Shown here: positions 1 to 64,000 of the stretch, piece after piece
How positions within the stretch are numbered: position 1 is the first letter of the stretch
Layout: each line of letters starts with the position of its first letter
Translations under genes and position numbers: made by a program
Notes under the pieces: generated by a model
Database searches by the model: none
Told to the model about the DNA's origin: nothing
What the model saw: the letters and a program-made list of their open reading frames with translations, nothing else
Assembly (NCBI RefSeq): GCF_001429605.1
Contig: NZ_LMSS01000005.1
Location: forward strand, 230,618 to 294,617
Direction of reading: 5' to 3'
From: Phycicoccus sp. Soil802
GTDB taxonomy: Bacteria > Actinomycetota > Actinomycetes > Actinomycetales > Dermatophilaceae
Length of the DNA stretch: 64,000 bases

Positions 1-68
1 GCTCGTCGAGGAGGCCCCGGCGCCGTTCCTGTCCGCTCGTCGAGGAGGCCCCGGCGCCGTTCCTGTCC
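1..68. repeat. Perfect 34-bp tandem duplication at the window edge
   Basis: Bases 1-34 and 35-68 are identical. The unit is not a multiple of three, so it shifts the carboxylase reading frame: the expected protein ([14 protein letters not shown]) is read in phase only from base 36. A real gene would not tolerate this, so a contig-end or join artefact is the likeliest explanation. Confidence 0.9.
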
Positions 69-1088
69 GACGAGCAGAACGCCGAGCTGCGCCGCGCCTC
101 CAAGGCCATCCTCACCGAGGCCGGCTACACCGGCGCCGGCACCTGCGAGTTCCTCGTCGGCCAGGACGGCACCATCTCCTTCCTCGAGGTCAACACCCGC
201 CTCCAGGTCGAACACCCGGTGACCGAGGAGGTCACCGGCATCGACCTGGTCCGCGAGCAGTTCCGCATCGCGAACGGTGAGCCGCTCGGCTACGACGACC
301 CCGCCCCGATCGGCCACTCCTTCGAGTTCCGGATCAACGGCGAGGACGCGGGCCGCGGCTTCCTCCCGGCCCCCGGCGTCGTCGCCGTGTTCGAGCCGCC
401 GTCCGGCCCGGGCGTGCGCCTCGACTCCGGCGTCGTCGCCGGCGACGTCATCGGTGGCGCGTTCGACTCGATGCTGGCCAAGCTGATCGTCACCGGCCAC
501 GACCGCCACCAGGCGCTCGAACGGTCCCGCCGCGCGCTCGCGGAGTTCGTCGTCGACGGCATGCCGACCGTCCTGCCGTTCCACCGCGTCATCGTGTCCG
601 ACCCCGCGTTCGCCCCCGAGGGCGACAAGCCGTTCACGGTGCACACCCGCTGGATCGAGACCGAGTTCGACAACCAGATCCCGCCCTACTCCGGGGTCGT
701 GGCGGAGGCCCCCGAGGAGACCGGCGAGCGCCAGAGCGTGGTCGTCGAGGTCGGCGGCAAGCGCCTCGAGGTGGTGCTCCCCGGCGGGCTCTCCCTCGGC
801 GGTGGCTCCAGCGCCGCGAAGAAGAAGGCGCCCCGACGCTCCGGCGGTTCCAAGGCCGGTGCCGCCGCCTCGGGCGACTCCCTCACCGCGCCCATGCAGG
901 GCACCATCGTCAAGATCGCCGTCGAGGAGGGCCAGGAGGTCGCCGCCGGTGAGCTGGTGGTCGTCCTCGAGGCGATGAAGATGGAGCAGCCGATCAACGC
1001 CCACAAGGCCGGCACCATCACCGGACTCGTCGCCGAGGTCGGCCAGACCGTGACCAACGGCGCCGTGATCGCCGAGATCAAGGACTGA
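1..1088 (+). CDS. Acetyl-/propionyl-CoA carboxylase alpha chain (biotin carboxylase + BCCP), 3' part
   Basis: This is the C-terminal part of a biotin-dependent acyl-CoA carboxylase alpha subunit, which carboxylates biotin with ATP and bicarbonate for malonyl- or methylmalonyl-CoA synthesis in the cytosol. The biotin-carboxylase signature [16 protein letters not shown] is seen near bases 184-225. A linker rich in Gly, Ala and Lys follows (about 790-870), then a biotinyl domain with the biotin-lysine motif EAMKME near base 970. The true frame is readable from base 36; upstream of that the 34-bp duplication breaks it. The gene enters from the left, so the ATP-grasp N-terminus is missing. It ends two bases before the convergent secreted-protein gene. 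In actinobacteria this is the AccA3 type, used by several carboxyltransferase partners. Confidence 0.93.
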
Positions 1089-1090
1089 CG

Positions 1091-1708
1091 TCAGCCGAGG
1101 AACTCGAGGACGTCCTCGCAGAAGTCCCGCTCACCGAAGGTGCGCGTGCCGTGGTCCCTGGTGATCGTCTCGCTGAGGACGGTGTCGTCCTCAGGATCCT
1201 CGGGGTCGCCGAGGTCGATGACCAAGGTGCCCGCAACGGTGCCTGCGTCGAGGCCGACCAGCTTGCCGTCGCTCGCGAACAGCTTGGACGAGAACCGGTC
1301 CATGAACTCGACGGTGAGGGTGCCGTCGGCGTTCAGGGTCAGCTTCTGGTCACGGCCGTTGAAGGTGTTGACAGACCGGAACGAGGCCCCGGACTCCACG
1401 TTGGTGAAGGTGTCCTCCGCCGAGACGTGGAACGAGAAGTACTCCAGCTCCCCACCTCCGCGGGCGATGCCGGTCTCGGTGATGGTGACCCGACCGTCCC
1501 AGCGGACGAGGAAGGAAACCTCCGGGCACCACTCGTCGCCGTGCTCCTCCTGCTCGATGTGGCTGTCCTTCAACGTCTCGTGGGACCGGAAGACCACGTT
1601 GCCGGAGGCTGCTGCGGCCGGCGCGAGCGCAATGGTCATGACCCCCGCACACAGTGCGGCGAGCAGGGGACGGACGCCGGTGTGGATGGACGCGATGGTG
1701 TGGAACAT
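1091..1708 (-). CDS. Secreted hypothetical protein
   Basis: A 205-aa protein with a signal peptide: a short N-terminus, a hydrophobic stretch (LLAALCAGVMTIALAPAAAA) and a likely cleavage after AAA or AAAAS. The mature part is beta-rich by eye, acidic, with Cys in DEWCPE and DFCEDV that could form a disulfide outside the cell. I recognise no family. I chose the ATG at 1708 because a strong ribosome-binding site (GGGAGGT) lies just upstream and the signal peptide begins properly there; the open frame extends 27 codons further without a better start. It stands alone, convergent with the carboxylase gene. Confidence 0.75.
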   Translation of the reverse strand: MFHTIASIHTGVRPLLAALCAGVMTIALAPAAAASGNVVFRSHETLKDSHIEQEEHGDEWCPEVSFLVRWDGRVTITETGIARGGGELEYFSFHVSAEDTFTNVESGASFRSVNTFNGRDQKLTLNADGTLTVEFMDRFSSKLFASDGKLVGLDAGTVAGTLVIDLGDPEDPEDDTVLSETITRDHGTRTFGERDFCEDVLEFLG

Positions 1709-1893
1709 GGGACCTCCCAGGTGCGGCTGGTGTGTGTGATCCCTGCTGACCCCATCGTGGCAACGACCCGGGTCGCCGCCCACCGGCAAAGTGCCTACGT
1801 CGCCGGGCGGCCCTACTCACGACCTCGCCCACGACGGCGGCGCCGCCTCCCAGCCGGGAGACCGCGCCGCTGTCGTATGCCGTGTGCCTGGCC

Positions 1894-2559
1894 TCAGCGA
1901 CCGAACGGCGGGAGCTCCTTGGTGCCTTCCTCGCCGGTGTCCGGACCCGGCTCGGGGACGGTGCTGGATCCCGGCGCGTCGGTCGGGATCTGTGCCGGGC
2001 CGTCGGTGTCCTCGCCGGACTCCGCGTCGGGGCGCAGGGCCGGGTCGAGCGGGCCGCCGGGCTGTCCGGGTTGCTGCGGCTCACCCGGGATGAGCGGCCC
2101 GTCGGAGGAGCCCGGCTGGGGGTCACCGGTGGACGGAGACGGGTTCGGGGCCGGCGTGGTGGGCGCCGGCTCGTCCCAGCTCGGGCGGTCGGGGGCCGGC
2201 TCGGACGGCACGGGGTCACCGGGCGCGGGGAACGGCTCGGGGGTGGGCGCGGGCCCCGGTTCCGGTGACGGCACCGGCTCAGGGGCGGGCGCCGGAGCCG
2301 GCTCGGGTGCGGGCGCCGGAGCCGGCTCGGGTGCAGGTGAGGGGGCAGGCTCGGGAGCCGGCTCGGGTGCCGGGGCCGGCTGCTCCTCGGGCAGGCCCAG
2401 CTTGTCGCGCAAGGCATCGCTGCCCTGGTCGATCTGGTCCGAGTACTTGCCCCCGGTCTGCTTGTCGATCACGTCCTCGACCTTGTCGAGAGCCGAGTCC
2501 GCTTGCTGCGGGTTGCCCTTGACGTAGTTCTTCACCTTGTCCAGCCAGGAGCCAGCCAT
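1894..2559 (-). CDS. MT0933-like antitoxin-type domain with Pro/Glu-rich tail
   Basis: A 221-aa protein in two parts. Residues 1-60 (LDKVKNYV, ALDKVEDVIDKQTGGKYSDQ, ALRDKLG) closely resemble the small MT0933/Rv0909-type antitoxin family, which is normally only about 60 aa. From residue 60 on it is low-complexity PAPEP repeats, encoded partly by near-perfect 24-bp tandem units around 2280-2350, then a Pro/Gly/Asp/Ser-rich tail. No SRPBCC toxin of the Rv0910 type lies beside it, so a toxin-antitoxin role is doubtful; a structural or stress role is equally possible. The start ATG has AGGAAGGG upstream. No signal peptide is seen. Confidence 0.7.
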   Translation of the reverse strand: MAGSWLDKVKNYVKGNPQQADSALDKVEDVIDKQTGGKYSDQIDQGSDALRDKLGLPEEQPAPAPEPAPEPAPSPAPEPAPAPAPEPAPAPAPEPVPSPEPGPAPTPEPFPAPGDPVPSEPAPDRPSWDEPAPTTPAPNPSPSTGDPQPGSSDGPLIPGEPQQPGQPGGPLDPALRPDAESGEDTDGPAQIPTDAPGSSTVPEPGPDTGEEGTKELPPFGR

Positions 2560-2675
2560 TGATTCGCCCTTCCTAGGGAGCCGTCTCGGAAGTCTCCGAG
2601 TCCGCGCGCCACAGCACGCTCAGTGGGGACATTACCCACCAACCCGGGGGAAATGCCGCCGGAGCGCCCGACAGG

Positions 2676-4094
2676 TCAGTCGCGCTGGTGGAGCTGGCGG
2701 GCGGCCTCGGCCACCGAGCCGGAGAGCGAGGGGTAGACCGTGAAGGTCCCGGCCAGCTGGTCGACGGTGAGCCCGTGCTGCACCGCCAAGGTCACCGGGT
2801 AGATCAGCTCGGAGGCCCGCGGCGCCACGACGACGCCGCCGACGACGGTGCCGCCACCCTTGCGGGCGAACAGCTTCACGAACCCGTCGGTGATGCCCTG
2901 CATCTTGGCGCGGGGGTTGGTCGACAGCGGCAGCATCACCGAGGTCGCGTCGACGGTGCCCTCGTCGAGGTCCTTCTGGGAGAACCCGACCGTGGCGATC
3001 TCGGGGTCGGTGAAGATGTTGGCCGAGACGGCCCGCAGGTTGAGCGGAGCGACCGCGTCACCGAGGGAGTGCGCCATCGCGATGCGTCCCTGCATGGCGG
3101 CCACGGATGCCAGGGGAAGAACGCCGGTGCAGTCGCCCGCGGCATACACACCGCGCACGGAGGTGCGCGAGACCTTGTCGACCACGATGTGGCCGGACTC
3201 GCTCACGGCCACCCCGACGTCCTCGAGGCCGATGCCGGAGGTCTGCGGGACGGATCCGACGGCCAGGAGCGCGTGGCTGCCCTCGACCTCGCGACCGTCC
3301 ACGAGCCGGACCACCACGCCCGACTCCGTGCGCGACACCGAGGCCATCCGCGAGCGCCCGAGCACGTCCATGCCGCGCTTGCGGAAGACGTCCTCGATCA
3401 CGGTGGCGGCGTCGGCGTCCTCGCCGGGGAGCACCCGGTCCCGCGACGACACGAGCGTCACGCGCGAGCCGAGACCGAGGTAGGCCTGCGCGAGCTCGGC
3501 ACCGGTGACACCGGAGCCGACGACGACCAGGTGCTCGGGGAGCTCGGCAAGGGAGTAGATCTGCTGCCAGGTGAGGATCCGCTCGCCGTCGGGCTGGGCG
3601 AAGGGCACGACCCGGGGCGTGGCGCCGGTGGCGACGAGGACGACGTCAGCGCTGAGGGTCTGGGTCGTCCCGTCGGCGAGAGTGGCCTCGACCGACCCCG
3701 CCTCGAGCAGCCGGCCCGTGCCGGCCAGCACCTGCACGCCGTCGGCCGCGAGCCGGGCGCCGATGTCGCGGGACTGCGCAGCAGCGAGGGCCAGGATGCG
3801 GCGGTTCACCGCGGTGAGCTCGGCGACCGAGTCGGAGACCTCGTCGCCCTCGTGGTCCTCGAGGTGCACGCCGAGGTCGGAGGCGGTCTCGAACTGGCTC
3901 ATGAAGTCGGCCGTCGAGATCAGCGTCTTGGACGGCACGCAGTCGGTGAGCACCGCTGCGCCACCGACGCCATCACGGTCGACGACCGTTACGCGGGCAC
4001 CCAGGTGGGCAGCCACCAGGGCGGCCTCGTAGCCACCGGGGCCACCGCCGAGGATCACCACTGAGGACTGGGGCGCGTTCACGCGACCATCCAA
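2676..4094 (-). CDS. lpdA: NAD(P)H quinone reductase / dihydrolipoamide-dehydrogenase-like flavoprotein
   Basis: A 472-aa two-dinucleotide-binding flavoprotein. FAD motif GGGPGGYEAA is near residue 13, NAD(P) motif GSGVTGAE near residue 193, second FAD motif YAAGDC near residue 317. The redox-active CxxxxC of true Lpd, MerA or glutathione reductase is incomplete: the site reads GGAAVLTDCVPSK, with only the second Cys. This is the pattern of the M. tuberculosis Rv3303c (LpdA) type, which acts as an NAD(P)H:quinone reductase rather than in lipoate chemistry. Placement just before deoD and pmmB also matches that genome. The ATG at 4094 is used; an in-frame GTG four codons later is possible. Confidence 0.85.
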   Translation of the reverse strand: MDGRVNAPQSSVVILGGGPGGYEAALVAAHLGARVTVVDRDGVGGAAVLTDCVPSKTLISTADFMSQFETASDLGVHLEDHEGDEVSDSVAELTAVNRRILALAAAQSRDIGARLAADGVQVLAGTGRLLEAGSVEATLADGTTQTLSADVVLVATGATPRVVPFAQPDGERILTWQQIYSLAELPEHLVVVGSGVTGAELAQAYLGLGSRVTLVSSRDRVLPGEDADAATVIEDVFRKRGMDVLGRSRMASVSRTESGVVVRLVDGREVEGSHALLAVGSVPQTSGIGLEDVGVAVSESGHIVVDKVSRTSVRGVYAAGDCTGVLPLASVAAMQGRIAMAHSLGDAVAPLNLRAVSANIFTDPEIATVGFSQKDLDEGTVDATSVMLPLSTNPRAKMQGITDGFVKLFARKGGGTVVGGVVVAPRASELIYPVTLAVQHGLTVDQLAGTFTVYPSLSGSVAEAARQLHQRD

Positions 4095-4189
4095 CCACCC
4101 CGGCGGAGGCGAACGGTCTGGCGTCCGTGCCGGAACCCGTCCACTCCGTCGCCGTCGCCGCCCGGTCCGGGCCTCGGTAGTCTTCGGGA

Positions 4190-5041
4190 GTGAGCGAGCA
4201 GAGCAGCCCGTCCCCGGGCGTCCCCGACCTGTCCGACCCCGCGGCCGACCCGTTCGAGGTGGCCAAGGCGGCTGCCGCGGTGATCGCCGAGCGCAGCGGC
4301 ACCGACCGGCACGACGTGGCCCTGGTCCTCGGCTCCGGGTGGGGCCAGACCGGTGACCTCATCGGCGAGACGCTGGCCACGATCGACAACGCGGACGTCC
4401 CCGGCTTCGCGAAGGCCGCGGTCGCGGGGCACAGCGGCACGATGCGCTCGGTGGCGATCGCCGACACCGGCCGTCGGGCGCTCGTCTACGGCACCCGCAC
4501 CCACTTCTACGAGGGCAAGGGCGTTCGAGCCGTCGTGCACGCCGTCCGCACGGCAGCAGCGGCCGGGTGCCGGGCCATCGTGCTCACCAACGGCTGCGGC
4601 GGCCTCAACCCCGCGTGGGGTCCCGGCACCCCGGTACTGATCAGCGACCACCTCAACCTCACGGCCGCCTCCCCCATCGAGGGCGCCAACTTCGTCGACC
4701 TCACCGACCTGTACTCACCGCGGCTGCGCGACCTGGCCCGTGCGGTCGACCCCGGTCTCGACGAAGGGGTCTACGTGCAGTTCCGTGGCCCCCACTACGA
4801 GACCCCCGCCGAGGTGCGGATGGCCAAGGTGCTCGGAGGTGACCTGGTCGGCATGTCGACCACGTTGGAGGCCATCGCGGCCCGCCAGGCCGGGCTCGAG
4901 GTCCTGGGCATCTCGCTCGTGACCAACCTCGCCGCGGGGATCAGCGACCAGCCGCTGTCCCACGAGGAGGTCATGGAGACCGGCCAGGCTTCCGCCGAGC
5001 GGTGCGGGAAGCTCATGGCCGCGGTCGTCGCCACCATCTGA
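4190..5041 (+). CDS. deoD: Purine nucleoside phosphorylase
   Basis: A 283-aa trimeric-type (PNP/MTAP family) enzyme that cleaves inosine, guanosine and their deoxy forms with phosphate to base plus (deoxy)ribose-1-phosphate. Motifs are LGSGWG (phosphate loop), HFYEGKG, TNGCGGLN and the RGPHYETPAEVRM base/sugar-binding segment. It starts with GTG at 4190. TAGTCT at about 4178-4183 would place a transcription start at or next to the GTG, so the message may be leaderless; no clear ribosome-binding site is seen. The phosphohexomutase follows 13 bp downstream, in keeping with use of the released pentose phosphate. Confidence 0.94.
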   Translation: MSEQSSPSPGVPDLSDPAADPFEVAKAAAAVIAERSGTDRHDVALVLGSGWGQTGDLIGETLATIDNADVPGFAKAAVAGHSGTMRSVAIADTGRRALVYGTRTHFYEGKGVRAVVHAVRTAAAAGCRAIVLTNGCGGLNPAWGPGTPVLISDHLNLTAASPIEGANFVDLTDLYSPRLRDLARAVDPGLDEGVYVQFRGPHYETPAEVRMAKVLGGDLVGMSTTLEAIAARQAGLEVLGISLVTNLAAGISDQPLSHEEVMETGQASAERCGKLMAAVVATI

Positions 5042-5054
5042 GAGGAGCCCAGCC

Positions 5055-6773
5055 ATGACGTATGCCGCGCGGCACGGCCGCGGAGCCGACTCACCTGCGA
5101 GCATCGAGGCACGGGCCGCCCAACACGCCCAGGAGCTCATCGACGCCGCCCAGGCGTGGGTGGACGACGACCCCGACCACGAGACCCGGGTCGAGCTCGG
5201 CGACCTCCTCGCGCAGGCCAAGACCGGCGACCAGGCTGCCATCGACGACCTCGGCGACCGGTTCTCCGGGATGCTCGAGTTCGGCACCGCAGGGCTCCGC
5301 GGCGCCATCGGCGCCGGTCCCAACCGGATGAACCGCTCCGTCGTGATCCGCGCGGCCGCCGGCCTCACGGCATACCTGCAGGCGAGCAAGCCCGCGCCGT
5401 TCGTGGTGGTGGGCTTCGACGCGCGCCGCAACTCCGACGTGTTCGCCCGGGACACCGCCGCGGTCGTCGTGGGCGCCGGCGGTCGCGCGGCGATCCTGCC
5501 GTCACCATTGCCGACTCCCGTGCTGGCGTACGCGATCCGCTACCTCGGCGCCGACGCGGGCGTGATGGTGACGGCGAGCCACAACCCGCCCGAGGACAAC
5601 GGCTACAAGGTCTACCTCGGCGACGGCTCGCAGATCGTGCCGCCGTCCGACGCCGACATCGCGACCCAGATCGCGCGGGTCGCCGCCGTGGCGGACGTGC
5701 CGCGCGCCGACGACGGCTGGGAGACCCTGGGCGACGACGTGCTCGAGGCGTACCTCGACGACGCCGTCACCGTCGTGGCGAAGGACACCCCCCGCGAGGT
5801 CACCGTGGTCCACACCGCCCTGCACGGGGTCGGCTCCGAGACCGTGGCCAAGGCCTTCGTCCGCGCCGGGTACGCCGCGCCGATCCCGGTCGAGAGCCAG
5901 GCCCAGCCCGACCCGGCGTTCCCGACGGTGCACTTCCCCAACCCCGAGGAGCCGGGGGCCATGGATGCGGCCCTCGAGCTGGCCGAGCAGACCGGACCCG
6001 ACGTGGTCATCGCCAACGACCCCGATGCCGACCGCTGCGCCGTCGCGGTGCCCGGCCCCGGTGGGTGGCGGATGCTCCGCGGCGACGAGGTGGGTGCCCT
6101 GTTGGGCGCGCACATCCTCGCCCGCGGCGTGGGCAACGGTGACGTCTTCGCGAACTCGATCGTGTCGTCCCGCTTGCTGGCGGCGATGGCGAAGGCTGCC
6201 GGCGTCCCGCACGAGGAGACGCTGACCGGCTTCAAGTGGATCTCGCGCGTGAAGGGTCTGCGGTACGGGTACGAGGAGGCGCTGGGCTACTGCGTCGACC
6301 CACCGCACGTGCGCGACAAGGACGGCGTCAGCGCCGCCCTGGTGGTGGCGGAGATGACGGCCAGCCTGAAGGCCGAGGGACGTTCACTCACCGACCTGCT
6401 CGACGACCTCGCCGTCGAACACGGTGTGCACGCGACCGACGCGCTGTCCGTGCGGGTGGCCGACCTGGCGCTGATCGGGAAGGTGATGGCGCGACTTCGC
6501 CAGGACCCGCCCCAGGACGTGGCCGGCACCGCTGTCGTGCGCACCGACGACCTGGCCGAGGGAAGCGAGGCACTGCCGCCCACCGACGGGCTGCGCTACT
6601 TCCTCGCCGACGACTCGCGGATCATCGTGCGACCGTCCGGCACCGAGCCCAAGCTCAAGGTCTACCTCGAGGTGATCGAGCCGGTCTCCTCCGACCTGAA
6701 GACGGCGCGGCAGACCGCCGCCACGAGGTTGGCCGGCATCCGCGCCGCCATGGAGGGCCTCGTCCAGGTCTGA
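5055..6773 (+). CDS. pmmB: Phosphomannomutase/phosphoglucomutase family phosphohexomutase
   Basis: A 572-aa alpha-D-phosphohexomutase of the large PGM2-like subgroup, interconverting sugar 1- and 6- or pentose 1- and 5-phosphates. The catalytic phosphoserine loop TASHNPPEDNGYK is near residue 175, the Mg-binding DPDADR near 323, the sugar loop and the C-terminal phosphate loop RPSGTEPK near 530. Its pairing with purine nucleoside phosphorylase (13-bp gap, ribosome-binding site GAGGAGCCC before ATG) suggests a phosphopentomutase-like role in nucleoside breakdown. Substrate cannot be settled from sequence alone. The gene order matches M. tuberculosis deoD-pmmB. Confidence 0.92.
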   Translation: MTYAARHGRGADSPASIEARAAQHAQELIDAAQAWVDDDPDHETRVELGDLLAQAKTGDQAAIDDLGDRFSGMLEFGTAGLRGAIGAGPNRMNRSVVIRAAAGLTAYLQASKPAPFVVVGFDARRNSDVFARDTAAVVVGAGGRAAILPSPLPTPVLAYAIRYLGADAGVMVTASHNPPEDNGYKVYLGDGSQIVPPSDADIATQIARVAAVADVPRADDGWETLGDDVLEAYLDDAVTVVAKDTPREVTVVHTALHGVGSETVAKAFVRAGYAAPIPVESQAQPDPAFPTVHFPNPEEPGAMDAALELAEQTGPDVVIANDPDADRCAVAVPGPGGWRMLRGDEVGALLGAHILARGVGNGDVFANSIVSSRLLAAMAKAAGVPHEETLTGFKWISRVKGLRYGYEEALGYCVDPPHVRDKDGVSAALVVAEMTASLKAEGRSLTDLLDDLAVEHGVHATDALSVRVADLALIGKVMARLRQDPPQDVAGTAVVRTDDLAEGSEALPPTDGLRYFLADDSRIIVRPSGTEPKLKVYLEVIEPVSSDLKTARQTAATRLAGIRAAMEGLVQV

Positions 6774-6806
6774 GGTGCGTCCTCGTCCGTCGTCCCTCGT
6801 ACCGGC

Positions 6807-7277
6807 CTACTTCTTCCAGAAGCGCTTCTTGGTGGTCGGGGTCTCGGTCTCCACGGGAACCTCGCTCGGGGAGCTGGACCTGCCCTCGAAGTCCTGTGGC
6901 GCGCCCTCGACGGCGATCAGCTGCAGGCTGAGGTAGTAGCCGGAGTCCTGGTCCCCGGTGGCGGCCTCGAACTCGACGTGGCCGTCCTCCACGAGGAAGT
7001 TGAACACGTCGAGACCGTCCAGGCGCAGCTCGGTGATCCACACCGCTTCGAGGAAGCTGGCCACCTGACGCTCCGGGGTGCCCGGCCGGAACCGGACCAT
7101 GGCGATCAGCAGGCGCTCGGGGTCGTCCGTCGCCTCGACCTCGACCGCGGCGAACATGACGCTGGACACCAGTCGTCGCCGGAGCTTGGCGGCGGCGTCA
7201 GCGGTCTGTGCGCCGGAGGCCGGCGGCAGGTTGACCGTCATCGCCTCCCTGAGTTGCACGAATTCGACGCGGTCCAT
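6807..7277 (-). CDS. Hypothetical protein
   Basis: About 156 aa, soluble, not recognised. It has a mixed alpha/beta middle (AKLRRRLVSSVMFAAVEVE; FLEAVWITELRLDGLDVFNFLVED), a Ser/Pro/Thr-rich stretch and a very basic end (KKRFWKK). The start is uncertain: ATG at 7277 is preferred, but a TTG at 7313 and an ATG a few codons further in are also possible, and none has a clear ribosome-binding site. It converges on the phosphohexomutase gene with 33 bp between, and is divergent from the receiver gene. Confidence 0.55.
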   Translation of the reverse strand: MDRVEFVQLREAMTVNLPPASGAQTADAAAKLRRRLVSSVMFAAVEVEATDDPERLLIAMVRFRPGTPERQVASFLEAVWITELRLDGLDVFNFLVEDGHVEFEAATGDQDSGYYLSLQLIAVEGAPQDFEGRSSSPSEVPVETETPTTKKRFWKK

Positions 7278-7446
7278 GCGGGTGAGACTGTCCCACGCGA
7301 GTCGAATCGGCAATCCGGGCCTGCGTCGTGAGGCTGGGCCCCACCCGCGCGTGGGCTCGTCGTCAGAGTCTTCGCGCCGTAGGGTGCGGGTGAAGCGTGC
7401 GGCAGATCACCCGCCGCCGCGACGGTCCGCTCAGGAGGGATCCCCG

Positions 7447-7824
7447 ATGAAGGTTCTCGTGGTCGAGGACGACCTCGACATCCAGGACCTCGTGGTCGCC
7501 CTGCTGAGTCGGGCCGGTTACGACGTCGTCGTCCGGGACAACGGCGACGCCGGACTGGCCGCCGCGACGACTCACGTACCTGACCTGGTGGTCCTCGACT
7601 GGATGATGCCGGGCCTGAGCGGGGTCGAGGTGTGCCGGGCCATCCGGGCCGACCCTCGGACCAAGGGCGTCGCGGTCCTGATGCTCACGTCCAAGGCCCA
7701 GGAGGGCGACATCGACCAGGCCTTCACCGCCGGAGCCGATGACTACATGGTCAAGCCGTTTCGGGGGCGCGAGCTGGTCAGTCGTGTCCAGTCCCTGACC
7801 GTCAAGGGCGCCAGGCCGCAGTAG
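7447..7824 (+). CDS. Single-domain response regulator (receiver only)
   Basis: A 125-aa CheY-like protein with no output domain. It has the acidic pair (VVEDD), the phosphoacceptor Asp in VVLDWMMPG, Thr in LMLTSKA and Lys in MVKPF. The start is fixed by an excellent ribosome-binding site, AGGAGGGA, at 7432-7440. No histidine kinase is adjacent, so the partner is unknown. Its last 23 bases overlap the convergent end of the broken HNH gene. Confidence 0.9.
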   Translation: MKVLVVEDDLDIQDLVVALLSRAGYDVVVRDNGDAGLAAATTHVPDLVVLDWMMPGLSGVEVCRAIRADPRTKGVAVLMLTSKAQEGDIDQAFTAGADDYMVKPFRGRELVSRVQSLTVKGARPQ

Positions 7825-7985
7825 TCGCTGCCGCTGCCCGCTCGCCGGCTGTGGTGTGGCGGTGGGTGAGCCAGTGGTCGTAGGCGCCGGGGGTCAGGTC
7901 CCAGTGCACCCCGTCGTGGGTGAGCTGGGCGTGGTAGCCGTGCTTGTGGACGATGGTGTGGTGTCGCCCGCACAACAGGGCGGCG
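7802..7985 (-). pseudogene. 3' fragment of a DUF222/HNH endonuclease gene cut by the element
   Basis: Read on the minus strand, this piece encodes the C-terminal HNH segment NAALLCGRHHTIVHKHGY and ends at 7802. Its 5' half lies at 13866-15044 beyond the mobile element. Joining the two parts at the shared TT gives 1308 bp, 436 codons, an uninterrupted gene of about 435 aa, the usual size for 13E12-type HNH proteins. The fragment itself has no start and is not expected to be translated as part of the protein. Confidence 0.9.
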
Positions 7986-7994
7986 TTGTCGGCT
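7979..7994. other. attL, inferred crossover TT at 7986-7987
   Basis: Host half GGCGGCG, core TT, element half GTCGGCT. Combined with the right end, the rebuilt attP reads AGCCGCA-TT-GTCGGCT, whose flanks contain the inverted repeat AGCCG/CGGCT centred on TT. This is what serine integrases use: short imperfect dyads around a 2-bp core. Confidence 0.75.
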
Positions 7995-8000
7995 GATCGC

Positions 8001-8006
8001 TAATAT
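8001..8006 (+). promoter_or_regulatory. Probable -10 box of the integrase gene
   Basis: TAATAT lies 9 bp before the GTG start codon, just inside attL. The transcript would begin at or within a base or two of the GTG, a leaderless message. In the excised circle the -35 region would be changed to sequence from the right end, so expression may differ between the integrated and circular forms. Confidence 0.55.
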
Positions 8007-8014
8007 GACCCCTT

Positions 8015-9418
8015 GTGACGACACCTCGCGCGGCGGCGATCTACGCACGGATCAGCAGTGACACCGAAGGCACGGGCTTGGGTGTCACACGGCAGGTCCA
8101 GGACTGCGAACGTCTTGCCGAGCAACTGGGGTGGACAGTGGCTGAGGTGTATACGGACAACGACTTCTCGGCCTACTCGGGCAAGAAGCGACCCGCATAC
8201 GCGCAGATGTTGGACGACATCCGCGACGGCATCCGCGACGCCGTATTGGTGTACCACGTGGACCGGCTGACTCGGCGGCCTGTGGAGCTTGAAGAGTTCC
8301 GCGAAGCGTTGGATACGGCCGGGGTCAAGCATGTGCGGTTCGTCGTCGGTGACAGCGACATCATGACCGGCGACGGCCTGATGGTGGTCCGCTTCCTGGC
8401 AGCGGTCGCTGCGAACGAGTCGGCGTCCAAGTCACGACGGGTCAAGCGGAAGTTCCAGCAGAAGGCAGAGCGGGGTGAACCTCACGCCGGAGGACCCCGC
8501 CGACCCTTTGGGTACGCCGACGACAAGGTGACCGTGCGTGAGGACGAGGCCGTCGTGATCCGAACACTGGTCGCGCGGTTCTTGGCCGGAGAGTCGCTGC
8601 GGTCGCTGACGGTGTGGCTGGACCAGCAGGAGGTGCGAACGGTCGCAGGTGGACCGTGGAAGACGCCAACGCTGCGGACCTTGATTGCTTCGGGGCGCAT
8701 CGCCGGTCTGCGTGAGCACCAGGGACAGGTCATTGGTCCTGCGGTGTGGGACCCGATCATCAGCACCGACGAGCGGAACCGGGTCCTCGCGCGGATCGAG
8801 AGCCGCAAGACGAGTGGACGCCGAGCGCCGCGTCGGTATCTGCTGTCGGGTCTGCTCAGGTGTGGCAAATGCGGAAACCGGTTGTACTCCGCGGCCCGAG
8901 CCACCACACGCCGGTACGTCTGCAATTCCGGGCCTGACCACGGCGGGTGCGGGCGCTTGACCGTCGTCGCGGAGCCTGTGGAGCAGATGATTGCTGACGC
9001 GGTACTGATGCGCCTTTCCTCCCCTGCCCTGTCCGAAGCGTTGGCGGGTAGGGCAGCCGCCGACGAGCAAGCATCGAGCCTTGCTGACCAGGTCGACTCC
9101 GACCGGGAACAGCTCGACGAACTGGCAGGACTCTACGGGCGGAAGGCGATCAACGCGGCGGAGTGGCTTGCCGCTCGCAACCCCATCGAGGCCAGGCTGC
9201 GTGAGGGACAGCGACGGCTGAACCGGATGACCGCCAGCACCGCCCTTGACGGTTTGACCGGACTGGATGGGGACCTAGGACCCAAGTGGGCGGGGTTGAA
9301 CCTCGACCGGCAGCATGCCGTGATCAGCGCACTCCTCGAGCACGCCGTCGTTGGTCCGGGGACCCCAGGAGCCCGCGGACTGGACCCGAGCCGAGTCCAA
9401 CCCGTGTGGCGACTCTGA
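8015..9418 (+). CDS. Large serine recombinase (integrase)
   Basis: A 467-aa site-specific recombinase that inserts and excises this element. The N-terminal resolvase domain (residues 1-150) has AIYARISSDTEG with the nucleophilic Ser, and YHVDRLTRR. The recombinase domain is around 155-260 (GGPRRPFGY; IASGRIAGLREHQGQ). A zinc ribbon follows (LLRCGKCGNRLYS ... YVCNSG.DHGGCG) and a coiled-coil-like region around 345-400. The length and order fit the large serine integrase family. The start is GTG at 8015, only 27 bp from the attL core, the usual position for an integrase of this type. No separate recombination directionality factor was recognised. Confidence 0.95.
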   Translation: MTTPRAAAIYARISSDTEGTGLGVTRQVQDCERLAEQLGWTVAEVYTDNDFSAYSGKKRPAYAQMLDDIRDGIRDAVLVYHVDRLTRRPVELEEFREALDTAGVKHVRFVVGDSDIMTGDGLMVVRFLAAVAANESASKSRRVKRKFQQKAERGEPHAGGPRRPFGYADDKVTVREDEAVVIRTLVARFLAGESLRSLTVWLDQQEVRTVAGGPWKTPTLRTLIASGRIAGLREHQGQVIGPAVWDPIISTDERNRVLARIESRKTSGRRAPRRYLLSGLLRCGKCGNRLYSAARATTRRYVCNSGPDHGGCGRLTVVAEPVEQMIADAVLMRLSSPALSEALAGRAAADEQASSLADQVDSDREQLDELAGLYGRKAINAAEWLAARNPIEARLREGQRRLNRMTASTALDGLTGLDGDLGPKWAGLNLDRQHAVISALLEHAVVGPGTPGARGLDPSRVQPVWRL

Positions 9419-9613
9419 GGGCGGCAGGGTGGAGGCGGGCGCGCGCTTCGCTTGCCGCGGCCGCCTCCCACCCACGCCGCCGATCAGGGCAGCCACCTCG
9501 GACAGGATCCGCGGATCGCCCACCAGGACCGGAACGCCTTGGGCTGCACACGAATCCATCAGCCAGCGGCGCACCACCTCCTGCGGCACCTGCTGGGAAC
9601 CTGTCCCTGTCAT
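9275..9613 (-). CDS. Small element protein downstream of Rep
   Basis: Up to 112 aa. The first 45 residues (VVRRWLMDSCAAQGVPVLV, DPRILSEVAALIGG) look like a real, folded small domain of a kind I have seen beside replication genes in actinobacterial elements; the rest is Arg/Pro-rich and overlaps the 3' end of the integrase gene on the other strand, so a shorter product or a later frameshift is possible. The ATG is 1 bp after the Rep stop codon, so it is probably co-translated with Rep. Function unknown. Confidence 0.5.
   Translation of the reverse strand: MTGTGSQQVPQEVVRRWLMDSCAAQGVPVLVGDPRILSEVAALIGGVGGRRPRQAKRAPASTLPPSESPHGLDSARVQSAGSWGPRTNDGVLEECADHGMLPVEVQPRPLGS
9427..9473 (+). terminator. 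Hairpin after the integrase gene
   Basis: GGGTGGAGGCGG at 9427-9438 pairs with CCGCCTCCCACCC at 9461-9473, with one bulged base. There is no T run. It begins 8 bp after the integrase stop and could end transcription in either direction, but it also lies within the small minus-strand ORF. Confidence 0.45.
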
Positions 9614-9614
9614 C

Positions 9615-10379
9615 TCAGCCGGCCCACTGCACCCAAACGGCCGGCGGACCTTGCCAGTCTTCGACCTCATCGGAGGACCAGGACGTCGCGGGGAGTCCAC
9701 CCATCAGGTCCGCAGCCTGAGCTAGAACGTCCTCACGGGTGGCACCACGCAACCGGATCACCTCCGGGGTGTAGCCCTGTGCGACGTCGAACCGGTGCAG
9801 CCCACGGGGACGGTGGCCAGCCTGCTCATCCATGAAGGTTTTGGCCACGTACTTCGACAGGTAGCCCGCAGCCCGTCGTGCCTCTGCCAACTTGCCCGAC
9901 CCCACCGGCAGGTCACCTAGCAGCTTGATGTGGACGAAGCCGCGACCCCATGCGGTATCGAGGTCCTTGCGGGCGATGTAGCGTCCTGCGGCGAAGTGGA
10001 CGTGGAAGTGCACCCCGTCCTTGTGCAACTCGGGCACCCACGCGTAGGGAAACGGCTCCCCGACTTGCTCCCGCAGATTCCGGAAGAACACCCCGACGTC
10101 CTGGCGCACCTGGCGGGCGTCAGTGCACCGCGGCGGGCCGTAGGTCAGCGTGCCCAGCCTGTTCAACAGGTTGGCCGCGCAGTAGCGGCGCAACCTGGCG
10201 CGGGCGCGACGACCCGCCTCGACCGCCGCACGCTCAGGGTCCGCAGCGGGACCACCCACATGCCCGGAGACTCGTTCACGGGCGGACTGGAAACAACCCC
10301 CGGCCTCACCGGCACCGGGGTACAGCGTGAGCATCCAACCGCGTTGCAGTTGCGGCTCAGGGACACAAAATGACGACAT
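9615..10379 (-). CDS. HUH-type rolling-circle replication initiator (Rep)
   Basis: A 254-aa protein with the three motifs of HUH endonucleases: motif 1 LGTLTYG near residue 86, the metal-binding motif GVHFHVHFA near 130 and the Tyr motif AGYLSKYVAK near 178. It would nick a double-strand origin and stay bound to the 5' end, replicating the excised circle by the rolling-circle route. I chose ATG 10379 because AGAGGTG lies 8 bp upstream; a TTG at 10442 would add 21 residues. Rep and the following small ORF form one transcript. No helicase or partition gene is seen. Confidence 0.82.
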   Translation of the reverse strand: MSSFCVPEPQLQRGWMLTLYPGAGEAGGCFQSARERVSGHVGGPAADPERAAVEAGRRARARLRRYCAANLLNRLGTLTYGPPRCTDARQVRQDVGVFFRNLREQVGEPFPYAWVPELHKDGVHFHVHFAAGRYIARKDLDTAWGRGFVHIKLLGDLPVGSGKLAEARRAAGYLSKYVAKTFMDEQAGHRPRGLHRFDVAQGYTPEVIRLRGATREDVLAQAADLMGGLPATSWSSDEVEDWQGPPAVWVQWAG

Positions 10380-10852
10380 CGAAACACCTCTTGGGATAGC
10401 GCCAATGGGAAGCGCGCTCACCCCCGAGCCGGGGCAGAACAAAAGGCCGGGAGCGAGTGCTCGACCGGCCCTAAGTGAGGTGGCACCTTTCAGACGGCAA
10501 CCACGAGGCGCGCTGCGGACCGCGCTCCGATTCCGTTACCGCATCCCTGCCGCACGACTGCGACTACTTTTTCCCCCGGGACCAGGGGCGTGATGAGTGA
10601 GTTATGGGTGGTATCGCCACCGGTCTGTGACGTCCGCAGACCCCATGACTATCAAGGCGAATCACAACGATGCAATACCCGCTAGCGAAGATCACCCGAA
10701 CGGACGAGCCCCCACGAAAACGGGCGCGGTGGCTGCAGCCCAGCAACGTCTACGCATGCTGCCGATGAGCGGACGTCTCGCTCTAGGGCTGGCATGCTTC
10801 GGCCCATGACCTCCGAGAGCCGCAGACCACCCGCTTGGATGGTGTGGTGCCC
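10380..10852. other. Non-coding interval of the element, candidate replication origin
   Basis: This is the only gap over 300 bp in the window. Short open frames exist on both strands but none has a good start site or a recognisable product. It lies directly upstream of rep and holds several inverted repeats: 10445-10470 and GGTGG/CCACC around 10606-10620. A double-strand origin and a rep promoter with attenuator would be expected here; I cannot identify the nick site. Confidence 0.4.
10445..10470 (-). terminator. Hairpin with T run, upstream of rep
   Basis: GGCCGG/CCGGCC outer arms and GAGC/GCTC inner arms around a small loop, followed on the minus strand by TTTT (10441-10444). This is a good intrinsic terminator for leftward transcripts, or an attenuator in a rep leader. 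Confidence 0.6.
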
Positions 10853-11023
10853 ATGATCTGCTGCTTCTGTGGTGAAGCCTTGAAGGCCGCATGGGCGACA
10901 ACCTTGGCCGTTGCCCCACCACGGTCGGAGGGCGAAACCCAAGGGCTCTACTGCCATGGTCGTTGCCTGCTGGACAGGCTTCACCCGTCGATCCCGTTCC
11001 TCCCCAGCATCGAGGACGCCTAG
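10853..11023 (+). CDS. Small Cys-rich, zinc-ribbon-like protein
   Basis: 56 aa with CCFCGE near the start and YCHGRCL near residue 40, a likely zinc site made of two Cys pairs and/or His. The end, LHPSIPFLPSIEDA, is of a type I associate with small actinobacterial proteins of unknown role. ATG 10853 is used; GTG at 10841 or 10844 would add a few residues and no strong ribosome-binding site decides between them. It may act with the next gene. Confidence 0.6.
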   Translation: MICCFCGEALKAAWATTLAVAPPRSEGETQGLYCHGRCLLDRLHPSIPFLPSIEDA

Positions 11024-11094
11024 CGAGACGCCCTTTCATGCCGTAATTCGATCCAGCACGAGCGGCTGCTGTGCCAACAGGAGAGGATGCTCCC

Positions 11095-11520
11095 GTGGAC
11101 CAGACCCAGGAGAGAAGGCTGATCGGTAGTCTGGCTTTGGCTCTGGAACAAGTGGCCAACGGGGAACTGAAGTTCATGGCCGCAGTCCAGTCGGCAGATC
11201 AGGCCGACCTTGGGAAAGCCGCTGCGTCTCTGCCACACACATTGATCCTGACGGGGGCAGCGACGGCCGCCGTGCTCGGAGACCTGCTCGATGGCTCGTG
11301 CGCGTGGCAGGACGCTCAGGCGTGGGCGTTCTTCGTGCGCCGAGGCTACGTGCCTAGTTGGCGAAGTCCGATCCTGCCGATTGCCGTCGACTATGAGGAC
11401 TTCTACGAAGACGCCATAGTCGAGGCCGTCTCACGTATGGACGAGCTTGGAGACGAGGTGGATGGCCACATTTCCGAGGCCGAGGGACGCCTGTTGCTCC
11501 AACTCTTGGGAGTGCCGTAG
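11095..11520 (+). CDS. Hypothetical element protein
   Basis: 141 aa, mostly helical by eye, acidic, no membrane segment. I recognise no family. Features: RLIGSLALALEQVANGEL, a hydrophobic helix PHTLILTGAATAAVLGDLL, and YEDFYEDAIVEAVSRMDELGDEVDGHI near the end. GTG at 11095 is chosen because AGGAGAGG lies 8 bp upstream; a GTG at 11071 in frame lies upstream of this site and is less likely. It sits 71 bp after the Cys-rich ORF. Confidence 0.6.
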   Translation: MDQTQERRLIGSLALALEQVANGELKFMAAVQSADQADLGKAAASLPHTLILTGAATAAVLGDLLDGSCAWQDAQAWAFFVRRGYVPSWRSPILPIAVDYEDFYEDAIVEAVSRMDELGDEVDGHISEAEGRLLLQLLGVP

Positions 11521-11620
11521 TCCGGAAGGTCCCAGTGAGAACGTCCCCTCATGCCCCGAGGCGGAGTCCGAGTTGTGTTGCTATTTCAAGTGAAGAGCGC
11601 GGTCGGGCGTATAGCCTGCC

Positions 11621-12457
11621 GTGATGCTGCACTCGCAACGGAAACGACGCGCCGACCGTGACGCTCGTGAGGCGGAAGGCGAGAACCTCTGGGTGGAGGA
11701 CGTCCCCCAAGCAGCTCGCGTCAAGATTGCTACTTTTTGGGCACTCCTACAGGAGAAGTCCTCTGAGTACGTCGGCACCATTAATCGAGAAGTCGCCGAC
11801 CTGATGCGACTCGGCGGGGGTTACAACGTCCGATCCATTGATGGGGACTCGCTCATCAAAGCGACGAACGCCGATGTGGCTCTCGACGTTATTGGATCCT
11901 TTGCCCTCTACGTTAAGGACGGTCGGTCCATCTCGCGGTTCGCTTCCGACTTTGATCAGTTCGTTAATACCGTATTCGAGGACTACCGGGTCGCCTATCG
12001 AATGGTGGATCAGGAGGTCATCCCCATCGGTTCGGATGAACTGCATACCGAGGTCGTCGCCCCCGCTTTGCGCTTGCTTGTTGGAGCGCAGTTCAGTAAG
12101 GCCCACGCCGCCTATTTGGACGCACTCAAGGAGATTCCGGCCAGCCCTGCCAACGCTATAACCGATGCGGGCACTGCCCTCCAGGAAGTCCTTACGGCCG
12201 TGGGCTGCGCCGGAAACGCGCTTGGCCCTCTCATCAAAAGCGCCAAGAAGAAGGGTCTCCTAGCGCCGCATGACGATGCGCTCAACAATGGGCTCGAGAA
12301 TTTCTTGAATTGGGCTTCGGCTGACCGTAGTCAAACTGGCGATGGCCACCACGTCTCCGATGCCACGCGGGCGGATGCCTGGCTAATGGTCCATATAGTT
12401 GGCGCGCTTATCGTCCGACTCGTGGACCCGTCGAAGAGATCGACGTCGGGCATCTGA
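11621..12457 (+). CDS. Abi-C-like (abortive infection C-terminal type) protein
   Basis: 278 aa. The C-terminal 100 residues (SPANAITDAGTALQEVLTAVG, LGPLIKSAKKKGLL, LENFLNWASADR, then ADAWLMVHIVGALIVRLV) follow the layout of the abortive-infection C-terminal domain (Abi_C): a helix with Ala/Glu, a Gly-Leu-Leu turn, a short charged loop with Gly/His, and a final hydrophobic helix. The N-terminal 170 residues are unrecognised. It starts at GTG 11621 or ATG 11624; TATAGC at 11610-11615 suggests a leaderless transcript. AT-richer than the chromosome. A phage-defence role is inferred from the domain and from being cargo of a mobile element. Confidence 0.6.
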   Translation: MMLHSQRKRRADRDAREAEGENLWVEDVPQAARVKIATFWALLQEKSSEYVGTINREVADLMRLGGGYNVRSIDGDSLIKATNADVALDVIGSFALYVKDGRSISRFASDFDQFVNTVFEDYRVAYRMVDQEVIPIGSDELHTEVVAPALRLLVGAQFSKAHAAYLDALKEIPASPANAITDAGTALQEVLTAVGCAGNALGPLIKSAKKKGLLAPHDDALNNGLENFLNWASADRSQTGDGHHVSDATRADAWLMVHIVGALIVRLVDPSKRSTSGI

Positions 12458-12520
12458 TCTCGACCCGTTGACCGTCGATGATCCGCAGGCGAACCAAATG
12501 GGCCTGCTTACCTGCCACGC

Positions 12521-13600
12521 CTACTCAATTGGCGGCAGGAAGCCAGCCTTGTCGAGCCTCTTCGAGTTCGCCCGCGCGACCACGGAACCAACTGGGGTGA
12601 CGCTGAAGAAGACTGCGAACTCATCCCACCACCCAGCGATTTGGTTCAGGGTTGGGAGCGTGCAAAGGCGTTCGCGGTAGGCAGGCACTAGGGAGTCGTC
12701 GCGCTCGTCCAGTTTGTAGGCCGAACTCGCCACCGCCGCGGCGGCCTCCGCTTCCGCATCGGACTTGCCCGCTCCCACCAGCAGCGACCTAAAGCCGTTG
12801 CTACCCGTGAATGGCAATCGCTCGTAGCCTGGCTTGAAGGTGTGTGGCACCGGCGCGACGCTGATCCGGTGGACGTCCCGCAGCTCTGCAATCGCGGCAG
12901 TCCCCTCCTCGGCGCCCGCAGGCAAGCCCACGGACAAATAGCCTGGTGTCTTTTCAGTCCAGTAGTCAGCGAGCTTCTTGAATGACTGTATTGAGTCCTG
13001 CCGTACTGCGCCGAGTACATCCAGATGTTCGATCCACGCCCGCCCCGACGGCAGTTCCAAACCCTCGGACAACTGTTCAAGCATTCGATCCATCGCGCCG
13101 AGACCCTCATCCACGTCCCCGTTCAGAGGCGAATACTGGGCCGCTGCGGCATAGACGGTGAGGCCACGGAGTGCCTGCGAATCCATTTGGTCGACGATCT
13201 CGATCGCCCGATTAATTCCCGCCCGAACCGGCCGATCGTCTGCACGTTTGGCACGATCCTCAATCAAAGCAGCAAGGATGTCGTAGTCGTTGTCGCGCTC
13301 GGTACTCGCTGCGCCGATTTGAGCCTTTCGCAGAGCGACTTGGAACGCCGGGTCCGCCATAGCGCCAAGTAGCCCTTGCCTCGCCAAACCATCAATAAGG
13401 ATGCCGTCGAACCGCGCGATGCGTTCCGCCGCAATAGTTTGCGCCTCTACCGTGTACCCATCTATTGCCTCACGTGCGCTCTCTCGCGCAATTTCCCGAG
13501 CACGATCTTCTGTCACCCCTTGGACAATTACCAAATCGCCAGAGACTTGGACCTGGCTCGAATTGTCGCCAGCCTTTTGCCCCTGTCCCCGTACGATCAC
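12521..13600 (-). CDS. LPO_1073/Vpar_1526-like protein, coupled to a membrane peptide
   Basis: 359 aa, soluble. The N-terminus KAGDNSSQVQVSGDLVIVQG followed by a helix (DRAREIARESAREAI) resembles the start of the LPO_1073/Vpar_1526 family as I remember it. The middle is helical with RAGINRAIEIVDQMDSQALRGLTVYA; the C-terminus is unrecognised. It starts at GTG 13600, which overlaps the stop of the membrane peptide gene (GTGA), so the two are translationally coupled. No catalytic motif is evident. Being at the edge of a mobile element with an Abi-like gene, a defence or exclusion role is a reasonable guess, not shown by sequence. Confidence 0.6.
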   Translation of the reverse strand: MIVRGQGQKAGDNSSQVQVSGDLVIVQGVTEDRAREIARESAREAIDGYTVEAQTIAAERIARFDGILIDGLARQGLLGAMADPAFQVALRKAQIGAASTERDNDYDILAALIEDRAKRADDRPVRAGINRAIEIVDQMDSQALRGLTVYAAAAQYSPLNGDVDEGLGAMDRMLEQLSEGLELPSGRAWIEHLDVLGAVRQDSIQSFKKLADYWTEKTPGYLSVGLPAGAEEGTAAIAELRDVHRISVAPVPHTFKPGYERLPFTGSNGFRSLLVGAGKSDAEAEAAAAVASSAYKLDERDDSLVPAYRERLCTLPTLNQIAGWWDEFAVFFSVTPVGSVVARANSKRLDKAGFLPPIE

Positions 13601-13776
13601 TGCTTAGGCCCCTCGGTGTAGTCCCGCCCGACCTGGGTTTGCCTCGACCGGTCACCCCCACGCTGCGATTGGCGGGTGCTATTGATGCCGACTCGCCACC
13701 CAATGAAGCCGCCAGCTGACCCTCCAAGAACCAAGCCGATGAGCATGGTGCCTAGACCATCAAAGAACCAATCCAT
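13597..13776 (-). CDS. 59-aa single-pass membrane peptide with GD.S.Q.QV motif
   Basis: Starts MDWFFDGLG, has one membrane segment (MLIGLVLGGSAGGFIGWRVGI) and a polar tail QRGGDRSRQTQVGRDYTEG. The tail repeats the pattern at the start of the next protein (QKAGDNSSQVQVSGD). The ATG at 13776 has a strong ribosome-binding site, AAGGGAGGGG, 2-3 bp away at its near end. Its TGA overlaps the GTG of the downstream gene. It would place its tail at the inner face of the membrane if oriented with the short end outside. Confidence 0.75.
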   Translation of the reverse strand: MDWFFDGLGTMLIGLVLGGSAGGFIGWRVGINSTRQSQRGGDRSRQTQVGRDYTEGPKQ

Positions 13777-13865
13777 GGCCCCTCCCTTCTTAAAAGCCAT
13801 CCTGCCATGGCCTGCACTCCGACGTCGGGGCCATGCCCCGCCGATCGCGGGCAATTGGACGCGCG

Positions 13866-15044
13866 TCAACGAGGCTTGGTTGCTGCAGCCTCACAGAGGG
13901 CTGGTTTAGGAGTAGCCGCATTGGTCAGGTCGGTGGGGCCGCCGTCGGCCCAGTGCCACAGGTGGTGTGCGTCGCACCAGGTCGCGGGGACCGAACAGTC
14001 GGGGAAGGTGCAGCCGCGGTCGCGTAACCACAAGGCCCGGGCCTGGGCGGAGGTGAAGAGCCGGAACCTGCGGCCGAGGTCCAGGACCTGCCCGGCCTTG
14101 CTGAGCACGACCGGGAGGATCCCGGCGTCGCAGGCGATCTTGCGGGCGGTCTGCGGCGGCAGCAGGGTCCCGGCCTCACCGGACCCGACCACGGTGGCGG
14201 CGCGGGTGCGGCCGGTCAGGCCCTCGAGGGTGACGGTCACGAACAGCTGCGCCTTGTCGGTGGTGGCGACCCCGTCGGCGGACGCGACGCCGCGGCGGAC
14301 GACCTCGAGCAGGACGTCCATCCGGCGTTGCCCGGACGGGCGCCGGTCTGGCTCCCCCTGCGCGGGGCGGGGCGCGGACAATCCTTGGACGGCGGCCTCG
14401 ATCACGGTCTTGGCTTCGGTGTCGACGACCATCGTGTACTCGAACAGCCCGGTCCCGTCGGCGAACGGCTGCGACAACGACCGCCGCTCACCCGCCCGGT
14501 CGTGCTCGGCCTGCAGCTCCCCGGCCGCGCCGTGCTTGGCGACCAGTCGTTCCCGCAGCCCGCGGACGTCCTTGGGCCGGCCCCACGACGCGACGTCGAC
14601 CAGCCCGTCCATCACCGGGCCGTGCGCCCCGGGGGCCAGCCGCGGGGCGAGCCGGTCGAACTCCTCGACCACCACGACCGCGGTCACCAGCGGCACCCGC
14701 GCCTCACGCACCGCCGCCACGAGGGCGGCATACCGGTCGTCGGTGGCGGCTTCGGCGACCCGGACGACCCGCGCGGACCCGCCCGCCCGCAGGGCCGGGC
14801 AGTGGTCCAGCAGCCACGCGGACCCGCCGGACCGGCCCGCCCCGGTCTCACCCCGGTCGGTGGCCTCGCGGAGCACGTCCACCCGGGCCGCGTCGGCCCG
14901 CACCGCGAGCTGGTCGAGCAGCCCCGCGAACTCGCCCAGCCCGGCACCGTCGGCGGACCACAGCTCGGCGTCGATCCCGGTCAGCGCGGCGCAGGCGTCC
15001 TGGACAGCCGTGCGGCGCTGTTCGAATGTCATCCCCCGATCCAT
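13866..15044 (-). pseudogene. 5' fragment of a DUF222/HNH (13E12-type) endonuclease gene
   Basis: Encodes the DUF222 N-terminal domain (from MTFEQRRTAVQDACAAL) and the start of the HNH domain (CTFPDCSVPATWCDAHHLWHWADGGPTDLTNAA). Beyond 13921 it runs into element sequence and adds TPKPALCEAAATKPR before a stop at 13866, so a 392-aa chimera without the last HNH His/Cys residues could still be made. ATG 15044 or 15032 are possible starts; neither has a perfect ribosome-binding site. The 3' half is at 7802-7985. 13E12-type genes are often present in several copies and are used as integration targets in mycobacteria, which fits the insertion here. Confidence 0.88.
13914..13929. other. attR, inferred crossover TT at 13921-13922
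   Basis: Element half AGCCGCA, core TT, host half GGTCAGG. Rebuilt attB is GGCGGCG-TT-GGTCAGG, which encodes ...DLTNAAL... in the HNH gene on the minus strand. Confidence 0.75.
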
Positions 15045-15312
15045 GCCACCGAACCTACCGGCCGGGTCTGACAACCCACCGGCTACGAAACCTGTTGGTA
15101 CACAATCCGATTCGCACGCCGGGATGGCCACCAGATCCGGCGCCGATACCGCACGCGCTGTCCACAGGGCGAGGCGCGCGACTCCGATGTCCACAGGATC
15201 CGGCCCGGCCGACTGAGCAGGCCGGCCCGGCCGACTGAGGACGCCGAAGCCCCTCCGACCAGGGGAACATCCGGGGACTCCCCCCACCCGGGCACACGGA
15301 TAGGATTGGTCG

Positions 15313-16329
15313 GTGAGCACCCCCACAGCTGCGGCCCCCTCCGTCGACGCGACGGCCAGGGCGCGCGATCTCCTCGGCGTCTCCCGCCTCACCAACGCGG
15401 CCCTCACCAGCTGGTTGCACGGGCTCCCGGGCGTCGACCAGGTCGGCTGCGAGGCGCGTGCTGCCGGGCTGGGCACGCGGTCGATCAAGACGACCTCGAA
15501 GGCGTGGGGCATCGACCTGGCGATCTCGATGATCGACCTCACGACGCTCGAGGGCGCCGACACCCCCGGCAAGGTGCGCGGCCTGTGCGCGAAGGCGATC
15601 ACTCCCGACCCCACCGACCTGGCCACTCCTCGACCCGCCGCGATCTGCGTCTACGGCGACATGGTCCCCACCGCCAAGGAGGCCCTGGGGCAGAGCGGCG
15701 TCAAGGTCGCTGCCGTGGCCACCGCCTTCCCGAGCGGTCGGGCACTCATGCCGGTCAAGCTGGCCGACACCCGCGACGCCGTGTCGGCCGGGGCCGACGA
15801 GATCGACATGGTCATCGACCGTGGTGCGTTCCTCTCCGGCGACTACCTCACGGTGTTCCGCGAGATCGCCGAGGTCGCCGAGGCCTGCGTTCGCACGGAC
15901 GGCACCCGCGCCCGGCTGAAGGTCATCATGGAGACCGGCGAGCTGGTCACCTACGACAACGTCCGTCGGGCGTCCTGGCTCTCGATGCTGGCGGGCGGCG
16001 ACTTCATCAAGACCTCCACCGGCAAGGTCTCCCCTGCGGCCACCCTGCCGGTCACGCTGATCATGCTCGAGGCGGTCCGCGACTGGCGCGACCTCACCGG
16101 CGAGATGGTGGGCGTCAAGCCGGCCGGTGGCATCCGCACGAGCAAGGACGCGCTCAAGTTCCTCGTCACGGTCAGCGAGATCGCCGGCGACGACTGGCTC
16201 GACCCGCACTGGTTCCGGTTCGGCGCCTCCAGCCTGCTCAACGACCTCCTCCTGCAACGCCAGCGGATGGCGATCGGCGCCTACTCCGGCGCCGACTACG
16301 TCACCGACGACTCGCCCAGCCTGTACTGA
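15313..16329 (+). CDS. deoC: Deoxyribose-phosphate aldolase
   Basis: A 338-aa class I aldolase that splits 2-deoxyribose-5-phosphate into acetaldehyde and glyceraldehyde-3-phosphate. The Schiff-base Lys is in FIKTSTGK near residue 235, the second catalytic Lys in VGVKPAGGIRT near 270, and DEIDMVID near 160. The start is GTG 15313; TAGGAT at 15301-15306 suggests leaderless transcription. The two aldehyde dehydrogenase genes follow and can oxidise the acetaldehyde formed. Confidence 0.95.
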   Translation: MSTPTAAAPSVDATARARDLLGVSRLTNAALTSWLHGLPGVDQVGCEARAAGLGTRSIKTTSKAWGIDLAISMIDLTTLEGADTPGKVRGLCAKAITPDPTDLATPRPAAICVYGDMVPTAKEALGQSGVKVAAVATAFPSGRALMPVKLADTRDAVSAGADEIDMVIDRGAFLSGDYLTVFREIAEVAEACVRTDGTRARLKVIMETGELVTYDNVRRASWLSMLAGGDFIKTSTGKVSPAATLPVTLIMLEAVRDWRDLTGEMVGVKPAGGIRTSKDALKFLVTVSEIAGDDWLDPHWFRFGASSLLNDLLLQRQRMAIGAYSGADYVTDDSPSLY

Positions 16330-16395
16330 CCGTGCGAGCCCCCAGCAGCCCCCAGCAGCCCCCCGCACCCGACGGATCCTGAGGAACCCCAAGCC

Positions 16396-17844
16396 ATGGC
16401 CAAGTTCGAGTACGCACCGGCGCCGGAGTCCCGCGCCGTCGTCGACATCAAGCCCTCCTACGGGTTGTTCATCAACGGTGAGTTCACCGAGTCGCAGGGT
16501 GGTTCCGCCTTCAAGACGATCAGCCCCGCCACCGAGGAGGTCCTCGCCGAGGTGACCTCGGCCAGCGAGGCAGACGTCGACCGCGCCGTGGCCGCGGCCC
16601 GCCGCGCCTACAACGGCGCCTGGGGTCGGATGTCCGGTGCCGACCGCGGCAAGTACCTCTTCCGCATCGCCCGCATCCTCCAGGAGCGCGCCCGCGAGTT
16701 CGCCGTCCTGGAGAGCCTCGACAACGGCAAGCCGATCAAGGAGAGCCGCGACGTCGACGTGCCGCTGGCCGCGGCGCACTTCTTCTACCACGCCGGCTGG
16801 GCCGACAAGCTCGACTACGCGGGCTTGGGCACCAACCCCCGGCCCCACGGGGTCGTGGGCCAGGTCATCCCCTGGAACTTCCCGATCCTCATGCTGGCCT
16901 GGAAGATCGCGCCCGCCCTGGCCACCGGCAACACCGTGGTCATCAAGCCGGCCGAGACCACGCCGCTGACCGCGCTCCTCTTCGCCGAGGTCGTGCAGCA
17001 GGCCGACCTACCGCCCGGCGTCGTCAACATCATCACCGGCGCCGGCGCCACGGGACAGGCGATCGTCGACCACCCCGACATCGACAAGCTGGCCTTCACC
17101 GGCTCGACCGGCGTCGGCAAGATGATCGCCCGCTCCATCGCCGGCACCCGCAAGAAGGCCACCCTCGAGCTCGGTGGCAAGGCCGCCAACATCGTGTTCG
17201 ACGACGCACCGCTCGACCAGGCCGTCGAGGGCATCGTCAACGGCATCTTCTTCAACCAGGGCCACGTCTGCTGTGCCGGGTCACGCCTCCTGGTCCAGGA
17301 GAACATCGCGGACGACGTCGAGAAGCGGCTCAAGCGCCGCCTCGAGACGCTGCGCGTCGGCGACCCGCTGGACAAGAACACCGACGTGGGAGCGATCAAC
17401 TCCAAGGCCCAGCTGCAGCGGATCGTCGACCTCACCGCTGCCGGCGAGGCCGAGGGTGCCGAGCGCTGGGACAACGGCTGCGCGCTGCCGAGCAAGGGCT
17501 TCTGGTTCCGGCCGACGGTCTTCACCGGCGTCAGCCAGACCCACCGCATCGCGCAGGAGGAGATCTTCGGGCCGGTCCTGTCGGTCCTCACCTTCCGCAC
17601 CCCGCACGAGGCCGTCGCCAAGGCCAACAACACGCCCTACGGCCTGTCCGCCGGCATCTGGACCGAGAAGGGCTCGCGCATCCTCTGGATGGCCGACCAG
17701 CTCCGCGCCGGTGTCGTCTGGGCCAACACCTTCAACAAGTTCGACCCGACCAGCCCCTTCGGTGGCTACAAGGAGTCCGGCTACGGCCGCGAGGGTGGCC
17801 GGCACGGCCTGGCCGCCTACGTCACGACGGGAGACAGCAAGTGA
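16396..17844 (+). CDS. NAD-dependent aldehyde dehydrogenase
   Basis: A 482-aa soluble enzyme of the ALDH superfamily. The substrate/NAD segment GVVGQVIPWNFPILM is near residue 155, FTGSTGVGK near 235, catalytic Glu in LELGGKAANIVF near 260, catalytic Cys in NQGHVCCAGSR near 293. It probably oxidises acetaldehyde from the aldolase step. It overlaps the next gene by 4 bp (GTGA), so the two are co-translated. The gap to deoC is 66 bp. Confidence 0.93.
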   Translation: MAKFEYAPAPESRAVVDIKPSYGLFINGEFTESQGGSAFKTISPATEEVLAEVTSASEADVDRAVAAARRAYNGAWGRMSGADRGKYLFRIARILQERAREFAVLESLDNGKPIKESRDVDVPLAAAHFFYHAGWADKLDYAGLGTNPRPHGVVGQVIPWNFPILMLAWKIAPALATGNTVVIKPAETTPLTALLFAEVVQQADLPPGVVNIITGAGATGQAIVDHPDIDKLAFTGSTGVGKMIARSIAGTRKKATLELGGKAANIVFDDAPLDQAVEGIVNGIFFNQGHVCCAGSRLLVQENIADDVEKRLKRRLETLRVGDPLDKNTDVGAINSKAQLQRIVDLTAAGEAEGAERWDNGCALPSKGFWFRPTVFTGVSQTHRIAQEEIFGPVLSVLTFRTPHEAVAKANNTPYGLSAGIWTEKGSRILWMADQLRAGVVWANTFNKFDPTSPFGGYKESGYGREGGRHGLAAYVTTGDSK

Positions 17845-18761
17845 GCCCCACCGCCACGCGGTCGACAGGCACTGACGCACGCGTCGACGTGCGCAAGACC
17901 TACAAGCTCTACATCGGCGGCAAGTTCCCCCGCTCCGAGTCCGGCCGCTCCTACGAGGTCGTCGACGGCCGCGGCAAGTTCCTCGCGAACGCCGCCCAGG
18001 GCTCACGCAAGGACGCCCGCGACGCGGTCGTCGCCGCCCGGGGTGCCTTCGCCGGCTGGGCCGGCGCCACGGCATACAACCGCGGTCAGGTGCTCTATCG
18101 CGTCGCCGAGGTGATGGAGGGCCGTCGGGCCCAGTTCGTCGCCGAGGTGCGCGCCAGTGAGGGCGTGGCCGAGCGCCGGGCCGAGACGATCGTCTCGCAG
18201 GCCATCGACCGCTGGGTCTGGTATGCCGGGTGGACCGACAAGCTCGCGCAGGTCCTGGGTGGGTTGAACCCCGTCGCAGGCCCGTACTTCGACATCTCCG
18301 CGCCTGAGCCGACCGGTGTCGTCGCCGTCCTGGCCCCCCAGCGCTCCTCCCTGCTCGGCCTCGTCTCGGTGCTGGCCCCCGTGGTCTGCTCCGGGAACAC
18401 CGCGGTCGTCCTCACCAGCGAGCTGCGACCGCTGCCGGCCATCACGCTGTCCGAGGCGCTGGCCACCTCCGACGTCCCGGGTGGGGTCATCAACCTCATC
18501 ACCGGGCGCACCGCCGAGGTGGCCCCGTGGCTGGCGTCGCACCGCGATGTCAACGCCATCGACCTCACCGGTGCCGCCGACGCCGACGGCGTGAGCTGGG
18601 GCGACCTCGAGCTGGCCGCTGCGGAGAACCTCAAGCGCGTCGTCCGACCCGCAGGTGAGGGTTCCGGCGCGGTCGAGCCCGACTGGTCGACCACTCCGGA
18701 CCTCGGCCGGATCACGTCGTTCCTCGAGACCAAGACGGTCTGGCACCCCAAGGGTCGCTGA
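17841..18761 (+). CDS. Catalytically incomplete aldehyde-dehydrogenase-like protein
   Basis: 306 aa, related to the N-terminal (cofactor-binding) part of ALDH: YIGGKFPRSESGRSYEVV, then GPYFDISAPEPTGVVAVLAP and VVCSGNTAVVLTSE. It ends where the catalytic domain would begin; no Glu-Leu-Gly-Gly and no catalytic Cys segment is present. Deletion is unlikely, because the terminator-like hairpin follows soon and the reading frame is clean; deoC-ALDH-ALDH-like trios of this kind are known in actinobacteria. A structural or regulatory partner of the complete enzyme is the likely role (inference), similar in idea to the two-domain ALDH16 proteins. Confidence 0.85.
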   Translation: MSPTATRSTGTDARVDVRKTYKLYIGGKFPRSESGRSYEVVDGRGKFLANAAQGSRKDARDAVVAARGAFAGWAGATAYNRGQVLYRVAEVMEGRRAQFVAEVRASEGVAERRAETIVSQAIDRWVWYAGWTDKLAQVLGGLNPVAGPYFDISAPEPTGVVAVLAPQRSSLLGLVSVLAPVVCSGNTAVVLTSELRPLPAITLSEALATSDVPGGVINLITGRTAEVAPWLASHRDVNAIDLTGAADADGVSWGDLELAAAENLKRVVRPAGEGSGAVEPDWSTTPDLGRITSFLETKTVWHPKGR

Positions 18762-18785
18762 CCCTTGACCCCAGGCACTCCGTCC

Positions 18786-18831
18786 GTTCGATGTGAACGC
18801 GCCGGCAGACTCCGGCGCGTTCACATCGAAC
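18786..18831. terminator. Perfect 20-bp inverted repeat, 6-base loop
   Basis: Arms 18786-18805 and 18812-18831 are exact complements; loop CAGACT. There is no T run, as in many actinobacterial terminators. It lies 24 bp after the ALDH-like gene and 20 bp before the ATG of the kinase gene, so it should separate the two transcripts. Confidence 0.75.
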
Positions 18832-18850
18832 CGGCGACGAGAGGGGCGGC

Positions 18851-19459
18851 ATGACCACCACCACCGCCCGGGTGGTCGTCCTGGCCGGTCCCAGCGGCGC
18901 CGGGAAGTCCCGGCTGGCGGCCCGGCTCCAGGGCGCGCACGGCTGGCCGATCGTGCGGCTGGACGACTTCTACCGGGACGAGGACGACCCGGCGATGCCG
19001 CGCAGCGAGGAGCTCGGCATCGTCGACTGGGACCACCCCGACTCCTGGAACCGGCAGGCCGCGGTCGACGCGCTGAGCACCCTCGTGGCGACGGGGGAGG
19101 TCCGGACCCCGGTCTACGACATCTCCCTGAGCCGGGCGGTCGACACCACGACCGTGCGGGCGGACCCCCACGACCTGGTCCTCGCCGAGGGCATCTTCGC
19201 GGCCGAGATCATCGCCGACCTGCGCGAGCGCGGCCTGCTCGCGGGCGCCTACTGCGTCCACCACCACCGGGTGGTCACCTTCGTCTGGCGCCTGCTGCGT
19301 GACCTGTCCGAGCACCGCAAGCCGCCCTGGACCCTGGTGCGCCGCGGCCTGGCGCTGATGCGCGACGAGCCGCGGGTCGTGGCCCGTCAGGAGTCCCTGG
19401 GCGCCGTCTCCGCGCGGGCCAAGGACCTCGAGCCGCTGCTGTCCGCCCTGGCCCGCTGA
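18851..19459 (+). CDS. udk: Uridine kinase-like P-loop NTPase
   Basis: 202 aa. Walker A GPSGAGKS near residue 13 and LDDFYRDEDDP near 35, the combination seen in uridine/cytidine kinases that phosphorylate nucleosides with ATP or GTP. LAEGIFAAEII near 118 is also typical. The C-terminal part (RLLRDLSEHRKPPW) is like actinobacterial uridine-kinase-like proteins. Close to nucleoside-salvage genes in the window, so pyrimidine salvage is likely. A ribosome-binding site GAGAGGGGCGG precedes ATG 18851. Confidence 0.82.
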   Translation: MTTTTARVVVLAGPSGAGKSRLAARLQGAHGWPIVRLDDFYRDEDDPAMPRSEELGIVDWDHPDSWNRQAAVDALSTLVATGEVRTPVYDISLSRAVDTTTVRADPHDLVLAEGIFAAEIIADLRERGLLAGAYCVHHHRVVTFVWRLLRDLSEHRKPPWTLVRRGLALMRDEPRVVARQESLGAVSARAKDLEPLLSALAR

Positions 19460-19602
19460 CCCGCCGGCCGGGCGACCACCACGCCCCGGTATGCCGCGTG
19501 GCCACCGGCCGTCCGAGCCTCGCCCAATCTCGCGGCTCGGCACCCGGACGACACCTCCGTCGGTTAGGGTTCCAGCACGTCAGCGAGGGGGAGACTACGC
19601 AC

Positions 19603-20772
19603 ATGACCGACCCACAGTGGGTGGCTCCGGGCACCGGTGGCCCCGCGGAGCCGCAGGGCACCACGCCGGGTGTGCACCCGACACACCAGGCGGTGCCCAC
19701 GGCACAGCCCCTGACCGCGCCCCAGCCGCCCCCTGGACCAGGGATGGCGACGCACGGGCAGCAGCCGTGGGGCGGGCACCCCGCGATGGAGTTCCGGCCC
19801 GGGATCATCCCGCTGCGCCCGCTCAACCTGGGCGACCTCTACGGAGCCGTCATCAAGGCGATCCGGGGCAACGTCGCCGCCACCATGGGACTGGCCTTCG
19901 TCACGACGTTGATCTTCCTCGTGCCGACCACCGCGCTCGGTGCCTGGGTGGCCTCGAAGGACTCCCTCGACATAGAGCTCGACCCGTCGTCGGCCTCCGA
20001 CCCGGTGCCGCTGGCCGGCGCGCTCGGCTCCCTGGTCCCGTCCCTCGGCACGTCGGCCTCCGCCGTCCTGCTGACGGGGTTCGTCGCGTTCGTCATCAGC
20101 CAGGCCGTGATGGGGCGCAAGGTCACCGCCGGCCAGACCTGGGAGGGCACCCGAGCTCGGCTGCTGCCGCTCGTGGGGGCCACCCTCGTCACCGGCCTGG
20201 CCATCCTGCTGGCCCTCGCCGTCATCCTCGTGCTGCCGGTGATCGCGGTGGTCAGCGCGGCCACCTCCTACGACAACTCGGGGCTCGTCGGGGCGATCCT
20301 CTTCGCGGTCCTGGCCGGCCTCGTGGCCGTCCTGCTCGTGCTGTTCCTGTCCACCCGGCTGGCCTTCGTCGGGGTCGCCGTGGTCCTCGAGAAGGTCGGC
20401 GTGGGACAGGGTGTCGCGCGGTCGTGGCGACTCACCTCTGGGAGCCAGTTCTGGCGGGTCTTCGGCATCCGGCTGCTCACCAGCTTCATCGTGGGCCTCG
20501 CAGCCCAGATCGTCGCCTTCCCGCTGGGCCTGATCGGCGGGGTGGGCGCCGTCGCGACGGGAGACCCGGAGAACCTCTACGTCTTCCAGGCCATCGTGGC
20601 GGGCCTTACCGGGCTGCTCACCGGCGCCCTCACCACGCCGTTCACCGCCGGCGTCGACGCCCTGCTCTACGTCGACCAGCGGATCCGCCGGGAAGGTTTC
20701 GACGTCCAGCTGATCACCGCAGCCCAGGCTGACGCCGCCGGTCAGGCGCCGGGAGCCACCGCCGCGAGATGA
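19603..20772 (+). CDS. Multi-pass membrane protein of the MoxR cluster
   Basis: 389 aa: a Pro/Gly/Gln-rich cytosolic N-terminus of about 75 residues, then about six membrane segments (LAFVTTLIFLVPTTALGAWV; VLLTGFVAFVISQAV; LLPLVGATLVTGLAILLALA and others). The region GQGVARSWRLTSGSQFWRVFGIRLL is like glycerophosphoryl-diester-phosphodiesterase-type membrane domains. Function unknown. ATG 19603 follows a purine-rich GAGGGGGAG. Its end overlaps the DUF4129 gene, and it is the first gene of the five-gene run. Confidence 0.75.
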   Translation: MTDPQWVAPGTGGPAEPQGTTPGVHPTHQAVPTAQPLTAPQPPPGPGMATHGQQPWGGHPAMEFRPGIIPLRPLNLGDLYGAVIKAIRGNVAATMGLAFVTTLIFLVPTTALGAWVASKDSLDIELDPSSASDPVPLAGALGSLVPSLGTSASAVLLTGFVAFVISQAVMGRKVTAGQTWEGTRARLLPLVGATLVTGLAILLALAVILVLPVIAVVSAATSYDNSGLVGAILFAVLAGLVAVLLVLFLSTRLAFVGVAVVLEKVGVGQGVARSWRLTSGSQFWRVFGIRLLTSFIVGLAAQIVAFPLGLIGGVGAVATGDPENLYVFQAIVAGLTGLLTGALTTPFTAGVDALLYVDQRIRREGFDVQLITAAQADAAGQAPGATAAR

Positions 20773-21413
20773 CCCCATCCTCCGTGTTCGCCGGGCCACC
20801 GCTCGACCCGAGCTCGCCCGAGGCCCGGCAGTGGGTGCTCGACGAGCTGGCCAAAGGGCGGTACACGACCGAGCCCTCGGTCTGGCAGCGGTTCGTCGAG
20901 TGGCTGCAGCACCTCCTCACCGGCCAGCCGGGGGCGGGGCTGATCCCCGCCTGGGGCGCCGCCCTCGTCGTGGTGGTGCTCCTCGCCGTCGTCGCGCTCG
21001 TGGTGGCCCGCCTGCTCAGGGCCGAGCCGTCGACCCGAGGCGGCCGCGCAGGCAAGGCGGTGCTCGACGACGAAGGGCTCAGCGCCGCCGACTACCGGGC
21101 CCGCGCCGCCGCGGCGAGGACCCGGGGCGACTGGGACGCCGTCCTGCTCGACAGCTACCGCGCCCTGGCCGCCTCCGCCGTGGAGCGCACCCTGCTGACC
21201 GACCTGCCCGGACGCACCGCCCACGAGGTCGCCCTCGCGCTCGAGCTGGTCTTTCCCGCCCACGCCGAGTCGCTGGCCGCGAGCGCGACGGAGTTCGACG
21301 CGGTCCGCTACGGTCACCGGCACACCACGCAGGCCCGGGCCGTGGCCGCCGCCGACCTCGACACCGCCCTGCTCGCGTCCCGCCCGACCCTCGGCCAGCT
21401 GGTCGGCCCGTGA
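20769..21413 (+). CDS. DUF4129 domain membrane protein
   Basis: 214 aa with one membrane segment (AALVVVVLLAVVALVVARLL near residue 60) and a C-terminal DUF4129-type domain (LLDSYRALAASAVERTLLTDLPGRTAHEVA). Such proteins often accompany MoxR/DUF58 genes and transglutaminase-like proteins. It overlaps both neighbours by 4 bp (ATGA and GTGA). Confidence 0.85.
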   Translation: MTPSSVFAGPPLDPSSPEARQWVLDELAKGRYTTEPSVWQRFVEWLQHLLTGQPGAGLIPAWGAALVVVVLLAVVALVVARLLRAEPSTRGGRAGKAVLDDEGLSAADYRARAAAARTRGDWDAVLLDSYRALAASAVERTLLTDLPGRTAHEVALALELVFPAHAESLAASATEFDAVRYGHRHTTQARAVAAADLDTALLASRPTLGQLVGP

Positions 21414-22659
21414 CCGACTCCGGCCCCGCCGCCACCTCGACGGCACCGACGGACGCGGTGACCGACCTGCCGGCCCGCGCCGGCCTCGCCACGCGGGTGC
21501 GCCGCCGGGTGGTGTGGGCCCTCGTGGTCGCGATCGGGGTGGCGGCCCTCGCAGCCATGGCCCTGTCCACCAGTGCTCCCGACCAGGTCCTCGACCCTGA
21601 CGAGGCCGGACCCCAGGGCGGCAGGGTCCTCGTCCAGGTGCTGCGCGACCACGGGGTGGAGGTCGAGGTGGTCCGCTCCGTCGACGAGCTCCTCGACGTC
21701 GACCCCGGGCCGGGCACGACGGTGGTCGTGGGCAATCCCGCCCACCTCGGCAGCGACAGCACCGAGCTCCTGGGGGAAGCGACGTCCGAGGCCGACCGGC
21801 TCGTCCTGGTCGCGCCGACGGCGGAGCAGCTGGCCACGCTCGACCTGCCCCTCACCTCCAGCGACCTCGGCGCGCAGGTGACGGTCACGGCCGGCTGCCG
21901 CTCCACGGTCGCCCGCCCCGACGACACCGCGTCGGTGGTCGACACCCGCTTCGTGCCCGTCAACCGTGGCGGCGGTCCTGCGGCCACGCTCTGCTTCGCC
22001 CTGCCCAACCCGCGGGGCGACGACGAGGCCGCCCCTGCCGACTTCGGCTTCGGCGCCGCCCTGGCCACCGTGCCCGCTGGCGCCGAACACCCCGAGGTCG
22101 TCGCCGTGGGGGTCGGCAGTGGCCTCACCAACCGGTTCGTGGGCGAGGAGTCCCATGCCGGTCTGGCCGTCCGGGCGCTGGGCCACTCGCCGCGCCTCGT
22201 CTGGTACCAGCCGGGTATCGGCGACCTCGCGAGCGCGGGCGGGGCCGGTCTGTCCGCCTGGCCGGACTGGCTCACCCCGGCGGCGGTCATCCTCGGCACC
22301 GCGGTGGTCGTCCTCGCGTTCGTGCGCGGACGCCGGATGGGCGCACTGGTCACCGAGCCGCTGCCGGTCGTCGTCCGCGCGGTCGAGACCACCGAGAGCC
22401 GCGGGCGGATCTACCGCCGGGCCCGTGACCGGGGCCGCGCCGCGGCGGTGCTCCGGCTCGGCAGCACCGAGCGGCTCGCGCGACGGCTCGCGCTGCCGCC
22501 GCACGCCGTGGAGGCCGTGCAGGCTGCTGCCGCAGCCGCAGCCGGTATGCCGCCGACGCAGGTCGCGGCGCTGCTCGCCGGCCCGCCGCCCACCACCGAT
22601 GTCGAGCTGCACACCCTGGCCAATGCCTTGGCCGACCTCGAGGAGAGAGTCCGTACGTC

Positions 22660-22663
<4 letters not shown>
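21410..22663 (+). CDS. DUF4350 domain membrane protein
   Basis: 417 aa. One membrane segment near residue 30 (VVWALVVAIGVAALAAMAL), an extracytoplasmic DUF4350 domain (GGRVLVQVLRDHGVEVEVVRS ... TTVVVGNPAHL), a second membrane segment near 285 (PAAVILGTAVVVLAFV) and a cytosolic tail. Part of the MoxR cluster; function unknown. Start GTG 21410 overlaps the DUF4129 stop. Confidence 0.83.
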
Positions 22664-23723
<1,060 letters not shown>

Positions 23724-23724
<1 letters not shown>

Positions 23725-25016
23725 TGTCCCTGACCTACCGCGCCGTCGCGCTGGCCCTCCTGGGGCTGGTGCCGGTCGCCGTGTGGCCGGAGGGGGACAC
23801 GGTGCGGTGGGGGTGGGTCGTCATGGTGGTGCTCATCGGGCTCGACGTCCTGCTCGCGCCCTCGCCGCGCGGGCTGACCCTGACCCGCGAGGGGCCCGGC
23901 CAGGTGCGCCTCGGTGAGGACACCGCCACCTCGGTGCTGGCCACCAACAGCGGCCGGCGCAGGGTGCGCGGGGCGATCCGCGACGCGTGGCCGCCCTCGG
24001 CCGGAGCCGAGACCACCCGGCACCCCCTCGACCTCGCCGCTGGCGAGCGCGTGCGGATCACGACCGCCATGCACCCCACCCGCCGCGGCGACCGGGTCGC
24101 CCACCGGGTGACGGTCCGCTCGGCCGGGCCGCTGGGGCTGGCAGCGCGACAGCGCTCCTTCGAGGTGCCCGGACGGCTGCGGACCCTGCACCCGTTCCCG
24201 GCCCGCAAGCACCTGCCCAGCCGGCTGGCCGTGCTCCGCCAGCTCGACGGCCGGGCGGCGCTGCGCACCCGCGGACAGGGCACCGAGTTCGACAGCCTGC
24301 GTGACTACGTCGAGGGCGACGACGTCCGCAGCATCGACTGGCGTGCCACGGCTCGCCGCCAGCACCTCGTCGTGCGCACCTGGCAGCCGGAGCAGCACCG
24401 CCGGATCGTCATCGTCGTCGACACCTCGCGCACCTCCGCCGGCCGGGTCGACGACGCACCGCGACTCGACGCCGCCATGGACGCCGCCCTCCTCCTGACC
24501 GCCCTGGCCGGCCACGCCCGCGACCGCGTGCAGGTGCTCGCCGGTGACCGCGTGGTGCAGGCGCGGGTCGCCGGGGCCGACCGGGCCACCCTGCTGCACG
24601 ACACCATCAGCACGCTCGCTCCGGTGGAGGCCAGGCTGGTCGAGGCCGACTGGGGTCTGCTGGCGACCGAGATCCAGCGGCTCGGCACGCAGCGGGCCCT
24701 CGTCGTGCTGCTCACGCCGCTCGAGTCCTCAGCCGTCGAGCAGGGGCTGGTGCCCGTCCTGCCGTCCCTCAGCGCTCACCACCGGGTCGTCGTCGCATCG
24801 GTCGCGGACCCGGCCGTCGGACGGATGCGCACGGCCCGCAGCACGGTGGCCGAGGTCTACGACGCGGCCGCCGCTGAGCGGACGACGGCGTTGCGCCGAC
24901 GCACCGCCGCGGCCCTCGCCAACCTGGGCGTCGACGTGCTCGACGAGCCACCGGAGCTCCTACCGGTCCGGCTCGCCGACCACTACCTCATGCTGAAGCG
25001 GCAGGGACTGCTCTGA
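23724..25016 (+). CDS. DUF58 domain protein
   Basis: 430 aa. Two hydrophobic stretches at the start (VALALLGLVPVAVW; WVVMVVLIGLDVLLA), a beta-rich outer part, then the DUF58 signature LRDYVEGDDVRSIDWRATAR near residue 195 and a von-Willebrand-A-like region (IVIVVDTSRTS). DUF58 proteins are the usual partner of MoxR ATPases. It starts on the A of the MoxR TGA. Confidence 0.92.
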
Positions 25017-25032
25017 CCCAGGCGGGTCTGAC

Positions 25033-26028
25033 TCAGGCGGCGACGATCTCGAGGTCCCCGACGTCGCGGGCGTCGAGGTCGCCGGTCACGCCCGCGACGT
25101 GGGCGCGGCGGCCGACCACGAAGACGTAGGCCAGGAAGGTCGACTCGGCCACCACGCCGATCCCGATCCGCGCCCAGGTGGGCAGGTCGGACGGCGTGAC
25201 GAAACCCTCGATCGTGCCGCTGACCAGCAGCACGGCCACCAGCCCCAGCGCGATGGCGACCGCGGTGCGACCCTCCGCGGCGAAGGCCTGCAAGCGCGTC
25301 CGCGGGCCGGGCTCGACCCACGACCAGAACAGCCGGAGGCCCACCGCGGCGGCGACGAACACGGCGGTGAGCTCGAGCAGCCCGTGCGGCAGGATCAGCC
25401 CGAAGAACAGGCTGGTGCGGTCGTTGGCCATCATCAGCGCGGCGATGACCCCGACGCTCTGCACGTTGCTGAACAGCACGTAGAGCACCGGCAGGCCCAG
25501 CACGCCGAGCGCGATGCACTGGGCCGCGACCCAGGCGTTGTTGACCCACACCAGGGTGGCGAACTCGTGGTGCGGGAACTCGCTGTAGTAGTGCTCGAAG
25601 TCGGTGCCGACGTAGGCGTTGATCTCGGCCGGGGTGAGCTGGCTGGTGTAGACCTCCGGGTGCCGGAGCGTCCAGGCCGCCACGAGCGCGATCACCAGCA
25701 CGCTGGACAGCGCCGTCGTCACCCACCACCACCTGGTGCGGTAGAGCGCAGCCGGGAAGGTGCGGGTGAAGAAGCCGAGCAGGTCGGACCAGGTGGTGGT
25801 CTTGGTGGCCACCATGGTGACCCGCGCCCGGGTCAGCAGCATCGACAGGTACGAGACCACCGAGGGGTCGGGAGTGGCTGACCGGACCACCGACAGGTCG
25901 GTCGAGACCCGCTGGTAGAGGTCGAGCAGCTCGTCGCCCTCGGCGCCGGTCAGGCGACGTCGACTGGCCAGCTCCTCCAGGCGCCCCCAGTAGCGGCTGC
26001 GTGCGGCGACGTACGCATCCAGGTCCAC
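25033..26028 (-). CDS. SpoIIM/DUF95 family membrane protein
   Basis: 331 aa with about five membrane segments (VTTALSSVLVIALVAAW; CIALGVLGLPVLYVLF; LLELTAVFVAAAVGL; AVAIALGLVAVLLVSG; others). It resembles the stage II sporulation protein M family, which in non-sporing actinobacteria travels with MoxR/DUF58 and RDD genes. The domain N-terminal to the membrane part is helical. It is divergent from the RDD gene with only 22 bp between the start codons. Confidence 0.85.
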   Translation of the reverse strand: MDLDAYVAARSRYWGRLEELASRRRLTGAEGDELLDLYQRVSTDLSVVRSATPDPSVVSYLSMLLTRARVTMVATKTTTWSDLLGFFTRTFPAALYRTRWWWVTTALSSVLVIALVAAWTLRHPEVYTSQLTPAEINAYVGTDFEHYYSEFPHHEFATLVWVNNAWVAAQCIALGVLGLPVLYVLFSNVQSVGVIAALMMANDRTSLFFGLILPHGLLELTAVFVAAAVGLRLFWSWVEPGPRTRLQAFAAEGRTAVAIALGLVAVLLVSGTIEGFVTPSDLPTWARIGIGVVAESTFLAYVFVVGRRAHVAGVTGDLDARDVGDLEIVAA

Positions 26029-26050
26029 GCCGCCACTCTATGCTTCGGCC

Positions 26051-26875
26051 ATGAGCACGGGGGCCGGTTACCGCAGCTACGCGGGCGACGACATGGTGAC
26101 CGGCGAGGGGGTCGCCGTCGAGCTGCCGATCGCCGGGGTGCCCTCGCGGGCGGCCTCGGGAGTCATCGACCTGCTCGTCGCCGCGGTGGTCCTGGTGCTG
26201 GGCGCGATCCTCGTCGGCATCGTCTTCGGCGGCACCTCGTCGGCGGTGGCCCGCACGGTGTCGATCCTGCTGGTGGTCGGGGTCACCGTCGCCCTCCCCG
26301 CCGTCGTGGAGACGCTCACCCGCGGGCGCACCCTGGGCAAGCTCGCCCTCGGCCTGCGCGTGGTGCGTGACGACGGCGGACCCATCACCGCGCGACACGC
26401 CCTCACCCGCGCCCTGGTGGGGTGGCCCGAGATCTACCTGCTCCTGGGCTCCGGTGCCCTGGTGGCGGCCCTGGTCAGCCCGCGGGCCAAGCGGCTCGGC
26501 GACATGGCGGCCGGCACCTACGTGGTGTCGCAACGGGCGTCACTGCGGCTGCTCCCGCCGCCGGTCATGCCGCCGCCCCTGGCCCAGTGGGCGGCCGGCG
26601 CCGACCTGGCCGCCCTCCCGCCCGGCCTGGCGATCGCCGTCCGGCAGTTCCTGGGGCGGGCACAGGGCCTCAACCCGGCCTCTCGCCACGAGCTCGGCCA
26701 GGCCCTGCTGCGCTCGGTGCTGCCGCACGTCTCGCCCCCGCCGCCGGTGGGCTTCCACGCCGAGCACGTGCTCGCTGCCGTCATCGCCGACCGTCGTCGC
26801 AGGGACGCCGAGCGGCTGGCCCGCGACGACCAGCGGCTCGCCCGGTTGCTGCCCCCGGACCAGTTCGCTCCCTGA
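26051..26875 (+). CDS. RDD family membrane protein
   Basis: 274 aa. RDD domain with about three membrane segments in residues 30-160, including the typical SRAASGVIDLLVAAVV (R, D) and GRTLGKLALGLRVVRDDGG. The C-terminal 110 residues are a soluble, Pro/Arg-rich tail. It faces the SpoIIM gene, and the two proteins likely function in the same membrane complex as the MoxR cluster (inference). Confidence 0.85.
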   Translation: MSTGAGYRSYAGDDMVTGEGVAVELPIAGVPSRAASGVIDLLVAAVVLVLGAILVGIVFGGTSSAVARTVSILLVVGVTVALPAVVETLTRGRTLGKLALGLRVVRDDGGPITARHALTRALVGWPEIYLLLGSGALVAALVSPRAKRLGDMAAGTYVVSQRASLRLLPPPVMPPPLAQWAAGADLAALPPGLAIAVRQFLGRAQGLNPASRHELGQALLRSVLPHVSPPPPVGFHAEHVLAAVIADRRRRDAERLARDDQRLARLLPPDQFAP

Positions 26876-26887
26876 CGCGGACGCGCC

Positions 26888-28066
26888 TCAGTCCTGCTGG
26901 ACCGGCTCCATCAGGGCCGCATAGCCGGGCTTGACGATGCCCTCGATGATGGCGAGGCGCTCGTCGAACGGGATGAACGCCGACTTCATGGCGTTGATCG
27001 TCACCCAGCGCAGGTCCTCGACCGTCCACCCGGCGTCCTGGACGAGCAGGCCCATCTCCCGCGACATCGAGGTGCCGCTCATGAGCCGGTTGTCGGTGTT
27101 GACCGTGACCCGGAAACGCAGTCGCTTGAGCAGCGAGATCGGGTGCAGCGCAACGGATTCCGCGGCCCCCGTCTGCACGTTGCTGCTGGGGCACATCTCG
27201 AGCGGGATGCGGGTGTCCCGCACGTATGCCGCGAGGCGGCCCAGGTGCACGTCGTCCAGGTCGGCGGCGACCGAGGCCGCGACGTCGTCGCCGAAGGCCT
27301 TGTCACCGACGGTGAGGTCGTCGACGATCCGGACACCGTGCCCGAGCCGGTCGGCGCCGCACCACTGGATCGCCTCCCAGATGCTCGGCAGGCCGAACGC
27401 CTCACCCGCGTGGATGGTGAAGTGGGCGTTCTCGCGACGGAGGTACTCGAACGCGTCGAGGTGCCGGGTGGGAGGGAACCCCGCCTCCGCCCCGGCGATG
27501 TCGAACCCCGCTACACCCTGGTCGCGGTAGCGGACCGCGAGCTCGGCGATCTCGGTGCTCTTGGCGGCGTGCCGCATGGCGGTCAGGAGCGCGGTCACCC
27601 GGATGGGGGTGCCCGCCTTGGCGGCCAGCTCCTCGCCCTCACGGAACCCGGCGTTGACGGCCTCGACGACGTCCTCGAGCACCAGCCCCTCGGAGATGTG
27701 CTGCTCCGGGGCATAGCGGCTCTCCGCGTAGACGACGCCGTCAGCCGCGAGGTCGAGCACGCACTCGCGAGCGACCCGGCGCAGGCCCTCGGTGGTCTGC
27801 ATGACCGCCAGGGTGTGGTCGAAGGTCTCGAGGTAGCGCACCAGCGACCCGGAGTCCGCGCTGTCCCGGAACCACGCGCCGAGGCTGTCGGCGTCGGACG
27901 CCGGCAACCCGGCATACCCGACCTGGTCGGCGATCTCGATGATCGTCTGGGGGCGCAGCCCACCGTCGAGGTGGTCGTGCAGCAGCGCCTTGGGGGCGCG
28001 CAGGACCTGGTCCTCGAGGCCCGAGGTGTCGTCGTCGTCCTTGGACCCCTTGCGACCGAAGATCAC
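26888..28066 (-). CDS. add: Adenosine deaminase
   Basis: 392 aa. Converts adenosine or deoxyadenosine to inosine. Zinc and catalytic motifs: LHDHLDGG near residue 30, HAGEAFG near 222, HGVRI near 246 and NTDN near 325. The start GTG at 28066 overlaps the stop of the cupin gene (GTGA), with GGAGGAGG upstream, so it is translated with it. An N-terminal charged segment of about 25 residues precedes the domain. The order add near deoA and cdd matches M. tuberculosis. Confidence 0.93.
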
Positions 28067-28428
28067 GCGCCCTCCTCCTCGTCCCGGTTGACGGTCTCGG
28101 GGCTGAACGCCGGCAGGCACACGGCGACGTACTCGGCGCCCTCGGACCCGGTGGAGTAGCGGATCCGCTCGCCGGCGCGGGTCACGATGCTCTGGCCGGC
28201 CTCGACGCGGAGCTGACCGCCGTCGTGGTCGACCAGCACGGTGCCCGAGATCACCAGGGTGATCTCGTCGAAGTCCGGCGCCTGGAACGGCTCGGTCCAG
28301 GCGGCCGGCGCCTTCATGTGGGCCACCGAGACAGCCTCGCTGCCGGTGTTCACCCGGCCGACGTGCTCGTCGATGATCTTGCCGCCGGGGACGGGGATGG
28401 TCGTGGGGGTCGCGATGAGCTCAGGCAC
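28063..28428 (-). CDS. Cupin domain protein
   Basis: 121 aa, a single small beta-barrel cupin: [15 protein letters not shown], then [22 protein letters not shown]. The usual metal His residues are largely absent, so a binding or regulatory function is possible. It is the first gene of a pair with add, overlapping by 4 bp, so a nucleoside-linked role is inferred. Confidence 0.8.
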
Positions 28429-28494
28429 CAGGCCAGCCTAGTGCCGCCTCTCCACCCGGGCCTGGCGCCCGCGAGGCCAGCCTCGGAAAGGCGG

Positions 28495-28522
28495 TTGACC
28501 AGTGCGAACGGTCGTGCTTTTA
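28495..28522 (+). promoter_or_regulatory. Promoter and operator region of the TetR gene
   Basis: TTGACC (28495-28500) as -35 and TTTTAT (28517-28522) as -10 with a 16-bp spacer; the GTG start is 8 bp further, so the message is nearly leaderless. Between the boxes lies ACGGTCGT, an imperfect dyad that could be the autoregulatory site. Confidence 0.5.
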
Positions 28523-28529
28523 TTGGCTG

Positions 28530-29129
28530 GTGAGCAAAGGCGACGAGACCCGCGACTCGGTGCTTCGCGTGGCGCTGGCGCAGTCGAGCCGGGTGGGCCT
28601 GCGCGGCATCACCATCGGCGGCCTGGCCGAGGCCATGGAGATGTCCAAGAGCGGTCTCTTCGCGCACTTCGGGTCGAAGGAGGGGCTGCAGACCGCCGTG
28701 ATGGACTACGCGGCCGACGCCTTCACCCAGCTCGTCATCCGGCCAGCCCTCAAGGAGCCCCGGGGCGAGCCCCGCCTGCGCACGCTGTTCGACCGGTGGC
28801 TCGGCTGGGGCGGCTACGCCGACTACGCCCTGCCCGGCGGGTGCATCTTCATCTCGGTGGCCAGCGAGTACGACGACGAGCCCGAGGGCCCGGTCCGCAC
28901 CAAGGTCGTGCAGATCGAGCGGGACCTGCTCGACACCATCGAGACGATCGTCCGCGGCGGCGTGACCGAGGGTCAGTTCCGCGAGTCGACCGACGCGGCA
29001 GCCTTCGCCCACGACCTGCTCGCCATCATGCTCGGGTACGCCTTCTCGGCGCGCCTGCTCCACGACCCGGCCGCCGCGGCTCGGGCCCAGGACGCCTTCG
29101 ACCGCCTGCTCGACCACATCCGCAGCTGA
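28530..29129 (+). CDS. TetR family regulator
   Basis: 199 aa. N-terminal helix-turn-helix (LRGITIGGLAEAMEMSKSGLFAHFGSKEGL, residues 24-53), then an all-helical ligand domain. The core fits TetR regulators with a C-terminal domain of the TetR_C_16-like type (WGGYADYALPGGCIF). It is followed 42 bp later by an alpha/beta hydrolase gene, which is its likely target. Start GTG 28530. Confidence 0.9.
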   Translation: MSKGDETRDSVLRVALAQSSRVGLRGITIGGLAEAMEMSKSGLFAHFGSKEGLQTAVMDYAADAFTQLVIRPALKEPRGEPRLRTLFDRWLGWGGYADYALPGGCIFISVASEYDDEPEGPVRTKVVQIERDLLDTIETIVRGGVTEGQFRESTDAAAFAHDLLAIMLGYAFSARLLHDPAAAARAQDAFDRLLDHIRS

Positions 29130-29171
29130 GCACCCACCCACAGAATCCCGGAAACGCAGAGAGGTCCAGAC

Positions 29172-30167
29172 ATGTCCGTTCAAAAAAGCACGATCGATCG
29201 TTTCGTGACGCTCCCCCAACCCGCTACCGCCTTCACTCCTGAGGTCACCCAGCCGACGGTCGACGCAGCGGTTCCGGCCACGGGTCTCCCGGGCTCGCCC
29301 GCCCTGCGGAGGGTGTTCGCCCAGCTCGAGCGACGGTCCCCCGCGCTCGGCGGGCTGCTGGCCGAGCGCCTCTGGTTCCGGCTGCCGGCGAGCCCGGCCG
29401 CAGCGGTGCGGGCGGCCCGGACCCCGGCCGGCGGTGAGCCCTTCGCCGTGCAGTGGGCCCACGGCACCGTGCGCGGACGGGTGTACGGCGACTGGGGCAA
29501 CCCCACGGCATACCTCGTGCACGGGTGGGGCGGCTGGTGGCAGCAGCTCGGCGCCCACGTCCAGCCGCTGGTCGACCGCGGCCTGTGCGTGGTCGCGTTC
29601 GACGCGCCGAGCCACGGCGACTCCGGACCCGGGGTGCACGGGGGTCGCTCGACGACGTTCCTGGAGATGGCCGAGGGACTGGCCGCGGTCGTCGCCGAGT
29701 TCGGCCGCCCCACGCTCGTCGTGGCGCACTCTGCCGGAAGCCTTGCCGCGGTGCACGCGCTCGGGCTGGGCGTGCAGCCCGACTCGCTCGTGCTCGTCGC
29801 GCCACCGGACGGCGTCGAGGCGATGCTGCCCGTCTTCTCGGCGGCGCTGGGGGTCGGCCCCCGGTCCCAGCAGGTGATGGTGCGTCGCGCCGAGCGGCGG
29901 GTGGGCACACCGGTGGCCGAGCTCGACCTGCTCACCATGGCGGCCCGTCGCCCGTCCCTGCCCCACCTGCTCGTCGTCCACGACCGCAGCGACCAGGAGG
30001 CGCCGTTCGCCGCGGGCGTGCGGATCACCGATGCGTGGCACGACGCCCGGCTGATGGCGACCGAGGGTCGCGGTCACCGCCGGGTGCTGTGGAGTCCCGA
30101 GGTCGTCGAACGGGTGGCGGCCTTCGCGGCCGCGGCCGCCGACCGCGTCAGGCGATCTTCTCGATGA
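29172..30167 (+). CDS. Alpha/beta hydrolase
   Basis: 331 aa, alpha/beta hydrolase fold, cytosolic. Oxyanion segment YLVHGWGGWW near residue 112, FDAPSHGDSG near 140, nucleophile elbow VAHSAGS near 182 (Ser), a late Asp in VVHDRSDQE and a His in GRGHRRVLWS near 302 completing the triad. The N-terminus is long (about 65 residues) and not conserved-looking. The partner of the TetR gene. It overlaps the convergent deoA gene by 20 bp. Confidence 0.85.
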   Translation: MSVQKSTIDRFVTLPQPATAFTPEVTQPTVDAAVPATGLPGSPALRRVFAQLERRSPALGGLLAERLWFRLPASPAAAVRAARTPAGGEPFAVQWAHGTVRGRVYGDWGNPTAYLVHGWGGWWQQLGAHVQPLVDRGLCVVAFDAPSHGDSGPGVHGGRSTTFLEMAEGLAAVVAEFGRPTLVVAHSAGSLAAVHALGLGVQPDSLVLVAPPDGVEAMLPVFSAALGVGPRSQQVMVRRAERRVGTPVAELDLLTMAARRPSLPHLLVVHDRSDQEAPFAAGVRITDAWHDARLMATEGRGHRRVLWSPEVVERVAAFAAAAADRVRRSSR

Positions 30168-31437
30168 CCAACGGCAGCAGGTCGGGTCGCGAGCCCTCGG
30201 GGGCGATCGTGAAGGCGCCCTCCAGTGACTCCATGGCTCGGTCGAACCGGTCCGGCGTGTCGGTGTGCAGGGTCAGCAGCTTCTCGCCGGCCCGGACCGT
30301 GGCTCCCGGCTTGTAGTGCATCTCCACGCCGGCCCCGGCCTGCACCGGGTCCACCTTGCGGGCCCGGCCGGCACCCAGCCGCCACGCGGCGACCCCGACC
30401 TTGAGGGCGTCGAGCTGGGTGAGGACCCCGTCGGCGGGGGCCAGGATGTCCTGGCTCTCCCTGGCCACCGGCAGGGTCGCGTCCGGGTCTCCGCCCTGGG
30501 CGCGGATCATCGCCGTCCACGCGTCCATGGCGCGACCGTCCTTGAGGGCGTCGGCCGGATCGACGTCCTCACGACCCGCGCACGCGAGCATCTCGCGGGC
30601 CAGTGCCAGGGTCAGCTCGACCACGTCCTCGGGTCCGCCGCCGGCCAGCACCTCGACCGACTCGCGCACCTCGAGGGCGTTGCCTGCGGTCAGGCCGAGC
30701 GGCACCTGCATGTTGGTCAACATCGCCACGGTCTTCACGCCGGCGTCGGTGCCGAGGTCGACCATCGTGCGGGCCAGCTCGCGGGCGTCGTCGACGTTCT
30801 TCATGAACGCGCCGCTGCCCACCTTGACGTCGAGCACCAGTGCGCCGGTCCCCTCGGCGATCTTCTTGCTCATGATCGAGGAGGCGATCAACGGGATCGC
30901 CTCGACGGTGCCGGTCACGTCACGCAGGGCGTAGAGCTTCTTGTCCGCCGGGGCCAGGCCGTCACCCGCGGCACAGATGACCGCACCGACGTCCTCGAGC
31001 TGCTGCATCATCGCCTCGTTACTCATCGCCGCCCGCCAGCCCGGGATCGACTCGAGCTTGTCGAGGGTGCCGCCGGTGTGGCCGAGGCCGCGCCCTGACA
31101 GCTGCGGCACGGCGACGCCGCACGCCGCGACGAGGGGCGCCAGCGGCAGGGTGATCTTGTCGCCCACGCCGCCGGTCGAGTGCTTGTCGGCCGTCGGGCG
31201 GGACAGCCCGGAGAAGTCCATCCGCTCACCGCTGGCGATCATCGCGCCGGTCCAGCGGGAGATCTCCCGGCGGTTCATGCCGTTCAGCAGGATGGCCATC
31301 GCGAGGCTCGACATCTGCTCGTCGGCCACGGCACCGCGCGTGTAGGCGTCGATGACCCAGTCGATCTGCGCATCGGACAGCTCGCCCTTGCCCCGCTTGG
31401 CGATGATGACGTCGACGGCATCGAAGGCTTCACTCAT
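30148..31437 (-). CDS. deoA: Thymidine phosphorylase
   Basis: 429 aa, pyrimidine nucleoside phosphorylase family. It splits thymidine or deoxyuridine with phosphate to base plus deoxyribose-1-phosphate. Motifs: DKHSTGGVGDK near residue 82 (phosphate), SGRGLGHTGGTLDKLESI near 113, KVGSGAFMK near 205. The ATG at 31437 follows a short leader. Nucleoside import and deamination genes are next to it. It ends overlapping the convergent hydrolase gene. Confidence 0.95.
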   Translation of the reverse strand: MSEAFDAVDVIIAKRGKGELSDAQIDWVIDAYTRGAVADEQMSSLAMAILLNGMNRREISRWTGAMIASGERMDFSGLSRPTADKHSTGGVGDKITLPLAPLVAACGVAVPQLSGRGLGHTGGTLDKLESIPGWRAAMSNEAMMQQLEDVGAVICAAGDGLAPADKKLYALRDVTGTVEAIPLIASSIMSKKIAEGTGALVLDVKVGSGAFMKNVDDARELARTMVDLGTDAGVKTVAMLTNMQVPLGLTAGNALEVRESVEVLAGGGPEDVVELTLALAREMLACAGREDVDPADALKDGRAMDAWTAMIRAQGGDPDATLPVARESQDILAPADGVLTQLDALKVGVAAWRLGAGRARKVDPVQAGAGVEMHYKPGATVRAGEKLLTLHTDTPDRFDRAMESLEGAFTIAPEGSRPDLLPLVIEKIA

Positions 31438-31511
31438 GGGGCCATCGTGTCAGACCGGCGACGGCCCCGACCATCCGCGCGGGCGTCCCACGTCCGCCCC
31501 GGACTGGACGC

Positions 31512-31613
31512 GGCCAATTGGCCGAGTTCGACGTCACGAGGCGCAAAGAGCCCACAGAACCGGGCGATTGGCCGAGTTTCTCGGGGGGCGCCGAGCCTCT
31601 CGGGGACGCCGAG
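31512..31613. repeat. Direct repeats and two hairpins between deoA and cdd
   Basis: ATTGGCCGAGTT occurs at 31517-31528 and 31567-31578, exactly 50 bp apart; the first lies within the palindrome GGCCAATTGGCC (31512-31523). Then come two small hairpins of the same stem, CTCGG...CCGAG, at 31580-31595 and 31599-31613. They may be operator sites or a weak terminator between cdd and deoA. No gene is seen here. Confidence 0.5.
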
Positions 31614-31639
31614 TCCTTCGGGGAGGGCGGCGCGCGGGG

Positions 31640-32116
31640 TCAGGCGGGGTGGCGCGCCGCGGTCAGGTTGTCGGGGCCGAACGCCTGGGGCAGCACCTCA
31701 CGCATCGGCAGCACGCCCTCGGGGGTGAGCAGCAGGCACTCGGGGCCGCCGTTCTCCCAGAGCAGCTGGCGGCAGCGCCCGCACGGCATCAGCGGCTGCC
31801 CGTCACCACCCACGCACGAGACCGCGACGAGCGTGCCGCCACCGGTCGCGTGCAGCTCGGAGACCATGCCGCACTCGGCACACAGCCCGACGCCGTAGGC
31901 GGCGTTCTCGACGTTGCACCCCACGACGACCCGACCGTCGTCGACGATCCCGGCGACCCCGACGGGGAAGTTCGAGTACGGCGCGTAGGCCTTGCCCATG
32001 ATCTCGATCGCCTTGGCGCGCAAGGCGTCCCAGTCCACGTCCTCCGGAGCAGGAGGTGCGGTATGCCGCGCGGCCAGCTCCGCGGCATACCCCTCCGTCC
32101 CTGGGTCAGGGCACAC
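31640..32116 (-). CDS. cdd: Cytidine deaminase
   Basis: 158 aa. Converts cytidine/deoxycytidine to uridine. Zinc site in GLCAECGMVS (CAE) and PCGRCRQ; VENAAYG before it. The usual core is 120-130 aa; here there are about 25 extra residues at the N-terminus. GTG 32116 starts directly after the stop (TAG at 32117-32119) of the permease gene, so it is the last gene of the nucleoside importer operon. Confidence 0.93.
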   Translation of the reverse strand: MCPDPGTEGYAAELAARHTAPPAPEDVDWDALRAKAIEIMGKAYAPYSNFPVGVAGIVDDGRVVVGCNVENAAYGVGLCAECGMVSELHATGGGTLVAVSCVGGDGQPLMPCGRCRQLLWENGGPECLLLTPEGVLPMREVLPQAFGPDNLTAARHPA

Positions 32117-33382
32117 CTAGTGCCCCTCGCCCTTGCGGTAGATCTGGCCGTCGGCCGCGGGCATCCGCAGTCGCTGGGAGGCGAAGGCGAGGACCAGCAA
32201 CGTGGTGACGTAGGGGGTGGTGCCGGTGAGCTCGGCGGGCACGGCGTCAACGGCGAAGTACCACCAGCCGACGAGGACGCCGACGACGATCGCGAGACCG
32301 CCCTGGACGACCCGCTGGTTGCGGACGATCTGCCAGACGCCGATGGCCACGAGCAGGACCGCGAACAGCAGCAGGAACGCGTGCACCGTGGCGCCACCGC
32401 GGAGCTGGACCGCGTCGGTGTAGCCGAACAGCGCGGCGCCGGTGAGCAGCCCGCCGGGACGCCAGTTGCCGAAGATCATGGCGGCGAGACCGATGTAGCC
32501 ACGGCCACCGGTCTGGCCGTCGCGGTAGATGTTGGCGGCGACGAGGGCGAGGAACCCGCCACCGAGACCAGCCAGGCCACCGGACACGACCACGGCGAGG
32601 AACTTGTAGCGCAGCACGTTGACGCCGAGCGACTCCGCCGCGACCGGGGACTCACCCACGGACCGCAGCCGCAGCCCGAACGCGGAGCGCCACAGCACCC
32701 ACCAGGTCGCGACGAAGAGCAGCACCGCGATGATCGTGAGGATCGAGACGTCGGTGCACAGGGCCCGCAGGACCGCGGCGACGTCGCTGACGAAGAACCA
32801 GTCCTTCTTCTCGATCGTGCCGAGCCCGTCGGACACCCCGGGGATGGTGAAGTCCGGGAGCGAGTCGATCGGGGGCGACTGGGTCGGTCCACCACCGGGC
32901 AGCCCGTTGAAGAACCGGGCGGCGAGGTACTTGGCGACGCCGAGGCCGATGATGTTGATCGCGACACCCGAGACGATGTGGTCGACCCCGAAGCTGACGG
33001 TGGCGACGGCGTGGATCAGCCCACCGAGCATCCCCATGACGATCGCGCCGAGGGCGCCCGCCCACGGGCCCATGTGGTAGCCGAAGAACCCGGCTCCCCA
33101 GGTGCCGAGGATCATCATGCCCTCGAGCCCGATGTTGACCACACCGGCGCGCTCCGACCAGAGACCACCGAGACCGGCGAGGCCGATCGGCACGGCGAGG
33201 CCGATGGCGGCCGCGAGGGCACCGGACGAGGCGATGTCGTCGGCGCCGGTCACCAGGCGCAGCACCGAGATCACGGCGATCGCGCCGATGGCCACGATGG
33301 ACCACTCGCGCAGGCCGAACCGGCGGCGCTTCGGGCGGTCGGCGACGGCCTGGGTGCCGACCTCGAGTCCGGTGGCGCTCAT
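32117..33382 (-). CDS. Nucleoside ABC importer permease (NupC-like)
   Basis: 421 aa, about ten membrane segments, BPD_transp_2 family. LAGLGGLWSERAGVVNIGLEGMMILG near residue 70 is the typical signature of permeases that work with BMP-type binding proteins. It starts at ATG 33382 overlapping the upstream permease by 4 bp (ATGA). With the ATPase and lipoprotein it imports nucleosides. Confidence 0.92.
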   Translation of the reverse strand: MSATGLEVGTQAVADRPKRRRFGLREWSIVAIGAIAVISVLRLVTGADDIASSGALAAAIGLAVPIGLAGLGGLWSERAGVVNIGLEGMMILGTWGAGFFGYHMGPWAGALGAIVMGMLGGLIHAVATVSFGVDHIVSGVAINIIGLGVAKYLAARFFNGLPGGGPTQSPPIDSLPDFTIPGVSDGLGTIEKKDWFFVSDVAAVLRALCTDVSILTIIAVLLFVATWWVLWRSAFGLRLRSVGESPVAAESLGVNVLRYKFLAVVVSGGLAGLGGGFLALVAANIYRDGQTGGRGYIGLAAMIFGNWRPGGLLTGAALFGYTDAVQLRGGATVHAFLLLFAVLLVAIGVWQIVRNQRVVQGGLAIVVGVLVGWWYFAVDAVPAELTGTTPYVTTLLVLAFASQRLRMPAADGQIYRKGEGH

Positions 33383-34493
33383 GCCGGGGCTCCTTCCGTG
33401 GCGGGGGCGGCTTGCCGCTGTGCCGCCAGCTCGCGCGCGACCCTGGTCTGCTCGATCCGCTTGTCGGCCCGGCGGATCAGCTCGTAGGCGATGACGACGG
33501 CGAAGAGGATGACGCCCTGGATGATGTTGACGAGCTCCTGGGCCACGTCGGCCTGGATCTGCAGCGCGTTGGACTGCACGTCGAGGAACGCCCACAGCAG
33601 CGCGGCGAAGCCGATGCCGACCGCGTTGTTGCGCCCCAGCAGGGCGATCGCGATGCCGGCGAAGCCGAGTCCCGACTGGAACGTCGTGCCGTAGTTGTGG
33701 TCCTGTCCGAACAGCAGCGGCATGCCCACGAGCCCCGCGAGCGCGCCGGACGCGATCATCGCGGTCATCACCATGCGGGGCACGTTGACGCCGCTCGCGA
33801 CGGCGGCGCTCTCGGACCGGCCGGTGGCGCGCAGGTCGAAGCCGAACCGGGTCTTGCTGAGCACGAACCAGTAGAGGAAGCCGACGAGGACTGCGAGGAT
33901 CAGCAGCGTGTAGACCCGGTTGGTCGCCCCCGGGATCAGCTTGAACCCCTCCAGCTGGGAGGACTCGGGGATCGTCTTGGTCTCGATGCTGTTGGAGCCC
34001 TCTCCGCGGCTGGACACCTTGAGCAGGAGCCAGCTCACCACGCCGGTGGCGATGGCGTTCAGCATGATCGTCGAGATCACCTCGGAGACGCCACGCTTCA
34101 CCTTGAGGTATGCCGCGATGCTGGCCCACAGCCCACCGGCCACCATCGCGACGAGGATGGCGACGAGGATGTTGAGCCACCCGGGGAGCCAGGCCTGGCC
34201 GGCGAAGATGGCCGCAGCGAAGGCTGCCACGCGGTACTGGCCGTCGACCCCGATGTTGAAGAGGTTCATCCGGAAGCCCACCGCGACCGCGATGGCCGAG
34301 AGGTAGAAGACCGACGCGGCGTTGATGATGTTGACGGTCTGGCGGGGCTTGGGCACCGCGAGGATGGTCTTCCAGACGTCGCCCACCGGGTCGCCCACGG
34401 CGACGAGGACCAGCGAGGTCACGATGAACGCAACGACGAGCGCCAGCACGGGGGCGGCCAGGCTCATCAGGATGCGACGCACGTTGAGCGACT

Positions 34494-34497
<4 letters not shown>
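33379..34497 (-). CDS. Nucleoside ABC importer permease (NupB-like)
   Basis: 372 aa, multi-pass. LSAIAVAVGFRMNLFNIGVDGQYRV near residue 68 marks the BPD_transp_2 family. GTG 34497 overlaps the ATPase stop (GTGA). It forms the second half of the transmembrane channel with the neighbouring permease; its end has a basic cytosolic tail. Confidence 0.92.
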
Positions 34498-36053
<1,556 letters not shown>

Positions 36054-36156
36054 GGCTCACACTCCTGGTCCGGGCCCGCGGCATCGCGGGCGGGTGGCGC
36101 AAACTGGGGCGCATCCGACAGCGGTGGCCGCCGGGTGCGGTGGGCGATCAGACAAG

Positions 36157-36200
36157 CACACGGCCCGGGTCTGACGCTACCGCGCCGCCCGGGCCGTGTG
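36157..36200 (-). terminator. Perfect 13-bp inverted repeat between lipoprotein and ATPase genes
   Basis: CACACGGCCCGGG (36157-36169) and CCCGGGCCGTGTG (36188-36200) are exact complements with an 18-base loop. It sits 30-73 bp after the lipoprotein gene. A hairpin here would lower transcription of the transporter genes relative to the binding protein, or protect the lipoprotein mRNA. Confidence 0.65.
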
Positions 36201-36229
36201 TTGCCCACTTGCCCTACAAGGGGGGTTGA

Positions 36230-37285
36230 TCAGGGGGTGACTGGCACCTTGATCTCGCCGGAGACGATCTTGGCCTTGTAGTCGTCGAGCTTGGACTTGA
36301 TGTCGTCGATCTGACCACCGGTCGTGGAGTAGTCCACACCGCCGGCCTTCAGGTCGTAGATGTTGTTGCCCGTGAGCTCCTTGCCCTCGGACGCCGACTT
36401 GATGAAGTCGTACACCGCGACGTCGACCTTCTTGATCATCGAGGTCATGATCACCGAGCGCACCGCCTCGGGGGCCGTGAGGGCCTGGTCCGAGTCGACA
36501 CCGATCGCGAGCTTGCCGGCCGCCTTGGCCGCCGTGAAGACGCCACCACCCGAGCCGCCGGCGGCGTGGTAGACCACGTCGGCGCCCTTCTGGTACATGC
36601 CGTCAGCCGCGGTCTTGCCCTTGGCCGGGTCACCGAAGCCGCTGAAGTCCGGCGGCTGGGTGAGGTACTGCGAGTCGATCTTGATGGCCGGGTTGACGGC
36701 CTTCGCACCGGCGATGTAGCCAGCCTCGAACTTCTTGATGAGCGGGACGTTGACGCCACCGACGAAGCCGATGTGGCCCGTCTTGGACTTCAGGGCAGCC
36801 GCCGCACCGACGAGGAAGGAGCCCTCGTTCTCGGCGAAGGTGATCTGGTCGACGTTCGCGCCCTTGGAGTCGTCCGACGCGTCGTCGACGATGGCGAAGT
36901 GGACCTCGGGGTTGTCCTTGGCGGCCTTGCCGACCGACTTGGCGTAGGCGAACCCGACCGCGACGACGTGGGTGTAGCCGGCGTCGATGAGCTGCTGGAG
37001 GCGCTCCTCGCGGGCTGCTTCGTTCTCGCCGTTGACCGCGGCGGCTTCCTTGGTGTCCACGCCGAGCTCGGACTTGGCCTTGTCCAGACCCGCCGCAGCG
37101 GAGTCGTTGAAGGACTGGTCACCACGACCACCGACGTCGTAGGCCATGCCGACCTTGACGTCGCTCTTCTTGGTCGTGCTCGAGCTGGAACTGCTGGACC
37201 CCGAGCCGTTGCCCGAGTCACCACATGCGGCGAGGGTCAGTGCTGCCACCGACATCACCGCTGCAACCTTCATCGTGTGACGCAA
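36230..37285 (-). CDS. BMP family nucleoside-binding lipoprotein
   Basis: 351 aa. Signal peptide with lipobox LTLAAC; the Cys would be lipidated and the protein anchored outside the membrane. A Ser/Gly-rich linker (GSGSSSSSSSTT) leads to the Bmp domain (VGMAYDVGGRGDQSFND; IGFVGGVNVPLIKKFEAGY). The start is TTG 37285, chosen because AGGAG lies 6 bp upstream; the ATG four codons later lacks such a site. It captures nucleosides for the importer encoded downstream. Confidence 0.92.
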   Translation of the reverse strand: MRHTMKVAAVMSVAALTLAACGDSGNGSGSSSSSSSTTKKSDVKVGMAYDVGGRGDQSFNDSAAAGLDKAKSELGVDTKEAAAVNGENEAAREERLQQLIDAGYTHVVAVGFAYAKSVGKAAKDNPEVHFAIVDDASDDSKGANVDQITFAENEGSFLVGAAAALKSKTGHIGFVGGVNVPLIKKFEAGYIAGAKAVNPAIKIDSQYLTQPPDFSGFGDPAKGKTAADGMYQKGADVVYHAAGGSGGGVFTAAKAAGKLAIGVDSDQALTAPEAVRSVIMTSMIKKVDVAVYDFIKSASEGKELTGNNIYDLKAGGVDYSTTGGQIDDIKSKLDDYKAKIVSGEIKVPVTP

Positions 37286-37420
37286 GGCTGTCTCCTGTTC
37301 TTTGGTATGCACGAGGCGCTCTGGTGCGCCACTAGGCCGTGAGGATAGCCCGACGAATCGACAGGTTGGTCAGCCTTGACGGTGTTGGGGCACAAACCGT
37401 TACCGATCCGCGACTGTCCC

Positions 37421-38632
37421 TCATACAGCTGCAGGAGCACCCGCGCGGGTCTTGACCACACCAGCCACGACCGCCCCGGCGAGCAGCCTCGCCCCCTGGA
37501 CGACCGAGCCGTCGTCGACCACGAGGTCGCCCTGGTGCAGGTCGTAGGTGGGGCCACCGGGGGTGCGGGTGCCGAGCCGCGCCATCGCGCCCGGCACCTG
37601 GCGCAGGTACCACGCGAAGTCCTCGCCGCCGAGGGACTGGGGCGTGCCGACGGCCACCAGCCCGGCACCCTCGGCAGCGGCCCGGAGGACCTCGATCGCC
37701 TCGGGGTCGTTGACCACGGGCGGCACTCCCTGGACGTGCTCGAGGACTGCCGTCACGGCATACGGGGCGACGACGTGCTCGACCGCCTCGGCGAGGAGGG
37801 GTCCGATCGTGGTCCAGGCCTTCGCGTCGAGCATCCGCAGGGTGCCGGCGATGGCGCCGCTGGACGGGATGACGTTGGCCGCCTGGCCGGCGTGCACCTC
37901 GCCCCAGACCAGCGCGAACGCGGTGCGCGGGTCGAGTCGTCGGGAGAGCACGGCGGGGAGCTCGGTCACCACCTTGGCCAGGGCGAAGGTGAGGTCCTCG
38001 GTCAGGTGGGGACGCGAGGTGTGGCCCCCGCGACCGCTCAGGTGGACGCTGACCCGGTCGGCGGCCGCGGTGATGGCGCCGTCACGCAGGCCCACGGAGC
38101 CGACGTCGAGGCTGGGGTCGCAGTGCACGGCGAAGATGGCGTCGACCCCGTCGAGCGCACCCTCGGCCAGCAGGTCGACGGCGCCGCCGGGGATGACCTC
38201 CTCGGCGGGCTGGAAGAGCAGTCGCACGCCGATGCCGCGCTCGCGCAGGGCTTCCTCGTGCTGCTTGAGGGCGAGTCCCGCGCCGAGCATGGCGGCCACG
38301 TGGACATCGTGTCCGCAGGCGTGGCAGATGCCTTCGGTGGTCGAGGCCCAGGGCAGTCCCGTGCGCTCCCCCACCGGCAGGGCGTCGAGGTCGGCGCGCA
38401 GTGCCACCCGGTAGGCCGGCTGCTCGGCTCCGAGGTCGGCGACCAGGCCGCTGACGGGCAGGGTGCGGTGGGTGATCCCGGCCGCGGCGAGTCGGCGAGC
38501 GACCGCTGCCGTCGTGCGGGCCTCACCCCGGGACAGCTCGGGGTGGGCGTGCACGTCGTGCTGGAGGTCGAGAAGCTCCGGGGCGAGCGCGTCGATGCTG
38601 GCGCACAGCGCCATCAGGAGGTTGTCGGTCAT
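37421..38632 (-). CDS. M20 family amidohydrolase
   Basis: 403 aa, zinc amidase/peptidase of the AmiA/HipO/IAA-amino-acid-hydrolase group. Metal residues are in HAHPELS near residue 29, ACGHDVHVA near 104, QPAEEV near 139, HCDPSL near 165 and GGEDFAWYL near 350. The substrate is an N-acyl amino acid or similar; it cannot be told from sequence. In M. tuberculosis amiA1/amiB1 lie near deoD, so the gene context is conserved. ATG 38632 is used. Confidence 0.88.
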   Translation of the reverse strand: MTDNLLMALCASIDALAPELLDLQHDVHAHPELSRGEARTTAAVARRLAAAGITHRTLPVSGLVADLGAEQPAYRVALRADLDALPVGERTGLPWASTTEGICHACGHDVHVAAMLGAGLALKQHEEALRERGIGVRLLFQPAEEVIPGGAVDLLAEGALDGVDAIFAVHCDPSLDVGSVGLRDGAITAAADRVSVHLSGRGGHTSRPHLTEDLTFALAKVVTELPAVLSRRLDPRTAFALVWGEVHAGQAANVIPSSGAIAGTLRMLDAKAWTTIGPLLAEAVEHVVAPYAVTAVLEHVQGVPPVVNDPEAIEVLRAAAEGAGLVAVGTPQSLGGEDFAWYLRQVPGAMARLGTRTPGGPTYDLHQGDLVVDDGSVVQGARLLAGAVVAGVVKTRAGAPAAV

Positions 38633-38676
38633 GTCAGCGCGCACTCTACTCGCGCGAACTCGACGCCCCGGCCAGG

Positions 38677-40372
<1,696 letters not shown>

Positions 40373-40478
40373 GCCGCCCACGATAGTGAGCCGGTATGCC
40401 GTGTGGTCGCCGCTCGTGGCCCACCTCACCGTGGCCTCGGTCACCCCACCCCGCCACCCAGCCCCCGCCCCCTCCCAG

Positions 40479-40563
40479 CTTTATCGGGTCAAGGAGGAAG
40501 GTTGACCCTCACCCCACTTCGGAAGTCGAGTGAAGGTCAAGGTTCTTGCCAGACCCGATAAAG
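40479..40563. repeat. 85-bp nested inverted repeat downstream of the GbsR-like gene
   Basis: Outer arms CTTTATCGGGTC (40479-40490) and GACCCGATAAAG (40552-40563), inner arms TTGACCCTCAC (40502-40512) and GTGAAGGTCAA (40530-40540, one mismatch), and ACTTC-G-GAAGT (40516-40526) at the tip. It could fold into one long hairpin. It lies 9 bp after the stop of the regulator gene and before the mutase promoter region; as a terminator it is unusually elaborate, and it may be a MITE-like or REP-like repeat. Confidence 0.7.
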
Positions 40564-40572
40564 GTGTGGCGC

Positions 40573-41052
40573 TCAGTAGCCGAGCTCGGCCCGGCGCTTG
40601 TCCCACCGCTCGGAGAGCTGGTGCATCTCCTCGGTCACGAACTCGAGGAACGCCACGCTCAGCGCCAGCCGGTCGCCGGCCGTCGTGCCCCGACCGCCGA
40701 CCTGGTCGACGCCTTCGCTGAGCGACTGGGTGAGGGGGGCGTAGATGTTGGCCGAGTTCATCATCATGTCGTGCCAGGCGTCGTCGGCGACGACGTAGAC
40801 GTCGCGCCGGGTCCCCTGCTCGCGCTCCCGGTGGATCATCCGCATCTGCTGCAGCGAGCGCACCGCACCGGACACGGACGCCGGGCTGACCGCGAGCACC
40901 TCCCCGATCTCGGCCGCCGTCATCCGCCCGTCGTCGTCGGCCAGCAACGCGGCGAACACGCGCGCCGGCAGCCGCTGCATCCCGGCCGCGGTGAGCGCCG
41001 ACCCGAAGCGCTCGACGAAGCGCGAGGGGTCGGCAGCAGGAGTGGGCGTCAT
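40573..41052 (-). CDS. GbsR/MarR family regulator
   Basis: 159 aa. Winged helix: LPARVFAALLADDDGRMTAAEIGEVLAVSPASVSGAVRSLQQMRMI, residues 28-73; then REREQGTRRDVY as the wing. The C-terminal helices pair the dimer. It is divergent from an ABC exporter with 53 bp between, which contains a clear dyad, so it most likely represses the exporter and itself. Confidence 0.9.
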   Translation of the reverse strand: MTPTPAADPSRFVERFGSALTAAGMQRLPARVFAALLADDDGRMTAAEIGEVLAVSPASVSGAVRSLQQMRMIHREREQGTRRDVYVVADDAWHDMMMNSANIYAPLTQSLSEGVDQVGGRGTTAGDRLALSVAFLEFVTEEMHQLSERWDKRRAELGY

Positions 41053-41069
41053 GAGGGAAGTTTAGATCA

Positions 41070-41085
41070 TTCAGAGTTTTCTGAA
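41070..41085. promoter_or_regulatory. Operator dyad between regulator and exporter
   Basis: TTCAGA-GTTT-TCTGAA, a perfect 6+6 palindrome, lies between the divergent genes; TATGGT at 41092-41097 is a possible -10 for the exporter, and the dyad would cover its -35. Confidence 0.65.
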
Positions 41086-41105
41086 AACAGTGTATGGTCG
41101 GAGTC

Positions 41106-42032
41106 ATGGCTCCTGTCATCGAGGCCGTCGGCCTCACCAAGAAGTTCGGCACCACGACCGCCCTCGACGGTCTCGACCTGACCGTCCACGAGGGCGAGGT
41201 CCACGGCTTCCTCGGGCCCAACGGCGCCGGGAAGTCCACCACCATCCGCGTCCTCCTCGGGCTGCTGCGCACCGACGGCGGCACGGTGACCCTGCTCGGC
41301 CGGGACCCCTGGGCGGACGCCACCGAGCTGCACCGCCAGCTCGCCTACGTGCCCGGCGACGTCGTGCTCTGGCCCAACCTCACCGGCGGCGAGGTCATCG
41401 ACCTGCTCGGCCGGCTGCGGGGAGGCATCGACGAGGGCCGTCGCGCGGAGCTGCTCGAGGCCTTCGAGCTCGACCCCACGAAGAAGGGTCGCTCCTACTC
41501 CAAGGGCAACCGGCAGAAGGTCGCCCTCGTCGCGGCGTTCGCCTCCGACGTGCCGCTGCTCGTCCTCGACGAGCCCACCTCCGGCCTCGACCCGTTGATG
41601 GAGAAGGTGTTCCAGGAGCACCTGGCCCGGGTCCGCGCCGAAGGCCGCACCGTCCTGCTCTCGAGCCACATCCTGTCCGAGGTGGAGACCGCCGCCGACC
41701 GGGTGAGCATCGTGCGCGCCGGTCGGATCGTCGACTCCGGCACGCTCGCCGACCTGCGCCACCTCACCCGCACGAGCATCTCCGCGTCCCTCGCGCGGCC
41801 GCTCGCAGGGTCGGAGGCGGGCGGTTGGCCCGGGGTCGACTCCGCGCGGGAGGACCGCGACCGGATCGTGCTGTCCGTCGAGACCAGCGCGGTCGGCGAC
41901 GTGCTCCAGCGCCTCGGTGCGCACGGCATCGAGGCACTGACCTGCCAGCCGCCGACCCTGGAGGAGCTGTTCCTCTCGCAGTACCGCGACACCCTCACCG
42001 ACCCGGCCCCGCGGGAGGAGGTCCCGGCATGA
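41106..42032 (+). CDS. ABC transporter ATPase (exporter type)
   Basis: 308 aa. Walker [10 protein letters not shown] near residue 38, Q-loop, signature variant [10 protein letters not shown] near 135, Walker [13 protein letters not shown] near 154. Signature and C-terminal extension (from residue 215) fit drug- or lipid-type exporters of the DrrA/CcmA group. It overlaps the permease by 4 bp (ATGA). ATG 41106 is chosen; ATG 41094 in frame is possible. Confidence 0.9.
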
Positions 42033-43618
42033 CGTCGCTCGCCGGCACCGGCACCCTCCTGCGACTGGCCTGGCGGCGCGACCGGTGGATCGTCGTCGCC
42101 AGCGTGCTCGCGCTCGTGGCCACGGCCTACGGCTCGATGGCCGCCACCCTCGACCTCTACCCCAGCGACGCCGCGGCAGCGAGTGGCGCCTCCGCGATGG
42201 TCGACAACCCGTCGCTGACCGCACTCTACGGACCGCTCCCGTCAGCGACGGTGGCCGGGATCGGCGTGCTCAAGACCGTGATGATGGGCAGCCTGGCCAC
42301 CGCGTTCCTCGCCTTCGCGCTGGTCCGCCGGCACACCCGCAGCGAGGAGGAGGACGGCCGCCTCGAGCTCCTCGCCGCCGGGGTGGTCGGGCGACGCGCG
42401 CCCCTTGCCGCAGCCTTCGCGCTCGCGAGCCTGACCGTCCTCGCCACCGGCCTGCTGTCCGCGCTGAGCCTGCTCGCCACCGGCGTCGACGCGGTGGGGT
42501 CGTTCGCGCTCGGCGCGGTCGAGGTCGTGGCCGGCCTGGTCATGACCGGTGTCACCGCGGTCGCCGTCCAGCTGACCTCGACCACGCGGGGCGCCGGCGG
42601 CATCGCGATCGGAGTGCTGGGGCTGGCCTTCGTCATCCGGGCCACCGCCGACACCGCCACCGGCGCAGGCCAGGACCTTGCGTGGCTGTCGTTCCTGGGC
42701 TGGGCCGAGAAGGTCAGCCCCTATGGCGCCAACCGGCTGTGGCTCGTGGTCCCGGCCGTGGTCGCCACCGCCCTGCTGCTCGCCGTCGCCGACGCCCTGC
42801 TGCACCGCCGCGACCTGGGCTCGGGGCTGTGGGCCGCCCGCCCGGGACCGGCGCGGGGTGCCGCCCGGCTGGGGACGCCCTACGGGCTCGCCTGGCGGCT
42901 GCAGCGCGGCTCGCTGCTCGGGTGGACCATCGGGTATGCCGTGCTCGGCCTGGTCATCGGCAACATCGCCTCGTCGGTGGACCAGATCGCCGACAGCCCC
43001 GACGTCGAGGAGATGCTCCGAAAGATGAGTGGCGGACAGGGCTCCCTCCTCGACGCCTTCTTCGGCACCGAGCTGCGCTTCCTCGCGGTGGGGGCAGCGG
43101 CCTACGGCATCGCGACCGCGCTACGGCTGCGGTCGGAGGAGAACGCCGGGCGCGGCGAGATCGTCCTGGCCACCCCGGTCAGCCGCTGGCGCTGGCTCGC
43201 CAGCCACCTCGTGATCGCGGGCGCCGGGTCCGTGTGGCTGCTCGCCGTGGTGGGCGTCGCCGCAGGTGTCGCCGCAGGATCGGTGAGTACGACGGGCGTC
43301 GCCGAGCTGCTGCCTGCGGCGCTCGCCACGGCACCTGCCGTGCTGGTCTGCGTCGGCCTCACGCTGCTGCTGTTCGGCCTGGTCCCGCGGCTCTCGACTG
43401 CTGCGTGGGCGGTGCTGGCGGAGTTCGTGGTGCTGGGCGAGTTCGGCGCGCTGCTGTCACTGCCGGGCTGGGCCCTCGGGCTGTCGCCGTTCGACCACCT
43501 CGGGAGCCTGCCCGGCGGTGACCCGAACGCAGCCGGGCTCGTGGGGCTGCTGGTCGTGGCCGCGCTGGTGGCCGCCGTCGGTGCCACCGCGTTCCGGCGC
43601 CGCGACCTCGCCACCTGA
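42029..43618 (+). CDS. ABC exporter permease
   Basis: 529 aa, about twelve membrane segments in two similar halves, polyketide-antibiotic-exporter type (YhgE/ABC-2-like; [31 protein letters not shown] in half 1; [26 protein letters not shown] in half 2). It forms the exporter with the preceding ATPase. The substrate is unknown; the GbsR/MarR gene next to it suggests a small toxic or membrane-active compound. A ribosome-binding site GGGAGGAGG lies in the end of the ATPase gene. Confidence 0.88.
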
Positions 43619-43627
43619 ACGGGCCGG

Positions 43628-44737
43628 TCAGAGCAGGTCGGTGCGGCCCTCGGCCCGGAGGGCGTCGACGACCGCCTTGACGTCCTGGGCGCGGTCGCGC
43701 GACATCACCAGGAGCGCGTCCGGGGTGTCGACCACGACCACGTCGTCGAGCCCGACGACCGCCACCACGCGGTCACCCCCGGGGACGACGACCCCGCTCG
43801 CGTCGACCACCCGCACGGCGGAGGCGTCACCGAGGACCCGCACCCCCGGCATACCGTCGGCGTCGGGGAGCAGGGCACCCAGCGAGCTGAAGTCGCCCAC
43901 GTCGTCCCAGCCGAACCCACCGGGCACCACGGCAACCCGGCCCTCGGCGGCCGCCGGCTCGGCGACCGCGTGGTCGATCGCGATCTTCTCGAGGCCGGGC
44001 CACACGTCGGCCAGCCGCGACGGGTCGGCCGCGAGCGCCCGCAGGCCGGTCGCGAGCTCGGGGTGCCACTGCGCCAGCAGGTCGAGCAGCACGGTCGCCT
44101 TGACGACGAACATCCCGGCGTTCCAGCGGAACCGGCCGGTGGCGAGGTACTCCTCGGCCCGGGCCCGGTCCGGCTTCTCCACGAACTGGGTCACGGCATG
44201 GGCGGAGCCCGACCCCAGTGCATCGCCCAGCTCGATGTAGCCGAACCCGGTCGCCGGGTGGGTCGGCTCGATGCCGATCGTCACGACGTACCCCAGCTCG
44301 GCGGCGGCCACCGCCTCGGCGACACAGGCCCGGAAGGCGTCCTCGTCGCCGATCACGTGGTCGGCCGCGAACGACCCGAGCACGGCCGACGGGTCGCGGG
44401 CCTCGAGCACCGCCGCGGCCCAGCCGATCGCGGCCATCGAGTCGCGTGGGGCCGGCTCGGCGAGCAGCTGGTCGGCGGGCAGGTCCGGCAGCTGGTCGGC
44501 GACGGCAGCACGGTGGGCGACGCCGGTGACGACCAGCACACGCGGCCCGGTCAACGGGGTCAACCGGTCCCAGGTCGACTGCAGCAGCGAGCGCCCGGTG
44601 CCGGTGAGGTCGCGCAGGAACTTGGGCGAGCTGGCCCGCGACAGCGGCCAGAGCCTGGTGCCCGCCCCGCCGGCCGGGACCACCGCCCAGAAGTGGTCGG
44701 TCCGTGGTGCAGCCTCCGTGGTCGCCGGCGATGACAT
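43628..44737 (-). CDS. manC: Mannose-1-phosphate guanylyltransferase
   Basis: 369 aa. N-terminal nucleotidyltransferase motif VVPAGGAGTRLWPLSRASSP near residue 20 (with PKFL), VTGVAHR and EPAPRDSMAAIGWAA, then VEKPDRARAEEYL. It makes GDP-mannose from mannose-1-phosphate and GTP, the donor for mannosyl lipids and glycans, which fits the mannosyltransferase-like gene divergent from it. It lacks a C-terminal isomerase domain. Confidence 0.92.
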   Translation of the reverse strand: MSSPATTEAAPRTDHFWAVVPAGGAGTRLWPLSRASSPKFLRDLTGTGRSLLQSTWDRLTPLTGPRVLVVTGVAHRAAVADQLPDLPADQLLAEPAPRDSMAAIGWAAAVLEARDPSAVLGSFAADHVIGDEDAFRACVAEAVAAAELGYVVTIGIEPTHPATGFGYIELGDALGSGSAHAVTQFVEKPDRARAEEYLATGRFRWNAGMFVVKATVLLDLLAQWHPELATGLRALAADPSRLADVWPGLEKIAIDHAVAEPAAAEGRVAVVPGGFGWDDVGDFSSLGALLPDADGMPGVRVLGDASAVRVVDASGVVVPGGDRVVAVVGLDDVVVVDTPDALLVMSRDRAQDVKAVVDALRAEGRTDLL

Positions 44738-44837
44738 GGCCGGAACGCTAGCCCACGCACCAGCCGGTCACCTGCCGCTCACCCGACACACCCCTGGCCG
44801 TGGCCGTCCCCTCACCCGGGGTGCGGACGCTGGAGTC

Positions 44838-45980
44838 GTGCGAGTCGCCATCGTGACGGAGTCCTTCCTCCCCTACCTCAACGGCGTGACGACCAGCGTC
44901 TGCCGGGTGGTCGAGTGCCTGCGCGACGGCGGCCACGAGGTGGTCGTCATCGCCCCCCGTCCCGCCCCCACGAGCTACGCCGGGTATGCCGTGCACGGCC
45001 TCGCGTCCGTGCCGGTGCGCCAGTTCCCGGTCGGCCTCCCGCTGGGTGGCGAGGTGGAGACCCTGCTGCGCGGCTTCGCGCCCGACGTGGTGCACGTGGC
45101 CTCACCCTTCGTCCTCGGCGCCAGCGCCTTGTCGGCCGCCGACCGCCTCGGCCTCCCCACCGTCGCGGTCTACCAGACCGACATGCCGAGCTACATCCGC
45201 CAGCACGGTCCCGGCGCGGTGGGCCGCGGGGCGGCCCGGGCGGCCTGGCGGTGGATCCGTCGCATGCACGAGCTGGCCGACCTCACCCTGGCCCCGTCGT
45301 CCGCGACGCTGGCCGAGCTGCGCGCCCACGACATCCCCCGCGTCACCCTCTGGGCCAGGGGGGTCGACGCCGTGCAGTTCCACCCCGGGTGGCGGCTCGA
45401 CGCGGGCACCGCTGCCCTGCGCCGCTCGCTGGCCCCGCACGGCGAGGTCCTCGTCGGCTACGTCGGGCGGCTCGCCCCCGAGAAGGAGCTGCAGCGACTC
45501 ACCAGCCTCGCGGGACTGGCCGGCGTGCGCGTGGTGCTCGTCGGCGACGGACCCACCCGCGTCCAGGACGGCGCCGCGCTCACCGCGGCCGGTGTCGACA
45601 CCGTCTTCCTCGGCCGGCGCGAGGGCGACGACCTCGCCCGGGCGTATGCCGCGTTCGACCTCTTCGTGCACACCGGCACCCGGGAGACCTTCGGCCAGAC
45701 CCTCCAGGAGGCCGCCGCGACCGGGCTGCCGGTCGTGGCACCCGGCCGCGGTGGCCCGCTCGACCTCGTCGACCACTCCCGCACCGGACTGCTCTTCGAC
45801 CCCGACGACCCGACGGCGCTGCGCGACGCGGTCGCCCACCTCGCCGGCGACCGGGTCAAGCGCGAGGCGATGGGTGCCGCCGGGCGGGTGCAGGTGACCG
45901 GCCGGTCGTGGGCCACCCTCACCGACCAGCTGCTCGGGCACTACGCCGATGCCCAGCGGTCCCGGACGCTCGTCGGGTAG
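44838..45980 (+). CDS. GT4 family mannosyltransferase-like glycosyltransferase
   Basis: 380 aa, GT-B fold. N-terminal VAIVTESFLPYLNGVTTSV (acceptor side), C-terminal GYVGRLAPEKELQRL, and RETFGQTLQEAAATGLPVVAP with the EX7E-type donor motif near residue 290. It closely resembles the actinobacterial GDP-mannose-dependent alpha-mannosyltransferase MgtA (Rv0557) type, which acts in lipoglycan synthesis at the inner face of the membrane. GTG 44838 begins the conserved domain. Confidence 0.88.
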   Translation: MRVAIVTESFLPYLNGVTTSVCRVVECLRDGGHEVVVIAPRPAPTSYAGYAVHGLASVPVRQFPVGLPLGGEVETLLRGFAPDVVHVASPFVLGASALSAADRLGLPTVAVYQTDMPSYIRQHGPGAVGRGAARAAWRWIRRMHELADLTLAPSSATLAELRAHDIPRVTLWARGVDAVQFHPGWRLDAGTAALRRSLAPHGEVLVGYVGRLAPEKELQRLTSLAGLAGVRVVLVGDGPTRVQDGAALTAAGVDTVFLGRREGDDLARAYAAFDLFVHTGTRETFGQTLQEAAATGLPVVAPGRGGPLDLVDHSRTGLLFDPDDPTALRDAVAHLAGDRVKREAMGAAGRVQVTGRSWATLTDQLLGHYADAQRSRTLVG

Positions 45981-46020
45981 GCAGTCCGTCAGACGCCGTC
46001 AGGACTGGACGCGGTGCGGG

Positions 46021-46046
46021 CTTGACTTGCAGCGCGCTCGAAGCGG
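46021..46046 (+). promoter_or_regulatory. Possible MerR-controlled promoter of the reductase gene
   Basis: CTTGACTT at 46021-46028 provides a -35 (TTGACT) with a 19-bp spacer to AACGGT. The same CTTGACTT is found on the other strand before the merR gene (47545-47552). A long spacer of this size is typical of MerR-activated promoters. Confidence 0.5.
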
Positions 46047-46082
46047 AACGGTCGTTCGCACCAGAGCGAACAGGAGCGCACC

Positions 46083-47072
46083 ATGAAGTACCGCACGATC
46101 GGCACCCAGCCCGCCCGCCAGCGCGAGGTGAGCGTGCTCGCCCTCGGCGCCATGTGGTTCGGCACCGCCACGGACGAGCCGACCGCCTACGCCCTGCTGG
46201 ACCGGTTCGCAGAGGCCGGGGGCACCTTCGTCGACACCTCCAACAACTACGCCTTCTGGGCCAACGGGACCCAGGGTGGCGAGAGCGAGGCGCTGCTCGG
46301 CCGCTGGTTGGCCAGCAGCGGCAAGCGCGACAGCATGGTCGTCGCCACCAAGGTCGGGGCCCGCCCGCTGGCACCGGCCCGCGACTTCCGCAGCATCGAG
46401 GGGTTGTCCCCCGCCGTGGTCCGGGAGCAGGTGGACCGCAGCCGGGACCGGCTCGGGATCGAGCAGATCGACCTCTACTACGCGCACCTGCGCGACCCCG
46501 GCACGCCGCTGGCCGACCAGGTCGACGGGCTCGCCGGCCTGGTCGAGGACGGCGCGGTCGGCATGCTCGGCGCCAGCAACTTCTGGGCGTGGGAGCTGGA
46601 GCGCTCGCGGAGCCTTGCGGGCGGTCGGCCGTCCTACGACGTCGTGCAGTTCCAGCACTCCTACCTGCGGCCGCGCACCGACCAGCCCGGGCTCGCGTCG
46701 CCCGAGGGCACCGTCGGCGTCGCGGACGGTGCGGTGCTGAGCTGGCTCGCCGACGACCCGAGCCTGAGCCTGGTGGCCTACTCGCCGCTGCTCAAGGGGG
46801 CCTACACCCGTGCCGACAAGCCCCTTCCGGAGTCGTTCGACCACCCGGGCACGCCCGCCAGGCTCGCGGTGCTGGACGAGGTGGCCAGGCAGACCGGGGC
46901 GACCCGGAACCAGGTGGTGCTCGCGTGGATGCTCGGTGCACCCGTGCCCGCCATCCCGCTGGTCGGCGCCTCGGCGGTGGCCCAGCTCGACGAGAGCATC
47001 GAGGCAGTCGACCTCGAGCTCACGGCGGAGCAGCAGGCCATGCTCGACGGCGAGCGCGAGCGGGTCTGGTGA
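46083..47072 (+). CDS. Aldo/keto reductase
   Basis: 329 aa, NADPH-dependent (alpha/beta)8 barrel. Catalytic residues: Asp and Tyr in DTSNNYAFW near residue 51, Lys in VVATKVG near 84, His in YYAHLRD near 126. NADPH-binding segment near the end (IPLVGASAVAQLDES). It reduces aldehydes or ketones; the native substrate is unknown. CAGGAGCGCACC before ATG. Likely controlled by the convergent MerR gene. Confidence 0.92.
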   Translation: MKYRTIGTQPARQREVSVLALGAMWFGTATDEPTAYALLDRFAEAGGTFVDTSNNYAFWANGTQGGESEALLGRWLASSGKRDSMVVATKVGARPLAPARDFRSIEGLSPAVVREQVDRSRDRLGIEQIDLYYAHLRDPGTPLADQVDGLAGLVEDGAVGMLGASNFWAWELERSRSLAGGRPSYDVVQFQHSYLRPRTDQPGLASPEGTVGVADGAVLSWLADDPSLSLVAYSPLLKGAYTRADKPLPESFDHPGTPARLAVLDEVARQTGATRNQVVLAWMLGAPVPAIPLVGASAVAQLDESIEAVDLELTAEQQAMLDGERERVW

Positions 47073-47133
47073 CCACTCCGCCGTGAACCGGCGTCGCGCC
47101 GGCGCCGGGTCACGCCGGGCGACGGTCACGTCT

Positions 47134-47514
47134 TCAGTGGCAGGTGTCGGCCTCGCCGAGGTAGACCGCGATCTTGCGCTCGATGGCGGCCAGGTGCCGG
47201 GCCTCCGCCTCGAGGCGCGCGCGGACTGCGTCGCGATGGCGACAGAGGATCTCCAGGCGCTCGGCCTCGTTGCCCTCCCCGGCGCGCACCAGCTGGGCGT
47301 AGCGACGGACGTCCCGGATCGGCATGCCCGTGGTGCGCAGCCGGGTGATCAGCTCGATCCAGCCCAGGTCACCCTCGCGGTAGCGGCGGTGCCCGCTGGT
47401 GGATCGCGGCACGTCGAGCATCAGCCCGTCCCGCTCGTAGTAACGCAGCGTGTGGGCGGTGAGCCCGGTCCGCTCGGCCGTCTCGGCGATGGTCAGCTCC
47501 GTGGTCAGCTCCAT
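47134..47514 (-). CDS. MerR family regulator
   Basis: 126 aa. Winged helix TIAETAERTGLTAHTLRYYERDGL (residues 8-31), GHRRYREGDLGWIELI, then a coiled-coil dimerisation helix and a short effector end (YLGEADTCH). It is convergent to the aldo/keto reductase gene, and both have the same CTTGACTT promoter element, so regulation of that gene and itself is proposed. Confidence 0.92.
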   Translation of the reverse strand: MELTTELTIAETAERTGLTAHTLRYYERDGLMLDVPRSTSGHRRYREGDLGWIELITRLRTTGMPIRDVRRYAQLVRAGEGNEAERLEILCRHRDAVRARLEAEARHLAAIERKIAVYLGEADTCH

Positions 47515-47525
47515 GGTCCCAGCGT

Positions 47526-47552
47526 GGGGGTTGGAGTGTGCTCGAAGTCAAG
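47526..47552 (-). promoter_or_regulatory. Promoter of the merR gene
   Basis: On the minus strand, CTTGACTT (47552-47545), a 19-bp spacer containing CGAGCACACTC, then CACGCT at about the -10 position. ATG 47514 follows shortly. Confidence 0.45.
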
Positions 47553-47756
47553 CCCCGGAGCAGCGCGGCCCACACGTCGGCAAGGACCGGGCCACCGGCC
47601 ACCACGCGGCATACCGACTGGTAACCCGGCCTGTCTGCTTTCTCACAGCAGGGGCGTTCACGGTGCACGCTGCCGGGCCGATAACCTGACGGGCGTACTA
47701 CGGCCCTCGACGCTGGACGACGACTGCCGTGACATCTGCTTCGAAAGGGACGCGCA

Positions 47757-48134
47757 GTGGCGCAGGCAGCCAACGGGACCCTCTACCGCGGCCGCGAAGG
47801 CATGTGGTCGTGGGTGGCCCACCGCATCAGCGGCGTACTCCTCTTCCTCTTCCTCTTCGCGCACGTGCTCGACACTGCGCTGGTGCGGGTCTCCCCCGAC
47901 GCCTACAACGAGGTGATGGAGGCCTACAAGAACCCCATCGTCGGGCTCGGTGAGGCCGGCCTCGTCGCCGCGGTGATCTTCCACGCGCTCAACGGCCTGC
48001 GCATCATCGCCGTCGACTTCTGGGCCAAGGGCCCGAAGTACCAGCGACAGCTCTTCTGGGCGGTCGTCATCGGCTTCGTCGTGCTCTTCGCGCCCTTCGC
48101 GATCCGGCACCTGACCATCGTGTTCACGCGCTGA
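47757..48134 (+). CDS. sdhC: Succinate dehydrogenase cytochrome b556 subunit
   Basis: 125 aa, three membrane segments. The heme/quinone His is in FLFAHVLDTAL near residue 40; SGVLLFLFLFAH is the usual signature. It anchors SdhA/SdhB in the membrane. GTG 47757 follows AAAGGGA. The 242-bp region between it and merR holds the sdh promoter; I see no riboswitch. Confidence 0.93.
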   Translation: MAQAANGTLYRGREGMWSWVAHRISGVLLFLFLFAHVLDTALVRVSPDAYNEVMEAYKNPIVGLGEAGLVAAVIFHALNGLRIIAVDFWAKGPKYQRQLFWAVVIGFVVLFAPFAIRHLTIVFTR

Positions 48135-48150
48135 GAGGCCGGGGGAAGTC

Positions 48151-48621
48151 ATGAGCGCCACCACCGAGACCAACTACCACGCCGGCCCCGACGCCGTCTC
48201 CAAGAAGAAGTCCCGCTACCGCCGGGTCTCCAAGGGCCGCGGCAACTTCGAGCTCTGGTCGTGGGTGTTCATGCGGGCCAGCGGCGTGCTGCTGCTCGTC
48301 CTCGTCTTCGGCCACCTGTTCGTCAACCTCATGCTCGGCGAGGGCATCCACGGCATCGACTTCGCGTTCGTCGCCGGCAAGTGGAGCAGCCCCTTCTGGC
48401 AGACCTGGGACATGTTGATGCTCTGGCTGGCCGAGCTGCACGGGTTCAACGGGGTCCGCACGATCATCAACGACTACACCGAGAAGGACCGCACCCGGTG
48501 GATCCTCAAGGGTCTGCTGGTGGCAAGCGCGCTGCTCGTCATGGTGCTCGGCACCCTGGTCATCTTCACCTTCGACCCGTGCCTCGACCCGTCCTCCACC
48601 CTCTCCGTGTGCGCACGATGA
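48151..48621 (+). CDS. sdhD: Succinate dehydrogenase membrane anchor subunit
   Basis: 156 aa with a basic N-terminus of about 35 residues (SKKKSRYRRVSKG), then three membrane segments with VLVFGHLFVNLM (heme His) and LHGFNGVRTIINDY. The fold partner of SdhC. It is 16 bp after sdhC. The longer, charged N-terminus is usual in actinobacteria. Confidence 0.92.
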   Translation: MSATTETNYHAGPDAVSKKKSRYRRVSKGRGNFELWSWVFMRASGVLLLVLVFGHLFVNLMLGEGIHGIDFAFVAGKWSSPFWQTWDMLMLWLAELHGFNGVRTIINDYTEKDRTRWILKGLLVASALLVMVLGTLVIFTFDPCLDPSSTLSVCAR

Positions 48622-48658
48622 CCACGGACGACCCAGGAACCCGAAGGAACCAGCACTG

Positions 48659-50434
48659 ATGCAGACGCACAAGTACGACGTGGTCATCGTCGGCGCGGGC
48701 GGCGCAGGCATGCGCGCCGCGCTGGAGTCGAGCACCCGCACCCGCACGGCGGTGCTGACCAAGCTCTACCCGACCCGCTCCCACACCGGCGCGGCGCAGG
48801 GCGGCATGTGCGCCGCCCTCGCCAACGTCGAGGAGGACAACTGGGAGTGGCACACCTTCGACACCGTCAAGGGTGGCGACTACCTCGTCGACCAGGACGC
48901 AGCCGAGATCATGTGCCGCGAGGCGATCGACGCGGTCATCGACCTCGAGAAGATGGGCCTGCCGTTCAACCGCACGCCCGAGGGCAAGATCGACCAGCGC
49001 CGCTTCGGCGGGCACACGCGCAACCACGGTGAGGCCGCCGTCCGCCGGTCCTGCTTCGCGGCCGACCGCACGGGTCACATGATCCTGCAGACGCTCTACC
49101 AGAACTGCGTGAAGCAGGGCGTGGAGTTCTACAACGAGTTCTACGTCCTCGACCTGCTGATGAACACCGGCCCCGACGGCGTCGAGCACACCGCGGGCGT
49201 CGTCGCCTACGAGCTGGCCACCGGCGAGCTGCACGTGTTCCAGGCCAAGTCGGTCGTCTTCGCGACGGGCGGCACGGGCAAGGTCTTCAAGACCACCTCG
49301 AACGCCCACACCCTCACCGGCGACGGCATGGGCGTGGCCTTCCGCCGCGGCATCCCGTTGGAGGACATGGAGTTCTTCCAGTTCCACCCGACCGGCCTGG
49401 CCGGTCTCGGCATCCTGCTGTCCGAGGCGGCCCGCGGTGAGGGCGGCATCCTCCGCAACGCCGACGGCGAGCGCTTCATGGAGCGCTACGCCCCCACCAT
49501 CAAGGACCTCGCCCCCCGCGACATCGTCGCCCGGTCGATGGCCAACGAGGTCCGCGAGGGTCGCGGCGCCGGTCCCAACAAGGACTACGTGCTGCTCGAC
49601 CTGACCCACCTCGAGCCGGCCCACATCGACGCCAAGCTGCCCGACATCACCGAGTTCGCGCGCACCTACCTCGGCGTCGAGCCCTACACCGAGCCGGTGC
49701 CGGTCTACCCGACCGCGCACTACGCGATGGGTGGCGTGCCGACCAACGTCGAGACCGAGGTGCTGCGCAACAACACCGACATCGTCCCCGGCCTCTTCGC
49801 CGCCGGCGAGGTCGCCTGCGTCTCCGTGCACGGGTCCAACCGCCTCGGCACCAACAGCCTGCTGGACATCAACGTCTTCGGGCGCCGGGCCGGCATCGCC
49901 GCCGCGGAGTATGCCGCGAACGCACCGTTCGTGGACCTGCCCGCCAACCCGGCCGCGCTCGTCGAGGGCATGGTCGAGACCATCCGCACCCGCGACAGCG
50001 GCGAGCGCGTCGCCGACCTGCGCCGCGCCCTGCAGGAGACCATGGACCGCAACGTCCAGGTGTTCCGCACCGAGGCCTCGATGAAGGAGGCCCTCGGCGT
50101 CATCGACGAGCTCAAGGAGCGCTACGCCGCCGTCGTCGTGCAGGACAAGGGCAAGCGCTACAACACCGACCTGCTCGAGGCCGTCGAGCTCGGTTTCCTC
50201 ATCGAGCTGGCCGAGGTGATCACGCTGGGTGCGCTGGCTCGCAAGGAGTCGCGCGGCGGACACTTCCGGGAGGACTACGAGGCCCGCGACGACGTGAACT
50301 TCATGCGCCACACGATGGCCTACCGCGCGCCGGTCACCGACGTCGAGCAGGGCCCGAAGTTCGCCGACGAGGTCCGCCTGGACTACAAGCCAGTGACCGT
50401 CACCCGCTACCAGCCGATGGAGCGCAAGTACTGA
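48659..50434 (+). CDS. sdhA: Succinate dehydrogenase flavoprotein subunit
   Basis: 591 aa. FAD-binding VVIVGAGGAGMRAAL near residue 8, flavin-linking His in SHTGAAQGG near 41, substrate region HPTGLAG near 242, RGGHFREDY near 535. It oxidises succinate to fumarate. It shares one base (TGATG) with sdhB. GGAACC lies before the ATG. Confidence 0.97.
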   Translation: MQTHKYDVVIVGAGGAGMRAALESSTRTRTAVLTKLYPTRSHTGAAQGGMCAALANVEEDNWEWHTFDTVKGGDYLVDQDAAEIMCREAIDAVIDLEKMGLPFNRTPEGKIDQRRFGGHTRNHGEAAVRRSCFAADRTGHMILQTLYQNCVKQGVEFYNEFYVLDLLMNTGPDGVEHTAGVVAYELATGELHVFQAKSVVFATGGTGKVFKTTSNAHTLTGDGMGVAFRRGIPLEDMEFFQFHPTGLAGLGILLSEAARGEGGILRNADGERFMERYAPTIKDLAPRDIVARSMANEVREGRGAGPNKDYVLLDLTHLEPAHIDAKLPDITEFARTYLGVEPYTEPVPVYPTAHYAMGGVPTNVETEVLRNNTDIVPGLFAAGEVACVSVHGSNRLGTNSLLDINVFGRRAGIAAAEYAANAPFVDLPANPAALVEGMVETIRTRDSGERVADLRRALQETMDRNVQVFRTEASMKEALGVIDELKERYAAVVVQDKGKRYNTDLLEAVELGFLIELAEVITLGALARKESRGGHFREDYEARDDVNFMRHTMAYRAPVTDVEQGPKFADEVRLDYKPVTVTRYQPMERKY

Positions 50435-51210
50435 TGACCGCGACTGCCGAGAAGACCGACCAGACCGGCGGCCAGGACTCCCCCAAGGCCGGGGTGGTCC
50501 CGTCCTTCACCGTCACGCTCAAGATCTCGCGGTTCGACCCCGAGACCGACAGCGAGCAGCACTGGGAGACCTACGAGGTCACCGCGCACGCCACCGACCG
50601 CGTGCTCGACGCGCTGCACCAGATCAAGTGGGACCAGGACGGCTCCCTGTCGTTCCGCCGGTCCTGCGCCCACGGCGTCTGCGGGTCGGACGCCATGCGG
50701 ATCAACGGCAAGAACCGGCTCGCCTGCAAGACGCTGATCAAGGACGTCAACCCAGACAAGCCGATCACCGTCGAGCCGATCAAGGGCCTTCCCGTCGAGA
50801 AGGACCTGATCGTCGACATGGAGCCGTTCTTCGACGCCTACCGCGAGGTCATGCCGTTCCTCATCACCGAGGGCAACGAGCCGACCCGTGAGCGGATCCA
50901 GAGCCAGGCCGACCGAGACCGGTTCGACGACACGACCAAGTGCATCCTCTGCGCGGCCTGCACGACGAGCTGCCCGGTCTTCTGGAACGACGGCCAGTAC
51001 TTCGGTCCCGCGGCGATCGTCAACGCCCACCGGTTCATCTTCGACAGCCGCGACGACGGCGGCACGCAGCGCCTGGAGATCCTCAACGACAAGGAGGGGG
51101 TGTGGCGCTGCCGCACCACCTTCAACTGCACCGACGCGTGCCCTCGTGGCATCGAGGTGACGAAGGCGATCCAGGAAGTGAAGCGCGCGCTCCTGACCTC
51201 GCGTTTCTGA
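50434..51210 (+). CDS. sdhB: Succinate dehydrogenase iron-sulfur subunit
   Basis: 258 aa. [2Fe-2S] cysteines in RSCAHGVCGSDAMRINGKNR and LAC, [4Fe-4S] in CILCAACTTSCPVF, [3Fe-4S] in CRTTFNCTDACPRGI. It passes electrons to the membrane quinone. Fused by a 1-base overlap to sdhA. The N-terminus has a 20-residue acidic/polar extension. Confidence 0.97.
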   Translation: MTATAEKTDQTGGQDSPKAGVVPSFTVTLKISRFDPETDSEQHWETYEVTAHATDRVLDALHQIKWDQDGSLSFRRSCAHGVCGSDAMRINGKNRLACKTLIKDVNPDKPITVEPIKGLPVEKDLIVDMEPFFDAYREVMPFLITEGNEPTRERIQSQADRDRFDDTTKCILCAACTTSCPVFWNDGQYFGPAAIVNAHRFIFDSRDDGGTQRLEILNDKEGVWRCRTTFNCTDACPRGIEVTKAIQEVKRALLTSRF

Positions 51211-51214
51211 CCTC

Positions 51215-52471
51215 TTGGCCCTCGTGACAGCGTCGTCGCGCGCACTCCTCGCACTCCTGGTCGCGACGAGCGCGCTGGCGCCCGCTGCTGCCCACGCGGC
51301 GACGACACCGAAGCCGACACCGACGGCGACGACCAAGACGCTGCCGGTGCCGCGGGCGACGGTGGAGCCGCTGTTGTCGATCGGGGGGCCGCAGCTGGCC
51401 TCGATGGGGGTCGTCACCGACCTCCCCGCCGGGGTGCCTGCTCCACCGCCGCTCAAGGACGTGTCGTGGGTGCTGGCCGACCTCGACTCGGGCGAGGTCA
51501 TCGCCGCGAAGGCGGCCCACGCCCGCCTGTTGCCGGCGAGCACGCTGAAGACGCTCACCGCCCTCACGCTGATCCCCGAGGTCCCTGCCACCCGCAGGAT
51601 CGTCGCAACGCAGCAGGACGCGAACGCGGACGGCACCCGGGTCGGCATCGTCCCCGGGCTCCCCTACACGGGACGCCAGCTGTTCCAGGGCTTGCTGATG
51701 TCGTCGGGCAACGACGCCGCCTACGCGCTGGCCGAGGCCGGCGGCGGACGCGAGGCGACGCTGGCCGCGATGAACGAGCACGCGGCATACCTCGGGGCGC
51801 ACGACACGGTCGCGAAGGACCCGTCGGGGCTGGACGCACCGGGGCAGACCTCGAGTGCGTACGACCTTGCCCTGATCGGCCGGGCTGCGTTGGGGCTGAA
51901 GGACTTCCGCACCTACGTCGCAACCAAGCAGGTCGACTTCCCGGGTCGGGTCGACCCCAGGACCAAGAAGCGCGCGAGCTTCAAGATCCAGAACCACAAC
52001 AAGCTCCTCTACAACTACGAGGGCACCATCGGGATCAAGAACGGCTACACCGAGAAGGCCAACCGCACCTTCATCTCGGCCGTGACCCGTGGTGGGAAGA
52101 CCTACCTGCTGAGCGAGATGTACGGGCTGGACTCGTCGTGGCGCCCGCAGGCGGCGATGTACGACTGGGCCTTCGCCTACGGCGACCGTGCGGGGTCCGT
52201 CGGTGAGCTCGTGCAGCCCGGCACCGTCACGACGCCGCCCAGCCCGCTGCCGAGCAACTCCGACAGCCTCGCCCCCGCTTCCCCCACGGCCCCGGCGACC
52301 GGTGCCGCCGCCAGGGCTGCCGCCGTCCCGGAGGCCGGAGCCGGGTTCTGGCCGAGCAGCCGGCTGGGCCAAGCCGGCCTGGTCGGTGCGGTCGTCGTGC
52401 TGCTGGCCCTCGCTCTCGCGGTCCGGGCCCGGCGCCAGGTCGTGCGAGCGCGCGCCGGCCGGCACCGCTGA
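51215..52471 (+). CDS. D-alanyl-D-alanine carboxypeptidase (DacB type)
   Basis: 418 aa, exported. Signal peptide (ALLALLVATSALAPAAAHA), Pro/Thr linker, then the penicillin-binding core: SxxK in PASTLK near residue 108, SxN in SSGND near 167, and KNG in place of KTG (IGIKNGYTEKA near 270). Pro/Ala-rich tail and one C-terminal membrane segment (LVGAVVVLLALALAV). It trims cell-wall peptides. TTG 51215 or GTG 51224 may start it; no clear ribosome-binding site is seen. Confidence 0.88.
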   Translation: MALVTASSRALLALLVATSALAPAAAHAATTPKPTPTATTKTLPVPRATVEPLLSIGGPQLASMGVVTDLPAGVPAPPPLKDVSWVLADLDSGEVIAAKAAHARLLPASTLKTLTALTLIPEVPATRRIVATQQDANADGTRVGIVPGLPYTGRQLFQGLLMSSGNDAAYALAEAGGGREATLAAMNEHAAYLGAHDTVAKDPSGLDAPGQTSSAYDLALIGRAALGLKDFRTYVATKQVDFPGRVDPRTKKRASFKIQNHNKLLYNYEGTIGIKNGYTEKANRTFISAVTRGGKTYLLSEMYGLDSSWRPQAAMYDWAFAYGDRAGSVGELVQPGTVTTPPSPLPSNSDSLAPASPTAPATGAAARAAAVPEAGAGFWPSSRLGQAGLVGAVVVLLALALAVRARRQVVRARAGRHR

Positions 52472-52492
52472 GCCGGCCGGCAGCGCTGAGCC

Positions 52493-53575
52493 TCACCTAC
52501 GGCGCAGCAGGCTCCGTATGCCGCGGCCGATGGTGCCGAGGGCGACCGCGCCCACCGCGCCGAGCACCGCTCCCGCTGCGACGCTGGTGCGGTCGGCGGC
52601 GCGCTGGCCGAAGGTGGGCAGGCCCGCGTCGGTGCGCTGGCGGATCGTGACGAGGGCCTCGCTGTCCGGGCCCTCGACGAGCTTGTCGACCTGCCCCGCG
52701 GTCAGGCCGGAGGCGGCGGCGCCCGTGTCGAGGTCGTTGGCCGCCCAGGCCGCGGAGATGAGGATGACCCGCGACATGAAGTTGAGCCACACGAGCAGGC
52801 CGACGACCAGGGCGAACCCGAGGTAGAGCTTGTTGTTCGTGGTGCTCGAGAGGAGGAGGGCGCCGAAGGTCTTGAGCACGGTCAGCCCCACCCCACCGAA
52901 GATCGCGCCGTTGCGGACGGCCCGCCAGGGCAGCGGGAGCCCCGACAGGATGCGCAGCATGACGGCCACGATCGCGCCGTCGAGGACGACACCGACGACG
53001 AAGGCGACGACGCCGAGCACCCACTCCTGGCCGCCGAGACCGACCAGGTCGGCCACCCAGGTGGCGGTGGATCCGGCGACGGCGCCGACTGCCGCCGAGA
53101 GCAGGATCGCCACACCCAGCAGCAGGAGCACCCCGAGGTCACGGAGCTTGGCCAGCACGGCGTTGCCCGGCGAGCCCTCCACGCCGAAGATGGCTCGGAT
53201 GCCCTCACGCATCGCCCCCAGCCAGCCGGTGCCGGCGAGCACGAGGCCGACGACCGAGATGACACCCTGCACCGACAGCGCGGCGCCCGTCGGCGCGCTG
53301 ACGTCGATGACGCCGTTGGGCTGGCTGGGCGTCTTGACGAAGCCCGGCAGCAGGTTGTTGATGGCGTCCTTGGTGTCAGCGAGCAGCTGCGGCTGGCTGC
53401 GCAGCAGGATCCCGAACACCGTGAAGGCCAGCAGCACCGCGGGGAAGACCGAGAAGAAGGCGAAGTAGCCGACGCCACCCGCGATGAGGTTGCCCCGGTG
53501 GTCGCTGTACCGCTTCCACGCCCGCCAGGCGGGGGTCGCCTGGATGCGCGCCCACCAGCCCCTGAGGGTCTGCAC
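52493..53575 (-). CDS. YihY/virulence factor BrkB family membrane protein
   Basis: 360 aa with about six membrane segments (GGVGYFAFFSVFPAVLLAFTVF near residue 32; VISVVGLVLAGTGWLGAM; LGVLLLLGVAILLSAAV; VVAFVVGVVLDGAIVAVML). The family was once called ribonuclease BN by mistake; function is unknown. GTG 53575 is used because it begins QTLRGWW and lies 3 bp after the stop of the upstream gene; a longer upstream frame would overlap that gene. Confidence 0.85.
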   Translation of the reverse strand: MQTLRGWWARIQATPAWRAWKRYSDHRGNLIAGGVGYFAFFSVFPAVLLAFTVFGILLRSQPQLLADTKDAINNLLPGFVKTPSQPNGVIDVSAPTGAALSVQGVISVVGLVLAGTGWLGAMREGIRAIFGVEGSPGNAVLAKLRDLGVLLLLGVAILLSAAVGAVAGSTATWVADLVGLGGQEWVLGVVAFVVGVVLDGAIVAVMLRILSGLPLPWRAVRNGAIFGGVGLTVLKTFGALLLSSTTNNKLYLGFALVVGLLVWLNFMSRVILISAAWAANDLDTGAAASGLTAGQVDKLVEGPDSEALVTIRQRTDAGLPTFGQRAADRTSVAAGAVLGAVGAVALGTIGRGIRSLLRRR

Positions 53576-53577
53576 CC

Positions 53578-54093
53578 TCAGGCCCCGTCCAGCTCGAACG
53601 ACCGGACCGGGCGCCAGACGCCGTCGGTCCCGTGCTCGTAGAGGTGGAAGTCCGTCACCTCGAAGGTGCACTCGAAGTCGGCCAGCTCGTGGAAGGCGCG
53701 GTCGAGGTTGTCGTCGGAGACGTGGTGGGCCACCGTCACGTGCGGGTGGTAGTAGAAGTCGAGCTTGCGCTTGAGCGGCCCGCGCCGCACCGACTTCTCC
53801 AGCAGCTCGCAGTCGGCCAGCCCACCGGAGACCTGGACGAACACCACCGGCGAGATGGGCCGGAACGTGCCGGTGCCCCGCAGCACCATCGGGAACGAGC
53901 GGCCTTGGGCGGCGACGTCGGCCAGGTGCTCGACCACGTCTGACAGGTCGTCGCCCTCCACCTCGGTCGGCGGCAGCAGGGTGACGTGGGTGGGGATCGA
54001 GTCGGCCAGGGGGTCGCCGAAGGAGGCACGCTTGGACTGGAGCATCTCCGCGTGGGGGGACGGGATGGCGATGGACACACCGATGGTGGGCAC
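53578..54093 (-). CDS. 2H phosphoesterase / 2'-5' RNA ligase family protein
   Basis: 171 aa. Two HxT motifs in the expected order, HVTLLPP near residue 36 and HVTVAHH near 119, which form the 2H active site. These enzymes act on 2',3'-cyclic or 2'-5' phosphoesters. Exact substrate unknown. GTG 54093 begins VPTIGVSIAIP, the usual first strand. Upstream is trpS, 56 bp away. Confidence 0.85.
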   Translation of the reverse strand: MPTIGVSIAIPSPHAEMLQSKRASFGDPLADSIPTHVTLLPPTEVEGDDLSDVVEHLADVAAQGRSFPMVLRGTGTFRPISPVVFVQVSGGLADCELLEKSVRRGPLKRKLDFYYHPHVTVAHHVSDDNLDRAFHELADFECTFEVTDFHLYEHGTDGVWRPVRSFELDGA

Positions 54094-54149
54094 GACGGCG
54101 ACCCTACCCAACGCCGTTCTGGACCAAGCTCTGTGGGCGCACTGTCGGC

Positions 54150-55181
54150 TCAGCGGGCACTGGGCAGCAGTCCCGCGGCGTCGCGCACGCGGGCCATCGT
54201 GGCCCGGGCGACCTCGCGCGCGCGGTCGGCGCCGTCGGCTAGGATCCGGTCGAGCTCGGCCGGGTCGTCGAGCAGCTCGGCCAGCCGCTCCTGGAACGGG
54301 GTGAGGCACTCGACCACGACGTCGGCCACCTCCTTCTTGAAGTCGCCGTACCCACGACCCGCGAAGGACGCCGCGACCTCCTCGACCGGGGTGCCGGACA
54401 GCACCGAGTGGATGACGAGCAGGTTGGAGATGCCCGGCTGGTGCTCGGGGTCGTAGCGCACCTCGCCGTCTGTGTCGGTGACGGCCGAGCGGATGTTCTT
54501 GGCGATCTTGGCCGGGTCCTGCATCAGGTCGATCAGGCCCTTGGGCGAGGACCCGGTCTTGCTCATCTTCGAAGTCGGGTCCTGGAGGTCCATGATCTTG
54601 GCCGAGCCCTTGACGATGTACGCGTCCGGCACGACGAGGGTCTCGCCGAAGCGGGTGTTGAACCGCTCGGCCAGGTCGCGGGTGATCTCCAGGTGCTGGC
54701 GCTGGTCCTCGCCCACCGGCACGTAGGCCGCGTCGTACATGAGGATGTCGGCGGCCATCAGCATCGGGTAGGTGAGCAGCCCGACGTTGGCGTTCTGGCC
54801 CTTGGCGACCTTGTCCTTGAACTGGGTCATCCGCCGCGCTTCACCGTCACCGGTCAGGCAGTTCATCACCCAGCCCAGCTCGGCGTGCTCGGTGACGTGG
54901 CTCTGGCAGAACACCGCAGACCGCTTGGGGTCGACGCCGCCGGCGATGAACTGGGCTGCCGTCGCGCGGGTGCGGTGGCGCAGCACCGCCGGGTCGGTCG
55001 GGACCGTCAGGGCGTGCAGGTCGGCCACGAAGTAGAAGGCGTCGAACTCGTCCTGCAGCTTCACCCAGTTGACCAGCGCCCCGAGGTAGTTGCCGAGGTG
55101 CAGGGAGTCGCTGGTCGGCTGCATCCCGGACAGGGTCCGGGGCAGCGCAGCGGGAGCGGACGCTTCAGGCATGGCCGCCAT
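54150..55181 (-). CDS. trpS: Tryptophanyl-tRNA synthetase
   Basis: 343 aa, class I. HIGH-like motif SDSLHLGNY near residue 25 and KMSKT near 203; [15 protein letters not shown]. It charges tRNA-Trp. ATG 55181 is used; ATG 55172 is close. The gene starts 5 bp after the alpha-galactosidase stop on the same strand, so it may be partly co-transcribed. Confidence 0.95.
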
Positions 55182-55185
55182 TCTG

Positions 55186-57336
55186 TCAGGTCAGGTGCAG
55201 GAGGAAACCTCGGGCGGGTGAGAGCACCGGCAGCGCCAGGCCGACCTGTCCGAGCGCGGCTCCGCTGACCCGGATGCCCGAGTCCAGTGCGTCGTCCCAC
55301 CAGCCCGGGCCGCGCACCTGGATCCCCGCGGGCAGGCCCGCCTCGGGGCGGACCCGGACCGTGTAGGTGCGCTCCGGGTCGAGCCCGGGGAGGGTGAGGA
55401 GTCCGGGCGTCACCGACGGACCCGTGTGGGTCCGCAGCACCGTGTATGCCGCCTGCTCGCCGCCCGGCGCGACGGTGCCGGTCACGAGCAGCCCCCGCTC
55501 CTCGGGGAGGTCGGCGCGCACGAGGTCGCCCGTGTGCACCAGGGGGCGGAGCTCGCGGTAGAGCCCCGACCAGGCGGCCAGGGCGGTCAGCTCGTCGGGG
55601 GTGCACCCGGTGATGTCCCACTCCAGCCCTGCGTGACCCTGGAGCGCCACGAGCATCCGGAAGGACAGGTCGAGGGTGCGGTGGGTGGTGTGTGCGGTCG
55701 CCGGGCCGATGTGGGTGCCCATCACCTCGGCCGGCACCAGCAGCGAGGTCCAGCGCTGGATCTGCGCTCGCTCGAGCGCGTCGTTGCAGTCGCTGGTCCA
55801 GATCCGGTCGGTGCGCGCCAGGACGCCGAGGTCGACCCGCGCTCCCCCGCTGGAGCAGGACTCGATCTCCAGGGCGGGGTGAGCCGCCCGGAGCCGGTCG
55901 AGGAGGGCGTAGAAGCCGGTCGTCTGGGCGTGCACGGCCGGTCGGTCGACGCCGTCGGGGCCGGTGCGCACCGCCTCGTGCAGGTCGCGGTTGTGGTCCC
56001 ACTTGATGAAGTCGATGCCGAGCTCGGTGACCAGCGCGCTGATCTGCTGCTCGACGTGGGCGGCCGCGTCGGGGTTGGCGAGGTCGAGGACGTGCTGCTG
56101 CCGGGACGGACGCGGAGGTCCCGCCTGCGGTCCGAGGACCCAGTCGGGGTGGGCCCGCACCAGGTCGGAGTCGAGGTTGACCATCTCGGGCTCGAACCAC
56201 AGCCCGAACTCCATGCCGTGGCCCTTGACGTGCTCGACGAGCGGCCCGAGCCCCTGCGGCCACGCGTCGGTGGACACCACCCAGTCACCCAACCCGCTGG
56301 TGTCGTCGCGGCGGCTGCCGAACCAGCCGTCGTCCAGGACGAACCGCTCGACCCCGATCGCGGCGGCGGTGTCGGCGAGCTGCTTCAGCCGGTCGAGGTC
56401 GTGGTCGAAGTAGACCGCCTCCCAGGTGTTGAGGACGAGGGGCCGCGGGTCGTTGCTGTGCGGCGCAGTGCTGCGCTGGCTGCGGTGCAGCCGGCGGGAC
56501 AGGCCGTCGAGGCCGTCGGTGGCGTGCACGAACACGACGTCGGGCGCCGTGTAGGTCTCCCCCGGCGCGAGCCGGACCTCGCCGGGCTCGAGCAGCTCAC
56601 CACCGCCGAGCACCGCCGCGTGGATGCCGGCGCCCTCGGGGAGTCGCTCGGTGAGGTGCTCGTGGTTGCCACTCCACGCGACGTGGACCGACCAGACCTC
56701 ACCCGTGCGGAAGCCGAAGCCGGCCGTGCCGACGGTCAGCAGCAGGGTCGCGTCGTGGCCGGTGCGACCACGCCGCGAGGCGCGCAGGTGGGTGCCGTCC
56801 TGGAGAACCGAGCGCTGCGGCGACCGCTCGCGGCACCAGCGGCCGGTCAGGTCGAGCACCTCGGTGGCCCGCGCAGGGAGCGGGAGCAGCGCCCGCAGCG
56901 CGCCGACGTCGAGGGGCGTCGCGGCGTCGCTGCCGGTGTTGGTCACCGAGCTCGAGACCCGGAGCACGCCGTGCTCGTCGAGGGAGTGCCGCAGCACGAC
57001 CTCGGACGCGCCGTCGGCCGCGGTGGTGACCAGGGCACGCTCACCGTCCAGCTCCGAGGTGACCACCCACCGCGGGGCGGTCGCGCCACCGGCTCGGTGC
57101 GCGGCATACCCGGGGGTGCCCAGCCAGCCGTCACCGCTGGTGGGCAGGACGGTCAGCGGCCAGGGCTCGTCCAGGGCGTTGTTGGCCACGGGGCCGACCA
57201 CGAGGGCGGGGAGCTCGGCGACCACGGCGTCGGTGAGGTCGGCGCCCCAGTGCACCACCCTCGGGAGCCCTGCCCCCGAGGTGTCGAGGACGAGGCAGGT
57301 ACCAGCGGACCGGAGGGTTGCGGTCGGCGACGTCAT
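55186..57336 (-). CDS. GH36 alpha-galactosidase
   Basis: 716 aa. N-terminal beta-sandwich domain, then a (beta/alpha)8 barrel with nucleophile Asp in FIKWDHNRD near residue 450 and the acid/base Asp in [16 protein letters not shown] near 515; [19 protein letters not shown] near 335. It removes terminal alpha-galactose from oligosaccharides such as melibiose or raffinose, inside the cell since no signal peptide is seen. ATG 57336 overlaps the permease stop (ATGA), so import and cleavage are coupled. Confidence 0.93.
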
Positions 57337-58265
57337 CCCTTGGTTGCTCCCAGGGTCAGGCCTGCGACGAACTGCTTCTGCAGGAGGAAGAAGACGATCA
57401 GGGTGGGCAAGGCTATGACCACGGAGCCGGCGGCCACCAGGTTGTTGTCGGTGAAGAACTGGCCCCGCAGGTTGTTGATCGAGCTGGTGACGGGGTACTT
57501 GTCGCCCGACTGGAGCAGCACGGTCGCCCAGAAGAACTCGTTGTAGATCCAGGTCACCTCGAGGGTGGCCAGAGCGGCGAGCGGGGGGCGGCACAGCGGG
57601 AGGGTGAGCTGGAAGAACTGGCGGAGCACGCCCGCGCCGTCGACGACGGCCGACTCGTAGAGCTCGCGGGGCAGCGTCTTCATGTAGTTGGACAGCACGA
57701 ACGTGCAGAAGCCGGTCTGGAACGCCACGTTGACGAGGATCAGGCCCCAGTAGGAGTTGAGCAGCGTGCCCGAGTCGCTGAACCAGAACGGCACCTCGAT
57801 GGCGCGGAACATCCGGTAGACCGGGATCAGCAGCGCCTGGGGCGGCAGGAGGTTCGCCGCCGTGAACAACCCGAGCAGGGCCAGGTTGAACTTGAAGGAG
57901 AACCGCGCGACGACGAACGCCACGCAGGCCGACAGGAAGAGCGTCAGCACCACGGCGGGGACCGTGATGTAGGCCGAGTTGAGCATCGTGTGGGAGAAGT
58001 TCGCCTGCTCCCACGCGTTCTTGTAGTTGGCCAGGGTGAACCCGCCGAACGACAGGTAGCCGTGCTGCGACGTGTAGGCGTAGTCGCGGAAGCTGTTGAG
58101 GACGGCGTAGGCGACCGGGAAGATCCACACGAGCGCCACGACGGCCAGGAAGACCTGGATGCCGCGGTTGCCCTTCTTGGACCCGGCGCCCTGGGGACGC
58201 TTGGGGCTCAACGGGTTCCGGCTCCTCGGCGCAGCCACCTGGGGCGCCTCGCTGCTGGCGGTCAT
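57333..58265 (-). CDS. Carbohydrate ABC importer permease (MalG/CUT1 type)
   Basis: 310 aa, six membrane segments. The EAA-loop ELYESAVVDGAGVLRQFFQLTLP is near residue 200. The N-terminus is basic, Pro-rich. It overlaps the MalF-type permease gene upstream by 4 bp and the alpha-galactosidase gene downstream. No ATPase is encoded here; CUT1 importers often share a MsiK-like ATPase made elsewhere. Confidence 0.93.
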   Translation of the reverse strand: MTASSEAPQVAAPRSRNPLSPKRPQGAGSKKGNRGIQVFLAVVALVWIFPVAYAVLNSFRDYAYTSQHGYLSFGGFTLANYKNAWEQANFSHTMLNSAYITVPAVVLTLFLSACVAFVVARFSFKFNLALLGLFTAANLLPPQALLIPVYRMFRAIEVPFWFSDSGTLLNSYWGLILVNVAFQTGFCTFVLSNYMKTLPRELYESAVVDGAGVLRQFFQLTLPLCRPPLAALATLEVTWIYNEFFWATVLLQSGDKYPVTSSINNLRGQFFTDNNLVAAGSVVIALPTLIVFFLLQKQFVAGLTLGATKG

Positions 58266-59218
58266 CGCTGCTCCCTCATGACGATCCGTAGGTAGATGAC
58301 GATGAAGATCGAGGAGATGACGAGCATGAAGGTGGCCAGTGCCGACCCGAAGCCGATCCGGCTGGCCTCTCCCACGATGTTGCTCGTCACCAGGGTCGAG
58401 ATCAGCTCGAGGCCGTTGCGCCCCTTGTTGATGACCCAGACCAGGTCGAAGGCCCGCAGCGACTCGATGACGGTGACGACGAGCACGATGATGTTGATCG
58501 GGAACATCACCGGGAAGACGACCTTGAAGAACGTCGTCCGCTCGTTGGCCCCGTCGACCTTGGCCGCCTCGCGCAGCGTCGGGTCGACGCCCTTCAGGCC
58601 GGCCAGGTAGAGCAGCATGATGTAGCCGACGTGTCGCCAGCTCGACGCCAGCAGGGCCGCCCAGAGGTTGTATCGGGTGTCGCCGTACCAGTCGATCGAG
58701 CCACCGGTGACCTGGTTGATGAAGCCCTGGTCGCGGCTGTAGATGAGCTGCCAGATGAACCCGACGAGGGCCAGCGACAGCACGACCGGGAGGTAGATCG
58801 CGGTCTGGTAGACCCGCGAGCCGCGCACCTCCCGGTCGAGCAGGATGGCGAGGAACATGCCGATCGGGGTGGCGATGAAGAACATCACCGCCAGCCAGAT
58901 CAGGTTGTGCTGGAGAGCCGGCACGAACGGCGGGTAGATCGTCAGGACGTCCTTGTAGTTCTGGAGCCCCACGACCTTGGCCGAGGAGATCGGGCCGATC
59001 CCGTCCCAGTTGGTGAAGGAGAGCAGGACCGACCCGACCGCCGGGACGACGACGAGCCACAGCACGAGCAGCGTCGGGACGCCGATCATCACCGAGACGA
59101 CGACCCGGTCCACGGGGGACAGGTGGTCGATGCCCTTGTACTTCGAGCGCTTCAGCTTGGCGGGCTTGGGCCCGGCGGGCTTCGGCGTGGTGCGATCTGG
59201 CGTGGTGCTTGTCGACAC
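58262..59218 (-). CDS. Carbohydrate ABC importer permease (MalF type)
   Basis: 318 aa, six membrane segments. EAA loop TLREAAKVDGANERTTFFKVVFP is near residue 215. Lys-rich N-terminus in the cytosol. ATG 59218 is 30 bp after the binding-protein gene. It forms the channel with the second permease. Confidence 0.93.
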   Translation of the reverse strand: MSTSTTPDRTTPKPAGPKPAKLKRSKYKGIDHLSPVDRVVVSVMIGVPTLLVLWLVVVPAVGSVLLSFTNWDGIGPISSAKVVGLQNYKDVLTIYPPFVPALQHNLIWLAVMFFIATPIGMFLAILLDREVRGSRVYQTAIYLPVVLSLALVGFIWQLIYSRDQGFINQVTGGSIDWYGDTRYNLWAALLASSWRHVGYIMLLYLAGLKGVDPTLREAAKVDGANERTTFFKVVFPVMFPINIIVLVVTVIESLRAFDLVWVINKGRNGLELISTLVTSNIVGEASRIGFGSALATFMLVISSIFIVIYLRIVMREQR

Positions 59219-59248
59219 GGTGACTCCTCGAGGCGTCGTCGCGGGTGG

Positions 59249-60601
59249 TCAGCTCGCGAAGATGCTCTTCTTCTGCTTCTCGATGCTGTTGACGAGTCCG
59301 TCGATGTCCTTCGGGTTCTTGAGGAAGGACTGGATGGCCGGGATCATCACCGTCGAGGCGAAGTCCGGCCGGGTGTCGCGGTCCATGAACTGGGCGATCG
59401 ACTTGGCCTGCGAGACGAACTCCACCGACTTCTTCTGCAGCGACGTGTAGGCCGCCTTGTCGGCCTGGTCGTTCGTCGCGATGACGCTCGGGTCGGCCTT
59501 GACGACGATGTTCTGCGCCGCGGCGGAGCCCACGTAGCCGAGCAGCTTCTTGGCCCCGGCCTCGTTCTTGGGCCGCTTGGCCATCATGTAGCCGTCGATG
59601 GGCGCCTCGATGGCGTCGGCGCCGATGGTGGAGTCGATCTCGGGGAAGTTGAAGAAGGTGAGGTCCTCCTGCTCCGCCCCCTTGGCGAACTGCTGGGCGA
59701 CGAAGGACCCGAGCAGGTAGGTGCCGGCCTTCTTCTGCTGGAGCGTCTGGGCGGCCTCCTGCCAGGTGCGTCCGAGCGAGTCGGGCTGGTGGAACTCGAG
59801 CAGCCCGGCCCAGGTGTCGAAGACAGCCTTGACCTTGTCGCTGTTCCAGGCTTCCTTGCCGGCCATCAGGTTGACGTGGAAGTCGTAACCGTTGACCCGC
59901 AGGTTGAGCTGGTCGAAGGTGCCCATGGCGGGCCAGCCGTCCTTGTCGCCGAAGGCGATCGGGACCAGGCCGTCCTTCTTCATCTGCGTGCCGAGGGTCT
60001 TGAACTCGTCGAGCGTCTTGGGCTCGGCGTAGCCGTGCTTCTCGAACACGCTCTTGCGGTAGAACATCGCCCACGGGTAGTAGGTCGACGGCACGAAGTA
60101 CTGCTTGCCGTCGTCACCCGTCGAGGACTTCTTGAGCGCGTCGGACATCCCGGCGCCGGACAGGTCCTTCCAGACGTCGGAGACGTCACCCGCGAGGCCC
60201 TTGGAGGCGAAGAACCGCATCCGGTAGCCCGCGAACCACATCCACACGTCGTCGGGCGAGCCCTGGAGGTAGTTGTTGATGTTCTCCTGGAAGGAGTTGT
60301 GGTCGATCGTGTTGACCTTGGCCGTGAGGCCGGCGTTGGCCTTCTGGAAGGCGTCCATGACGGCCTGGATCGCGGCCTTCGGGACGGCGTCCGACTGGTT
60401 GGAGCCGACCGTCACGGTGCCGGTGGCGGCGCCACCGGAGCCACCGCTGCCGCCGCCGCCACAGGCGGACAGCAGCGTGGGGGCTGCGAGCAGGGTGCCG
60501 GCGCCGAGGGCGCCGCGCAGGAGGGTCCGACGGCTCACACCGCGGACGGAGGCAGGGACGAGGCTGGCAAGGTACTCGGCCTCGGAGGCGGGGCGGGACA
60601 T
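59249..60601 (-). CDS. Sugar ABC importer binding lipoprotein
   Basis: 450 aa. SRRTLLRG (twin Arg, Tat-like) then hydrophobic core and lipobox LLSAC near residue 47, followed by a Gly/Ser linker. Extracytoplasmic SBP_bac_1/8-type domain. The product binds galactosides for the permease pair (context). ATG 60601 with GGAG 7 bp upstream; an earlier in-frame start lacks such a site. First gene of the leftward operon. Confidence 0.92.
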   Translation of the reverse strand: MSRPASEAEYLASLVPASVRGVSRRTLLRGALGAGTLLAAPTLLSACGGGGSGGSGGAATGTVTVGSNQSDAVPKAAIQAVMDAFQKANAGLTAKVNTIDHNSFQENINNYLQGSPDDVWMWFAGYRMRFFASKGLAGDVSDVWKDLSGAGMSDALKKSSTGDDGKQYFVPSTYYPWAMFYRKSVFEKHGYAEPKTLDEFKTLGTQMKKDGLVPIAFGDKDGWPAMGTFDQLNLRVNGYDFHVNLMAGKEAWNSDKVKAVFDTWAGLLEFHQPDSLGRTWQEAAQTLQQKKAGTYLLGSFVAQQFAKGAEQEDLTFFNFPEIDSTIGADAIEAPIDGYMMAKRPKNEAGAKKLLGYVGSAAAQNIVVKADPSVIATNDQADKAAYTSLQKKSVEFVSQAKSIAQFMDRDTRPDFASTVMIPAIQSFLKNPKDIDGLVNSIEKQKKSIFAS

Positions 60602-60879
60602 GCGGTCTCCTTTGAACGCTGATAGCACCGGCGTGGTGAGGTCGCTGATCTCGACAGATTCGATCAAAAACCACCAACAAGAAACGAGGATGACCGCCGG
60701 GGGGACTGCTGTCAAGCGTTTCGCGTGAACGGTCTTCCATCGTGATCTGTTTCAGGATCCGCTCAACAGCAACGGCATCCGCGCACGCACACGCCTCGCG
60801 ACGCGCCTTCGAACTATCTCGACGTCAACATGTTGATTTTTGTTGACATGGCTTCCTGAGCAGCGCAACACTGTCGCCC
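60602..60879. promoter_or_regulatory. Divergent control region of the galactoside locus
   Basis: 278 bp between the leftward transporter operon and the rightward beta-galactosidase gene. Leftward -35 TTGACA is within 60712-60717 (TGTCAA on the plus strand). AAGCGTTTCGC nearby is like a LacI-type half operator, and TTTGATCGAA-type sequence around 60659-60668 is like DeoR sites. No open frame of note. Confidence 0.6.
60825..60848 (+). promoter_or_regulatory. Operator palindrome and -35 box of the beta-galactosidase gene
   Basis: TCAACATGTTGA (60825-60836) is a perfect 12-bp palindrome; 4 T bases later TGTTGACA (60841-60848) repeats its half-site and gives a consensus -35 (TTGACA). A repressor here would block the promoter. 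The -10 would be near 60866-60871 (AACACT-like). Confidence 0.65.
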
Positions 60880-62868
60880 ATGCGTCAGTGGCCGACAGAC
60901 CGGATCGCCTTCGGAGGCGACTACAACCCCGAGCAGTGGCCCCGCGAGGTGTGGGCCGAGGACATGGAGCTCATGCGGGAGTCCGGCGTCTCGTTCGTGA
61001 CACTCGGCGTCTTCTCGTGGTCCTGGCTCGAGCCCGCCAAGGGCGAGTACGACTTCGGCTGGCTCGACGACATCATGGGCCTGCTCCACGAGAACGACAT
61101 CGCGGTCGACCTCGCCACCGCGACCGCCACCCCTCCCCCCTGGCTGTCCGCGGCGCACCCCGAGATCCTGCCCGTCGACCACGAGGGCCGGACGTTGTGG
61201 CCGGGCAGCCGGCAGGCCTGGTGCCCCAGCTCACACATCTACCGCGACCACGCCCTGGCGCTGACCGCCCAGCTGGCCCAGCGCTACCACGACCACCCCG
61301 CGCTCGCCCTGTGGCACGTCTCGAACGAGTACGCCTGCCACAACATCCCGTGCTACTGCGACACCTGTGCCGCCGGGTTCCGGGTCTGGCTGGAGCGCCG
61401 CTACGGCGAGCTCGACCGCCTCAACGACGCCTGGGGCACCGCCTTCTGGAGCCAGCGCTACACCGACTGGGAGCAGGTCCTGCCCCCGCGGCTCACCACG
61501 ACCTTCGCCAACCCGACCCACGAGCTCGACTACAAGCGCTTCCAGTCGGCCACCCTGCTGGACTTCCACCGCAGCGAGAAGGCGGTCCTCAACGACCTCT
61601 CCCCCGGGGTGCCGGTGACGACGAACTTCATGACGCTCGCGCACTTCGACCACCTCGACTACCACCAGTGGGCGCCCGACCAGGACGTCGTGAGCACCGA
61701 CCACTACGTCGTGGCCACCCTCGAGCACCCCCGGGCCGAGCTCGCCTTCAGCGGCGACCTCACCCGTGGCCTCGCCGGCGGCGCGCCCTGGCTGCTGATG
61801 GAGCACTCCACGAGCGCGGTGAACTGGCAGCCGGTCAACCCCGCGAAGGACCCCGGCCAGACCGTGCGCGACAGCATCGCGCACGTGGCGCGCGGCGCCG
61901 ACACCATCGGCTTCTTCCAGTGGCGGCAGTCCCGCTCCGGGTCCGAGAAGTTCCACTCCGCGCTCGTCCCCCACGCGGGCCGCGACAGCGCGCGGTTCCG
62001 CGAGGTCTGCCAGCTCGGCGCCCTGGCCGGCCGGCTCGGGGCACTCAAGGGCTCCCGGGTCGAGGCCGAGGTCGCGATCCTGTGGGACTACCAGGCCCAG
62101 TGGGCCGCGCACGGTCCCGCCATGCCGTCCAGCGAGCTGCGCTACCCCACGACGGCGCACGCGATCCACCGCGTGCTGCGAGACCAGGGCATCACGGCCG
62201 ACGTGGTGCACCCGAGTGCCGACCTCACGGCATACCGGGTCGTCGTGGTCCCCACCCTGTACCTGGTGACCGACGAGCACGCGGCGGCGATCGCGGCGGC
62301 CGCCGCGGCCGGCGCCCAGGTGCTCGTCACCTTCTTCTCCGGCATCGCCACCGAGGACGACCACGTGCGGCTCGGCGGCTACCCCGGCGCCTTCCGTGAC
62401 CTGCTCGGCGTGCGCGTCGAGGAGTTCTTCCCCCTCATGCCCGGTGAGACCGTCGCGCTCGCCGAGGGAGGCGCGGGTCGGCTCTGGAGCGAGGACGTCA
62501 CCGCCGTCGACAGCGAGGTGCTCGACCGGTATGCCGCCGGCCCCCTGGCCGGGCGACCGAGCCTGACCCGCCGCGCCACCGGAGCGGGCGCCGCGTGGTA
62601 CCTCAGCACGCTCCCGGACGACGTCTCGTTGGCGGCGGTCCTCGACCGGGTGACCGGGGCGGGCGGGGTCTCCCCGGTCGCCGACGTCCCGCCGGGCGTC
62701 GAGGCCACCCGCCGCCGGGGCCCCGAGGGTTCGTGGCTGTTCCTGCTCAACGACACGGACCAGCCCCAAGAGGTGCCGGCGACCGGCCATGATGTGGTGG
62801 GTGATGGCCCCGTGGGCCCGACCGTCACCCTCCTGCCGGGTGGCGTCGCCGTCGTCAGGGAGGACTGA
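60880..62868 (+). CDS. GH42 beta-galactosidase
   Basis: 662 aa, cytosolic. Acid/base Glu in LWHVSNEYACH near residue 148; nucleophile Glu in LLMEHSTSAVNWQ near 307; a Cys cluster CHNIPCYCDTC for zinc. Then a trimerisation (beta-galactosidase-small-type) domain and a C-terminal beta domain. It releases beta-linked galactose. ATG 60880 has a short leader. Transcribed away from the importer genes, with deoR and galT behind it. Confidence 0.94.
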   Translation: MRQWPTDRIAFGGDYNPEQWPREVWAEDMELMRESGVSFVTLGVFSWSWLEPAKGEYDFGWLDDIMGLLHENDIAVDLATATATPPPWLSAAHPEILPVDHEGRTLWPGSRQAWCPSSHIYRDHALALTAQLAQRYHDHPALALWHVSNEYACHNIPCYCDTCAAGFRVWLERRYGELDRLNDAWGTAFWSQRYTDWEQVLPPRLTTTFANPTHELDYKRFQSATLLDFHRSEKAVLNDLSPGVPVTTNFMTLAHFDHLDYHQWAPDQDVVSTDHYVVATLEHPRAELAFSGDLTRGLAGGAPWLLMEHSTSAVNWQPVNPAKDPGQTVRDSIAHVARGADTIGFFQWRQSRSGSEKFHSALVPHAGRDSARFREVCQLGALAGRLGALKGSRVEAEVAILWDYQAQWAAHGPAMPSSELRYPTTAHAIHRVLRDQGITADVVHPSADLTAYRVVVVPTLYLVTDEHAAAIAAAAAAGAQVLVTFFSGIATEDDHVRLGGYPGAFRDLLGVRVEEFFPLMPGETVALAEGGAGRLWSEDVTAVDSEVLDRYAAGPLAGRPSLTRRATGAGAAWYLSTLPDDVSLAAVLDRVTGAGGVSPVADVPPGVEATRRRGPEGSWLFLLNDTDQPQEVPATGHDVVGDGPVGPTVTLLPGGVAVVRED

Positions 62869-62873
62869 TCGAG

Positions 62874-63686
62874 ATGCTCGCGAGCCAGCGCCGCACCACC
62901 ATCCTCGGGCTCGTCGAGGAGAGTGGCGCGGTTCGCGTGTCCGAGCTGGTCGAACAGCTCGGCGTCTCCGACATGACCGTGCGTCGCGACATCGAGCAGC
63001 TCGCGGGCGAGGGCCTCGTGCAGCGCGTGCACGGCGGGGCCCTGGCCGTCGGCGCCCGGAGCAGCGAGGAGCCGGGCTTCACGGCCAAGTCCGGGCTCAT
63101 GCAGGCGCAGAAGATCGCCATCGCCGAGGCGGCCGCCCAGCTCGTCGAGCCGGGTGCGGCCATCGGGATCTCCGCGGGGACGACCACCTTCGAGTTCGCC
63201 CGCGCCGTCTGCGCGGTCCCCGACCTCACCGTCGTCACCAACTCGGTGCCGGTCGCCCAGCTGCTGCACGAGTCCGGGGCGCCCGGCCAGACCGTCGTGC
63301 TGACCGGTGGCGTCCGGACCCCCTCGGACGCCCTGGTCGGACCGGTGGCCGTGACCGCCCTGCGGATGCTCCACGTCGACCGGCTCTTCCTCGGCGTGCA
63401 CGGCATGGATGCCCGGGCCGGTCTCACCACCCCGAACCTCGTCGAGGCGGAGACCAACCGCGCCATGGTCGAGACCTCCCGGCAGGTCTGCGTCCTGGCC
63501 GACCACACCAAGTGGGGCACCGTCGGCCTCAGCACGATCATCCCCCTCTCGTCGGTCGACCTCGTGGTCTCCGACGAGGGACTCGGGTCGCGCGCCCGCA
63601 CCGCCCTCACCGAGGCCGGCGCCGAGGTCACGATCGCCACGCAGCCCCGCACCCGGTTCGACCGACGCCGACGAGGAACCCCATGA
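62874..63686 (+). CDS. DeoR/GlpR family regulator
   Basis: 270 aa. N-terminal winged helix RRTTILGLVEESGAVRVSELVEQLGVSDMTVRRDIEQL (residues 5-43), then a sugar-phosphate sensor domain (IGISAGTTTFEFA; ADHTKWG). It probably senses a galactose-derived phosphate and controls the locus. GGAGGA 6-8 bp before ATG; 5 bp after the beta-galactosidase stop; overlaps galT by 4 bp. Confidence 0.92.
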   Translation: MLASQRRTTILGLVEESGAVRVSELVEQLGVSDMTVRRDIEQLAGEGLVQRVHGGALAVGARSSEEPGFTAKSGLMQAQKIAIAEAAAQLVEPGAAIGISAGTTTFEFARAVCAVPDLTVVTNSVPVAQLLHESGAPGQTVVLTGGVRTPSDALVGPVAVTALRMLHVDRLFLGVHGMDARAGLTTPNLVEAETNRAMVETSRQVCVLADHTKWGTVGLSTIIPLSSVDLVVSDEGLGSRARTALTEAGAEVTIATQPRTRFDRRRRGTP

Positions 63687-64000
63687 GCCTGACCCGCACC
63701 AGCCGTCGGCTCGCGGACGGTCGGGAGATCATCTACTTCGACGACACCTCCGACGCCCCCGTGCGCACCGCCGAGGACCAGCGTCCCCTCGGTGAGCGTG
63801 CCCGGTCGGGCGAGATCCGGCACGACGCCCTCGTGGGCGACTGGGTCGCCGTCGCCGGGCACCGGTTGAACCGGACCTTCCTGCCCCCCAAGGACGAGTG
63901 CCCGCTGTGCCCCACGGGCACCGGGAGCGTCCCCTCGGAGGTGCCCGAGGCGTCCTACGACGTCGTCGTGTTCGAGAACCGGTTCCCCTCCTACGCGCCG
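63683..64000 (+). CDS. galT: Galactose-1-phosphate uridylyltransferase, 5' part
   Basis: The first 106 residues of GalT: zinc motif CPLCP near residue 73, VFENRFPSYAP at the end. It exchanges UMP between UDP-glucose and galactose-1-phosphate in the Leloir pathway. ATG 63683 overlaps the regulator stop (ATGA). The gene runs off the right edge; galK is expected beyond. Confidence 0.92.
   Translation, partial: MSLTRTSRRLADGREIIYFDDTSDAPVRTAEDQRPLGERARSGEIRHDALVGDWVAVAGHRLNRTFLPPKDECPLCPTGTGSVPSEVPEASYDVVVFENRFPSYAP

Follow-up and report, generated by a model that had tools for sequence, protein, structure and literature searches.

The described systems closest to the locus reported here are the bacterial NLR-Bell pairs. 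In these, according to the available part of a 2021 review on amyloid signalling, adjacent or overlapping genes encode a Bell effector with a C-terminal motif and an NLR protein with an N-terminal motif, and the same part of the review asks about fungal and bacterial signalling amyloids outside NLR pathways (PMC7889193). A further point of reference is the gpA-gpQ interval of P2-like phages, which is described as a defence hotspot in the available part of PMC9122126. In a 64,000-nucleotide stretch of DNA from Phycicoccus sp. Soil802 (the whole of which is referred to as the window), we analysed a pair of overlapping genes whose products, a short membrane peptide and a larger protein, carry a common motif at corresponding ends.

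All features of the pair lie on the minus strand. The gene at 13597..13776, with an ATG start 3′ of a GGGAGG stretch, encodes a 59-aa membrane peptide (the proposed membrane effector), while the gene at 12521..13600 encodes a 359-aa protein (the proposed cytosolic sensor), and the junction reads as a GTGA overlap of both genes at 13597..13600. The sequence of the peptide contains a hydrophobic, transmembrane segment at residues 7-25 (13702..13758) and, in its tail, the motif QSQRGGDRSRQTQVGRD at residues 36-52 (13621..13671), which is met again as QGQKAGDNSSQVQVSGD at residues 6-22 of the partner N-terminus (13535..13585). The pattern common to peptide and partner is Q.Q..GD.S.Q.QV..D, in the same register. 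The genes, coordinates, motif stretches and GTGA overlap quoted in the original prediction all proved exact when the sequence was re-read, and the resemblance to LPO_1073/Vpar_1526 that it had named was borne out by a match of the 359-aa protein to NCBIfam NF045477 (LPO_1073/Vpar_1526) of 74.6 bits, over a curated cut-off of 45. The matching domain covers partner residues 29-349 (12554..13516). No Pfam match was found for the 59-aa peptide.

AlphaFold modelling of the 359-aa protein yielded a pLDDT of 84.8, in which residues 1-27, including the motif, scored below 50 and are predicted to be disordered, followed by a long helix and the confidently predicted, mostly helical domain, for which no clear match was found among solved or viral structures. 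For the peptide, a helix was modelled with modest confidence over residues 2-33, followed by an unstructured tail (mean pLDDT 62.6, a low confidence overall). Motifs that are predicted to be flexible on both sides fit ordering upon assembly, which is a fit of models and short of proof. The one hydrophobic helix of the window peptide is flanked by charges of –2 before and +3 after, from which the tail is predicted to be cytosolic, and the charge pattern placing the tail in the cytosol was seen in seven of nine peptides (the exceptions being those of E. coli and locus L004).

Ten distinct pairs were found, each with the motif both in the tail of a membrane peptide and at the N-terminus of an NF045477 protein. 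They are the pairs of the window, Agromyces (L002, the same as L009), Demequina (L003, the same as L006), Nocardioides, Arthrobacter, a Clostridia MAG, two IMG/VR contigs, MT837131.1 (the partner being cut short in that unverified record) and E. coli; L056, which is counted among the ten, is biased as evidence because it was found via the motif itself. The genes of the pair overlap or lie at most 9 bases apart in all ten, with the 4-base overlap recurring in L006, L007, L008, L009, L010 and L056, while L011, L004 and E. coli are spaced differently. All seven partners scanned matched the NF045477 family at E up to 1, and the E. coli partner did so with 243.4 bits, also matching PHROG 19542. Neither gene of the pairs in the window, in E. 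coli and in L008 was matched by any PADLOC model, and the L056 partner likewise went unmatched. In the tail of the L004 peptide (1215-1496) the motif occurs twice, the additional copy being the weaker one; none of the other aligned peptides repeats it.

Matches to NF045477 over the cut-off were present in 3 of 396 genomes of the order, in 2 of 396 genomes of the phylum sample (the window genome belonging to both samples) and in 1 of 391 genomes of the class of the Clostridia MAG, where two more matches fell below the cut-off. Four of the five distinct genomes with such a gene carry the peptide directly upstream (L008 lying in genome G781); the fifth (L005) lacks the motif in the partner as well as any motif peptide upstream of it. 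The larger gene is thus usually accompanied by the peptide and, with the motif on both sides of ten pairs (the motif-found L056 among them), the peptide keeps the motif, so that neither of the two outcomes named in the original prediction as speaking against it was observed. Moreover, a scan of the genome collection with patterns of the protein core (not of the motif) returned five loci, three of them already known, with the pair in all five, and a viral scan added one pair.

With regard to chance resemblance, 51 of 100,000 shuffles of the partner's first 40 residues matched the peptide tail at least as well as the actual sequence does (local score 45), and the same score ranked peptide and partner first among the 37 neighbouring gene pairs on one strand in the window (from our own rough gene calls, less than 300 bases apart), the next pair scoring 34. 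A profile of eight peptides, including that of the window and without any partner, was run on six genomes or records. In the 4.3-Mb window genome no place outside the peptide gene matched it better than the partner N-terminus (E 0.018, the next being 8.2), and the partner likewise came first in five of the six genomes or records (E 2.9e-5 to 0.018). In the sixth, the Clostridia genome, two unrelated places ranked above the partner, which was third outside the peptide gene (E 0.65). A second profile, made from only the tails of eight peptides, was compared with the 9,997 stop-to-stop frames that the fetched loci yield; up to E 5 it listed nothing but peptide tails, all ten partner N-termini and four phage membrane proteins, the latter having been chosen by the motif. 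Partner E-values in this search ranged from 3.5e-5 to 1.1, of which the weak ones (0.6 for L008, 0.65 for L009 and 1.1 for E. coli) are not significant alone. Shuffle tests of each tail against its own partner, covering nine pairs with L056 left out, yielded p ≤0.002 in seven pairs, 0.004 in L004 and 0.05 in L011, and combined to a Fisher value of 3e-17, which is an overstatement because the pairs are kin. Tails resembled their own partner slightly better than a foreign one, with a permutation p of 0.075, so that the co-variation of the motif raised in the original prediction was not significant.

The E. coli pair (WP_000687980.1 and WP_000490525.1) has a different membrane part, which lacks the W.FDG start and contains two hydrophobic stretches, of which the second was recognised by eye, while the motif is kept in both its tail QSVGDNSTAVQARGD and its partner start KQKQQIGNNSYAIQAGN. 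At the level of sequence, this suggests that the membrane part may be exchanged while the coupling motif stays. The pair was intact in 6 of 5,426 E. coli genomes, with both genes every time, and a seventh genome contained a short remnant of it near an IS5-like element. In the three intact loci read, the pair is located between the replication endonuclease and the portal gene of P2-like prophages. Its neighbours in strain H3 correspond to PADLOC Hp1-Hp3 (E <1e-150), and those in strain PEC422 match PADLOC models weakly. In the Clostridia MAG (L008), an HsdR gene (over cut-off) directly follows the pair. Ahead of the pair, and separated from it by two unknown genes, lie an HsdS-like gene and a piece of HsdM, neither of which reaches the cut-off.

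In the window, the element that carries the pair encodes a serine recombinase (8015..9418, plus strand; Resolvase, Recombinase and Zn_ribbon_recom matches) and a rolling-circle replication protein (9615..10442, minus strand; REP_ORF2-G2P), and genes of these two kinds, the replication protein being of the same family, also flank the pair in L006 and L007. The neighbouring cargo gene (11621..12457, plus strand) weakly matches PADLOC PDC-S32 as well as STM4504/CBY_0614 and AbiJ_NTD4, the latter two with scores under the curated cut-offs, and these matches make it possibly a second defence-like gene beside the pair. ORFs 7802-7975 and 13866-15626 look, by eye from the ORF list, like the C- and N-terminal parts of one gene, apparently an HNH gene (13E12/DUF222-like); with this gene split, the recombinase element would span roughly 7,980-13,870. 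A mobile or defence-related setting, as surmised for the pair, is supported by the recombinase and replication protein at the window, the P2-like interval in E. coli with its Hp1-Hp3 neighbours, the HsdR neighbour in the Clostridia MAG, and the TIR and PIN_8 genes that relatives of the element carry in place of the pair.

Of the 396 genomes of the order, 11 carry a gene for a relative of the element's replication protein; one of these is the window genome, and the loci of the other ten (L064-L073) were read. A recombinase adjoins the replication gene in eight of these by eye (all but L072 and L073). In L073 the replication gene is reduced to a broken remnant and no recombinase could be seen; the replication gene has an internal stop in L070, L072 and L073. 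L068 is the Demequina pair itself, and L066 was the one of the ten without clear cargo. From the other eight loci, nine cargo genes were chosen by eye and scanned together with the L056 partner as a tenth protein. These revealed a CAP12/Pycsar-type TIR (L070), PIN_8 (L067), HEAT repeats with a weak OloA match (L069) and DUF4062 (L073), and the remaining five of the nine scanned cargo genes had no or weak matches. DUF4062 proteins have been reported to form a phage-defence system in the available part of PMC13174449. Elements with this recombinase and replication protein and with differing cargo are a possible hunting ground for new defence genes. By eye, the L056 pair was found on a 10-kb contig with serine recombinase, primase-like and capsid-like genes, which is perhaps a phage satellite.

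The motif also occurred in a membrane protein on four viral contigs (L057-L060), in whose records, which may be fragments, no NF045477 match was found at E up to 10. The membrane protein of L058 shares 99% identity with a protein of Gordonia phage OneUp and has relatives in 22 Gordonia phage records. In the six copies read (L057, L058 and phage records L074-L077), AGDNSTQ is located near the C-terminus of the membrane protein and is invariant, in proteins down to 42% identical. The gene directly after the Gordonia motif membrane protein is of unknown function (phrog_11731 in L058). In L059 (1-885) and L060 (250-852), hydrophobic stretches were recognised by eye in addition to the motif. As judged from these sequences, the motif of the Gordonia phages may be a decoy of the host module, or another partner may have escaped notice.

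We read the pair, with a probability of about 0.5, as an anti-phage module of mobile elements and prophages in which the LPO_1073 protein as sensor triggers the membrane peptide as effector through the motif. Since its layout is that of the bacterial amyloid signalling pairs, the LPO_1073 protein is proposed to sense infection and to order the peptide tails. The LPO_1073/Vpar_1526 protein would then be a cytosolic sensor or regulator and the small peptide a membrane effector, both carrying a Q-rich, beta-arch-like motif (Q.Q.AGDNS.Q.Q..GD) that would be flexible at rest and face the cytosol. Infection would trigger the sensor and cluster its N-terminal motifs, the clustered motifs would template the peptide tails and make the peptides assemble in the membrane, and the assembled peptides would damage or depolarise the cell with an abortive-infection outcome. 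Among the parts of this reading, contact through the motif is quite probable and a defence role is nearly as probable, while stacking of the amyloid type is conceivable at slightly less than even odds; the direction of signalling and the membrane damage are what we infer on top of these. With a defence module of this kind, the LPO_1073 family, which is uncharacterised, would gain a partner and a probable role.

A more far-reaching proposal, against which we would put the odds, is that of an amyloid-type immune signalling pair without an NLR, in which a minimal membrane effector with an exchangeable membrane part and an LPO_1073 sensor would be coupled by a short beta-arch motif. If so, the Gordonia phages, which come without the sensor, would use the motif on their own membrane protein as a decoy or cap. 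The pair is a compact and testable candidate for a non-NLR signalling amyloid, present in a prophage of the genetically easy E. coli.

Among the other readings, the one that survives best, though we consider it unlikely, is that the peptide serves solely to hold the soluble protein on the inside of the membrane by a static contact between the two motifs, so that the LPO_1073 protein does the work, such as superinfection exclusion at DNA entry. Such an anchor would suit a peptide with little beyond one helix and the motif, and also pairs that reside in P2-like prophages or, in the case of L014, close to genes that by eye resemble those for terminase and portal. Moreover, on the assumption that the locus tag Vpar_1526 names the NF045477 family, the latter includes an uncharacterised Veillonella protein that the proteome table of PMC5491611 lists in the whole-cell, OM and SE fractions, a distribution in keeping with an anchored protein but one that may reflect contamination. 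The repeat of the motif in the L004 peptide, however, fits stacking better than a one-to-one anchor.

It is rather improbable that the pair is a toxin-antitoxin system, in which the hydrophobic peptide would be a membrane toxin neutralised by the partner through binding of its tail. Its mobile location and the order of its genes, in which that for the short hydrophobic peptide comes first and runs into that of the partner, would agree with this, but a folded protein of 359 aa is large for an antitoxin, and the P2 defence interval and the restriction gene neighbour fit a defence module at least equally well. We give just as little credence to an absence of contact, with the motif as a general tag for assembly or localisation that each protein uses separately. 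The Gordonia phages, whose motif-bearing membrane protein comes without the partner family, and the lack of significant own-partner specificity point that way; against it stand the motif on both genes of all ten pairs and their close spacing, and the L005 partner, which is without the peptide and also without the motif. Finally, even though the motif is short and biased in composition, a chance resemblance of two short Q-rich stretches can practically be dismissed in view of the nine-pair shuffles (kinship inflating their combined value) and the whole-genome profile searches.

Searches of the main text of openly accessible papers returned neither a described function or partner for LPO_1073/Vpar_1526 (LPO_1073 being named in none of the papers covered and Vpar_1526 in a single one) nor, among the best-matching papers, an account of the peptide/LPO_1073 pair; the pairing and the common motif of these proteins are findings of the present analysis. 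The E. coli pair resembles the defence systems of the P2-like gpA-gpQ interval in its position, which is that same interval, and differs from them in not being named in the available part of PMC9122126, the supplementary tables of which may list it as hypothetical genes. Compared with BASS and the NLR-Bell pairs, the partner is without an NLR or other NTPase domain (no Pfam match to NLR/NACHT/NB-ARC-type or other NTPase domains at E up to 10 in seven partners), and the effector has one or two hydrophobic stretches in place of a helical bundle, which would be longer than the peptide. Because the NLR feature is missing, we do not claim membership of the BASS class for the pair. What it has in common with the NLR-Bell pairs, as laid out in the available part of PMC7889193 and as far as genes go, is the adjacency or overlap of the two genes and the placement of the motif at the C-terminus of the membrane effector and at the N-terminus on the receptor side.
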